Assembly (NCBI GenBank): GCA_002189035.1
Contig: NEEC01000020.1
Location: forward strand, 1,240,001 to 1,304,000
Length of the DNA: 64,000 nt
Source of the DNA: Utricularia gibba
Taxonomy: Eukaryota > Streptophyta > Magnoliopsida > Lamiales > Lentibulariaceae
Reading direction: 5' to 3'
Positions 1 to 64,000 of this stretch are shown here, one piece after another. Every line of letters begins with the position of its first letter. Position 1 is the first letter of the stretch. A model generated the notes under the pieces. The model did not search any database. It worked only from the letters and a program-made list of their open reading frames with translations, and was not told where the DNA came from. The position numbers were made by a program, and so were the translations under genes.

Positions 1-455
1 TTCTATGCATGACATCTCCATGGGCACGACCCAAGCCGTGTCTATCTAGATTTTGGAGCTGCAATTTTGGATCATATTAGATTTGGAGTGTGTCCAGGTT
101 GTTGACTTTGATGACCGTAACTTCTTAAGTAGATTTAAGTTTATGAATTGAAGAATCTTGAGGAAAGAAGGTGTGCAGAGCAAGCGTATTTTATTTGCAT
201 GCTATTTGCGTAATAGAGATATGATCATCACTGGATGATGTTGGGAAAAGGAGCTGAAACATAAAGTGCTGTAAAATTAACGGCATAAGAATCAGTTCTA
301 GTTATTGGATATTGATGTGATATTAAGTGAGCGCTGCTTTTCACATCCAAGAAACGACTTGCATTATCTCGTTGTTGTGTTTCTATATTTATATGTTGGT
401 TAATGCAACAGAGCGAGATCCTATAGCTTACATATCCAACATGTTTCATTGTCAG
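1..455. other. Probable intron or upstream part of the FAD-synthase-like gene
   Basis: No exon could be identified here. The reading frame of the first recognisable exon (from 456) is closed by a TAG at 424-426, and a splice acceptor (gtcag) ends at 455, so the missing N-terminal residues come from one or more exons further upstream, either in this stretch in a form I could not recognise or outside the window. Confidence 0.5.
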
Positions 456-3320
456 CTTTGAAGGACTTGCCCTCAGCTTCAATGGTGGAAAAGATTCAAC
501 TGTGGGTTTTAACAGACGAATCCATTACCTGTTATAAATACGAGAAAAATAGAGAAAACTACTTCCACTTGTTTTTGTGCAGGTTCTGCTGCACCTTCTT
601 CGTGCAGGCTATTATTTGCATTTCAGAGGAGAAATTCAGTTTCCAATGAACCCTGAGACTGATGCATTCCCAATACGGACAATTTACTTTGAGAGTCCAT
701 CTGTTTTTCCCCAAATCAACTCTTTTGCTTATGACATGGCAACAACGTATGTTGAATTTTGGGATGGAATATCCATTTTATTGGCTTTCTCTTCACTATA
801 GCATAACCATATTATGAGTGCCACTTTCTTTCTTAGTTACAAACTGAAATTGGAAGTCATTCATCAAGATTTGAAATCTGGATTGGAAGCTCATTTAAAA
901 GAAAATCCAGTTAGAGCTATTTTTCTTGGAGTTCGTATTGGTGATCCAACTGCGGTATATATAAAATATATTCCTCTGTTTTCCTGTTTCATTATTTGAA
1001 TGGGTAAATCATGAATTATTAGAGACTTGCGGTTTGTCACTTTTCAGGTAGGGCAAGCGCAGTTCTCCCCAAGTTCTCCTGGTTGGCCACCTTTTATGAG
1101 GGTGAATCCCATCTTGGATTGGTCGTATAGGTTTGTATCTGTTGGAAATCATAGGAGTGGATTTTCTTATATGTCACCACCATCTCTTGTTATGCATTCT
1201 CAATTGGATTAGACTCTTACCTTCCTTTGTATGTAGGGACATATGGACATTTCTCTTAACGTGCAAGGTTCAGTACTGCAGACTTTATGATCAGGGGTAG
1301 CCATACTTTATGCTTAGATGCTCTGACTTTTTTCGTTTATATGGTTTTCGATCCTTTTGGTACCACTGCGGCCTCTGTTCTTTTGTATCACTGGGGTTTC
1401 TTTTTTTCATTGAAATTTGATCCGTTTCTTACTTGTCCAGTTGTTTAAAAAAACTGCAGATACACTTCCATTGGTAGCATCCATGATACTTCTCCGAATG
1501 ATCATCTATCTGATACAACAGAAAGCGGTAAAACATACTATAAGCCTGCATATTTGCTTCATGATGGAAGGTTTGAAAGAGCTGGAAGAATGAGAAACCT
1601 CAGTTCATCTATGTTGTCTGCTGTGAACAACGGTCTTAAGTGTGAGGATTCACAGGGTAAACGTGTCATGACAGCCTCGATCATCAGTGTTGGAGATGAA
1701 ATTTTGTAATCATTCTGTACTAATTATCTCTTTCTCAAAAATTTATTTTCAACAGAGTGAGGAATGCCTTCTATTTTTTTTTTCGAATTAAGGATCTGAA
1801 AATTCAGTTCAGTTTCCATAGTTCCTGGAATTTTTTTAAATGAATTTTCGTTGATTCCATAGCTCAGATCTGGCTCTGTTGACGATTATATGGGATCCAT
1901 GCTATGTAGAAAGCTTAATTCCATTGGTTGGACTGTCTCTCATCTTGCAGTTACTCAAAATGAGGTGAATATGTGAAGCTTCCTTTCGATTTTAACATAA
2001 GATATCTTCCATGTCTCTTAAGTAGGATTCTTCTTCCATTGGTTTACATTGTTCTTAGCTTCTCTTATTTGGTCTGTACAGTTGGACTCAGTGGCAGACG
2101 AAGTTGAGAAACAAACATCTATGGCTGACATTGTAACTTTTCCATCAAATATAGGGCCTTTATTCATTGTGATCCTGGAAACGTAAGGATACTCACCTCT
2201 TTTGCAGGTTTTTATATATGGAGGAGTAGGCCCATTACACTCAGATGTTGCCATTGCTGGTGTAGCTAAAGCATTTGGTGTGCGAATGGTATACTTTATC
2301 AATATCTGTTATTTACAATAGTTTTCTAAAGCCTTTTTTTTCATTTGCACTATTGAACTCTCAACCGATTTTACATTCAGAGACACTGTGAACCGCTTTT
2401 CCAGTTATTTTCATGGCTATACTGCACTGTTTCCTAGGCCCCAGATGAAGAATTTGAAGAATACTTGAGACATCTAATTGGTGAAAAGTTCAATGGAGAA
2501 GGAAATGAGGTAACAAGCTTGGATGTAGAAGAGGGTTATACAGCAAAACTATGGTGTATCCTATCCTTTATTATGTTGCTGTTGGTTACCCAGATGGCTC
2601 ATTTACCTGAAGGCATCACAGAATTGCTGCATCATGAGAGACTAAACGTCCCTTTGGTAAGCTAGTTGCCACCCATTTGGTAACAATGGCATGTGAGATT
2701 TGAGTTCTATAGCTTACTTCTGTTCATGCCTTTTGGTAGATCAAGTGTAAAAATGTCATCCTCTTCGCTGCAACAAATGTCCTGGAGCTAGAAAACGAGT
2801 GGGATTGCTTGACTGCTTTGATGCGGTCCGACAGACGTCTCATCATCATGCAAGAACCGTTTCTATCTACGAGACTGGAGACCGCTCTTTCTGATGTACA
2901 GTTTTACCCTCTCGTATAGTGGAAATCATTTCTCTTTTGGTTCATCATCATCTTCTGCTGTTAAATTTCTACAGGTGGAAGTTGCCCAACCACTTTCACG
3001 GATCTCCACCAAGTTTACCAGTCTCTACATTGGTAAGAAAGAGCTTTCATTGCATTTTCCATCTTCTCCCTCCGAGTTCATGCCATATTCTATTGAATTC
3101 CTGGTGTCCAGGTGCTTATCGCAAAGCCAGGGGAGGTTCTCTGGTAGTTACCATCCGTGGGAAGGTAAGATTCATTTACGGATTCCAATCATGCCCCAAT
3201 TCTGAGCATGATCTAAAATGAATGCCGTGGTTGCAGGATGAATGGAGAATTAAAGCTGCAGCAGAAGCGTTGTGCAAGCAATTCCCAGAAGACACATTCT
3301 CTGAAAATCACTCACCATGA
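456..3320 (+). CDS. FAD synthase-like / PAPS reductase family protein with C-terminal molybdopterin-binding-like domain (5' partial)
   Basis: Plant relatives join an N-terminal PAPS-reductase-fold nucleotidyl-transfer domain of the eukaryotic FAD synthase type to a C-terminal MoaB/CinA-like domain. Exons read: 456-501, 583-746, 837-954, 1048-1130, 1237-1296, 1460-1705, 1868-1964, 2082-2132, 2208-2288, 2438-2509, 2594-2656, 2740-2895, 2975-3032, 3112-3164 and 3237-3320. All junctions are GT-AG, phases agree, and they give 476 visible residues ending in TGA. The first exon carries the nucleotide-binding signature SFNGGKDST. Exons 3-5 carry the family signatures [27 protein letters not shown] and [11 protein letters not shown]. 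The C-terminal half begins near SVGDEIL and includes IYGGVGP and [11 protein letters not shown]. The N terminus, roughly 50 residues in relatives, is not seen. Family assignment is firm; FAD synthesis as its role is inferred from the family. Confidence 0.9.
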
Positions 3321-6300
3321 AAGTCCACTGTTTTCCTGGTTTATAGTCTGGGTACCATCCATAACGCAAACCAAACCTTTGATGTTTATATAACGTCAAG
3401 CTATATAACCCAGGAGTGGAACGCATGCATCCAATGATTTGTGGATGTAGATGTGAGGACTCCACCACTCAATGGCTATCCGAACTTTGAATTTTGAATG
3501 GAGGAACCATTGGATCAAAGGTTTGTTGCAGTGCTGTAGTGTGGGATACTTGTGGAGTATCTATCTGTATATGGAGTTCTCAACTACCGCCATCTTCTTC
3601 CATTAGAGGAGCGCTTGGATAATGCAAATTATGGATTCTTCTAATAAGCACATAGGCGGTATTTGGTTGGGCATTTTATGTGGGTTCAGACTCGGGTTTA
3701 GTTCTAAACCTATATTTGCTTCTTTGTGGGATGCAAATGAGTAAAAATAAATTCATCCACTATTTATATATTCAGTAGAGCGTTAGTAAAGAAGACACTG
3801 AAAATGAGGGTAAGTAGAAGCATAAAACTAAATATATAATAATTACTTTACAGTTTATAATTTACATAATATATATATTTTGATTTTTAACTTAACTAAA
3901 TTTCATTCATCAAGTAAAAATACATTATTTTTTGAAACATATAGAGTGTTTTTATTTAAATACAAATAAACTAAATTTGAGTAAAAGTGCTACGAATGTG
4001 ACCATAGAACTAGTTGTAGCTAATTAAATCCTAGTAAAACCAAGGAAACATCTTCATATTGAAAGTCAAACAAATTCACTATATATCATTGTTGTATGCA
4101 CTACGAGTACAAGTGCTCTGAGTTTAGAGAAAATATAGCACAAACTCAATGCTATGATACATGCCTCTCTCGTTATTAGATTACTTACATCACAACCAAA
4201 AAATCACCTACCTTGACATGTAGCTTACCCCTTGAGACACACTAGCATAGAAAGAATTTGCTTTCTCCCACCCTCCACGTGGCTTGGTTCCATGTCAAGT
4301 AGAAACTATTATCAAACCCGAATTCACCATGGACTCACATATTATGTTCACTTTCAGCCTGAAAGCAAAAACATTAGCCCAACTACATCACCTCACTCTA
4401 AACCAACTTGCTCTTTGCAAACAGATTTTTCTTCTAAAATCACAACCTTGGATTGGGAAAGATGTTGTTATCAGCATTTCAACAAGTCACCCCTCCTTCA
4501 CTAGAAAACAATGGTCAGAGGAGAGCCCAATGGCAACAAACTCATATGAAGATGTGCACCAAAAGGTAACATTCGGATAGACACGTCTAAATTAATAGGA
4601 CCCAATTCTTGAGAAGAAGAGTAGTCAAAGGAAAGTGCCCAAGTGGAGCAACATTGGAGTATGAAGGTTGGTGTAGTCGTGGAGAAAAGGGGTAGCATGA
4701 CAATGGCATTGTAAGTAGTGCCCACACAAAAAATGACTAGTGATGGAGTGCTTGAAGAAAGCCACTAGTATAGATGGTATGAAGTTTTTAGGTTGTTTTT
4801 ACTCAAATTGTTGTAATATAAACTGCTTTTAGGCTAGATATAGGAAAGCAAGTAAAAAGATAGGTAACTCATAAAATAGGAAAATCGTGGGGGATGCTCA
4901 AACATGAGGAGAAAAGTTTCTTTCTGAAACTTGAAAGTTGCAGGAATATGGCACTCCAAGAAAGCTACAAGACACTGCAAAATTTTACCTTCATGGGGTG
5001 CTCTCTATCAAAAATATTTGCATAAATTGATTTGAAAAAAGAATCGTGACTCTTCCACCATATTTCTCGAACATTATACTAGGGTTTGTTTGATTTTTCC
5101 CTTTCTTTGGGAATATCCACCCTCTATGAGTCAAAGACAGCAATCCTGATTTTTCAAGAGGTGCATACTCTATCAGGTTCCCATGGTGGACAAAGTATAC
5201 AATATTGGGAAATCGGGAAGTGTAACTTACGTCCCCTGTTATCGAGCAATGTGGAACAATCTTGCATGCCCTTATCGGGCAAGCACTACTAACTTGTTAC
5301 CATGCCAAGTAGATCCCTTTGTTGTTTGAAATCTCTCCCAAATGTGTTTCCCATATCCCTTAAAAATAAGAAAATAGAATATTTCTCTCTTTTACAACAG
5401 AGAAATATTACGTGAGAAGTGGTCAAGATCATACCTTCTTATGAAACGATATTACTCTTCAAGAAGGCCCTCATAGGAAGTATCTAGATAATAATGAATC
5501 TAGGGTTGTTACGAGAAAGGAAAAATAACATTTAGTGCTTTTCTCATATTCTTTCAGCTTTCACTTGTTGGGCTGACACTTGAGCTAAGCTCTAGAAGAC
5601 AAGCTTTGAGGAAGGAGCATGAACCCCATCTAGGTAGACCTTGTCAAGTATTTGTGCAATAGGGTACTCCCTCATCAAATCAATGCTCTATTAATAGCAC
5701 TTTTTAATTGATAGGACCTTTTTCCATTGGCACGACAATGGTCATTCAGCGTTGTTAGAAACCTAATAAGACAAGTTGGTGTCACACCTAAAACAAAAAG
5801 AAGAGAGCCACATCTAAGCGAGTTATCACTCCCTTCATTGCTTGATAAGTGTCTATAGCATATTTCTAAAATGAGGGACTAGGCACAAGATAATGTCAAA
5901 TGATACGTAGTGAAAAGGAGAACTCTAGTCTTGCCAATAAACCTTTTGTAATATATAATGAAGAAATAGAAAGAAAACAAGGAACTTTTGACCATTGTAA
6001 ACTCAACTTATCTAGAAGGAAGGTAAACTTTAAAGATAGAAAAAATCCTCCAATACTTTAGTAGTTTTTGGGTGGAACCTTGTGGATTTCTAGGTTCCAT
6101 TTGTGGATTTTTCTTATTTTTTCGGTTTACCATTTGATTTCCTCTTTTTTGGGTTACATAAATTGTTATAAACTCTTAATATTTTAAAAATTTACAAAAA
6201 TTGAAATATTCATAAACCCCATAACATTTAGCATTGATCTTAACCTCATATTTTCGTTCATTACTAATGGGAGTCTAACTATAGCTTGTTTAATACGAAT

Positions 6301-7200
6301 GAAAAAGGATGCGATTACTTAAGATTGAAAATAGTTGATTGATTAATAAATGATTCATAATTCATTATTAGCCATGAGATTTTATCTCGATTAATTGCAT
6401 CAAGTTTAATAATAATTGCTTGACTCAGTTTAATGACATTCGAAGAGTTTGAGTAGGTTAATGACATTGGAACATACCTACATTTTAGTATTGAATTAGA
6501 TACAAATACGATGAAATATGTTCAATGCACGATGGCTAGTTATAGAAAATATCAATCAATTCATCTAATTATTCTTACATCTTGTAAATTACGATATCTT
6601 GTTAGACATCACTTATGATTGATAATTAATTAATTAAATTAATTATTATGGCCTTGACTGAAGAAACATATAAAATCACACCTAATAATGAAGTTATTTT
6701 TTGATATAAAATAGAATTGTAAAATTACATGAGATATAATTGTTAAAATAGATAAATTAAATAAAGAATTATTTTGAGATTAATATTGATTAAGCTTAAA
6801 ATAAAAGATTTGATTTAGATAAAATTTGATAATATATATTTTTTAGATTTTTGTAAAATAAGATATTTATGAAGATTTAATTAGATATATTACCAATATA
6901 ACATGATATGGAAAATTAGTTTTTTCAGGTTTTTAGTTCATTCATTCTGTGAGATTTACCTAGTAACTGGTGATTCTCTCTAATAATTCACTATCATTTT
7001 GAAGTTTTAAGAAGGTTACCGATGAATTGTTTCACATGTGAATATCATATAGGCCATCTACTGTTAGTGTTTGGTGAACTACGAAGTCCATTAAAAGGTA
7101 CTTTCCGTACCACTTAATCTGATATATACTATATTCCAAGATCTGCAATTTAAGTCTCTCAAAAAATTTTAAAATTTTGCTACATTGCGATGTCTGAGAG
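3321..7200. other. 3' flank then AT-rich non-coding DNA, probably including a decayed copia LTR
   Basis: About the first 300-400 bases are probably 3' UTR of the preceding gene. The remainder is AT-rich with only short chance reading frames and no recognisable protein similarity. The last few hundred bases before 7210 probably form the decayed 5' LTR of the copia relic that follows, because a primer-binding-site-like motif lies just after them. Confidence 0.4.
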
Positions 7201-7211
7201 AAACCTAACAG

Positions 7212-10200
7212 TAGCATCGGAGCCATGTTGCGGAATGCATGTATATGTTAGAATCTTTAACAAATTGTTGTTATGATTTTATGAGATCCTCTTGTATGTT
7301 GTCGGTTAACGTCGTTAAAGCATGTGATGAATATGTCGTATTACATTATTACTTTATGGGCACAAAAGTTTATGCATGATTCATGCTTCCGAGAATTATA
7401 TCTTTCGTGTATATGCATGACATGTTGATGATTTATGCATGTTTTGTCATGGGACATGATGGGATATGCACGAATTTTAATGAGCATGATTACATTGATG
7501 AATTATTGGTGCATGAAACATTTGATAATTTATTTGTGACCAAGCCATCTAGGATCAATTAGGATTTTCAATTATGATGTTTAAAAATCCCGAAATATAA
7601 TGTGTTGTGAAAGAATGAGTAAAGGTTGCCAAGAAACCTATGTGATAAAATATTGATATTCAGAATGCAATAGTTATCTATGGAAAAAATCCCCTACCAA
7701 ATAATTAAGTATACTCCTATTGACATAAGGAGAACCGCATTAATTTTTTGTTGATAGAGTTGTTGGTTACAATCAAGCTCTTCACTATACATTGCATGTT
7801 TAAATTATGGAATTAGATTCAGAGTGGGTTGGCTTAACTAATTTTATCAACTTGTTGACTAAAACCAAGATTGATAAAAATTAGAGGAAAGATTGAGGTA
7901 AATAGTTTTTCAATCAAGAGTTAATGACTCAATGATATAATAATTTTATGAAAGATACAACTGGCATGAGATAACTACATGTTTTTTCGTTAAAGCTTGT
8001 TAGTTATAGTCAAGATAGAAATGAATGAAATGAGATACTATCTCAGTAAAAAAAATTGATTTTCTTGTTTTGTCAATAAGGAGCTATCATTTTAAAAAAT
8101 TAGTGGGAGTAGATCATATTTGATAAAGATCAATTCGATGTGATTTAAAGAACATTAAATGATATGTTTACTTTCTCTTCTTCATGTTGAATATATGTTT
8201 TCTTGCATGAATTTGAAATATATTCTACAATACAACAAGATGGTTGGATTGAATTTTACTAATTGGCATCATAATTTGAGAATTGCTTTTAAGACAGAGA
8301 AGATTGCTGATATCCTTAAATAAGATGTTCCTGCACAACTAAGGACTAATGCAATCAAAGATATAACTTTTAGAAATTTCTAGAGGTCTCATCTTTCAAT
8401 CTGATCTATCACATGATTTTTTGGGGTGAGCACATTCTAACTATATTTTATCTTCTTAATAGATTTCCTTATACTATTCTTAATTGGAGAACATCTATAG
8501 AAATGCTTTTGAATGTAAACCCATCTATGATTATTTAAAGGTGTTTGGATGCCTATATTATGCAACTATAATAACTCCTTATAAAGAAAATTTTTCATCT
8601 TGAACAACAAAATATATTTTTTTCGGTTATCTAATGAATCGTAAAGGTTATAAATTTTACTCTTTAGACACCAAGTAGATTTTTATTTCTACAAATGTGA
8701 AATTTTAAGAATGTATTTTTAGTAAAGGGACATTCATCCCTTGATTTTAGTGATTTAGAATCTATTCTTCTACTTTTTACCACCAATGAGGAAGGGTCTA
8801 TTCTTTCTCAAACCAATGAATTCTCCTTAAACCACGATTGATCAATTTTCTACTCTTATTTATGTTAATTCACCACAATTTTCTCCTTCCATTCCTAATT
8901 CCCCTACTCATATGATCAATCAAATGTCTCCCTCTTCACTTGATAACTTTGAAATGGATAACTCCATATCCAATCAATCATTCAATGAGTCCCCATTCCT
9001 TCTTCTAAGAAAGAGTGATCGAGTTACAAAGCCTCTAGCCTGGGCCGCATATTACATCAACCCTTCTTTTTTCACTTGACTCTACTTGTTTGGCCAACAT
9101 ATACAGTGTACATGCCATGTGAGATGAACCAAGAACTTACATGGAAGCAAAAGAAAATTCAGCTTGGAAATATGCCATGTGAGATGAAATTGTAGCTTTG
9201 GAAGCCAATGATACTTGAACACTCGTCAACCTACCTCAAGGTAGTAAGCCTATTGGATGTAAGTAGGTTTATAGGATTAAATTGAATCTAGATGGAAGTA
9301 TGGCACATTACAAGGCATGTTTGTAGCTAAAGAATACAACAAAGTTGAAGGTGTTGATTACTATGATAGCTTCTCTTTGATTGTAAAAATGGTGATCATT
9401 TAACTGGTATCAACCATTGGTGCAATGAAATGATGGTTTTTACATCAATTAGATATCAATAATGATTTTATCTATGATCACTTGAATGAAGTCATTTATA
9501 TGATCCCACTTGAGAGCAATGACAAAGGATCTTTAGAGAAAGTTTGCTGATTAAAGAAGTTACTGTATGGTCTTAAACAAGCTTCTAAACAATGGAATAT
9601 AGAACTTACAAATGCTCTATTGTCTTTTGGCCTCCTTGAAGCTCAGTTGGATAACTATCTATTCATGCATAACACTAATGATTCAATTACTTTATCGGTG
9701 GTGAATGTTGATGATGTTCTATTGATAGGAAGTTGCTTGAACTTTATTCAAGAAGTGAAGTTCTATCCACATAGGTTTTTTACTATGGACTTAGGGTAAC
9801 CCACTTGATTCCTTGGTTTGGAGTTACATAGGACAACTAGTGGTATCACAACATAAGTATGCTAATGATATTGTCCAAGATATGAAACTTATAGATTTGG
9901 CTCCATCACTTACTCCCCTACCATACTGTAAGTTTAGTCCACTTAGAGAGGGAGATATATTAGAAGAAACTGTTTAACTAAAGCTGGTAGGATGTTTACT
10001 CTATCTAGGTTTTACTAGACATGATTTAGCTTATGTAAGTAAGAAATTAAGTCAGATTCTTCAACATCCTACTTCAAACTAATGGGAAATTGCAAAGAAA
10101 GTTGTATGTTATCTTAATGGTACCTTGACATGAGGCTTATTTTTTCCCAAGTATGGTGATTTACATTTGGAAGCTTATTGTGATGCGGATTGGGGTGCAT

Positions 10201-10235
10201 ACATGTTGAATGACAAGACATAAATGAGGATGCAA
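7212..10235 (+). mobile_element. Decayed Ty1/copia LTR retrotransposon (internal region)
   Basis: TAGCATCGGAGCC at 7212-7224 differs from the usual plant initiator-Met tRNA primer-binding site (TGGTATCAGAGCC) by three transitions only. Downstream, translation in shifting frames with many stops shows copia order: a gag start near 8236 (VGLNFTNWH), late integrase near 8510-8600 (YDYLKVFGCLYYAT), reverse transcriptase near 9140-9760 (LLYGLKQASKQW; NVDDVLLIG in place of YVDD) and RNase H near 10168 (LEAYCDADWGA). Gag jumps almost directly to late integrase around 8380-8400, so zinc knuckle, protease and integrase core have been deleted. No 3' LTR was found. It is a fossil without coding capacity. 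Confidence 0.85.
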
Positions 10236-10640
10236 ATGATTATGTATAAAAAAGAAGATGAAAGTTTATTGTATATTCATATTCTTTTTCCCTTCCCTTT
10301 GTATATATATTGCTTTGTTCATTTTACTTCAATAGAGAAAAAATCCCCAAATCATGCTCTTGTTTAGAGTACCCGCAATAGGGACCTTCCAAAGCTCCCT
10401 ACCACATGTGTCATCAATTGACACATGTGGTAGTCATGATGGGTTGTGAGGTTCCTCTTAAATTTAAAGTCAACTCAAATGGTGGGCTAAATCTTTTGAA
10501 GATGACTTAAGTACATGATAGGATATTATAAGTAATAAAGTAGTCATGTTGCTTTGATGTGGTGAGTGATAAACAAATATTTCCTAATATCGTTGCAATA
10601 AAAATAGAAAATCCGTTATCAAATAAATTTATAATCCCTA
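10236..10640. other. Non-coding DNA after the copia relic
   Basis: Contains a short perfect inverted repeat, ccacatgtgtcaattgacacatgtgg-like, near 10403-10431 but no gene. It may hold remnants of the missing 3' LTR, which I cannot demonstrate. Confidence 0.3.
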
Positions 10641-11565
10641 ATCTACACAAAATACAAATTTAGAAAACTTGTATAGTGGATATCGGGGTCGATCACGAAG
10701 AGCTTGCGCTTGCTAAGTGTTTTAGTAAATGCATGATTTCGGATAACAGTAGGTCTTAGTCTAAACTCGGACTAACAGTGGTAAACAAGTTCAGTAAACA
10801 AGATAGGTAAGCAATATCAGGTTTCAACGCTAAAGTGACAGGTACTAGTTCTAACTTAGAATAATATTAGGACACCTTAAGGATCTGCTGGTGGTGTTAT
10901 ATTAAGGTTCCTAACTTAATTTACTATTTTTCTATACTCACAACTTCAAATAACCTAAGTCTACCCAGGTCATTCATCATATTTTTGGCTAAACTAGTTC
11001 CCAATATCATAACCAACATTGCAATTAGGTCTACCCGCATGCAAGACATATAGAACTAGACAGAAACTCGAAATGTTCAGAAAATGAAAAGTAAATAAAG
11101 ATTGTTCTTCCGCCCGTTAGCTACTGTTCTCCGCTTGGAACAGTAGCGCTAGACTGGGCTCCGGTGCTACTCTTGGTGACGAAGGCTTTCTTCCCCCTTC
11201 TGGTTGGTATTTTTCTCGTTGGGGAAGAAGACCCCTTGCGTCTCCTCGCTGTTCTATCTCCCCCCTTGGCTATTTCCGCTCTCTCTCATTTTCAAAATAC
11301 ATTATCCCCTCTCCTTCACTCCATCGCAGTGTTCCTGACCGCCAGTACTGTTCCTGACTGCCAGCACTGTTCCCGGCCTGAACTTGCAGACTGCAGGTGG
11401 CGGCAGAACAGTGCTCTTTGTCCTTCTCCAGATTTTGCACCCTTTTTCACTTGTTTCACACGCTTGCAAGTCTCATTTTCTGGTGATTTCCCTGCTAAAC
11501 TTACCGAAACATTAGTAACAAAAGTTGTGGACTAAATCAAAGGATTTAGTCCACTTTTCAACATA
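10640..11565. repeat. Dispersed LTR-type repeat, copy 1
   Basis: The stretch at about 10785-11045 matches 27800-28043 closely, including the shared words aggtctacccgcatgcaa and caggtcattcatcatatttt. Later parts, near 11120-11160 and 11531-11560, also have looser counterparts in the second copy (28420-28462, 28822-28850). It contains a variant of the tatcggggtcgat motif (10681-10693) often found in plant LTR or large non-autonomous retroelements; that association is from general knowledge. An open frame at 11164-11535 has no recognisable similarity and lies wholly inside the repeat, so I do not call it a gene. Confidence 0.6.
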
Positions 11566-12809
11566 ATTATATAAGATTAACATAAACACCACTAAAACAT
11601 GAAAAACCACATTTATCTAACATAAACCATAATAAAATACAACTATTTTGTATTATGAATTTCAGGAAAAATGTGTGTCATGAGTGAGATTCAAGACTTT
11701 GTTGATTCAATTTAACCCATCCTCTCCTCTCAACTCCGCTTCCATCTCAAATTCTCTTTCTTCTTCTAAGTTTGAAATTCATTGGGTTAAATCTCTTCCT
11801 GCTCCTAAGTTTGAAATTCATTGGGGTTATCATCTTCCCACTACCATCCCTATATGCATGCACGAATATTTGGATCCAGAAAAAAACAATTGAGTCATGA
11901 AGGAGTTTGAAGAAAATAAATAATGTTGCAAACACTTGCGAAGTACTTGCTACTTTTTGTATTCTTTCCCAAACATGCATACTATAATAAGTAGAAGCAT
12001 CCCTAGTTTTTTTATTTTCAGTTTACTACTTGAATTCTTCATTCTTTTGGATAACCCCCAAGCTAAGTGATTCTTCACCTAGCATACATATTTTTGCCAC
12101 TACTTCCTCTCAAGTTCTTGTAACTCTTCTCTATGTACAATGTTCACTATTGCCATTGTTACTTAGTAAAATCCTTTCATTGGGTGAGAATATCCTCTAT
12201 TTTTCTATTTTTTTATATACCAAGATAGATTGCTTTATTGCTTTTCAAAAGAAAACTCATAAAATATCTAATTTTACAGAAAATCACCAAAAAATATTGA
12301 ATAATTCTTTAGTCCTTTACCAAAGACATATAAGATGATTGTAAGTATTGCATAATGATTCATTGGCATTAAAAAGGTTTATGATTTTTAGCTTCCTAAC
12401 TTGAAGCTTGAACTTTAAAACTTCCAACTTGAAATGTTATCCTCGGAATTTGAGGATTTCAAGAGCAATTGAAGGAAAATAATTCTGTAAAAATGATCCT
12501 CATTATCTGCATGTCTGTAATACACAAAAAATCTATAACGATTAGATGTCCATTGTAATTTAAATTTTGGGCTTTGGGCTATATCTTGATCATGTACTTA
12601 ACTTCTTCTCTTGGGTCTTTTTCATAGCAACCTTCCTTGATTCAGAACCATATTTATATGACTCATAGTTGATTATCCAAAATCAATTCCTCTTCTTCAG
12701 CCCAGTGTTGTTCCTAGGTTTTCTCTCCTTCTTCACCAAAAACACCAGATTGTTGAGGGTTTTCTCATCACTTTCCCAATAGGCGTGAGCACATAATGGA
12801 TTTCAGTGT
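11566..12809. other. Intergenic DNA downstream of the coiled-coil gene
   Basis: No gene recognised. It contains a short direct repeat (ctaagtttgaaattcattgggg-like at about 11766-11786 and 11806-11826) and several chance open frames rich in Ser and Leu. Bases just below 12810 should include the 3' UTR of the minus-strand gene. Confidence 0.4.
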
Positions 12810-13806
12810 TCATGGCAAGTCTATGCAAACCTCCTTACTAAGTTCAGAACACTTGGTGTCGTTTATCAGCCCACAAAGAACTTCCTTAGCTTGCCTAAGC
12901 ATACGAAGCACTTGTTTCACATGTTCATTAGCCACTTGTGTATGTACCGCTCGAACTAAACCCATGGAATCATCTACTTGATAGTTAGAATCCCGATCCT
13001 CTTCACTGTACGATTTTACACTAAATACTTAAGTTTAAGCTAAGATACACTACATCAAAGATCAAAGTTAATGAATTAATAGCTTAAAGACCTTACCATT
13101 TCTTATCCATCTGCTGATTATTGCTACAGCTGCTGCACTTTGATTTCGAATCATCACCAGAGTTCGAGCCTTTGCCACTTTCAGGTCGATTATGCTCCAG
13201 AATCGATGAGCATGAGCTTCCTTCAGTTTTGGAGGTGACTGAGCTTAAAAACTGAGTATTCCCCAAAACATATACCTCATCATCTTGTTTTCCATCAATG
13301 ATCTCTTTCTTTGCTAGAATAGGTGAAATGCCAGGTGAGTCTTCAAAGCATAAACCCTCTGAATATGAAACGTGCCGGAAGTTCAAAATCTCCAGCTTCT
13401 TCATCAGAAGTCCCAGCTTTTTCTCAGCTTTGTTTCTTGATTTCTCCTCGTCTTTCAGAAGAATTTCCAGTTCTACCAACTGAAAATATTCAACATTTCA
13501 AGAACTTTTTACTTAAAACCGAAAAGAAGTTGAAGAAAAAAAATAAGAAAGCGGAAGCAGTCCGACCCTATTTTCCAATTTATCTGCTTCCTCTTTAGCA
13601 TTCCTCGACGCCATTCTCTCAGCGAGTAATCTTCCCCTCAGGCAATCAACTTTCAGTACCATGCTTTCAAATTTCAGTTTGTTATCACTACATAATTCAC
13701 AGTAGCCGTTACTTCTCCATTGAAAACCCGCGAAAAAATGATTTGAGTAGAGGAAAGAAACATACCCAATGTCCGCATTCGCATTGTCTCCAAGACCAGT
13801 CTCCAT
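12810..13806 (-). CDS. Coiled-coil protein of unknown function
   Basis: Four exons on the minus strand: 13806-13766, 13687-13567, 13479-13097 and 13005-12810. All boundaries are GT-AG, phases agree, and the product is 246 residues. Residues about 15-90 form a charged, heptad-like region (LRGRLLAERMASRNAKEEAD then LEILLKDEEKSRNKAEKKLG), a likely coiled coil. Residues about 120-180 are Ser/Cys/Asn-rich and probably disordered (SKSKCSSCSNN). The last exon encodes a helical, conserved-looking C terminus (VHTQVANEHVKQVLRMLRQA). The layout looks like a plant-specific family, but I cannot name it or assign a function. The start is the ATG at 13806, which opens the first spliced frame. No signal peptide or membrane segment is visible. 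Confidence 0.75.
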
Positions 13807-16800
13807 TATCGTTCAATCAATGTGAAGAAATTCCCAGAAAAAACATTCACACCCGCCTTTCTGTTACTCACAGTGAAACACGTTGAGATGAAACTTGGAA
13901 GCATATGAAGCGGTGGCGCGATGGGCCGTTGCAATTACTGCCCTCGCATTGATGACTAATTATTGGCACTGCTTTCCACCTACACTACAAAAAGTATAAA
14001 CCTGCTGTGCATTTTATTCATAAAAAATTTGGTGAAGGTAGATGGAACACGATACCCAAAAATTTACTCCTTTTGTTTTGTTAATGTGTTTAAATCTCGG
14101 AATAATCGGTGATTCCCACATCCGCTGCGCAGTTGGGGTGAATCAGGTGCGGATTCACAGTACTCAGTTTTTTTTTTGTTTTTTTATTTTAATATTTGTA
14201 ATTATTAATTTTAATAATAAATATTTGTTAATTAATTAATTAAAATCCTAATTATTTTTCATATTTTCATACATCTTGATCTTTGAATGCTCGATAATCA
14301 CACAATGATCATCGTTTATTCTTTATCCTTTTAATTTTTTTTGTCTTTTGTGAATATTTAATTTTGATTAAAAATTATTTTATTTAATATTTTAAAATAT
14401 TTATATAATTTAAATATTATAAATTGAAATTATCTGAATACATCAATAATTTTTCAAATCACAAATCCACACATTCGAATTCATAAATCAACAAATCCAC
14501 GCACCCGTACCTATATATCCTAAGTTTAAATTAGTTATATTTATAAAAAAAAATATGCACAAAAATGTATTTCCAATCAGGGTTTAGTGTTTTTTTGTGG
14601 AAATATACACAAATACTATTCTTTCAATGTAATGAAAGAAATTCCTTGATTAAATTAAAGATGCCGGGGCTAAAAACTGATAGCATAAATGAATGCTAAA
14701 TGGTGAGTAGGGCAGGCTAAACGTAGAAGTAGCATGTGAATCAACCCCCTCTCGTTGCAAACAGGTAGGTTTACATTCACACAATTTTAAAATAATAATT
14801 ATAACGCAATGGAAAGTCATGCGGTAGCATATTTTAATGAAATATTGACAGCCTAAACCTCACAAATTCTAGGTGTATTCATATTTATTCACACTTGTAA
14901 CTTCTTCTTTATAAATATCTAAAAAACAATATCGAATTATCAATACACTAACTACTTTTCATTATTGTTAGCAAATAGCATTCCAGCAAAGAAACGCTCA
15001 ATTAAAAATTCCATGGATAGGCATGCAAGCACAATAGAAACCAAGGTAGAAAGTATCTAGTAAGATATTTACATGCAAGGAAGGCACTTGGACATTGGAA
15101 TGTAACAATGGAAAGATAGGGTGTAGGAAGTATTGAGATAGGCAAGACTTCAAAGTGAAGGCTTTGGTGAGAACTTCTTCGAAATGGCTATAGGCATCGA
15201 TCTTACGAATGAAGTGCAGAGGAAGAGCCGCCTAAGTGGAGTAGCATCTATTAGAACAAATGATTCGTATTAAGATTTAAAAGTAAAATAATTTACAATA
15301 TAAAAAATTATAAATCACTAATAGTTGATTGAATTTAATATTTTCTAACGAGTTTAATGTTTTTTGTGTACTTGACCAACTCATCAAGTCCTTAATTTCA
15401 ATAGCACCTTGGTAAGGAACTGCTCACAGGGTGAATGATCAAGGATAATTGCCTGCATATTGAAGATCCAAGAAAGCAATGTTGGAGAAGCAAGTGCCAA
15501 GGTAGGGAAATAGAAGTTGAGCCTAGCGCTTGTGTGAAAAGACCCCAACTAATGCCCATAGAGGTGAATGAAGAGCGTATAACCATGGAGATCCCAAAGA
15601 CTACAGGAGACAAGTCTTAAGGCATTAGCCTAGAGACTCCTATAATATTGGAGAAAAATACAGCAAAAAGGGAAGTCCCATCATATCACGTATCCATATG
15701 CACGTATATAAAGCAAGAGGAGAAACAAGGACTGCATTTTTGACAAAGGATACGCTGAATTAAAATTTCCTTAGGTGTTGCAGATCTAAAGAATTTCTAC
15801 ATCAAAATATTTATAAACATGCAATCCACAAATATTCTATATGAAAATAAATATAATAAGACCAAGTCCAAATCGATCAATAAAAAGTAGGGATGGAAAA
15901 AAAACCCAGTTTTTTCAAAAATTGAAAAATGGGTTTTCGGTTTTTTTTAAAAAAAAAACTCAAAATTGGTTGGATTTTTTTTTAATTGTAAAAGTTTGCA
16001 TTAGAATACTATTAATATATAATATTAAAATGGTCGGTGTAATACTAAAATAGTTATACATCAAATCATATTAATATACAATATTTAATTGTATTAAAAC
16101 TAGTTTATCATTATAAAAATGTATTTTATGAAAAACTCAAATTTACTTATATTTAACAAAATGAGTTTTTTCGAAAAAAAATCCTTCCCTAATAAGCATC
16201 AATCTGTTTTAATTACAAGTACTATATGCAAGTTAGATTGTACAAAGGATTTTACAAGAGAGTTGAGGTCATTTATAAAAGTATTCATTCTTGATTTCTC
16301 TCTCACACATTAAGTACAAAATAATTTATATACGATGGATAATTTTTTCAAATAGTATTTTAACAGTGGATAATTTTCAAAATCATCCAAAGAGTTGGTA
16401 ACTACATAAATAGAGAGAATCAAATTTATGGTGCAGATTGCTAAGGTACAAAAATGAATAAATGTCATTTTAATCGAAAAGGATGAAAATTACAACTAAA
16501 ACATAAATAGTGTATGCAACTTGAGCAAATAAAGCAAGCAAACAAATTTTGAATTTCTAGGCTAAAGGCTTTAATGCCATTTTTTTTTTTGTCTCCAATG
16601 ATAAACAACAAGCAATTAGTTGAAGCACGTAAGTAATGAAACGATTAAAACACACAAGCCATGAACTAAGATAGTGTTAAACAAATGTCACGAAAATCCT
16701 GAAAATAGTTTTGGGTGATTCACCTTCTGGAGATTGTCTTCAACTCCAGGGCTTTTCTTCATACTCTTCTATTAAGTGTGATTTCATCACACATTTTATA

Positions 16801-17529
16801 TTTTTTTCTATGGTTAAATGTAATTAAAATTATTTATTACAAATTTATGATATAAGTTTTAGTTTTTATTTATATTAGAGCAATTGTATTTATTATTGTA
16901 TTTCATATAATCTTTTTTTGAATTTAATTGTATTTGAGTGTATGATTAAAGAGATATATATAACAGAATAAAAGAGAATACAAATCAAATCCTTATGATC
17001 GATAATTTTACTATGCTTTATACGTTTGACATTTTAAATTTTCTTAAAATTTGTTATGGAATGGCATACATCATATTCCTTACTCTAGTAGATGAACAGT
17101 ATTGGATTGTAAGTGTTGAGTCTCATGAAATATACCAGGCAAGACACTCTCCTTTATAGAAGCAGAAGTAGTAGAGCAACATACATGTGATTGGTTAGAA
17201 GACTACACCCATGTCACATACGCTTTAGAGGTTGCCTCGTGCAATAACTCACTGAATCTCGGGTTGCCACTTTCTTTCAGAAGATGAGTCCATGATAGCA
17301 GCATTCTTAAATCTAATTGAGCTGTATCGGGGATTTGATGAAACACACTTGGGAGGACCCAACCTAGAAAGTGAGTCCAAGGAAGCGCTGGCACATACAA
17401 GCAACGAAATGAAGTTTGGTTCTAAATCAGTTAATAAAGGAAAGGGAAAAATGACTTCACACCTACAAAAATAAAGCAACGAGCATAAAGAAAATGTTCA
17501 GATGTAGGAATTATCGATAAAGTAAATGT
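13807..17529. other. AT-rich intergenic DNA
   Basis: The first 100-150 bases are probably promoter and 5' UTR of the minus-strand coiled-coil gene. Beyond that I see AT-rich sequence with short chance frames only. The words tagggatgg plus poly-A and aaaccc at 15888-15910 resemble a hAT-type terminal repeat, but no partner end was found. Frames at 15435-15620 and 17292-17474 have no recognisable similarity. Confidence 0.4.
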
Positions 17530-17538
17530 TGTTCTAGA

Positions 17539-18620
17539 GTGATGCGTGCCGTTTCCACAACAAATTTTAATATTTTTAAAATTTGTAACACACAAAGAAA
17601 AAGAAAGAAAAAAGAAGAAAAGAAGAAAAAGAAAAGCAAACTAAAAAAAACGGAAAAAGAAAAGCGAAACTCACACATACAACACCAAACACAAAAAAAT
17701 TCAACTCCCCGACAACGGCGCCAAAAATTTGATACGTGGCGTTTCCACAACAAATTTTAATATTTTTAAAACTCGTAAAACACAAAAGCGTAGTATGGGT
17801 GTCGAACACAGGGAATTGTTTTTGAATGAAAATGTGAGGTACCCCAAATACAACTGTATTTCCAGAAACGTTGCGAGAAACGATTTTGCAGGTAAAAGGT
17901 ATCCCAAATACAACGAGGTCACTACCTGTCTATTAATCTTGAGGTACGGCCACTGATAAAACGTTGTTTTCCTCCTACCAAAAGAGCTCAAGTTGGTGCT
18001 TTCCACCTTGCTCCTTTCCAAAACTTGCGGGTAGTGATCAGTTAACCATGAATCTTGAGTAAGAGGGTGTTACAGAAAGATTGTAACATATTCGCGTGGA
18101 TACATACGGAACCTGTTCAGATTAAGAGAAACTGTGAAGATAGGCTAACGAAACATAGATCTGGGGGTATCCCAACCCAGAAACAGAAGTTTCTAGCCGC
18201 GAACGGCCAAACAAACTAAAGGAAACGAAAACAAGGTTCTAGAGAGAAGTTAGAGGAAAATCCTCTAGAGAGAGAAACAAAAGGGAAAACTAAACTAACT
18301 ACTATTTGTCCAACGTCTGAACATAACTTAACTTCAATGAAAGTCTGAGATTTCATGTCCCTGTGGTTATGCTGAACTTGGGTGACTTGCAAGCAAACAT
18401 CTGTTCTGACACTGGTACGCTAATAATGTCGTCTATTAGAGACTCCCGTGTTCCGCACGTCAAAGCTCATGATTAGGTGCATGCAGTCTTCCGGAAATCA
18501 AGGAATGTCAGCTCTGAAAGATCCAATTTGTCATTATCTGATGCCCTCTTTCTCTCACTTACTGCCACGTGTGCGTCTCTAGAAAAACTCAATTAAAGCT
18601 AGTAAAATTATTAGATATAA
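17539..18620. repeat. LTR-type or large non-autonomous repeat with duplicated boundary
   Basis: A word of about 50 bp (gtttccacaacaaattttaa onward) occurs at 17549-17595 and again at 17739-17785, same orientation and about 190 bp apart. Between them lie a purine-rich tract (17595-17660) and the word gacaacggcgccaaaaattt (17710-17729), which commonly precedes certain plant LTR-type repeats. The second copy is followed by gggtgtcgaacacaggga (17793-17810), another conserved word of such repeats. No protein-coding domain is visible. Confidence 0.5.
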
Positions 18621-19873
18621 TACAAGATTTAGGATAATTATCCTAAACTAGATAAAAACATAAATCTCATATTATAAACTCCTAATTAGACATTTCTAAT
18701 CACATTTAGACATAAAAACAACCTAATAAATAATAAGAAAATGACACTTAACATATAGCATTATTTATAATTAAGAATAATGTAAAAAAATGCTTGAAAG
18801 TAAGTTTTTTGTTTTTCAAACTGAAATAAAATGTCCATTATTCTTTCTGGTTCATTTTCTTCTCTATTCTATACATAAAACTTGGGTCAGACCAAAGTTA
18901 GCCCGAATCTAACCTAAAGAACTCCCACCAAAATTCGAGCTAAGGGACAACCTTATGGGGCTTTGAAGGCATGACCTTAACCCATTTATTGATTGGGAAT
19001 ATTAATCCTATCTCATCCATTAGTATAGTGTATTTTAAAATATATTGTAAATATAAATATTTAAATTATAAATATTGATATTAATAAAAATACAAAATAA
19101 TAGAAAATTAACTTCAATTCTCATTAATTATGAAAAAGATAATATCCGCGAAAAAAAAAAATCTATCTAAAAAAATTATAAATAATATTTCATCCTTTAT
19201 AATAAAAAAACGAAAAAAAATATGTTAGACTAACTTTGGTCCTAAATCAGTTATTTAGTGCTAAACACAACTAGCCAAAAGGGTATCTGCCCATTTGGGC
19301 CTATAAACGCAAATTTGGTGCCATGTCATCCATGTTGGGTTGGCCCTTTTTAACTTGGGAAACTATTGTAGACATTGTTTTAAAATTATGGGTTTTACTC
19401 ATGGGATCTCAATGATATTTTAGTGGATTTGATTCAATTCTAATTTTATTTTTTAAAATTTTTTACTGTTTATATTATGGAGATGGTTAAGATCAAATAA
19501 AAGATACGTTATAAATATTTGATATATATATATATATTAAATAAATTTTAATATAGATTTTTATATATGTATTTATACTAAAAGTAAAAAATACTCATTT
19601 GTATTTGGATTATATATTATTTGAATGAATTATGGGAGGATGAAGATTATTTTAATAAATTTTTTTAATTTAATTGTATCAAGTATTTAGGAATATGATT
19701 TTAATTTTCTATATTTTCAATATTTTGATACATTAAATTATGATGTTATAATTATATTCCAATATTTTGATAAATGTAATAAAAAATTAATAAATCCGGT
19801 TCATTCCATTCTAAAATGGATTTAACCTTAAACCATAATTAAACAATTCAATGGATTTAACTCATTTTTAAAA
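18621..19873. other. AT-rich intergenic DNA
   Basis: No gene. Contains a TA microsatellite at 19527-19543 and loosely inverted words around 18893 (accaaagttag) and 19228 (ctaactttggt) that may mark a decayed short element. Confidence 0.35.
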
Positions 19874-20448
19874 GGAAAAATTTCATTAAAACCATCTAAT
19901 TTATAGTCCATTTTCAATTTTTCCATCAAAATTTTTCAGTTTCAATAAAGCCATTAAACATATAAAAAAAATTTCATTTCAAATATATATATATATATTG
20001 ATTTTTTATAATTGAATAAAAGGATGATAAATCTGATTTAATAAAAATATGATCCAATTTAATACGAAATTTCACTAAATTCATGGAATATACATACAAT
20101 TTTATTTTCATCATAAAAAAATTTATTCACTAAAAAATTTAATCATAATTAAATCATTATACGAAAATTATTAACAATGTCAAAACTATTTTATTTGTAA
20201 TCAAAAGACAAAAAAAATCAATTTTTGAATTAATTTATGATGAATTAATGATTTTTTTTATTAAATTGGATTATATTTTAATTAAATACATGTAAATATC
20301 AGTTTACATAAATAAAAAATGAATTTTATATGTTTATTTTTAAAATTAAAAATTTTTAATATGTTTAATGGTTTTAATGGAACAAAAAAACTTTGATGTC
20401 AAAATTGAAAATGAAAGATAAGTTTGATGTCTTTAATGAAAATTGACC
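19874..20448. mobile_element. Foldback element / MULE-like MITE with about 110-bp inverted ends
   Basis: The left arm (19874-19985) and right arm (20340-20448) are long imperfect inverted repeats: the left arm reads ggaaaaatttcattaaaacc and the reverse complement of the right arm reads ggtcaattttcattaaagac, and similarity continues for about 100 bases (ccattttcaatttttccatc against tcattttcaattttgacatc). The centre has no coding sequence. Flanks read tttttaaa on the left (19866-19873) and ttttttaaa on the right (about 20450-20458), a possible target duplication. Long ends beginning with G and a duplication near 9 bp suggest the Mutator superfamily; this is inference. Confidence 0.65.
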
Positions 20449-20971
20449 GTTTTTTAAACACTCCTAATTGGTTAGCATTGATGAATGTTGGTTCATTTGT
20501 TCCTTCCAGACACATACTTTTCCCTACTCGCAAATGTTTCCTTTCACAATCTATTAATAATATATATGCGTTAATAAGCATATGATACTAAGATAAATTA
20601 AAGTTAAGCATATGCTCTTGCATTCTAATTTTTTTTAATATAAACAATATTATAATATTTATAATTTAAGTTTAAAATACAGTGGCATGGCTAATTTAGG
20701 TGTAGTAGCAGAGACACCAGGGTCTCACCGGATGATGCGGCTTTACAACTTCAGTGTTAACGTCGTTATTCTCATAAATACGCACTCATTCCCTCACTTT
20801 TGGACTTCCCTTTCTTCTTCTTCGACTTCTTCGCTTCTACTGTTCAGCTTTACCTTTTCTCACCTTCTTCACTACTGTACTTTGTCACGCCAATAGCAGA
20901 CTCCCTCGGGTGAGGCGGAGACGGCTTGAAAATTCTGCGTATAGATCTCACTCTAAGTGGTGTTATTGGCG
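20449..20971. other. Upstream region and probable 5' UTR of the RopGEF gene
   Basis: The sequence changes from AT-rich to mixed composition near 20690. Pyrimidine-rich runs (20800-20860) followed by gtgaggcggagacgg suggest a 5' leader. No TATA box close to the start could be chosen with confidence. Confidence 0.35.
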
Positions 20972-23156
20972 ATGGGGAGTGTTGATTCGGATGAGGGGGG
21001 CGAGGACAGGTGTGGTTCTTACAGTCTTAGCGCCGACGTGAGCGAGTCGGAGAGCTCTAATGATTGTGGCGTGGGTGAGGACGCCGGCGCTTCGACTCCC
21101 GCGCTGCTTTCTCACTTCGCTGCTGGGAGTTCCGCTGCTCTGACGCCAAATTTCAGTTTTCCGCTGGTTGGAGGCAAGGATGTGGTGTCTATCAACCACA
21201 AGGGCGGCTCTGATTTGCTCGGTTTGTGAAAACCCAGAGTTGATTATCCCTAAATTTCCATTGAACGTTTTACTTGGAAAATTGTTATGCTAACAGCTCA
21301 TTTCCCCCGCATTTGCGTTGCTTTTGTTCTCAATGTCTCAATGCTGCAGTAATATTCGGTTGTTTTATGCACAGAGCATCTGTGTGTGTGTTTATTTTTA
21401 CAAGGGGACGTGATATAACTTCAGTTTTTTTGCTTAGAAATTGAAATGATGAAGGAGCGATTCGCTAAGCTTCTCCTTGGTGAAGATATGTCTGGTGGTG
21501 GTAAAGGAGTCTGCACTGCCCTGGCTATTTCAAATGCTATAACCAATCTATCTGGTATATCAGGCAGACTTTCTTTGATTTCCTCGCCATTTCATTATTC
21601 CCTTTGCCTCTAATGCTGTTATGATCTAAGTTGTAAACTCCATGCTTTGAATTGAAGCATCAATATTTGGAGAGCTTTGGAGGCTGGAGCCATTGGCTTC
21701 TCAAAAAAAGGCAATGTGGTGCCGAGAGATGGATTGGTTGTTATCTGTGAGTGATTCAATTGTGGAGCTTGTTCCATCGATACAGCAATTTCCAGGAGGA
21801 GGTGCGTATGAGGTGATGGCTGCAAGACCACGCTCTGATTTGTGTATGAATTTGCCTGCCCTGAAGAAGCTTGATGCCATGTTAATTTGTATTCTTGATG
21901 GGTTTCGAGATGTGGAGTTTTGCTATGTTGATCGCGGAATAGTTCTGGATAATTGTGACAAGTACCCAACAGATTTTAGTGGGAGACCTTCTGTTAGACA
22001 GGAAGAGAAGTGGTGGCTTCCATGCCCTAAGGTTCCTGGAAAAGGTTTGTCTGCCGATTCAAGAAAGAGCCTACAGCAGTGTAGGGACTGCTCCAACCAA
22101 ATACTGAAGGCTGCAATGGCCATCAACAGCAATGTACTATCTGAGATGGCCATCCCATCAGCGTACACGGACACCTTGCCCAAGGTTAATCCTTAGGATT
22201 CATAACTCATGCTGATTTCGACTGCTCCCTAATCTTGTTTGATATTTCGCATGCAGAATGGAAGAGATTGCCTTGGTGATGTTATCTACCGCTGCATAAC
22301 AGCTGATCAATTCTCCCCAGAGAATCTTCTTGACAGCCTTGACTTGTCATCCGAGCATCAAACATTGGACGTAGCGAACAGGATTGAGGCTGCTCTGCAT
22401 GTTTGGAATCTAAAGGACAAAAAGAAAAATCCCAGTGATTTGAAATCTAAAAGAAGGGCTTGGGGTGATAAAGTCATGGGATTTGTAGCCGATGGAGAAA
22501 AGAACAAATTTTTAGCTCAACGAGCTGAAGCTTTTCTGCAGACTCTCCGGCTCCGTTTCCCTGGCCTTCCGCAAACTGCACTTGATATGAGTAAAATCCA
22601 GTACAACAAGGTGCTTCTTCTGTCCACTCATCTCTTTTGATAAAAATTTGCGAATCATCAACACATGCAAAAGATGTCAAATAACAGAAAGTGCATTGCT
22701 GCCTTGCAGGATGTGGGACACGCTATTCTAGAGAGTTATTCCAGGGTAATGGAGAGCTTGGCATTTAACATAATTGCCAGAATTGATGATGTTTTGTATG
22801 TAGATGATGCCACCAGGAGCTTCGCTGTTGTGCAGCCCACCTCGATTTTCAACCGGGGAGGTGGCTTCAACGGGCTCCCTCTTCAAAAGAAGATGTCCCC
22901 CAGCCCCTTCTCCATCCAACACACCCCTTATCTATCTCCATTCGCCACCCCAACATTCTGCTCCTCCCCGCTCTTCCCCAGCAGTCCAAGGGCGGCCACC
23001 CCAGCAAACAAGGGTGGGTTCACGGCTCAGTTGAGCCATAAATTAGACAAAATTGTGCCTGGAGACTTGAACAAACTCTTGTCTGTTACTGGAAACCTTG
23101 GCTCTAGACGGGTTTCCGGAGACTCGGATCGCGAGTGGTTCAGTAACGAGCGGTAG
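20972..23156 (+). CDS. ROPGEF: Rop guanine nucleotide exchange factor (PRONE domain)
   Basis: RopGEFs catalyse GDP/GTP exchange on plant Rho-type (ROP/RAC) GTPases at the plasma membrane, usually downstream of receptor-like kinases. Five exons: 20972-21221, 21438-21554, 21658-22184, 22257-22610 and 22710-23156; phases agree and give 564 residues, normal for the family. Residues 1-83 form an acidic, Ser-rich variable N terminus. The PRONE domain starts near residue 84 ([20 protein letters not shown]) and runs to about 445, with the hallmark [11 protein letters not shown] loop near residue 240, [11 protein letters not shown], and [20 protein letters not shown]. The C-terminal 110 residues are Ser/Pro-rich ([15 protein letters not shown]), the autoinhibitory and phosphorylated tail in characterised members. 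The ATG at 20972 was chosen because it opens the only conserved frame. Which subfamily member it is cannot be told from sequence alone. Confidence 0.95.
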
Positions 23157-24173
23157 AAGGAAAAAGGGGGCGCGAGACTACACTCTGTACATCTTCTCTA
23201 GCGCAACTTTTTGATGGTGAATTCTCGCCTCTGGATGGTCGCTTATGTTATTAACTGTTGTCCAGATTCAAGTTCTTCAGTTAGGTGTATATTTCCTGCA
23301 TTCAGAACACAACTTGGTGCCCTTCGCACTTCTTAATATTTAATAATTTAATAAAGTAAATGTCGTATTTTCTCTGTATTAATAAAATTAATTTTCAAAA
23401 TATTGCATAATGAATATAATTTTAATTTTTAGTCTTAATATTTATTTTTCTATATTTCATATTTTAATGTATTTTTAATTTTTATTGTTTGAATATCGAG
23501 TATAACTAATCTTCACCATTAAAAAACTACACACGATTAATTTTCATTATTTTAATGTTCAAATCAAATTGACATTACAATATCTATTTTTTCTATTTTT
23601 GATATAATTAGTGCAAAAGGTTTTCAATTTTTAGGAAAATTAGTATATAATATAAAAACTCATTTTCCCTCCCTCAAATTGTTGATGCAAATTGATGAGG
23701 AAATGGGCAAGCCATCATTCCCAATCAAACCAACTAGAAGAATTGATTGCAAACTACATTGATAAAGGAGGAAATCCAAGGTAAAATCTACAAGTGCTTA
23801 ATGGCTAAAAATAGAGTTAATACAAAGGTTATCCACACAAGTTTGCAATGGTCAGAAGCCCAAGAATATCTCTATAAGTACGAGTTATTTTGATGTAAAA
23901 TGAAGAACCTCTTCTTTTGAAATAGAAGAAAAGTTCAACTTCATATACTACATATATGTTTAATCCTCTTTATACATACTGCTATTCTACTTTTGTACAC
24001 CAAAATCACATATTTCTACCAAGCAACACAAATACAAAGCCAAAAAATCAAAGAATTATTCAATTCTTCATGGTGAACCCGATGTGAAGCCACATATATA
24101 CATGATCTGCTTTTGGTTCTTTGCTACTTGGAGTACTATATCTTGTACATTGTTTCTTTTGTTTTTTCTGCTA
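23157..24173. other. 3' UTR then AT-rich DNA upstream of a copia relic
   Basis: The first 170-250 bases are probably the RopGEF 3' UTR. From about 23340 the sequence is AT-rich. The part from about 23650 to 24170 may include the 5' LTR and leader of the following copia relic, but no paired LTR or clear primer-binding site was found. Confidence 0.35.
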
Positions 24174-26230
24174 ACATGGCAGCCTAGACTTCCACACCTC
24201 CAGTTTTTTATGGCAAGGACCCAAGTAAGTTTCGAGCATGGTCCAGAAAAATGATAGATTACTTTAATGAGCTTGACCTAGCAGATTATTTCACCATAGA
24301 ATCTCCTTCAGAAAAAAATGGAGAGGCTCTCATACGCTACAAAAGAATCAAAAAAAGGGTGCATGTCATTCTAAATTAAGCTATTACCCATGAAGCATAT
24401 GAACATATTTTGGAGTGCAAGACTCCAAAAGAAGCATGGAGAGTATTAGAAGATACTTACATAGGGACAGTTGAAAGCAAGGCTGTTCAGGTTGCAAATA
24501 TTTGGTGAACACGAAGCCGTCAAAAGGTAAGCTTACTTGACTCTCTAAACCAATTTACTGACCTCATCACTACAGGTGTTCACAAAATGTAATTATTAGG
24601 ATCTAAGCATGATGAACACAGACTCAAGGACATTATTATCCATGCGTTGACTCCTTGTTATGAATGAGCGGTGGACTCCCTCTAGATCCATGGCCTGGAA
24701 AAACTGTCTCATGCTGAAGTTCTTCAAAAATTGAGGCGAGTAGAGATTAAAACACACATGCAAACATATGAAGAAAAGGCATTTTCAGAAAAATCTATAT
24801 ACAAGCCACCAAGCAAAAGAGGAGCAAACTCCCAAATGGAAAAATCGGGTGTAGTCTTGAGCAAACTAGGAACATATGTACTTGGGTCACATCCTCCATG
24901 CCCCTACTGTAAGCAGAAGAATGATGCCTCAGACGATTGCTATTGGCATCCAGAAAAACTATGCTACTTTTGTCAAGAAAAGGGACATCTGGAAAGAGTA
25001 TGTCCAATATATGAAACAAATGTTCAAGCGAAGACAAATAGGAGCAAAAGGAGGAATCATTGTCACAATCTCCTCTGATTTCTCTGCAACAACCAAAAAT
25101 GATGTATCCCAATACACTTTAAATAAAAAAAGATACTGTTGATATCTTCTCTTTATGTCAAACCACACAATTTTCTGCACTAACAGATATACAAAATTGG
25201 GTAGGGCTATTAGACAATGGAAGTACAAATCATATCGCTAATGACAATCAACTCTTCACCAGTTACAAAAAGATTCTCACATAAATAGAAATTGCTAATG
25301 GAACTCACATTATAGCCATTGGAAGAGGTAGCATAAAACTGGAAACTTCAACTCACCGAATTCTCCTCAAGTATGTTCTGCATGTACTGGCAGCCTCCCA
25401 CATCTTATTAAGCCTTGGTCAGCTAGTCAAAAAAGGTTGTGATATTCACTTTTGTGACAATGTATGCCACATCAGCATTTCTACATGAGAAAAATACTGA
25501 ACATTTCTATGATGAATAAGGTCTTTCCTATCAACTTGCTCAAGGAAACATAAAATATTACTACTATGGCCTTATTTGTGCAAGTAAAAGAAAACATGCT
25601 TATAGGACATCGAAGATTTGGGCACCACAATCAGATGTCACTACACAAAACATAGAAAAAAGTGTTGCTTAATTGGGTCCCAAAACTAGAATAAGATGGA
25701 GATTGTTGCAAGATCTGTCAAATTGGAAAGATGCCTCGACCACCGTTTGCACCAAGCATAGGGACAGCATAACAGCCACTAGAAGTGATTTGCTCATACG
25801 TTTATAACCCTATTACACCAGCCACTAAAGCTGGGAATCAATACTTTGTATTATTAATAGATGAATTCTCATGAGCAGAAGTTAGAAAATGCTTCATGGA
25901 TTTCAAGGCATTGGTCGAGAATCAAAGCGGAAAAAGGATTAAGGCTTTGAAATATGATAATAGTGGTGAATACATACCACATGAACTTCAAAACTACTGC
26001 CAAGAGCACGGAATTGAAAAGCAAATTTCTGCTCCCTATGCTCCTCAATAGAATGGCATTTGCAAAAGATGAAATAGAACAATCATGGATATGTCACATT
26101 GTTTGTTATTGGAAGGAAATTTACCAAAATTTTTCTGGGGAAAAGCTGTGCATAAAGCTGCTTTTAAAGTATCAAATCTATCTCATATTTTCTTACTATT
26201 CAACCTTCTAGTGCATCATGATGGAATGGA
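24174..26230 (+). mobile_element. Decayed, 3'-truncated Ty1/copia retrotransposon
   Basis: Plus-strand translation with several stops and shifts gives the copia gag-pol order. Gag starts at the ATG near 24176 (STPPVFYGKDPSKFRAWSRK) and has an intact CCHC knuckle at 24962-25003 (CYFCQEKGHLERVC) after an additional Cys/His cluster (CPYCKQKN). A protease-like site LLDNGSTNHIAN lies at 25206-25241. The integrase zinc-binding His pair is near 25605 (HRRFGHHNQMSLH), with core residues near 25850 (LIDEFS) and 25954 (YDNSGEYIPHEL) and FWGKAVHKAA near 26140. Similarity stops near 26230, so reverse transcriptase and RNase H are missing. The 115-residue open frame at 24731-25078 is the gag zinc-knuckle part, not an independent gene. 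Confidence 0.85.
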
Positions 26231-27460
26231 TATTATTTAAAAATCAAAAGAAAAATTTCTAAACTCGTAACGAGAAAATTCACATGAGAAAAGATAGGCT
26301 TAAAACACTTAATGTATTTATTTATTTTCCTTAAAAGATGTTTTTTCATACTTCATTTTTTGTTACTTAAATCAGAAAAGTGACAACTCTACTTATATTT
26401 TGTTCTATGAGAAGGAAAAAAGGAGTAGAGATCTTGTGATCAATCTAAAGAACAATTAATTAGGTATGAATGTGGTTTGATAGCTATTATCAGTTTATCT
26501 AGCTATTGCCAAGGTTGTGCTTTGTGTATAAGCTATTTTTTTGTAGTATTGAAGCATGCGAATGAGTTTGATTATTAGACACTATCATGTAAAATTATTT
26601 ATCTTTTGTAAATCTATGTCAAAGTTGCTTCATAAATAGTTTTGTTGTGTTATTGTCTTCCTAAAAAGTTATCCTTAATTCACAAGTCATCTAATTGTTC
26701 GGTTAGTATTTCTTAAACTTTAAAAACACATTAACTTGATAATTCATGCATATGTCTAGAGAATCTAACAAACTAAGTGAAAGAAAACTTTAAATTCTAG
26801 TAGTAGGATACTAGAACTTGGTGGTCTCATCTTGTATCTCCTAGTATATATATGAGATGTTACAAAAATTGACAAACTTCTTAAAGGAGGCAATGAATAC
26901 ACTCATGATTGTCATAATCTCAAGTCACAATGAGCCCACATTGCGCTTTAGTGCATAACCATTGGGCATTTTGCTAATTTACATATCTAAAAACCCCAAA
27001 ACCCATTCCTTCTCCTAATTCTCAGTTTTGGGTATTTTAATAGTTCAAACTCTTTCCTAAACAATCATTTATGATAGAGCTAAGCTTGAACCTCAACTTA
27101 ATCAAGGCCATAATTTTCCAAGCCTTACATGATTAATTGTACTCTAAATGACATCTAGATTGATCAATTATATTCTTTACTATTTCGACAAAACCAATCG
27201 ACTTAGGACAGTTTAAGGAGTGCTTCGCTAACAAATCCTCAAATACCCACAAGCCCTTAGACTTCTTGCATAGTGACAACTTTCATTTGAATATTCAAGA
27301 GAACTCAAAAATTGAAAAATGATTCGTTGCTCGGTCATCAAATCCAGCGGAGACTTTCATTCGACAAGCAACTTGGACTTAGTACCGTGTACTTAAGATG
27401 TTTGTGTTATTGACGTAAAAGATTGATGAATGGAAAAAGCTTAACAAATGGAATCTTCGG
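26231..27460. other. Intergenic DNA between retroelement relics
   Basis: No coding similarity recognised on either strand. Part of it may be internal sequence of the minus-strand gypsy relic to the right, whose pol region would lie here, but I could not read any pol motif. Confidence 0.3.
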
Positions 27461-27712
27461 TCATTCCAACTCCCTTGATAATGTGCATACCGCTATTACA
27501 TTGTCTAGATGCTCATGGGGGTTTTCTCCAATTTTTCCATAGAACTTGGGCAAAAAATTGATCATCGCCGGTTTTAGCTTGTTTGCTCCATACTTTGGAA
27601 ATCTGATGCACAGACCCCTATAAGTGTCATCAGCAGCATCTAATTCATTCAAGGTCTTCTCAGGTTCAACCATTCTGAAACTATTGTTGGTCTCGAGTGG
27701 GAGCTGCCTCAA
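27461..27712 (-). pseudogene. Ty3/gypsy-type gag fragment
   Basis: A minus-strand open frame of 83 residues carries AMINFLPKFYGKIGENPHEH, the signature of gag N-terminal regions of plant Ty3/gypsy elements (a LPKF-x-G-x-x-GENPH-x-HL pattern). The frame ends soon after and no protease, reverse transcriptase or integrase follows in the expected direction, towards lower coordinates. Together with the LTR-type repeat on its upstream side (27750-28880) it looks like the start of a decayed element in minus orientation. Confidence 0.6.
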
Positions 27713-27749
27713 TCTACTCGCTTCCCTAACTTTGACCCTGTTCTTGGTG

Positions 27750-28880
27750 ATAGCTCACTCAATTTCTGGTTCTAAGCTCAGACTAGCAGTCGCAAGTATG
27801 TTCAGTAAACTAAATCAGGTTTCAATGTGAAAAGTAACAAGTACTGGTTCTAACTCAAAATATTACGTAGATGCCTTAAGGGTCTGCAGGTGGTGTGGTG
27901 CTAAAATGTCTAAATTAAATTACCATGTTCCTACACACACAACTTCAAATCACTTAGGTCTACCCAGGTCATTCATCATATTTTTGGCTAAGCTAGTCCC
28001 CAATGTCATCACCAATCTTACAATTAGGTCTACCCGCATGCAAAGTGTATAGAACTAGGTCTACCCGGTTCTATTGGTTCTACCCGGACTCGCACCTACT
28101 GCGCCCGCCTTGATTTGTCAGTCTACCTCTAAACCAAGATTCTTAGTTGTGAAGTTACTTGTTCTCCTCCTTAGGTCTACCCATAGCTTGATAGAAATAA
28201 GAGCTAAGAAACAATGATAAATTTTATTAAGACTCCTAGACCTACACCACTATGATTCACCTTAAGGCACCCCTAAGGTTCTAGCTACTCATACTTGGTA
28301 GGTAAAACGTAATGGCATTAACATAGAGCAGCGAAAATATTAAGAACATCGTACAAAAGTCGGTTGTAGAAGCTAAGAACATAAACAAACGAAAATAAAG
28401 CAGTAGAGTTCTGGTTTTCGTCTACTACTGTTTACAGATCGGAACAAAAGTGCTAAACTGGGTGTTGATCTTCTTCCTTCATACTGGAGGTTCTTCTCCA
28501 GAAAAATCGCCTTTCTTTCTCCTTCTCCTTCAGTATTCTTCATGCTCGAGTTGGGGGAAACCCCCTCGTGCGTGTTCTGCAAACTACTGGTCGTTTTTTC
28601 CCGCTTTGCGACTCTCTCTCCTCCTCATCTTTCTCTCACCTCCCACTGCTCAAGGCAAGTACATTTTCTGACAAATCTACTACTCCTAGCCCTGACTTGC
28701 AGATTGCCGCCGTGATAGTGTACTCATTTCCCCCTGCAGCCTGGTGACTTGCACGAAATCTAGATTTCTTTCTTAACTTTTAGGTTGCTGCTAGACTCCA
28801 AAATCGGTTTAGACATGGGGTGAGCTAAATCCTTTGATTTATCCCACAAATACACCAAAAATCATATTTTCCCTCATCAA
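27750..28880. repeat. Dispersed LTR-type repeat, copy 2
   Basis: Matches copy 1 (10640-11565): about 27800-28043 against 10785-11045 at high similarity, and looser matches at 28420-28462 and 28822-28850. The extra block at 28043-28200 repeats the phrase ggtctaccc several times. Open frames at 28373-28582 and 28450-28671 are Ser-rich, lack recognisable similarity and fall inside the repeat. Confidence 0.6.
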
Positions 28881-29078
28881 ATAAAAATACTTAAAACTAT
28901 AAAATTAACACTTAAAAATAATTAAAACTTTATGATTTTTCATATCCTAAAACATGAAAATTTGTGTGTTATCACCATATGTGCATTAGTAGCCATGCCT
29001 AGGGAGATCATTTAACGCCTCCTATGTATACGAGTTGTTGATTTGTTAGCTTGTGGTGTGCTCCATCAATGAACCGTG

Positions 29079-29286
29079 GGAATTTTACACAAAGAGTAAT
29101 ATTTTCAAAATCCATTCACCATCATCCTAACTATATTTGTCATTTTGTACACCTCAACCATTTTAATCATTAAAAAAGTATATTTATAATTTACCATTTT
29201 ATATATTAATAAAATAACAATATTTGTTTACCTCATCTACCCAACCTATCTTAAAAAATTCTCAGGAATGTAAATTATAAATGAGG
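29079..29286 (+). repeat. Left terminal inverted repeat of MULE A
   Basis: Inverted partner of 38622-38830. Diagnostic words include catttgtcattttgtacacc-like text at about 29138-29154 and attttaatcattaaaaaagt at 29160-29180, whose complements occur in order in the right end. Confidence 0.85.
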
Positions 29287-30141
29287 CTTCTTTTTGTAAA
29301 ATTCCCAAAGTTGGAACCGGTCTTGGAATCTTATATTGACATTGAATCAAAAAATGAAGATGGGGGTGTGCAATCAAAACATATCTATTCTTCAAATACA
29401 TATGAAAGTTCTGAAGAAAAAGCTAGTAGTGAGAAGTCCATTAATAAAAATGATATATTATATGATACTGATGAGTCATCTGATGATGGGAGTGATGAAC
29501 TTGATTACAATCCTGATGTTAATATGGAGTCAATGCTTATAGATTCCTTAGTAGAATTATTCGATTTACTTACTATGATGGCACATGTGGAGAGCCTCTT
29601 AAATAAAAATACTTTAGAGATAAGAAATAAATGAAGACAGCTTTATTCTTCTATGCAATTGAAAGATTAAAGCACCCGTTTAAGGTCTACAAATCAAGTA
29701 ATTCTCAATATGAAATTCATTTTTTGCATAGGTAAACTATTGTGAAATGCATGTGGCATGTCAGAGTTATCTTCAGTAAAGTAACACATGTTTGAGTAGT
29801 TTCATAGTATGATGGACCTCATACATGTTTCACTAGTAGTTCCCATTCTACTCGTCATGCGAATGTGCGAACAAATGTCATTGTAGCAGCAATTATGGAG
29901 ACTCTCAAAATGGATCCTAATATTCCTGTTTCTGATGTAATCACATTGATGGAAAATCAACTTAAGACTAAACCAACATACAAGAGACCATGACTTTGAA
30001 TTAAGTGTGTTATTCGAGATTTATATAGCACATGAGAAACCTCGGTGCTTACTTGCCAACATATCTAAAAGCTATTCAAGATGCTACGGCAGGTATTTCA
30101 TATTGTTGTTACTCTACATGTTTGAATAAATATTTAATGGG

Positions 30142-30275
30142 TCATGTTTGGTTTTGGAACATCACGTTTTATTTTTTCATGATAATAGTTCATCACGTTA
30201 CAAAATTATTATATTGGAATATTGCGTTTTACAAATTACTCTATTAGAACATCATGTTTCAAAAATTACTCTAAA
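30142..30275 (-). repeat. Left minisatellite array, inverted relative to the right array
   Basis: Four or five degenerate units built on aacatcacgtttta / acatcatgtttcaaaaatta, about 30-40 bp each. The 22-mer at 30249-30270 is the reverse complement of 36419-36440 with one mismatch. Confidence 0.7.
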
Positions 30276-30530
30276 ATTCAACGAGATGGATGGTGGAGAA
30301 TGAAGCTAATGATAGTTTGATCTTGAGCTTGCATTCAATGCAATGAGATCTTGAGTTTTGTATTCAATTCAATTTAACATTTGTCACTCTTCAGGTGGTC
30401 GGAGCAAATAAAGGTGGTGTGCTTATACTCCTTGAAGAGCTTCTAGAAAAGGAACTTTCATTGAGATTTGTGGAGGTGGACGAGGAGCAAACATGTCTTG
30501 TTTTGAGCAACCAGTGAGATCACCGAGATG

Positions 30531-33184
30531 GACAGTGGAGGAGCTGAAACTAAAAGTGATAATGATATGGGTGATATACCAATATTGGAGGATGATGACT
30601 ATCAAAATACAGACGATGGAATTGATTGGAGCGAGAATGACATTGATAGCAAGCTACAATTTAAAGAATGGAAACTTGTTAAAGCGGAAGATTGGGATTC
30701 TCGTGAGCTTCAAATTGTGCCGTTCATAGTTAGTGCAGATGATCTCAACCGGGTATTCTGTCCTAACTATCCTACATTTCGGCCTAATGATAGTTTGACA
30801 GAAGATTCTATCACGTACATCCCTTGCTGCTACTTGAACTATTTTTTTACTTCTTGAATATAGTATTCTTCAACACGTATTGCTTACAAATTTATAATTG
30901 TAGAGGTGGGATTCAATTTGCTTCAAAGGCTGATTGTACTCTTGAATATAATTGTATAGACGAGGGCTTTGCATTCCACGTGTCCAAAAATAATACACAG
31001 CTTTTGAAATTTGTATGTGGTACTCGGAAAGGTCATGCGTATCAGAAAGAGGGTACTCAAACTAAAGAGGTGATTATTCTTTTTATTGGTATTGTTTTGT
31101 GTGTATTAAATAAGCTACTGATTAGCATTCTTTATTTAGGAGCAGACTGAACAATGTACGTGGTTTGTATTGGTATCTCGTTATAAGCACTCTAATACAT
31201 GGTTGACATCATACATGAATCTATGCCACAAAGAAGATTGCCACCCTATTCGAAAGAACCGTGAGGTAAGATCAAGTTGGATCGCACAAAGATTCCTACA
31301 TAGATTCATTCAAAAGTTTGGGATTACTGTTTCAGAGCTCCATCGTGAGATTTTTTATGCTATTTCTATGGATATAAGTAAGGCCACTTTGCACAGAGCT
31401 CGCAAGAAAGCAAATGAAATTATTTTTGGGAGACGAGTTGAGGAATTTAGTCGATTGAGGGATTATAGGGAGAAGTTTCTCGAGTCAAACCTGGGAAGCA
31501 CCTTTGTTATTGATGCTGAACCCATATCTGACAAAGAAGAAATATTCAAGTCATGCTATATCTGTCTGATTGGTTTACTACAAGGTTGGAGGGCATGTTG
31601 TAGGTGTTCATTGGCATTGATGCATGCCATGTGAAAACATAGGCTGTCGACTTCATATTTGTTGCTGTCGGGTTGGATCCAAACAACGGTACATATTCGT
31701 TTGCATGGGCCATAGTTGGGAAAGAACACAAAGCCAATTGGATGTGGTTTTGGGGGCTGTTGCGCAAAGATTTAAATATGGACAGACTAGATGAGGTATG
31801 CTTCATGTTAGATCGTGATGTCTCTATTCGGGAATCAGTTGCAAGTCTTTTTCTGGGCTGTGAGGTAATATAAATTGCGTTAAGCATTGTCGTTTACAGC
31901 TATATGTGTTAATGAAATGATTGTTGATGTAGCATTGCCATTGCGTCAGGCATATTCAGCAAAATCTAAAAGGGAAACCTGGAGGGAAATTGAATGCTTG
32001 TAATCAAGTTAGAAGGATTGTCGAACAAGGTACTAGAACTGGATGGGAGGCTGAAATGCGGGCACTTATGAAGATGAATCTGAAAGTTTATACCTATATG
32101 TTTCGAATCCCACCAAAGCATTGGTGCTATGTTTTTTTTAGGCATTCTACTAGGTCGGATGCCTTGTTGAACAACATGACTGAGTCATTCAATGCAGCAT
32201 TACTTGGATCACATTCAAAGTCAATCATCACACTATTAGAGGCAATACGGGTCTTATTGTGTGAGCACATAGTGGCACGCCGTGTCAATGATGAACAAAT
32301 GAAGCATATGATTTGCTCGCATATAATGGGAATTTTAGGGGAAGAAGCTAAGAAAGGAATGGTGGGTTGCATCCGTAGTCTCGATGAGATCGAGACAGTG
32401 GACTTGGCAACGAAAGTTTGTAGTTGCGGTATTTGACAGCTAAGAGGTTAGTACGCCATTAATTTATCGGCTTTCCATTTAACATTGTGAAAACATCTAA
32501 TAGTTCTTTGTTACAGGTTTACCATGTAGTCATGCTATGACTGTATTTGACGTATTGGGCAGGCCTTTGCATGCTTTTGTTGACAGCTGCTACTATATTG
32601 AAACATACAATGAGGTTTATGCCTACTCACTTCATGGTGTGCCTGGACCAGCTAGGTGGCCATCAACCACTATGACAGCAATGTTGCCACCTAAGTATAG
32701 TAAAGAACATCGAGGAAGGCCACCTAACCATTGCATTAGGCGATGCTATGAGAAGCGTGCATCCACAAAAGAAAGCAAACGTTTTAGACATGGCAACATT
32801 GTGCCACAGGGATGCTCTTGGTGTGGGCAAATTAGCCACAACACTCAACGTTGTGAGGAGCGGAAGAAATTTGAAGCTAGTTGCAACACTGGAGATACTG
32901 ATGATGGTTCAATAAAGGTAAAAACCTATACTATATGTATATACCATAGTGATGTATTGGGTAACTTGTTTGATCATCATGGCAATGTCAGGTATGCTCC
33001 ATTTTTAATGCACCAGGCCACAAAGCGTGGCGATGTCCAGTCAAACAACAAGCTCGAGCAGCTGCCAAACGAACACGACAAGGAGAACCTCGAGAGACAA
33101 CTCAAGACGAAGAGAGACATATTGATATGCCTACTGAGAGAGCGGGAACTCCACTCGAGTTTGAGGTATTTTAAACATGTATAG
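30531..33184 (+). pseudogene. MULE B transposase, degenerate
   Basis: Read in exon-like pieces: 30531-30800 (acidic N terminus, MDSGGAETKSDNDMGDIPIL), about 30905-31070 (MuDR region, GIQFASKADCTLEYNC), 31141-31600, 31600-31864 (core: FIGIDACHVK, AVGLDPNNGTYSFAWAIVGK), 31933-32446, then 32517-32918 after an intron, and from 32990. The C terminus has a SWIM-type finger (VCSCG then LPCSHAMTV), a CCHC knuckle (CSWCGQISHNTQRC, about 32814-32855) and a second knuckle whose second Cys is Phe (CSIFNAPGHKAWRC, about 32994-33035). Defects: a one-base frameshift near 31600 between GWRACCR and FIGIDACH, TAG at 31640-31642, and TGA at 32434-32436 inside the SWIM finger where relatives have Trp. Confidence 0.75.
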
Positions 33185-33779
33185 GCATGAACATTGTTTG
33201 TGTTTGTTTAACATGAAGGTAAAAATCTTGAAATTGCCGAATTGGCCACAGGTTAGTAGTGGCATCAAAGATGTTGATGTTCCACCCGTCATTCCTAGAA
33301 CACCAGTTTCACCGAAGACCAGTGGAGCGCCAAATGATATGCCAGAAGAGCATGGATCCAGAATTGAGAAGAAGATACATTATGATGCTGTAGTATTTAA
33401 TACTTTTTTCATGTTATTGATAATAATATTGAAATTATGGCTACATAGTCGAATAAAAGACCACGCCATGATGATGAAGTTGGGCCACAAGTGTCGGTAA
33501 AGGCGCGAACAAAGGTAGTTGTCCAGATTGCAATAGGCAATGATTGCAACATGAAAAGCACAATCAAGGACAACCATACACCGCTAAGCAAAAACATTAG
33601 GTCACGAGGTTTGAAGATCCAGGAAAAAAATAAGTGCGCTCCACACTACGTGTCTATGGGATGTTGGATGACATGATGTTCGATTATGCTTTGGTGTAAG
33701 TTAGCATAGTTTATTCTTTTTGCATATGATTATGAGAAGTTAACATTTTAGTCTTTATATTGGTTGTAGGAAAATTGTT

Positions 33780-34620
33780 TGCTCATTTCCGCTTGTGATT
33801 CAAGAAATGCATGAATTCACTAGTTGCCAATAATATGACACTACTGAGATGCGAAGACAAAGGAATTTAGGGCCATTATTTGCATGAAGAAGAACATTTA
33901 CCACCTCATATTTTGTCGTTCCCACTGTTTCGAGGTTAGTATGTCAATGGAGTACAATGGTCAATTTTTAAGGAATAGTTAGCTATTATGTATTAAATGC
34001 AGGGGACATTTTTGGTTGTTAATCATGTGTAACTTCGACTTTGATAATTCGGAGCAGCATTGCATTCTCTACTTAGATTCATTGGGTTCTACCAATATGA
34101 TAGAGGCGAAGGCTGAAGAATTGCGAATGTAGGAATATTTTGTGATTCAAACATATATGTACATATGAGTTAATTATTTTTTTTCCAACATATTCACAAG
34201 TTTATATGGCATGTATACCAGAGTAGGGTCTCAAACTCTTCCATGGATAAGGAAACTGTCAAGAGTACTCCTCTTATTCCAATTAAGGTAAGGCATTAGG
34301 ATTACATGCATTAAAATATTATCTGATTATTGATAACATTCCATGTACCATGCCAACAAGGGCTAACTGAGTGCGGCATTTATGTTCCTTCATTATATCC
34401 GTGGGTTCATGACAGAAGTTCCATGTACTATCACACCTACTTCCGACATTGGTTGGGTACGTGAAGGTTTCAATGACAATGAGGGTAGTTGTTCCTCATA
34501 CAAATCAATTACGTTTTTATTCATGATGCAGATGAGTCCCACATAGTTTGATGAAGAAGACGTGAAACGATTTGCAATGGAAGAAGATTTGATGACATTG
34601 GTTAGACAGGTCAAGAAATG
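33780..34620 (+). pseudogene. Ulp1-like (C48 SUMO protease family) relic inside MULE B
   Basis: Exon-like pieces show the order of an Ulp1 catalytic domain. A piece ending at 33934 (TSYFVVPTVSR) splices at 34003 to GHFWLLIMCNFDFDN, with His codon 34007-34009. HCILYLDSLGSTNM follows, with Asp codon 34076-34078. Further on come STPLIPIK (about 34265-34290) and CQQGLTECGIY with Cys codon 34372-34374, then LHYIRGFMTEVP in the next frame. The H...D...C order and the LYLDSLG and ECG contexts match the family. Frame changes occur in the 34135-34290 part, and there is one extra base between CGIY and LHYIRG (about 34381-34387), so no intact enzyme is encoded. Ulp1 proteins process or remove SUMO; any role for a mobile element is inference. 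Confidence 0.65.
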
Positions 34621-34785
34621 TGAAAAAGTTGATATAAAAGACAGTCATGCGATACATTTTATGTCAAATATGTCAGTTTTTTATTACTTTGGTTTCATTA
34701 CTTTACAAAAAATTAATAGACTTTCATTTGTTAATCTTGAGGGTCGACGTTCAGATCCACCATCATCATGTCATTTTCAACTCTC

Positions 34786-35040
34786 ATAACCCACGTCTGT
34801 GTGCCACGCCCATACGGTATGCATAAACAAGCGAAAAACAACGCATTCGATCCTTGAAATACGTGGGTTATGGGCAACCCACGTCCATGTGCCACGCGCA
34901 TACGATATGAAAAAAGGGAAAAACAACGCATTCGATCCTTAAAATACATAACGATCGCATGCACACGGAAGTGCGTTACCCATAACCCACATCCGTGTGC
35001 CATGCACATACAGTATGACAAAAGGGAAAAAATTGTGTTA
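34786..35040. repeat. Three imperfect tandem units in MULE B
   Basis: Units begin at about 34786 (ataacccacgtctgtgtgcc), 34875 (acccacgtccatgtgccacg) and 34980 (cataacccacatccgtgtgc), each followed by a gcatacg-like word and then aaaaagggaaaaa(caacgcattcgatcctt). The unit is about 90-105 bp. Each pairs internally with cgtgggttatggg-like words and could fold. A related sequence lies at 57310-57385, next to another MULE fragment. Confidence 0.65.
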
Positions 35041-35059
35041 TAAAGCACAAGCAAAAATA

Positions 35060-36331
35060 ATGTGACTTTGTGTTTGAACTGGATAGCAGGACGCTGACCG
35101 AAGAATGGCCCATGGAGTCTCTAAAATTCACCAAATTGGTGAGACACCGATTGAATACTTTGTTGTGCTGCCGAACAGTCAAAACGTGGACCTCAACTAC
35201 TTGAATTTGAGACCCAACAATGGGTCTACGATCTAAATTTTGTAAGTTGGTGTAGAAAATATTCACAAGTTGAGGAAGAAACTTCGTAGTTGGAACAAAC
35301 AATTTATGATGTATCTTAAATAAAAAAAACTAGTCTTTTTACTATAAAAACAACAAAAACTTAGAAATAAAGTGTATTTGGGAGTTGAAAACCTTGTTAT
35401 ACATTTAGTTTGAAAAACTGAAGTTTGTAAAATGTTTTCAAATGTTTTTAACAAACGTTTGTGTGTAAAATGAGAAAATATGGAAAGGTTTGTATACCTT
35501 TTGATTTTTTCTCTTTAATATAATTAATATATTAAATCTAATCAATATGAAATTTCGTATCATTGGATCATGGCTGCTTTTATTTAGAAAATATGTTTTC
35601 AAACAAAAGAGATTTCATAATTTCCTAATTTCATGTGAATTTTTAGCTAAATTCATTATGTATTTAATGCAAAAAGGGAAAAATCATTTTTTAAGTCACA
35701 ATATTTTAGTTATTTTAATTTTGCAGTCAAATATTTTAACTTGTTCAAAATTCAGTTAACAAGTTTACAAATAAACTCAATTTATGGCATTTCGGTCAAA
35801 AAATATTTTAAAAATTATTATAATTTGAGATATATATTTTTAAATAGAATTAAAATTCAATATATATTTTTAAAAATATACTAAATTTTTTAAAATTATT
35901 TTTCTCAATTTTTAATATTTCTTCTATGATACTTTTAATTTTTTTAATAGTTTGAATAATTTTTAAAAAATTTACAATATTTTTTAAAAATGTATATTAA
36001 ATTTTAAATCTCTTTAAAAATATTTATCTCAAATTTTAAAAATTTTAAAAATAGTTTTTAATCGATATGCCATAAATTGAATTTATTGATAAACTTATTG
36101 ACTGTATTTTGCATAAATTAAAGTGTTTGACAGTAAAATAAAAATAGGTAAAATATTGTGACTTCAAAAACGATTTTTCCCATGTAAAAATTTATTTAAA
36201 ATTCAAAATGTTGTCAAAATAATGCATATAATTTGATTAAAATGTATCTTCAAAATGTATATCATAAAAAATTAATTTCGTAATTTTTTGAAGTATACTG
36301 ATTTTTTTAAAATTAAAAAACCAAAATTGTC
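35060..36331. other. AT-rich 3' part of MULE B
   Basis: No gene recognised. The stretch from 35740 to 36110 is built from words such as ttttaaaaat and ends with a partial mirror of its start (ttatggcatttcggtc near 35780; atatgccataaattgaattt near 36065), suggesting another small decayed inverted repeat. Confidence 0.35.
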
Positions 36332-36665
36332 ATTTTTTAAACGTGATGTATTGTTAGAGTAACTTTCTTAAAACGTGATGCACTGGCATTGTAATTTATG
36401 AAACGTGATGTGCAAATGAGTAATTTTTGAAACGTGATGTCCTGTTTTAGTTATTTTTTAAACATGATGCGCCGTTAAATTAACTTTTAAAACGTGGACT
36501 TTTTTGATATTTTTTGTAATGTGATGCATTGTTTTGTAATTTTTTAAACATGATGCATCATTATTGTTAAATTTAAACGTGATGCATTATAGAAGCAACT
36601 TTTGATAAACGTAATACATCAAAAATATGATTTTCCCATATTTTTAAACATGATGCATCATTATT
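36332..36665 (+). repeat. Right minisatellite array (aaacgtgatgcat units)
   Basis: About nine to ten degenerate units of 30-40 bp, each holding aaacgtgatg or aaacatgatgca, separated by T-rich spacers. It is inverted relative to 30142-30275. Confidence 0.75.
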
Positions 36666-38439
36666 TTGCATTAACTTTCATTTATTTTAGGTACTATTGT
36701 TAAATATAATCATTTTCGTACTAACTTGGATGAGGCTATGTTGCATCATGTGTTATGGGCATTTGGACCTTGTATACATGCATATAAATATTGCCAACTA
36801 ATTATCTATATTGATGGTACACACTTGTACTCATGATACCGACACAAGTTACTTATTGCAGTAATTCTTGATGGTGATAGAGTTACTTTTCCTTTGACAT
36901 TTGGAATTGTTGAAGAAAAATTGCTTGAGTCATGGCATTGGGTTTTGAACAACCTAGTGGATCATGTTATCAAGTTTGATTCTCATACTACATGTATTAT
37001 TTTTTATTAAAATGTGGGGATACATAAGGCAGCCAATAGTTTTTTAATCTTTCAAGAGCCACAAGGAGCTCATCGATATTGCCTAAAACATTTATATGGG
37101 AATTTTAGAGCTAAGTTTAAATCAGAGGCTCTTCATAATTTATTCTAGAATGCTGTAATGACATCCAAAAAATGAAAGTTTCATATTTTCATGAATAAGA
37201 TAAAATAAAAAAACAAGAATGCTTATGATTATCTTGCTACGATTTCTAGGAAACGATGAACCTTTGTGTATGATGATGGTTATAGATAATCTATGGTTTA
37301 CTTTTATTATATTGAATCTTGTTATCTTTGATTAGTGATTTTGAATCAAATTGCAGGTGTTGGATTATTAGTACTAATATTTCAGAATTGATGAATAGTT
37401 TATTGAGAGGAGTATGAAGACTTACCATCACAACACTAGTTGAAGTTATATTTGAATGATGTGTAAAGATTTTTTTTTTTTTTTGAAAATCACAAGAAAG
37501 TAAGTGTGTTAATGAAAAAGGATGAATATTGGTTCAAATATGCTATTTCAGCCTATCGAAAAAAGGATAAGAAATCTAATGAGTTCAAGGTTATTGAATA
37601 TGACAATGTCAAGCAAATAGTTATAGTGAATCCAAGACGTCGACTTCATAGGGACACCACATACATCACATCTTTGAAGGCTAGCAAATGTTCATGTGAA
37701 AAGTGGAAGCAGCTTGATATACTTTGTTCACATGCTATTCATGTTCCTTTAATCATTTTTTTTCTTAAAATTATGAGAATAACTTCTTTTTTCTTTTTGC
37801 TGATTTTCAAAGCATTTGAAATGGATGCAAGTAATTGTATTTCATATTACTATGAAATTAGAACACTTGCAAAGTTGTATTCAAAGCAATTTAGCCCCCC
37901 ATTACCTCCAAGTGAAAGAGGAAATGCATCATTTCATTTGATACATAATCCAGAAAGACGTATGAAAAAAATAGCTGCATTCTGTGACAAAACAACTCTA
38001 TTTCTAAGTTGTTTGGATGGACATCGATATTGTAAAAGAGTAAAGAAGTAGAGCAAGTTATATTCTCCAGTATAGAGTGATCGCCATGGTGCACGATTGA
38101 TTTATTAGAGTCCCCAGTGGAAGGATTCATTCCATGAACACTTTTCACCCTTCTGTTAACTCTGTGTCATCAGGTTCTAGAATTGGGGATTGTCGTTCAC
38201 TCTGTAGTGATCAAATTATCTATGGGCACATTGTCTAACACCTGCTCAATCAAAGCCTCATCACAACCCTCTGTTTCCACCAACTCTTCAAAGGAATGGG
38301 TCTTGGTGGATGCATACTTCAGGTATTAATAAAATAGAAAACCTGGAATTTCGTTTTCTCCTTTTTTTGTGATAGGTGAGGAATCAATCAAAACCTAAAA
38401 TCTTATTTTATTCTTAAATTTATTAGAACTCTTCAAAGC

Positions 38440-38585
38440 CTCATTTATAATTTTTCCTCATAATTTTTTAGGGCAAGTCAAATAGGTGAGATAAATAAAT
38501 ATTATTATTTTATCAATATATAAATGATAAATTATAAATATATTATTTTATTAATGTATAATAATTTATTAAATAATAAATATGG
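38440..38585 (-). repeat. Extra partial copy of the MULE A terminal repeat
   Basis: cctcatttataatttttcct at 38440 and the following ggtgagataaataaatattattattttatc repeat, in the same orientation, the inner 140 bases of the right terminal repeat (38622-38830). The right end therefore holds a tandem partial duplication. Confidence 0.7.
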
Positions 38586-38621
38586 GGTACAATTTCAATT
38601 TTGGAAATCTTACAAAAAAAA

Positions 38622-38830
38622 CTTCATTTACAATTTACATTCCCGAAAATTTTTTTTGGATAGATATCCTATATGAGATAAACAAATATTGTTATTTTAT
38701 TAATATATAAAATAATAAATTATAAATATATTATTTTAATGATTAAAATGGTTGAGATATACAAAATGACAAATATGATTAAGATGATGGGGAGTAAATT
38801 TTAGAAATATGACTATTTGTGTAAAATTCC
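38622..38830 (-). repeat. Right terminal inverted repeat of MULE A
   Basis: Inverted partner of 29079-29286; ends ...tttgtgtaaaattcc at 38830. It lies about 480 bp beyond the stop codon of CAP-H, so the element inserted just downstream of that gene. Confidence 0.85.
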
Positions 38831-39307
38831 TAATAAACCATTTGCCTAGTAAAACATGCAACCTCTACACATTTGAATTACTTCGACTGTATTGTGTGCA
38901 ATTGGCAGCTAGATACCTTGTTCTCTAGGTGTTGGTTGTGTAGTCCAGGAGAAGCATGCGAGCAAACACTTCTCAACGATGCATTACAATGGAAATCCTT
39001 ATATTTGAATGAAAGTGGAATATATATGAACTTACCACATTTGTTATCCCACAACAAATATTTTAGAATCAATCCTCCATCTTGGGCATTGCAGAAATGT
39101 CCAACCTTTGACACAAGTATTTTGTGGGTTTAACCTAATCGAAGGTCCCCTGCCAACATCAAAAGAATCCCGAGTCTTAAAGATGGCACAAACACTACAG
39201 TATCCGATACCAGAAGACTGCAATGCTGTCCTTCAACAGTTATATGAAGCTAGTACAACTAAAGCATCAAGACTATGCACTGTAATGTTCACAAGGGTGG
39301 TGCACTA

Positions 39308-42300
39308 CTAATTCTGAGGTTTAAGATGTACGGTCAGCTCATCCAAGCTGGGGCAACCAAGGATACGTAATTCATGTTCATTGGCCAGATGTAGAAGGCA
39401 AATGAAGCACAAGTGCGGAGAAATATCTTCCAGAGAAGCTGCAGCTTTGCAAGTATTAGGAAAGTTCGCCAGCACTTGCTTAAAGGATACACTGCAGTTT
39501 TCAGGGGATTCATCTCGGCAAGTTTCCTACGAATGGTGAAGTAATGCATTCATTCACAGAGGATAGGATACGAAAACGAGACTTGGAAATTTTCTATGAA
39601 AATGAACTCACCTCAGCTGAAGTTTGACTTGACTGAATCATATTTTCCCAGATTGTTTCTTTGAGAGAATGAACATCAACTATTTTCGATGTCTTGTCAT
39701 ACTGCACCTCAGTCTTGCTTGTCTGTTTGATTGCCACAGGGTGAAATGAAGAAACAATTTGAAACATGAGAAAGTGAATGCTATCAGAGACTCTGAAAGA
39801 TAAGAGAATCAACCTGTCGAGGTTGCTTGACAAGCATGCTAGTATCCACAAGATGATCGTGATGAGCATATTCGTCATCAAAAGCACTATTTTCGTCATC
39901 ATCCCATGGGACATTTTGTCCATATTCATCATGGGGGTAGTCTTGCACATCTATTCAATGCATTAGGTGTTCCCTCAGTGGAGTGGTAATTTCATGCCAA
40001 GTATAGTTAGCATATCATTTCAGAAAATAAATATATCAGTTGAAAACTTAAAAACAAGTGCAGAAAGACCAGGGATAATGCATCATGAAGATAAATCCAG
40101 GAATTCCCAAGATATTTTTATGGTACATGCGAATTTTGATGCATGATTCAACTATCATAGAAAATATGAGAATTAACAAACAAAACTAACCAGTTCTTTT
40201 CCTTCCCTTATTTCCAAAGCACTGCAACCAAAAAATCAGAAAAAAATATTATCAACACTCAGATGCAAAAACAGCATATCAATGGTAGGAGCATTAACTT
40301 TACCAGAACATGAGGCAAAAGAAACAACTTCATAAGATCCTCTGGTTGGTAGTGACAATCTTCAGGAAGCTTCTTGTTGCTAGGAGCTCTGTTCGAAGGA
40401 AGTAACAGGGACTTCGAATTCTTGGGAGCCAAGAATAAATGAGAATAATCATTATTTATGGAACTGGAAAAATTAATTTCCTTCTCTGTTTTTTTTATTT
40501 TTGTTTTCTTTTCCTTTGGCAGCGTATTTTCCTTAAATTGAGCTGCAGAGTCTACAAATGACAAACAGTGAGAACTTATGTATAATGCACAGTTAAACAT
40601 ACATATTTTACCTGAAATTTTTCGATACTTCCAATGATTGGGACCAGCCCAAGCATTTTGCTTTGTTGAAAATCCTAAGCTAACGAGCAAGTACTGATCA
40701 ACTTCCTCCAATCTATCTTCCTCACCAGGATCACGACAAAAATGCTTCGAGAGCATCAATACTAAGTTACATATTGCATGAAATCTTTTGAAATAACCAC
40801 CTTAAGAGAGATCAGGGAAGGGAATTTAAGGAAAAAATTTTACCAACTCAGGGGCATGTTGGTGACTCGGGATTTCCCCATTATGAGTGCAATTACCGTC
40901 TTCCAGTACACTTAAATGGTCATCATGATCGAGTTCCCAGCTTCCAGGATTTCCAGGTGCATCGCTAATGAAATCAACTTCAATGTCAGTTTTGTCATTA
41001 CCTTGCCAGAGAACACTTTCAGCAGAATTCAAAGACTCAGAGTGCGTTCCATGATGATCACCAAATTGCTCGTTTATCACCCTAAGACTGGGGGTTATAT
41101 CAATTGTGTTGAACATTTTCATCACCATTTCTTGAATGCATCCTACGAAAACAGAAAGGATTATAAAAAAATGTGTCAAAAAAAAATCAGCTGTTATGAA
41201 AGAAACCATGAAAATGAAAACATTAGATTCTGAATTTGTTGAAATATGATGTATAAACCTGCAGCGAAGGACAAATCAACAGTTTCTGCCAATTCGAATT
41301 GAGGCACTGGAGATGAATGCATCCCAGGTATTTCCTTGGAATCGAAGAGGACTCTGCAGTTATCATAAACGCCTAGATTATTTAACAACAGACCCCTCGC
41401 TCCTCCTTCATCGAACTGTGCTGAAGTCTGGTGGTATAGAGGGTCTACTACAAATGCAGCTGAAGGGGGAAAAAATATTCAACACACATTTTAAGCAGTC
41501 ACTATGAACATCACAAATCCAAAAAAAAAAAAAAAAATCTGAGACTGATATAAAAGAAACAGAGATAAAGATTGAAACACTAACAGAAAGAGACTCGAAA
41601 TTCTTTAAAGGCTAATCTAACGAACATTACCATCAAACTTCTTCACATTTAGAGCAGCAAAAGAAGACTCGAGTGTGGACAAGGGTGACAGCTGCATTAG
41701 CATAACGAGAATTTGTAAGATGCATCAAATGTTCAATCTAGAGAATGTTAACATAAATAATTCAAGATAAAACATGAAAGAAAGGGCGCACCTTTTTTCC
41801 ATGATCTCTCATTTCACCATTTTCTGCATGTTCAGCTCTCTTGTTTTCATCCACTGTCACATGATCTGGCAAGAGAAAACTATGCAGATCACAAAGTAGG
41901 TCTACTGGTTAAAAAAAGTGTCCTTCAAAAATTAAATGACCTAATAACATATGAAATTTGAAAACGCAACATGAGTTAGGAAGAGCAACAATTTTTTTTT
42001 TTTTTTGAGCGAGGAATAGAAAAAGTGAGTTTTAAGAGGTTAGACCCATTATGGAAATAAAATCATTATTAACATCCGTAAGGAAATAAAGTGAGTTTCA
42101 AATTAATCATGACCGAAGGAAACAAATTAAAGCATGACATGAAATGCAACCATTAACATACAATACGGAAACCGAAAGGTTCTCCTTGTAGTATAAAGGC
42201 AAACCTTCTTCAGGTTCCTGTCCAACACGATTAATTCCACCAAGAACTTTATATACTTCAGAATGTGTAGAATCAACTCTCATAGAATAAATTTTAACCC

Positions 42301-43129
42301 CAGCTTCAAGGGTACAGCTCGCCTGTAGATTCATTGCGGTGATGTATGCATTAAGGCTTATGAACGTTGGTGGAAACCTCATAACCCAAGTCAAGCCATA
42401 TACCACAAAAAAGCTACAAATAATAGTTGCATCATCACAAACAAATGTTCAATAGTATGAAGGCGGAGGAACATTGGTCTTCAATAAAACAAAATTAACA
42501 TTTCTTATTCCCTATAGATTTGAGGCACTAAGATTCAACTCCATATTTTCTTATCAGTATCCTTACTGATACACCACTCAAGATGATACTAACGAGAAAA
42601 TATGTTCACCTGTACCAATTTCTGTTGCCAAATTCTTAGAAGTGTAAGAAAATTAACATTTAAAAAAAAAAAAACAGGTGAATAATTCATACCTTTTGGA
42701 AGTTGGTTTCATCGTCATTTTCTTCTTCGACCTTAATAATTTCACAAAGATGATCTATCAAGTTCAGTTCCCATGTGTTCTTCTGATTGATTTTCTGCGT
42801 GAAAAAAAAATCATAAATTCAAAAGACATCAAAAATGACGAAAGCATCCAGAAACAAAATCAGAAAGTAACGCGAACATTTTCGCTAGCGAGTTTGATAC
42901 AGTTGTGAAACAGCTCAAGAACTTGCTCTTTGCCTAGACATAGGTCATCACGGGGCATGGCAGATGTGTCCGGAGCTAAAGACTTGCGGCGCATGGCGGC
43001 CGCGCGCGCAGCACGTGCCTGAGAGCGCTCCAGGCTGTCGTCGTTGGAGCGGATGAAGCGAGGGCTCTTCGTCGGTGAGAATGGGATTCTCTGCCTAGGG
43101 TTAGGGCTTCGTATTCGTACGTCGGCCAT
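39308..43129 (-). CDS. CAP-H: Condensin I complex subunit CAP-H (Barren/kleisin)
   Basis: CAP-H is the kleisin that closes the SMC2-SMC4 ring of condensin I and recruits CAP-D2 and CAP-G for mitotic chromosome compaction. Thirteen exons, minus strand: 43129-42878, 42794-42693, 42322-42205, 41865-41792, 41691-41631, 41459-41259, 41142-40844, 40744-40612, 40551-40304, 40221-40191, 39950-39814, 39722-39612 and 39526-39308. Phases agree throughout and give 661 residues, the usual plant length. Family blocks are in order: an N-terminal basic region with ERSQARAARAAAMRRKS, ELFHNCIKLASEN, KNTWELNLIDHLCEIIK, SCTLEAGVKIYSMRVDSTHS, GLLLNNLGVYDNCRVLFDS, QNAWAGPNHWKYRK, LPEDCHYQPEDLMKLFLLP, VQYDKTSKIVDVHSLKETIW, and the C-terminal winged-helix block ISPHLCFICLLHLANEHEL. 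The acidic central part is variable. Start at 43129 is the only Met before the conserved N terminus. Confidence 0.96.
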
Positions 43130-44560
43130 AACTCAACTGATTACCAGTGCTTCGGAGCCGGAGACTAGACACCTTTCGACGGCTTTTTGAAATGTTGGCC
43201 TTTTCCCTCCCGAACCAGAAACACGTAAGAAATTTTTTAAGAGGGTGAGGCTGGGTGTATTACAGCCGAGGAAGTTAATTTTTTGATAAAATGAGCATCC
43301 GACACCCATTTAGTAAATAATACGTGAGTAATACGTTAAAATATAATAAATTAATATTATTGAAAAACTAAATATTAAAATATATAATTTATTAATATTA
43401 TCCTCTTTTCATTTAAAAAATATTTAAATTTAACTCTAATCTTCTATACACTAGTCTATTTTTCGCTACATATGTAATTCAACCAAAACTTTTCCTCACC
43501 CTTGCAATTCAGCATAAAATTTTCCCCACTTTTACAATTCATTTGAAGCCTAATATTTTTTTATCAATCAATATCAATGAAAATGATACTTTGATTGGTA
43601 GAATGATACTTTGATTATGCATTCATTAATTATTTGTATTGACTCTGTTAATGCTTATTTTAGATTTTTAAAACTTGAAACTAGAAAATAGAAAATGCAA
43701 GTGAAACCAACACAAATGAAGATATATGGCCATTATGGAATTATTTTTTAAAGGTAAAAGGAGTTAGAGAAGCATGTAGTAATATTGAATTTATATGTTT
43801 ATATTATAATTCCACTTACAAGTAATTATATTCCAAAGTGAAGGAATATTTGTTAGGATTAACAATGAAAGGAAATACAAGTTTGTGAAACTATAACAAG
43901 ATTATGGTGTGTTATGTTGCTTAACATGAAAAAGGAATCATAGGAAATAAGATTAAGAAATAAAAGAAGAATTATCATTTTATTGCAATCAAAATATAGC
44001 AATTCATCTGTCGATATGGACTCTACGAAAAAAGTAAAAAAATAATGGCCAACAAACAATAGACACTATTTAGAATCATAAAATTCAAAAAGAATTAAAT
44101 CAAGTAATTACAAGAACATATATATTTTTTTGTTGGTATTCTTTTCATTTTAGAAAATCATATCAATTAGCATGTAAATTAAACATTTCAAGTTTATATT
44201 TTTTTTTAAAATGTTTTCTATTTATTAATATTATTTGGTTTCAAAACTTTGTATATTTTATAGGTTGCAAATCTCTATCATATGATTCTTTATGAATCAA
44301 GGTAAATACAAAATTAAAGAAAGGCATTGAAGAAAAATTTCAAATTATTAAAGATATTTGGTAGTTAAAAGGTGTGACTATAAAATAAAAAAATAATTTT
44401 TATTTTATGAAATATAATTTATCATAGAGATAAAAAAAATATTTGATAAATATTATAGATGAAATAGGATTATTTTGCAAACATTTGCAAAATAGGACTA
44501 CTATACAAAACTTTTTTTTCTTCGTTTGGCACAATTGTTCAGGGTCGAAGTTCCGAGGAA
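43130..44560. promoter_or_regulatory. Intergenic region between divergent CAP-H and METTL2-like genes
   Basis: 1,431 bp separate the two start codons. The first 110 bases (CAP-H side) are of mixed composition and should hold its leader; 43250-44500 is AT-rich with no gene or clear element. No TATA box or E2F-type site could be assigned with confidence. Confidence 0.4.
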
Positions 44561-46627
44561 ATGGGGACTTGCGTCGCACAAAACTACTACTCGACGGACT
44601 TCGAGTGGGATGAACTGAAACAGGAGGTTGAACGCAATCCCTGTTTTCAATGGCATCTGCTTCCTTTCAAGTGCAGCTCCTTGGAAGATGCGCAACAGGC
44701 CACCCCTGTGGAGGCTTGGAATAAGTTCTATGCTCGTCATTCCTCTGGAAAATTCTTTAAGGTGAAGCCGCGACTGTATGTGAACTCAGCCTCTTCTCCT
44801 TTTCTCTGTTATTCATTGTGGTGGGATCTTTGCAGGAGCGACGCTACTTGTTGAAGGAGTTTCCTGAGTTGGGATCATGCAAAGAAGGATCAAGGGTTTT
44901 GGAAGTGGGCTGTGGTAATGGTAGTACAGCTTTGGCAATATTGGGGTAACTACATGTCTTTAAATCCTGCGTTGTATTTGATTTGATGACCAGGGGATTG
45001 AGTGGTTATGAGAATTTTCTTGTTCATGTTTTAGGATTTCCTCTTTGTTTCTATGAAGAGTCTGTTGAATGCACTGGGCTGTCTGTAACCAAGTGCCAAA
45101 CTTGCACCTTTCTCCTTGAAATTATATGCTGTACCTACAATGAAATATGAAACTGGTGCGCAGCTCAGGACTTTTGAAGGATCTGTACCCGTTTAAATTT
45201 GAGAATCGATATGACTGAATTTGATTTTATTGCCTTCTGAGAAAAAATATCATGTTGCTAATTAGACATCACTTCATCTGTTTACATTCTTGGGCTGTTA
45301 TTTCTTTTTAAAATTGATAAAATCTTTAGATTATTAAAAGTTGGTAACTTCGTCATTCTCTGTTTGTGCAGCGGGCAATCAAGCAGTGTAGTGTATGCTT
45401 GTGATTGTAGCAATGAGGCTATTTCAAAGGCAAAGGAGATTGTAATTGCTGCTGATTCGATATGTAATCCAGATCGGTTTTTTCCATTCCAGTGTGATTT
45501 TTCAAAAAATGGCTTCCCTTCGTGGCTGATCTACAATGATAAAGTGTCCCAGAAGCATCATTTAGAATCCTTCAGTAATACTTTATTACTCCTCACATTT
45601 TTTGTTCTATGATCGAAGTATAATTTCATGTGTATATTCTACTTGTGTCCTACATGTATCTGATCTTGTGTTACTCTTATTTTTTTGCTTTTGATATTTA
45701 ACTAGCTGAAAAAGAGCGGCCTGAAGCATCATCTCCTGAGGAAACGAGTTGCTACATCGGTGGAGTAGATTTTGTCACCCTGGTATGTGCACTCTTAATA
45801 CTAAAAGTACCTCACTTTTTGAGCTCCAAAGCGTAGTGGAAAAGTGGAGGTGGTTGAAAACTGAACTGTTTTCTTATCATTGTCAGATATTCACTTTATC
45901 CGCTATACCGTATGAAAGAATGCAAGTGGTCATCAGACATTGCTTTTCAGTTTTGAAGCCTGGAGGCCTTTTGTTTTTCCGAGATTATGGTACAAGACAT
46001 CAGTGGGATCCCCCTTTTTGCAAGATGCATATGATGATTCAAATTTTTCATGTCAGTTCAGGTCTTTACGATATGACAATGCTGAGGTTTAAGCCTGATC
46101 AGAGGGTGAGTTACCGTGAATACATGAGGTCCGACGGCACAAGATCATACTTTTTCTGCTTGGATACTACAAGAGCTTTAACATCTTCAGCTGGCTTCAA
46201 TGAGGTACGGTTACAGCAAAATCTTCACTCTTTAATATTAACCATAGTATGGGCATGAGCTGTACACCTAGAAACTCTAATTTCGCAAAAAAAATTGATC
46301 ATGATCCAGTTTGTTTGCTGCATGGTCGTTTGAAATTGTAGCAAAACAAGCGGAAGCATAAAATGATGCTGTGTTACAGCTTATTTTGTTTTTTGTAGTT
46401 CATATGCGGTTTTGGTTGTGTTATTCTGCAAACAGAACCTGGACCATTATCCAATATCTATGACTGAAGATATGCTCTACTTTTCATCAGCTCTGGCATC
46501 ATTTTCCCCTTTGTCTCTTTTGTAGTTGCAGCTTGAGTATTGTTGTGTAAATTCAGTAAATAGGCGAAATGGGAAGAACATGAAGCGAGTATGGGTTCAT
46601 GGCAAGTTTCAGAAGCCTGCTGTGTAG
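44561..46627 (+). CDS. METTL2/6/8-type (TRM140-like) methyltransferase, probable tRNA m3C methyltransferase
   Basis: Characterised relatives methylate cytidine 32 of tRNA anticodon loops to m3C using S-adenosylmethionine. Seven exons: 44561-44761, 44836-44945, 45372-45574, 45706-45782, 45887-45989, 46062-46204 and 46526-46627; phases agree and give 312 residues. Visible features: WNKFYARHSSGKFFKERRYL (residues about 53-72), the family entry motif; SAM motif I VLEVGCGNG at residues 88-96; VYACDCSNEAI with the ribose-binding acid; FTLSAIP (motif IV region); VLKPGGLLFFRDYG; LYDMTMLRFKPDQ and YREYMRSDGTRSYFF, highly conserved in this family; and the C-terminal VNRRNGKNMKRVWVHGKFQK. Intron 5 (45990-46061) is 72 bp, divisible by three and free of stops, so its retention would add 24 residues. 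Family is firm; the exact tRNA target is not visible. Confidence 0.93.
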
Positions 46628-49600
46628 CTTACCAAGTGTTTGTCAGATTCCATTTTTTCTTTTTTTTTGTTGGGACAGCGCGGATTGCCCACCCATAAAC
46701 GATACAGTATTTGCTCGGATATAGGTTTTTTCACTCACTACATTTTAAAAATAAGACCAAATAATATAAAGATTTATACCAAACATGTGTAGCAACTTGG
46801 GAAATTTCTAAACAGATGGGTAATGGCTTGCATTGCCATTTGTCTCGAAATATAGGTGTAGAGACTATAATCGCATTGAGAGGATGCCTAAATAGATAGG
46901 TGCCCAAATATAAGTGAAGAGAAATGCACGAAAGCAATAAAGGGATAGTGTCTCAAAAGAATTGTTACATATCATTTTCCCAATAAAGTTTGAATAAAAA
47001 AACATAAAACATAGGATTTGCATTATAAATATCGATCATAGAAAGTTGAGATTTTATGAAAGTTGAACTTTCTTTCACATAAGGAATGGCTAAGCCTAAC
47101 AACCAACATGGAGCTCAATAATCTTCAAATTCCTCATTTAACACTTGTGCCATCTTAGGCGATCTAGAGGCTACAAGAAAGCCCACCCAAGCCTGTCAAT
47201 GCATCAAGCGGTACTCATTGGACAACATTAGGAGGTGAATTTGAAAAATAACCATCTTATTGTTACTGTATGTGAAAAATAATCATCCTAATTGTAAAAT
47301 TTTAATTTGACTATTAGTGTGTTTGCTGTAGAGTATAAAGGGGGATAATTAAATAGAAAAAGAAAAATAGGATGTTTGATAAGTAAGATAAATTATATTT
47401 AGTATAATTTATACCATGAATATGAGATAAAATAATGGGAAAATAAAGGTTGAGATAAAATTATATTATCATATACCCCCTCTTTATATACCTCCTCTTA
47501 TCCTTAGTATAATTTATTCATTTACCAAACACAATCTATATGAAAAATAATGTCAAGATGATTACTTTTCAAAACTGATCCAATATTAGGGGCTATAGCA
47601 CCTAAGAGCCTCATAACACACTATTTGTTAGTATTTCTATGAAATTAATATATTTACTGGTGAAATTTGGTGCTTTATATATACGGTTTTTAATATTTTG
47701 ATAATTTTAAGATTTTTTTATTTTTATCAGTAATATCATTAAAATAATGATGATAATATCTATAAGGAAGCAAGTTCAAGCACAAAAAGCAATGATCTTA
47801 TCAAATTCATCTATTTCAAAAACATACCTAGTATGAGATAGCAAAATATCCTCAACAGCAATCCTTCAAAATATCTTCAAGCTCACATTGGCATGAGTAA
47901 TGCAAACAATAGATAACCATATACCAGTAACAATCCTTGGTGCTATTTAGCTACAAGGGTTGAACCACCAATCTCTGGAATGACAAGGATAGTAGCCCAA
48001 TAACCTATCAAAACAAAGGCAAGGGAAACGCTCTGATGAACATTAGCTTGGAAATACAAAGGTCAGGATAGCCACCAATAACCTCCAAGCGTTAAATGGA
48101 AATGTTTAGTGCGAGCACCTCACATTCAACCCACAAGCTAAAAGTATAGAGGAGAACCTTAGAATCTCTCATTTATAAGCAAGCACCATTGACGATTAGT
48201 AAGGAGGTCATTAGACAACATCAAATGTCTAGGTACTGAACCAAACATCAAAAGTATGTGAAAATGCTTAAAGTAATAATGTGAAAATACTTGACCAACA
48301 TTCTTCAAATGATAAAAGGTCTGAAAATATGGCTAGATTGCTCTTGAATAACTTCTCATTCACTCTATTGAATAATTAAAAAAAAAAGAGATAGAAAGGA
48401 ATGAAAAAAAATTAAGGTGGCAATTATTTTCTTAGTGATTTTAAGTATGTTAATTCATTATTCTTATTTTATAAAGCTCTCTCCAAAGAGAAACTATTCG
48501 TGCATGTTTGAGCGATAATATGCCGCAAAGACAAGCATCCATGTACTTCATGCATCAAAAATCAAAATATGGTCATTCATGTTCTTCATGTACGATTTCT
48601 AAAATCAGGATTTTATTAATCTAAGTTTGAGATTACGAACAATTCTAATATCGTTATAACACCTTTCTATCGACATTACTATCAAAGGTAGGTTATTTTA
48701 AAATAATACTACTTATTAATTGTTATAGTATCATTCATAATTCAGTAGAATTAGCAAATCAATTATGTAACTAGAGTTATTTTACATAATTTGTGTTTTT
48801 CTTCACATTCCATTGTAACTCTTATAATTCACATCCTCACAAATAGATTAAACCAAATATGCATTAATAATTATTTCTGATTGAAAACTTCTTTTTAGAT
48901 GTTTGAGATCATTTTTGAATTCTCATACATATTTTTAGGGTTTTAAATAATAATTAAAAATAGGTAAAAAAAAATTTGTATAAAACAAAATCAAATCTCA
49001 GAATAAATGTCAAAAAACATATAATAAAACATTATCACAATAAATACTTATGGAAAGAGTTGTCAATCACATATACTCAACTCTAAAATTCGAAAAACAC
49101 TAAAAATAAAAGTTAAATATCAACATAAAAGTGCAGGACTCGACTACACGATTCCGAAAACAACTTCAATACTTTAGATGCTTCCAAGGCTAACAGTCTT
49201 TTATATGGGAAGAGATGTAAATCTTTTGACTAATATGATTTTCAGATATGAATCTTATCTAAGTCTTTTTGTTGACTGAGATAATAATTCAAATCTTCAT
49301 TCTTAATGCAAATTGGTTTTCTTTTGTGTTCAAATTCGTGTTCCTTTGGACCCATCTAGAATTTGGTTACAAACTATCTTTATATTGAACCGAAATTATT
49401 CTAAAAAATCACAAACATAATTTTGTCTAAAAAATATCAAATTAGTATGAATGCATGCAAAAATCGCTAAAAAAGATGGAAAAATGTATAGATAAAAGAT
49501 ATAAAATGATTCAAAAATACTATGCGAAACCATAATTTAGAGTGATAAAATGTTTCTCATCAGTAGTAGGGTTTGTAAGGAGTGTTATGTTCTATCTCTC

Positions 49601-49920
49601 TGCTGCGTTGTTTATGTTCCATGTTTACTTGAGTGGTGAGATTTAATTGTGGCAGGTTGTTGGTTTCCTTTTGTATTATATATTTTTTTTTCAAAAGAAA
49701 AAGTCTGGGCGGAAAATCGGGTAAAATATCACGAATAAAAAAAAATTACTGATTAAAAAAAAAGAATAAGCATCAATTTTGTCTGGAGCATATCCGCTCC
49801 CTTATGCTTTTTAACCACGGTGGTGACCGTGGCTCTCGGATTCCAACCATGGTTACTTTGACGATCGTCGATGTACGAACACGCGTACGGTAAAGATCAT
49901 CTTCCAACGGATATATTCTT
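46628..49920. other. AT-rich intergenic DNA with one MITE
   Basis: The first 100 bases are probably the 3' UTR of the METTL2-like gene. Apart from the small inverted-repeat element at 47371-47534 I see no gene, and chance frames are short. The text at 47780-48350 contains repeated phrases on both strands that may be decayed retroelement, but no motif was readable. Confidence 0.4.
47371..47534. mobile_element. Small inverted-repeat element (MITE)
   Basis: The left end tgtttgataagtaagataaa (47373 onward) and the reverse complement of the right end, tgtttggtaaatgaataaat (to 47531), agree at most positions over about 24 bases. The 164-bp element is AT-rich, non-coding and can fold on itself. Superfamily uncertain. 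Confidence 0.55.
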
Positions 49921-49930
49921 TCTCAGATTT

Positions 49931-49974
49931 TTATATAGAGTTCTATCCGCAGTTGCCCTCTCAAAAACCCTAGA
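49931..49974 (+). promoter_or_regulatory. TATA box and telo-box of the cyclophilin gene
   Basis: ttatatagag at 49931-49940 is a good TATA box 61-70 bp before the ATG at 50001. aaaccctaga at 49965-49974 is the telo-box word (AAACCCTA), common in 5' leaders of highly expressed and translation-linked plant genes. Confidence 0.65.
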
Positions 49975-50000
49975 AACAATTCCACTCTGTAGTGTTGAGG

Positions 50001-50525
50001 ATGGCGAATCCGAATCCGAGAGTCTTCTTTGATATGACCGTCGGCGGTGCGCCCGTGGGGCGGATCGTGATTGAGCTATACGCGGACATCGTTCCGAGGA
50101 CCGCCGAGAACTTCCGTGCGCTCTGCACCGGCGAGAAGGGGGTGGGCAGATCTGGGAAGCCTCTTCACTACAAGGGATCTTCTTTCCACCGCGTAATCCC
50201 TGGATTCATGTGCCAGGGCGGCGATTTTACCGCGGGGAATGGTACCGGAGGGGAATCGATCTACGGATCGAAGTTCGCGGATGAGAATTTCGTGAAGAAG
50301 CACACTGGACCCGGAGTGCTGTCGATGGCGAACGCTGGTCCAGGGACCAACGGTTCGCAGTTTTTCATATGCACCGCGAAGACCGAGTGGCTGGATGGGA
50401 AACACGTTGTGTTTGGCAACGTTGTTGAGGGACTGGATGTGGTGAAGGCGATTGAGAGGGTTGGATCTCAAGGTGGAAGGACCTCGAAGCCGGTCGTGAT
50501 CGCGGATTGCGGGCAGCTCAGCTAG
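50001..50525 (+). CDS. Cytosolic cyclophilin (peptidyl-prolyl cis-trans isomerase)
   Basis: Cyclophilins isomerise X-Pro bonds and bind cyclosporin A. This intronless gene encodes 174 residues with a complete single cyclophilin domain and no signal or transit peptide, so it is cytosolic. Active-site residues are all present: Arg64, Phe69, Gln72 ([16 protein letters not shown]), the [10 protein letters not shown] strand (117-126), Trp130 and His135. Residues 47-54 (GVGRSGKP) form the extra loop typical of plant cytosolic members. The ATG at 50001 (agg ATG gcg) is preferred to in-frame GTG/TTG codons upstream because it directly precedes [11 protein letters not shown], as in relatives. Codons are markedly G+C-rich compared with the surrounding DNA, as often seen in strongly expressed genes. 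Confidence 0.97.
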
Positions 50526-51830
50526 ATCTGTCCCCCTTTTCCTCGAATCTCATGGATCTGAGGCTTTCTAGCTCTTTTTCATCACTATCTGCTACTCTAC
50601 TCTGTTTGTGTCGTCGTCTTCGAGTCTAGGACTTGCGCTGTTTCGGCCTCTCTTCTGTTGGCCGTCGTTAACCTGAGTCGAATAAGATCTTACCACCACA
50701 TCTCTGTGATCCAATCAGCAGCTTTCTCTCTATGTTTAAAAAGAACGAGACCGAGAGTCGGAAGCCGCCGTTGCGCCTAAAACAATCAATCAGGTCGATC
50801 ACCATGCTCAAAAATCGGAACTTTTTTAACATCTGAAACAATACTCTGGGTTGTTCCATAGATGTGATTGTGGCAAGGGCAATCCTTTCTGAAACTGGTG
50901 ATGATGCATGCTTGTAGCCAGCCAAGCCTGAGTTCCGAGAGACAGATGAGATGATCTGGTGAAACTCCCCTCTTCCTTACTCAATCTAACAGTACGAGGG
51001 TCAAACATGCCTATTGGCTACTGCGCCAACCTCCGGCGGCTCCATCCATATTCCATACATGGTGTCTGTGTCTGTGTCCTGGGAAAAGGGAACAACCACA
51101 GCTGGCAGAAGTGAAAGATGAGGAGGACAACAAAGATTCCCACGCTCTAAACTTAGAATTGCAGAAAAACTTTACCATAACACAGAAAAAGCGACGTGGA
51201 ACAAATAATACACAACTGTAAGCAACCTTGCTGTGTTCAAGAATTCAATGCTAGTCCAGTCGTACCAGAAGCGAGCGAGACAACCTCATAACTCTGAACT
51301 AATGACTGAAGAAAGAAAGAAAGAAAATGAGATGTAAAATGTGGGGCGCGATTCTGAAAAATACATAAAACCAGGGCCATGAAAACAAATCCATTATAAA
51401 TTTGAATAACGTTTGAAGGAGATGGATCATCTGCAGCTAGTGAAGTATAAGTTGACCCCTTTTTGTGCCTGTATTGTATTGATCTTGGCTTTTCATTCCT
51501 CCAGATTAAGGAAGGGTGAAGGGCCAACCCGAAAAGGGCAAGGACAAGGACAATCCAATACAATGATGGAATTCGATTGGCCTTCATGCAATGCAATGCA
51601 ATGCAATAGAGAGCACGTGATCCTCCTAGTAGTGCAAGACTTTCCTTCAACAGAAGCCTCTTATCAACACATGTGGGCATGCTGGTTGTATCAAATGACG
51701 CCTTCTCACGTGGATTTCACCTTTATTTGCAGTCTGCAGGGGCCGATAAAAATACACCACGGAGTGATCCTAGTGCGTATTATATAAAAATTATATTTTT
51801 AATTAATATTCTGGAATATTCATTCCTACG
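50526..51830. other. 3' flank of the cyclophilin gene and non-coding DNA
   Basis: The first 150-200 bases are probably 3' UTR. The rest has no recognisable gene; open frames at 51237-51680 (minus, 147 residues) and 51413-51787 (plus) overlap each other and lack known motifs. A pentanucleotide microsatellite (atgca, four full copies) lies at 51586-51607. Confidence 0.4.
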
Positions 51831-53350
51831 TCTTGAGGCTTAAGATATAACTAAGGCCTTGCAGCAATCTCAATGGAGAGGCGATAGAAGACGATAGAAA
51901 TAAATGACTGAAAAACACAAAACGTGGTGTCCGGTAGATCTCCCAGGATGAAGAAAATATCATAGTGGGTGCTCAAGACCAAATCCAACACTAATGGAAC
52001 ACTACAAAGGTATAAGGAAGGCTACGTTAGTTGTTGCTCAAGAACATGCTATAGCTGACTACTAGGATACATTTTTGCCGGCAGCCAGGTGAGCTTGTCA
52101 TAGTAGTGGCTATGCAAGAGCATGGGTGCATCATCTATCAAATCAAATGGATGTCAAATTCGCGTTCCTAAATGGGGAGCTGTAGGATTCAAAGTCTTTT
52201 TAAATTAGGTGTAAGCCTTGTATGGGCTTAAAAAAAGGCTCCTTATCCCTGGTATGAGAAACTAGATAAAAGTATTGCTGGAATTTGGTTTCGAAAAAAG
52301 CAAGAATAAAGCAGCGTTGTTTGTACTCCAGGAAGATACCCAAGGCATAATGATCAGAATGTCTTGGGTATCTATCTATGTAGATGACACAATGGTCACT
52401 GGAGATAATCCTTCTCTGATTTGTAGGTTCAAGGGATTCTTGAAAACCAGATTTGAGATGACTGAGCTTGGTCTTATGCATCAGAAATTTCTGGGGATTG
52501 TTCTCAGACCAAGTTCACCAAGAAACTTTCGAGGAAGTTGGGATTTTCAAATTGTTCTTTTTTTTTTTAACTCTTCGAATCCTACAGAACTTCAAATCTA
52601 TGCTGTCTAAAGATGGAAAGGCTGTGTATCTCATGTTCTGAATCACTCAGGTTCTTAGCAAATACAAGGCTAGATATCATGTGTTGCACCAGTTTGTTGT
52701 CTAGGTTCATGCACTATCCCATTGAACATCATCTCCAATGTGGGAAAAGAATAATCAGATACATGGCAGGAATGAAATCCTATGGGCTATTCTATGACAA
52801 AAGTAATAAAGAAATGTTTGGCTTTGTCGATTATGATTTCGCAGGAGCTCATGGCTTCTGAAGTACATTTGGATACTTCTTCACTATTGCATCTTTTGGA
52901 ATAAGCTGGATTTCAAAAAAAACCAATCTGACATATCAAAGTTCACAGCTGAAGCAGAATAAATGGCAGCCTCTCTCTCTTGTTGGAAACCATGCGTGTT
53001 GGTTGAGGAAGATACTCACATATGTAAAAGGAGGGGTTCAAACAACCACAGTGATATTTTGCAATTCCAATAGTGAGATTGCAATAATTAATAACCTAGT
53101 AACAAAATATATCTCAGTAGTTTATCATTGCATAAGAATCAAGAACTTAGCTTCGTCCATTGCTACTCAGAGGCATCGAGTGCATACATTTTTACGAAGG
53201 CCCTACCTTTGCATCAGTTTGAAACACTGAGAAATGAGCTCAGTTTGTTAGATGGAAAAATATTCACAAGGGTGATCAAGATTGTGAACGTCCCTCCATC
53301 CATCAAGCAGCAAAGAGACAGGAGTCGAATTGACCAAACAATAGTCAATT
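51830..53350 (+). mobile_element. Ty1/copia reverse transcriptase-RNase H relic
   Basis: Plus-strand translation with many stops shows only the 3' half of copia pol. It runs from the start of the reverse transcriptase (QSQWRGDR-like text near 51865) through VAQEHAI and AARV-like text (52030-52090), the intact catalytic motif SIYVDDTMVTGD at 52371-52406, and FEMTELGLMHQKFLGI (about 52455-52500), into RNase H near 52750-52990 (RYMAGMKSYGLFYDKS) and the end of pol near 53130-53230. No LTR pair was found. It lies between the cyclophilin gene and the 3' end of the METTL16 gene. Confidence 0.8.
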
Positions 53351-53972
53351 GAGAAGAAATCCCCTGAATTTAATCATCCCCTATTTTCGCGGAATCTGTT
53401 GTTGGTAGAACTTTTTAGAGTCCATTGCATTTTATCTATTTAGAATAAGTAGAGACCGATAATCAAGCTTAATTATCGTGTTGTTTATTGACATTGCTGT
53501 CTATTTATTTTCACTCATTGTGTGGACAATAACTATGTTCTTGATCAAAAAAGAGTGCATTTCAGTCAGCTTGTGTGCAAGACTCAGGAAGCATGAGAGT
53601 TGTGTCTACTGCTGTTTTCATTTCATCTTTAACACAAAGCACTTGACATCCGAGTTCTGAGGAAAGCACCCCAAACGAAGCAAATTGATACAAAGAACTG
53701 CTGGATGAAATTCTAGAGCAACATGAAGTTTCTGGATCCGAAGCTACTAACTAGTAGGATTTGCTGACAGCAATCAAATACTGTCCACAGGGTTTACTGA
53801 CGAGGAATTGGTTGATCCCTGCACCTTAAGGAGGGTGAGGAAGAGAAAGCTTGATCATCTATCTCGTATCTTGGCCTCAACATGTTACTTGCAACATTGA
53901 TTCCACAATCATTTGTCCACATTCTTGGAATAACAAACGAAGCAGTTGTATACATTTTTTTCATCACACGTT
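53351..53972. other. Downstream region of the METTL16-like gene
   Basis: Probably contains the 3' UTR of the minus-strand METTL16-type gene in its right part. No gene recognised. Confidence 0.35.
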
Positions 53973-55912
53973 CTATTTGGCTCCTATCCTTTCAGTACAG
54001 AACTTCGTCTTTAGAAACTCTTCCATCTGATGGAAAACTAACGAAAACAAATTTGAATTGTAGGTTTCACTCTGAAGCAATTTTCCCTTCACCAAGAAGG
54101 TTCCAGGTATTTGCTGAAACACCTACACATGGAACAGGCATGATGCTATTACCATGGCCCATATTCAAAGAAGGATACATAAAATAAGCATTTGGAAACT
54201 TCTGGAACTACCGTTATACGAAAACTCAGGACATCCTGTTGCCCATGCTTATCATCTTGAAATGTGTTGCCAGCACAATTTTTCAAAAATGCGTCAATCT
54301 GATCAGCTGATGCATTGACCTGTGGCATAAAAAAAAAGAGGAAACCCATGGATCATCTGGAAGAACTAAAGTGAACCAGCGAGGTGAATACGAGCTTATA
54401 CTTCAATGTTGAAGGCAGATGAATCTACTTTACAGGATACACCGATATTGATGAGGAAGGATTCAGCGTTCTGCAGCACATGGAGAGCACTATGCTGACG
54501 TTGAAGGCCCTAAAAATTTTATCAAGTCGCATATAAGGAAACAGCCGACTGCAGAAAAAACAATGGGGGGATTTTAATTTGGTATTCAACAAGTTTCAAA
54601 ACCTGCAACATAAATGACAGATTATTATCTCCAGTCGTGAGCAATCTAGTTTTTTTAATGGAAGCTGGAAAAAAAGACCAAGCGATTCCCCATCTCGATG
54701 TCCTTCCCTGGGAGAACTCAGTTGTCTTTACTACTGTGACTCCAGATCGCCATAGTTGAGGTACGAGGACGTTGAGGCTGACCTTTCTACCTACCATAGA
54801 AGTGAACCACCTACAATGAACAAAAGGATGGAATATCCAATTGATGTATTTGAATTGAAAGCTACATCATCAAAACATGAAACACTCGAATACCTAAATG
54901 TATACTTCATCTTTGTACTATCTTCAATGATGCGAGACACAAACGCAAGTTCACCACCAACAGAGACCATCTCCTCAGGAGTTCCTCCACAAGAAGTTTT
55001 GGGATTTAAACCTGCTTCCTCCATCGACTCAAAAAAGGGGGGGTTGCACATACAAAAGTCAAATTTCTCCCCCTCCTTGACAACGCCGAGAAGAATGGGT
55101 GGCCCAATATAGCTATTCTTATTGTTGGTGCTACTGTCACCACTCACAGTTGTGCTTGGAAATTCATCACCTTGACACATTATACCCGTCGTATCCACAC
55201 GCCTAATCTCAATAAGCCCAGATATTTGCTGATTGCTACTCACATTTTGGCTTGCCCACTCTATAGCTACATCAGTGACATCTACAAAAAAATTTCAAAA
55301 CGATTCAAACTTCTGGGAATAGAAGAAAATAGAATATATCCGGGAAGAATCTTCTTTTCTTAACGCGAAGAACCAAGTACCTGAAGCTACGAAGTTCCAC
55401 CTAAGAATGGACGCACCAAGAAGTGGATAAATGCAATTTGCCCCAGTCCCAATATCAAACCCTTTCACAGTATCACCCTTTTCGTTGTGCGCTGCTACAA
55501 CATCGCAGGCCAAAAGATCTTCTATCCAGTGTATGTAATTAGATCTATTGGTAACTGTTGGACACAGCTGCCCATCAGGAATCCACCTACAGTATTAAAT
55601 TTCACCGCATGAGCAGCACACAGTCAGCACGCAAAACTATAAAAGAAACAAGCAAGCATTGTGGCAATCAGCATCGAATTGTGGAATTCCGTACCAGTTT
55701 AGGCCATGGTCATGAAGCAGCAAAACTCGGGTCAACTCACGAGTAGCATTAAAATCTGTCCAGTCGATTCTGGGACGACTATCGCCAGAATAGAAGACAT
55801 AGGGCTCGAAACTCGGGTACAACGACGCTAACAACGAAAAGTCCGGTGGATTATCGCAGTACTTATTACGCGGGTGGATCTGCCGTTGCGCTTTCTTCCT
55901 CTTACCCGCCAT
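53973..55912 (-). CDS. FIO1: METTL16 / FIONA1-type U6 snRNA m6A methyltransferase
   Basis: METTL16 proteins methylate adenosine 43 of U6 snRNA (and some mRNA hairpins) in the nucleus; the plant member FIO1 affects flowering time and splicing. Seven exons, minus strand: 55912-55695, 55586-55381, 55281-54894, 54810-54603, 54509-54402, 54319-54212 and 54122-53973. Phases agree and give 461 residues. Seen: a basic N-terminal stretch (MAGKRKKAQRQIHPRNKY), PPDFSLLASLYPSFEPYV, IDWTDFNATRELTRVLLLHD, the SAM-binding FDIGTGANCIYPLLG (about residues 116-130), the catalytic NPPF at about 221-224 (FDFCMCNPPFFES), the SWFT-like RWFTSMVGRK, and GRTSRWGIAWSF. The C-terminal exons carry FRITVFQQIPGTFLVKG, a vertebrate-conserved region-like tail. 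An upstream in-frame ATG at 55969 would add 19 residues; 55912 is preferred because MAGKRKK matches relatives. Confidence 0.94.
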
Positions 55913-56221
55913 CGCCGTCCGGTGAAGCTGGTGGCGGTGGGTTTGAGCATTCGAATGGGCCTGGGCCATAAACTAATGGGCCGAGTACATTAGTACCTTT
56001 CCTAATGTGCTAGGGTTTATGAGGATTAACTCTGGATGATTGAATCCACGGTGGATGAGAATATCGCCCAAATAAGGACCGTTAGATTAATCCGGACCCC
56101 ACCGAGGAATTTTCAGTGAGTTTATTCGGGGAATGAAATCCGCAGATTCGCGAGGGCTGTATATAATTGCGTAGATATGAAGCGAAATGGAGTGTGAAGA
56201 AATATCTAGGGTTTTGTGGAA
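55913..56221. promoter_or_regulatory. 309-bp bidirectional promoter between METTL16 and GRP2-type genes
   Basis: The two start codons point away from each other with 309 bp between. Telo-box words occur at 56010-56019 (ctagggttta) and 56206-56215 (ctagggtttt). A TATA box (tatataa, 56160-56166) serves the plus-strand gene; none is evident for METTL16, fitting a housekeeping promoter on that side. Confidence 0.6.
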
Positions 56222-56749
56222 ATGGCGGACGGCGATGTGAAAAAGGGATCTGTTAAGTGGTTCAGTGTCGAGAAAGGTTACGGCTTCATAACCCCCGACG
56301 ACGGCAGCGAGGATCTCTTTGTCCACCAAAGCGCCATAAAGTCTGAAGGTTTTCGCACTCTCGCCGACGGCGAAGCTGTTGAGTATGTCGTCGAGCAAGG
56401 TAACGACGGCCGTGCCAAGGCGTGGAATGTCACCGGACCCGGTGGCTCGCAAGTCCAGGGAAGCACCCGCGGATCGTATGGAGGAAGAGGCGGCGGCGGC
56501 TACAACAGTGGAAGCCGCGGCGGCGGTCCTCGTGGCGGAGGCGGCGGAGGCGGCGGAGGCGGCGGAGGCGGCTGTTTCAAATGCGGTGAGAATGGCCATA
56601 TGGCTAGAGATTGCTCCCAAGGCGGGGGCGGTGGAGGCGGAAGGTATGGAGGCGGTGGCGGTGGCGGTGGCGGCGGCGGTGGTGGCGGCTGCTACTCGTG
56701 CGGTGAAGATGGGCATTTTGCTCGTGACTGCCCTAATTCTAACCGTTAA
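56222..56749 (+). CDS. GRP2: Cold-shock-domain, glycine-rich, zinc-knuckle protein (GRP2/CSP type)
   Basis: Plant cold-shock-domain proteins are RNA/DNA chaperones that unwind nucleic acid duplexes and help cold acclimation and development. This intronless gene encodes 175 residues. Residues 9-72 are the cold-shock domain with RNP1 (KGYGFI, 18-23) and RNP2 (LFVHQ, 32-36). Glycine-rich linkers cover about 74-117 and 134-156. Two CCHC knuckles follow: [14 protein letters not shown] (118-131) and [14 protein letters not shown] (157-170). Two knuckles is the short, GRP2-like arrangement (others have up to seven). The linkers contain uninterrupted Gly runs of up to 13-14 residues encoded by alternating ggc/gga/ggt codons, a site where length may vary. 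The leader holds a telo-box. Confidence 0.96.
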
Positions 56750-56929
56750 GCCCATTTCGGTTTCTGGTTGTTTGGTTTCGTCTGGATTTGAGTCCTTTCT
56801 TCTTTATTTTTACTAGCAGTTGGCATGCTGTATGAATCGGTGATTATTCATGAATGCATTGTCTACTGATCTGAATGTTTTGTTCGGCGCATCAATCTAT
56901 GCTGGGCGTAGGTCCTTACCTCAAATAAG

Positions 56930-57010
56930 TATTTGTTGAATACCCCTCATTTCACTAAAATTAGATGAATACCCCTCATTTTTTTTGTGCTTGTTGAATA
57001 CCCGTGACGA
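56930..57010. repeat. Triplicated 26-30 bp word downstream of GRP2
   Basis: gttgaatacccctcatttc (56937), gatgaatacccctcattttt (56965) and gttgaatacccgtgacg (56994) are three direct copies. They mark the point where genic DNA changes to AT-rich repeat and may be the end of an inserted element. Confidence 0.55.
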
Positions 57011-57309
57011 AATAAAATAATAAAACTATATTTGATATTATTTACAATAATAAATAATTTCATATACATACACATATATATATATAATTAATTTTTGTTG
57101 GTGATATGTAATGAATAATAAATTATAAAGATACAAATAAATAATTAGTAAAATATGCAAATATGCTAAAAATAAATAATAAATTTAATATTAATTTCAA
57201 ATAATTTAATTTAATTTAAATTAATTATAATATTTCATAAAATATAATTTATTAAATTACAAATTTAAAAATTAAAAAAAAAATACAAGACTTCCAAAGA
57301 TGTAGGTTA

Positions 57310-57385
57310 TATAACCCACACGTGTGCAACACGTATCCCACACTCGTGCAAGGTGCACCCACACCTGTATAAGGAATGGTTTCAT
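57310..57385. repeat. Sequence related to the MULE B tandem units
   Basis: Contains ataacccacacgtgtgcaac and repeats of ccacac(g/c)tgt-type words, resembling the units at 34786-35040. It adjoins a minus-strand MULE fragment. Confidence 0.45.
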
Positions 57386-57479
57386 GGGGATGGGCGTTTA
57401 CACCCGTCTTTACATTTAATCCCAACAAATTTATACAATTATAATATATTAAAATTTTAGCTTGTACATACCTCTACTT

Positions 57480-57832
57480 CAAGATGCATTAGTGATGTTA
57501 AAAGAAGTATTTTTTAGTGCAATGACCATGTCGACACCAAACAATGCATTAATAGCATGGAACACACATCGCAAAGAGTAATCATCGATAATGGGAATAG
57601 AGTTTGGTACACCCAATTCGCATTTGATATATCAAACAATAATTCTAAGGGAAGATTGATTTGGATTCGTACCTATTATAGCATATAAACGATAACATAA
57701 TCCTTCAAACTTGATCCCTCTTTTGAGATGAAGATATTTGTTCGACGCTTCATCAAACATCATGTGAATAGTAAACTCATTGAAATCATTGTCACGACAA
57801 AATACACATACCTCTACGAATGAAGTAGACAT
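57480..57832 (-). pseudogene. N-terminal fragment of a MULE transposase
   Basis: A minus-strand open frame from 57832 to 57632 (FVEVCVFCRDNDFNEFTIHM, then GLCYRLYAIIGTNPNQSSL) continues past a stop as IIDDYSLRCVFHAINALFGV. The pattern (L-x-x-R-L-Y-A-x-I-G-x-N, then D-D-x-S-L-x-x-x-F) is that of the N-terminal domain of plant MULE proteins. The rest of the transposase is absent on both sides. Confidence 0.45.
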
Positions 57833-60800
57833 TGCACTTGTGAAATGAATAAGAATGTAAATGTAAAAATGAGGATGAATATTTGTGTAGAAAATACAAG
57901 AATGTATGAAAAGAAAGAAAATGAATGAGTGAAGATGAAATGAAAATTTATGTGATTTATATGGTATTTATAGAAAATATTTATGATATTATATCTATTA
58001 AAATAATAAATTTAACCATTAGAGAATATTATAACTATTTTTTTATTAATAAGTCATATAGTCGTTGGATTATGATACAACTGTTGGAATTCAATGACTA
58101 TTTTTTACAATAAATGTATTGATGGAACACTCATCCCTACTAATCCATGCCCTCCACGAGTGGGGGTTATGTATCCTATTTTATTGAAAATCAGAATTGG
58201 ACTTCGTCAATTTCAATATTCTCCTTATGTATCTTGCCCCTTCTATCAATCACGACCGTATCGTCAAGTATCATGGATATATATGATCATTCCTTTTATT
58301 TAAAAGAGAAAAAAAAAAAACAACATACAAAACTTCTATCAGAGTAATGTAAACCCAAGTCTAACATTTGGTATCTATGCAAGTTGAAATAGCCCTTAAA
58401 CTTAAGCCTTGAAAACCAAGACAATATCTAGGAAAAAACAAGTCCTAGTATTAAATTAGACATTTAGTTCACACAACTATATGTGTAAGCCCTCAGTCAA
58501 ATTCGAGCTCAATTCGTCCTTAGGTAGCAAAGACTGCTATATAGAGCCTCATATGTAGTGCTATAAATAGATAGGGTATATGAAAGTGGGGTTGCTATGT
58601 AGGGGCTCATTGTTGTACCCAAAATGTTTATTGTGCAAAGTCGTATATATGGTTTCATTAGTTGGTTTTGACTTATGAATGCAAGAATTGTTGTATCAAG
58701 TTTCATTGTCTTATAAGAAGGATTGCCATATAAAGCCCCATTGTGGGAATAAGTTTTCAAGTAGATGAACATTAGAGGTCATAGCCAACTATTGAAGAGG
58801 TATGCTAGAACTACTGAAAGAGCATGCAATTGAATGAGGTTATGTGAAAACTATTGAAGGAAGTATGGTTCGTACCTATTCGATCTGTTCAACCATGCTG
58901 ATTTCTTCATAGTAGGATGATTCTTGCAAAACTTTTCAAGGAGGGATCGATGTTAACTCATCCACCTTAGTTTTACCTTTCTTCTTGGATTCAGCTAACA
59001 AGCTTCTCCTTCAAGTTGCTTCCTTTCTTTCACTCGCTCTTTGTCAGGTATCTTATCAATGAGAGGTCTTGGGGGTCACTCACATCATTTCATCCCCTAC
59101 TTTCTTGGGTTGCCATTCTCTTTTCAAAAACTTACAATAGTTTATGTTTCAAAAGTTACTCTAGATACACAAATGACAACATACATTTGTGAATAAGTAA
59201 TAGTCTAATGGAACTTATAAAACTTTCACATTTCTGGCTTGGAATGTTGCTTTATGATCTTAGGGCAGGAGCCTCTTTTAGACACTTAAGATGTTTTTGT
59301 TTTGAATGCTTTGATTTTTTCATGGATGTGTATCGGCTAGACCAAAATTATGAGTTTTCATTTTCTATTGTTTTGTACTATTATCATTGTATCATTCAAA
59401 AACACATACTTAGGCACTTCCTTAAATTTTCTACCCCCTCATTCAGGATGAAAGATACATATATTATCTTTTGTCTCACAATATGAATGTTCATCATGTG
59501 GAGAAAAGAAGGACAAATTAGTAAAACAGCGAATGTTATTTGAGGGGATAGGTTGGTACTACTTTTGAGCATCTCCTTATAGATGGACATGAGCAATTGA
59601 TACATCATTTCATCAATTGTTAGTGTTGTTCCCATCTAAATGCCAAAAAGACTCAAATGTTGGTGTGAGTCACTCTTGTCGTTGAACTTATGGAGTCTCT
59701 TAACTGCTCAAGAACCGTATCATAACACATCATTGATGATTTAGATGGAAAAAGTTTTATATCATCTCTCTTTTCTCTCCATCTAATAAGCATCCATGGT
59801 TAGTTTTATAGGATCTATTTTTATAAGATTAGACCTTACAGGTGACATTCTCATGTATCAAGTATTAGAGGCCTCTTTATCCTCTATCGTGATCTGTTGG
59901 CTATGCATTTTAATAGCTTTCCATGCTGATTTTGAAGATGGGAAAATGCCTAAAATTTGAAATAATAAAATAAAACCTTGAAACACAATGGATCTTTGAC
60001 ATCTAATGAAACTAACAGCAAAGGAAGCTCTTGCAACTAGTCTCGAACTTCAGTATCAAATGACCCAGAAGAAGACTCCCATCTATCTTGATCAAAAGTA
60101 ATAATTTGTCAAGAATGGCACGAAACAATCCCATTAAAAAGGGGTCAACCAAAAAACTAATGGAAAAACTATTAAAGTCAAAATCTTAAGGGGGAAAGTT
60201 CTTTCATCACTTTCACTTGCAGGTCAGAGAGCTCCATCCACTCAATCAGAATCAATTTCTGAAAGGTGAATGCGTTGCATCTTTTCGACTCGCCTTCAAA
60301 TTTGCTCATGGTTGGATAATTGTGAGCTCTATATATTATATTTTAGTATTTCATTTTGTTCATAGCAATTAAGAATAAAAATTAAATAACATACTAATCT
60401 ATATAGTTATATTGATAATAAAAAGCAAAGATATAAAAAATAATTATTAGTAATTTTATTTATAATTTGAAGATAGTTATGATAACATAAATAATCGTAG
60501 AAAAGTTTTGAAGGTAAAAATGATAATATTGAATTATTTTAAATAAAAAAGATGATTAATTGTAATAGTTTTGAAAAATGATATAGTTTTGAATTAGCAA
60601 TTTTAATTTAATTATATTTGGATAATTCTCTTCCATGTTGCCTCAATTGGTTTTTCTCTTCCTTCCGGAGTAGAAAACTAAAGGAGCACCCTAAGGCCGT
60701 CCAATTGCACAACCTTCACAATTGAGAATCCCACATATGCCAAATGTTTGTATAATTATGTTTAAAGGCATTGTGCTCGTAATTCACCGACTAAGGAAGC

Positions 60801-61359
60801 TGACATCTACTCTTTCCCTACCTCTTCTTCTAATATCTCGATTAAATTCTTTTTTCGGTAGGAGTTTTCTCGTTTATTCTCTTTTGCCTTTGAGTACTTG
60901 AGTATATGATAATTTCCCTTTCTATTTTGCATGGCTTTTTAAGGTTCCCTTTTTGGGTTCCTTTGAGAGTTGAGTTTTGCATTGTCTTTTCCTTTTTTTG
61001 AACTTTTAGATGAGATCCCTAGCTATTGTGGAATCTCCTAATGAAAATAGGATTCATCTCCTTTGATCTTAGTTGGGTCTTCTCCTTGAAGTCCTGAAAT
61101 TTACTAAACCTAAAGTTGAAAATTGGGATGGGCTGGGTTGACCCGACTCTATTTGAAAGGGCCCTCATTGTGACTATCCCGAAAAGGGGTACTGATGTTT
61201 TTTCTCAAACTCACTTGGCTTATGTGTGTTTTGGGCAAAATGGGATGCCTTTTGATCGAAAGTTACCTGAGGGAAGCCGGGAAATAGTGGGAGATGGTGA
61301 AAGGGGCTGGAAGACAACATGGTGAGCTGAGTAGACAAGCATGGACAACACAATCCAGC
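57833..61359. other. Long AT-rich stretch without recognisable genes
   Basis: Both strands have only short chance frames. No domain, LTR pair or terminal inverted repeat was recognised. Composition shifts to more mixed from about 60620. Confidence 0.4.
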
Positions 61360-62060
61360 ATGCGAATAGCGCTGGTGAGGAAGGCTAGCATGGCACGGGA
61401 TGTGCGTAGGCAGCATGTGAGTGAGACATCATACGAATAGCATTGGCGAGCAAGGGCATGCGCAAGCAGCGCGATGGCGAGACATCATGCGAGTAGCATT
61501 GGTGAGCAGGGATATGCAAGTGCGATGGTGAGACATCAGGTGAGTAGCACTAGTGAGCAAGGACATGTATGGGCAGTGCGATGGCGAGACATCATGTGAG
61601 CAGCGCTACGCAAGTAGGACATGCATGGGCATCGCGATGGCAAGCAATCATGTGAGCAGCGCTGACGAGCAAGACATGTGCGGACATGACATCATGTGAG
61701 TAGCAATGGTGAGCAAGGACATGGTATGCACAGCACAAGACGAGACATCGTACGAGTAGTATGGCGAATAAGGCTGGTAAGGTAGCGTGTGAACAGTGCA
61801 TGTGTAGAGGCTAGCGAGCGAACAAGGAAGCATCATGTGCGATAGAGGCTAACGGACATGCATGGAGGTTAGTGCGCAAGCAGCATGCGTGGAGGCTAGA
61901 CGGGCGCGTAGGAAGGCACACATAGAAGTTAACAGGCGAGTAGGCAAGCATTGCATGTAGAGGCTAGAAGGAGCAAAAGTCAGTAGGCACAAAGGTTAGC
62001 TCGTGCAGAGGTTAGTGCGCATAGATGCTAGCGCACGCAGAGGCAAGCAGGCACGCATGC
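61360..62060. repeat. G+C-richer tandem repeat block with two unit types
   Basis: First part: units of about 51-57 bp anchored by gagacatca at 61423, 61479, 61530, 61586 and 61742, with degenerate copies near 61643 and 61690; consensus words are gagtagcattggtgagcaag and gacatgcatgggcagcgcga. Second part (about 61800-62060): irregular copies of agaggctagcg, spaced roughly 13-40 bp. No protein frame runs through it. Probably part of an LTR or leader of a Ty3/gypsy-type element. Confidence 0.65.
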
Positions 62061-63550
62061 GTGTGCGTGCAGTAGGACATCAGCGCGGATTGTGCATGAA
62101 TGGGACATGCTCTCAACATATGTGGGATATGGTATAGTTGGTGACACGCATGACATGGAGAGATATGGAAAGATTTGGCAAAGACTCAATCAAGGGAAGT
62201 TCCTAATCCAAGGGAAGATCAAATCTCGCTAGATATGGAAGATATGGTCAAAGAAAGAAGTTTCCTATATTTAAGAAATCGAATCTTAGAGATATGGAAA
62301 TATCCATAAGGGGGATCAAGAGGAGCCTAAACTCTATAAAAGGAGAAGGGTCGAAGCCTTCCTTCCCCTCCCACACTCCCACATCACGAAGGCATCAAGG
62401 TAAAGGGCAGCAAGGCGAAAGGCTGATGGACCGTAAGGAGGCAAGGAGGGGAAGAAGGTGCTTTGATCTGGTAAGGGGTAGTCCATATGGTTTTAAAGAC
62501 AAACATGAGTGTTCTATTGTATCAAGGGCATAGATCAAGGGTATAGTGAGTCAAGGAATGTATGACCGATGCCAATCAAGGAGAGGGAAGGGGAGATGGC
62601 TACCCCAACCCAAAGGCAATGCGCTTACGCGGGATTCATGCCATTCAAGGGAACCTACGGGTTCAATCAAGGGGGCATTGGTCAGTCAAGGGATCGAAAG
62701 ATCATCAAGGGAAGACCTTTGGGTCGATCAAGGGTCAAGGAAAGGGTCTTAGGACCACCATCGATTATCGTTTCTTCTTCTTTACATGTTTATATGGTTA
62801 AGGTCATGTATAGTACATGATTAACCCCTTATAGGTCTTGTAAGGACGTACGGGAATGAGAACATGGATGGGTAGGCAGGGTGGATGGCGAGGATGAGGC
62901 AGTCGAATGATGGTGGTCAAGGGAGTACTTGAGACGCGTCACGTGAACCATATATGATTTGCTTCTTTCCTATTCTTCTCCTCTTGTTTGGACTCGACCC
63001 TTTTTGGCTAAGTATGAATGAAAGATTATTTTTGATGTTTTGCTAACCTCTATGCCTAGGACCCCACATGTGGATAGACATGACGAGAATAGACACTGCA
63101 CGTGGGTGAGATTATACCAGGCATGCACACAGGATGTGCAGCATAGGATACCTTGCAAGCGGAGTGTGATGTTGCGATCACGATACAAGCGTGCACGGTG
63201 ATGGTCCTTCCAAGTAGGGTGTCGTCGAGGATCATTACACCTCGTCATGTTTTGAGCTAGGGTCGAGCTAAAGCCGAATTATACAAAGAGATGATATTAC
63301 CCTAGTCCGATTATTATTGGATCGGGCTAACCCTATTCGTCGTAGGGGTGCACCATTTAATAAATAAAATATTTTGAAAAATTATTAAATAGTAATATAT
63401 ATTTAATATTATTTAATTAATTTATAAAAAACTAATTTAAAATTATTATGTGATTTATTAATTCATATTATTTATCTAAATAATAAAATAGTGTATATAT
63501 AATGAATTAAAATTAAAATTAATTATAATTATAATGCATAAAAATTTTAT
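62061..63550. other. LTR-like and unclassified non-coding DNA
   Basis: From 62520 to 62760 the word atcaaggg recurs at least eight times at irregular spacing. Open frames at 62294-62820 are mutually overlapping, basic and Gly/Ser-rich because of these repeats; I do not call them genes. 63340-63550 is AT-rich. Confidence 0.4.
62334..62344 (+). promoter_or_regulatory. LTR-like TATA box
   Basis: ctataaaagga at 62334-62344, preceded by repeated gatatggaaga / caagggaag words and followed by a C-rich tract (cttcccctcccacactccca, about 62360-62382), looks like the promoter and transcript start of a plant LTR. No protein-coding retroelement domain follows within the window. Confidence 0.4.
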
Positions 63551-63554
63551 TTTT

Positions 63555-63730
63555 AAGTTGGCCCTTCCTGTCGAGCTTTTGGGCCCTAAACCCAATCAGC
63601 CTTAAGGGCTTCGGGCAAAAAAGCCCGAAGAAATTTTGGGTCATCTATTTACAAGTCCAAGCCCAAAATATGTTGGGCCGGTTCGGGCCAACCCACGGGT
63701 TTGGGCTTAGATTTTCATCTCTAACTGAAC
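63555..63730. repeat. GGGCC-type repeat with strong hairpin
   Basis: cttcgggc (63609-63616) and gcccgaag (63623-63630) form a perfect 8-bp stem around six A. The surrounding words gggccctaaaccc, ttgggccggttcgggcc and acccgggtttgggc-like text, ending with gattttcatctctaa, are typical of terminal regions of plant hAT-type elements, read on the minus strand. Confidence 0.4.
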
Positions 63731-64000
63731 CTTAGAAAGCCGAAGGTCTCCTCTTTTTTGTTAAACTCGACGGCTGGCGTAGGCGTCCACCAGATTCCCG
63801 CAATCTGCAAAGGATTTCCGAAGTTCCGTCGCGCCCCATCCTTTCGGGAAAGCCGCGACATAGTATGTGGCAGTAACCCGCAAAAGGGCTTCCCAAAAGT
63901 ATTCTTACTCCTTTCGTGTGTCTGGAAATCCTCTGTCTTTGCCATCGGCCGGTCTACTTCCCCTTGCATTCACTGGACTCCAAGCCCCAGCGCCGGTCGC
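63731..64000. other. Right edge, unassigned
   Basis: A minus-strand frame at 63721-63969 (82 residues) has no recognised motif. Composition is G+C-richer than the neighbourhood and could belong to a gene or element continuing beyond the window. Confidence 0.25.

Follow-up and report, generated by a model that had tools for sequence, protein, structure and literature searches.

A C48 protease domain collinear with the transposase, and under comparable selection, in a Mutator-like element family of Utricularia gibba

MULE B, in a 64,000-nucleotide stretch of the Utricularia gibba genome (the window; contig NEEC01000020.1, positions 1,240,001 to 1,304,000), is a dead copy of a plant Mutator-like element (MULE) of ordinary type. 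As read from the genomic sequence, the gene from which this copy decayed was probably a single spliced one, encoding a fusion of MULE transposase, SWIM finger, zinc knuckles, linker and C-terminal Ulp2/SENP7-like C48 protease. The element and the parts of this putative gene are as follows.

30139-36638, plus strand: MULE B, whole element, lying inside another MULE; 3' end uncertain by about 30 bases
30528-33165, plus strand: transposase exons E1-E6, with the MULE DDE domain, SWIM finger and two zinc knuckles; stops and a frameshift
31643-31873, plus strand: core of the MULE transposase domain (PF10551, E 1.9e-5)
33252-33380, plus strand: linker exon E7, phase 0 at both sides; 0 stops in 346 codons across eight copies
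33449-33695, plus strand: exon a, linker and start of the protease domain; one-base deletion in the window copy
33770-33934, plus strand: protease exon b; two stops in the window copy
34003-34128, plus strand: protease exon c, with the catalytic His (34007) and Asp (34076)
34200-34287, plus strand: protease exon d; acceptor site missing in the window copy
34345-34456, plus strand: protease exon e, with a Gln (34354) and the catalytic Cys (34372); acceptor lost and one-base insertion in the window copy
34532-34642, plus strand: C-terminal exon f; one stop in the window copy

The exon model comes from aligning the window with copies L015, L016, L017, L018 and L019, in which in-frame conserved blocks lie between diverged introns; the GT..AG intron ends are intact in the window copy or in the paralogues. 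The catalytic codons are found where the initial annotation had placed them: CAT at 34007 (GHFW), GAT at 34076 (LYLDSLG) and TGC at 34372 (LTECG). They are spread over separate exons and fall into one spliced frame, the frames agreeing after the introns are removed. The three residues are invariant in all eight aligned copies. The Gln at 34354, which sits at Cys minus 6 and is changed in L019, fits the usual oxyanion Gln of C48 proteases. Across nine copies, the joined C48 frame holds 25 stops in 2,429 codons (0 to 5 per copy, stops summed per copy); the other two frames hold 143 in 2,421 and 176 in 2,422. In the window copy, the protease exons contain three stops and two single-base frameshifts and have lost the acceptor sites of exons d and e, so that the term relic, applied to them at the outset, is apt. 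The transposase of the window copy is also damaged, and this copy is most likely without any function.

The protease had been described as a separate piece 0.6 kb after the transposase. Further coding exons, compatible in phase, occupy that supposed gap. The second zinc knuckle is exon E6, and the junctions E5/E6/E7/exon a are all phase 0, with GT..AG ends, in both of the subfamilies described below; from exon a the frame continues into the remaining protease exons. This arrangement makes one fused protein the simpler reading, with splicing and fusion into a single polypeptide being what we infer from genomic sequence. Alternatively, the element could hold the protease as a separate gene that has a promoter and start of its own, as in the KI-MULEs of Arabidopsis but in the same orientation as the transposase. 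Reports of ULP-MULEs do describe a ULP coding sequence that lies downstream of the transposase ORF (PMC2528002). However, we consider a separate gene unlikely here, where coding exons occupy the gap, the passage from E5 to exon a is made through phase 0 junctions in both subfamilies, and E7 is free of stops in its frame over the 346 codons of eight copies.

The identity of the domain was assessed by profile comparison. The window copy, joined across introns with X at the stops, matches Pfam PF02902 (Peptidase_C48) with E 3.3e-5 and 24.3 bits, the cut-off being 20.7. Matches in paralogues reach E 1.5e-6, 2.3e-6 and 5.2e-9, and L017, L019 and the C409 copy score 28-37 bits. Single unspliced fragments of the C48 region gave no match in the Pfam search. 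The profile search of the region proposed in the initial annotation thus succeeds with the exon-joined frame and fails with single unspliced fragments, and a raw three-frame search would probably have missed the domain. A profile built from eight copies was compared with solved structures: it matches SENP7 at E 1e-5 and yeast Ulp2 at E 0.0014, with human SENP2 at only 0.37. On these sequence comparisons the domain is nearest, among solved structures, to SENP7 and Ulp2 of yeast rather than to Ulp1. SENP7 and yeast Ulp2 share the catalytic residues of the MULE B domain, but they are host genes outside transposons and have low identity to it. Elsewhere in the genome, a host ULP or DEN1-type gene may be present at locus L002 (C1:4034418-4034948), where an open frame of 240 residues matches C48 with E 2.4e-8; the nearest listed MULE transposase is about 45 kb away. 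For the transposase, the window exon scores 25.5 bits against PF10551, slightly below the cut-off of 27.6, and the close relatives on C328 and C409 score above it (39.3 and 37.0 bits).

A DNA search of the same genome returned two copies close to that in the window, with 90% identity in the protease region, and several that are more distant. At least nine C48 copies are present, on C317 (the window), C304 (32, 193, 417 and 954 kb), C1 (5,572 kb), C409 (458 kb and 796-803 kb) and C451 (4,470 kb); such counts are lower bounds, as the search scores the best candidates only. The copies on C451, on C409 at 796-807 kb and on C304 at 417-423 kb were assembled from search loci and contain gaps. The nine form two subfamilies, about 66-70% identical. 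In all nine, the C48 domain lies downstream of this family's transposase exons on the identical strand. No C48 domain was detected with the transposase copies at C328:884 kb and C304:294 kb. The initial annotation had also proposed a search for intact copies, and none of the nine found is a wholly intact gene; the C409 copy at 796-803 kb has stop-free protease exons, but an insert of several kilobases splits it. Five copies of the family lie within C304:30000-960000, that is, in the first megabase of the contig, which suggests a repeat-rich region, perhaps pericentromeric. Weak C48 matches at C2:3297433 and C375:230255 likewise follow MULE transposases and share their strand, a hint that related MULE families share the layout of transposase followed by C48.

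Between subfamilies, before the copies died, purifying selection acted on the C48 domain as strongly as on the transposase. By the Nei-Gojobori method, dN/dS averages 0.15 in C48 exons and 0.14 in transposase exons, ratios that are approximate because dS, at about 1.8, is near saturation (intron JC distance, 0.88), and that come from non-independent pairs amounting in effect to one comparison, since one internal branch is common to all. For the window copy against L017, pN/pS is 0.30 (bootstrap 95% 0.24-0.37). Within subfamilies, the ratios are 0.42 and 0.56 for C48 and 0.81 and 0.66 for the transposase, higher values being what the death of copies after insertion would produce. Moreover, the domain is common to nine copies in two old subfamilies and was therefore acquired before the subfamilies split. 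It was then retained by selection and is a long-standing part of the element family, not something "captured by MULE B" as had been supposed.

Selection of this strength does not fit an account in which the protease is a passively captured fragment of a host gene (transduplication) that does nothing for the element. Fragments of host genes are frequent in MULEs (PMC13317346, PMC2528002), and every copy found is damaged. Nevertheless, we regard passive capture as very improbable, given that, at near-saturated silent divergence, the amino-acid sequence is strongly conserved between subfamilies, to the same degree as in the transposase, and given catalytic residues that are invariant, whereas a passenger would drift neutrally. 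Finally, the lack of Pfam matches to single raw fragments might have raised the suspicion that the resemblance is fortuitous, or that the element landed beside a host ULP pseudogene unrelated to it, but both are refuted by collinearity with the transposase at nine loci, inside the element borders, and by Pfam matches of up to E 5.2e-9.

The borders of MULE B and two inserts within it are defined by the following features.

30142-30275, plus strand: 5' subterminal repeats of about 30 bases each, of the AACATCACGTTTTAAAAATTACTCTA type; inverted match to the 3' array
36275-36638, plus strand: 3' subterminal repeats of about 30 bases each, inverted relative to the 5' set
34787-35513, no strand assigned: probable insert, missing in the close copies L015 and L016; related to repeats elsewhere
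35676-36181, no strand assigned: nested MITE-like insertion whose 201-base inverted repeats are 85% complementary, in the 3' part of MULE B; missing in L015

Alignment of MULE B with L015 spans approximately 30142 to 36646. Between the ends of MULE B there is no long terminal inverted repeat, only the short inverted subterminal repeats. L015 is bounded at both ends by the 10-base direct repeat TTCTTTTTAT. With about 9 bases taken as the length of a MULE target-site duplication, an exact duplication was sought for the window copy and not found; it has only a degenerate one, in which about 6/9 bases match. The 3' border is uncertain because a piece of subterminal repeat recurs just outside it: an exact 25-base repeat lies at 36541-36565, in the 3' array, and at approximately 36642-36666, just beyond the inferred end. 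The C48 domain is within these borders and on the transposase strand, consistent with the initial assignment of orientation and of membership in a MULE.

The flanks of MULE B join into a second element, MULE A (29281-30138 and 36639-38051), split by the MULE B insertion; its transposase domain, at approximately 36801-37100, matches PF10551 with E 1e-9. Relatives of MULE A on C505, C413, C142 and C451 align across the insertion junction, and two copies read base by base are uninterrupted there, that is, are empty sites. The transposase-protease unit therefore moved as one piece: the whole of MULE B transposed together into another MULE. The sequence at 34787-35513 is, besides the MITE-like one, probably a later insertion into this copy. 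It contains an 85-base tandem unit and inverted pieces. A related sequence, with 90% identity across 234 bases, is present in L018 downstream of its C48 region, and in the C304:294 kb copy a piece comes after the transposase.

An arrangement of transposase plus SUMO-protease-like domain is already known from other plants. In the KI (Kaonashi) MULEs of Arabidopsis, the ULP domain is reversed relative to mudrA (PMC2528002). MULE B resembles the Kaonashi elements and KIU genes in being without long terminal inverted repeats and in keeping the C48 domain in many copies. However, Kaonashi elements have the reversed ULP (PMC2528002) as a separate gene, which a review relates to VANC (PMC13317346), whereas in MULE B the domain follows the transposase collinearly and in the same phase. 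MULE B thus shows the absence of long terminal inverted repeats but, with nine of nine copies on the same strand, not the reverse orientation, and because the ULP gene of KI-MULEs is reversed, the "architecture of Kaonashi-type MULEs" first assigned to it is not the one it has (PMC2528002). A closer layout is that of the ULP-MULEs of melon, rice and grape, for which both direct and reverse ULP orientations are described (PMC2528002, citing van Leeuwen et al. 2007). In some of the families covered there, a C48 coding sequence lies downstream of the transposase in direct orientation, as in MULE B; these ULP-MULEs occur with or without terminal inverted repeats (PMC2528002). Beyond MULEs, the transposases of Ginger1 DNA transposons have C-terminal Ulp1 or OTU domains, and Mutator elements with Ulp1 are recorded from hydra, lancelet and plants (PMC2836005). 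Ginger1 shares with the putative MULE B fusion a C-terminal protease domain and has been aligned with the Ulp1 domains of Mutator transposases (PMC2836005), but its transposase belongs to another superfamily and is Gypsy-integrase-like.

The function of the Ulp1 domain is described as unknown in a review that links KIU genes to the VANC anti-silencing genes of VANDAL elements (PMC13317346). From what is known of the protease family, a sequence of events can be proposed. An active element would make its transposase and C-terminal C48 protease as one polypeptide; the protease would cut SUMO, or a related modifier, off proteins at a transposition or silencing complex; and removal of the modifier would help the element to move or to stay expressed. 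In a more specific and rather doubtful version, the fused protease would act on the SUMO of its own transposase or of silencing proteins at the element, as a built-in counter-silencing device, and would reach its target through the DNA binding of the transposase, without a separate VANC-like gene.

The description of MULE B is thereby corrected: it has neither the Kaonashi layout nor a domain captured by the window copy. The finding is real and of modest interest. Transposons from several superfamilies repeatedly carry ULP domains, and MULE B is a clean case, in which C48 is collinear with the transposase, is present in two old subfamilies, and is under selection of transposase strength.
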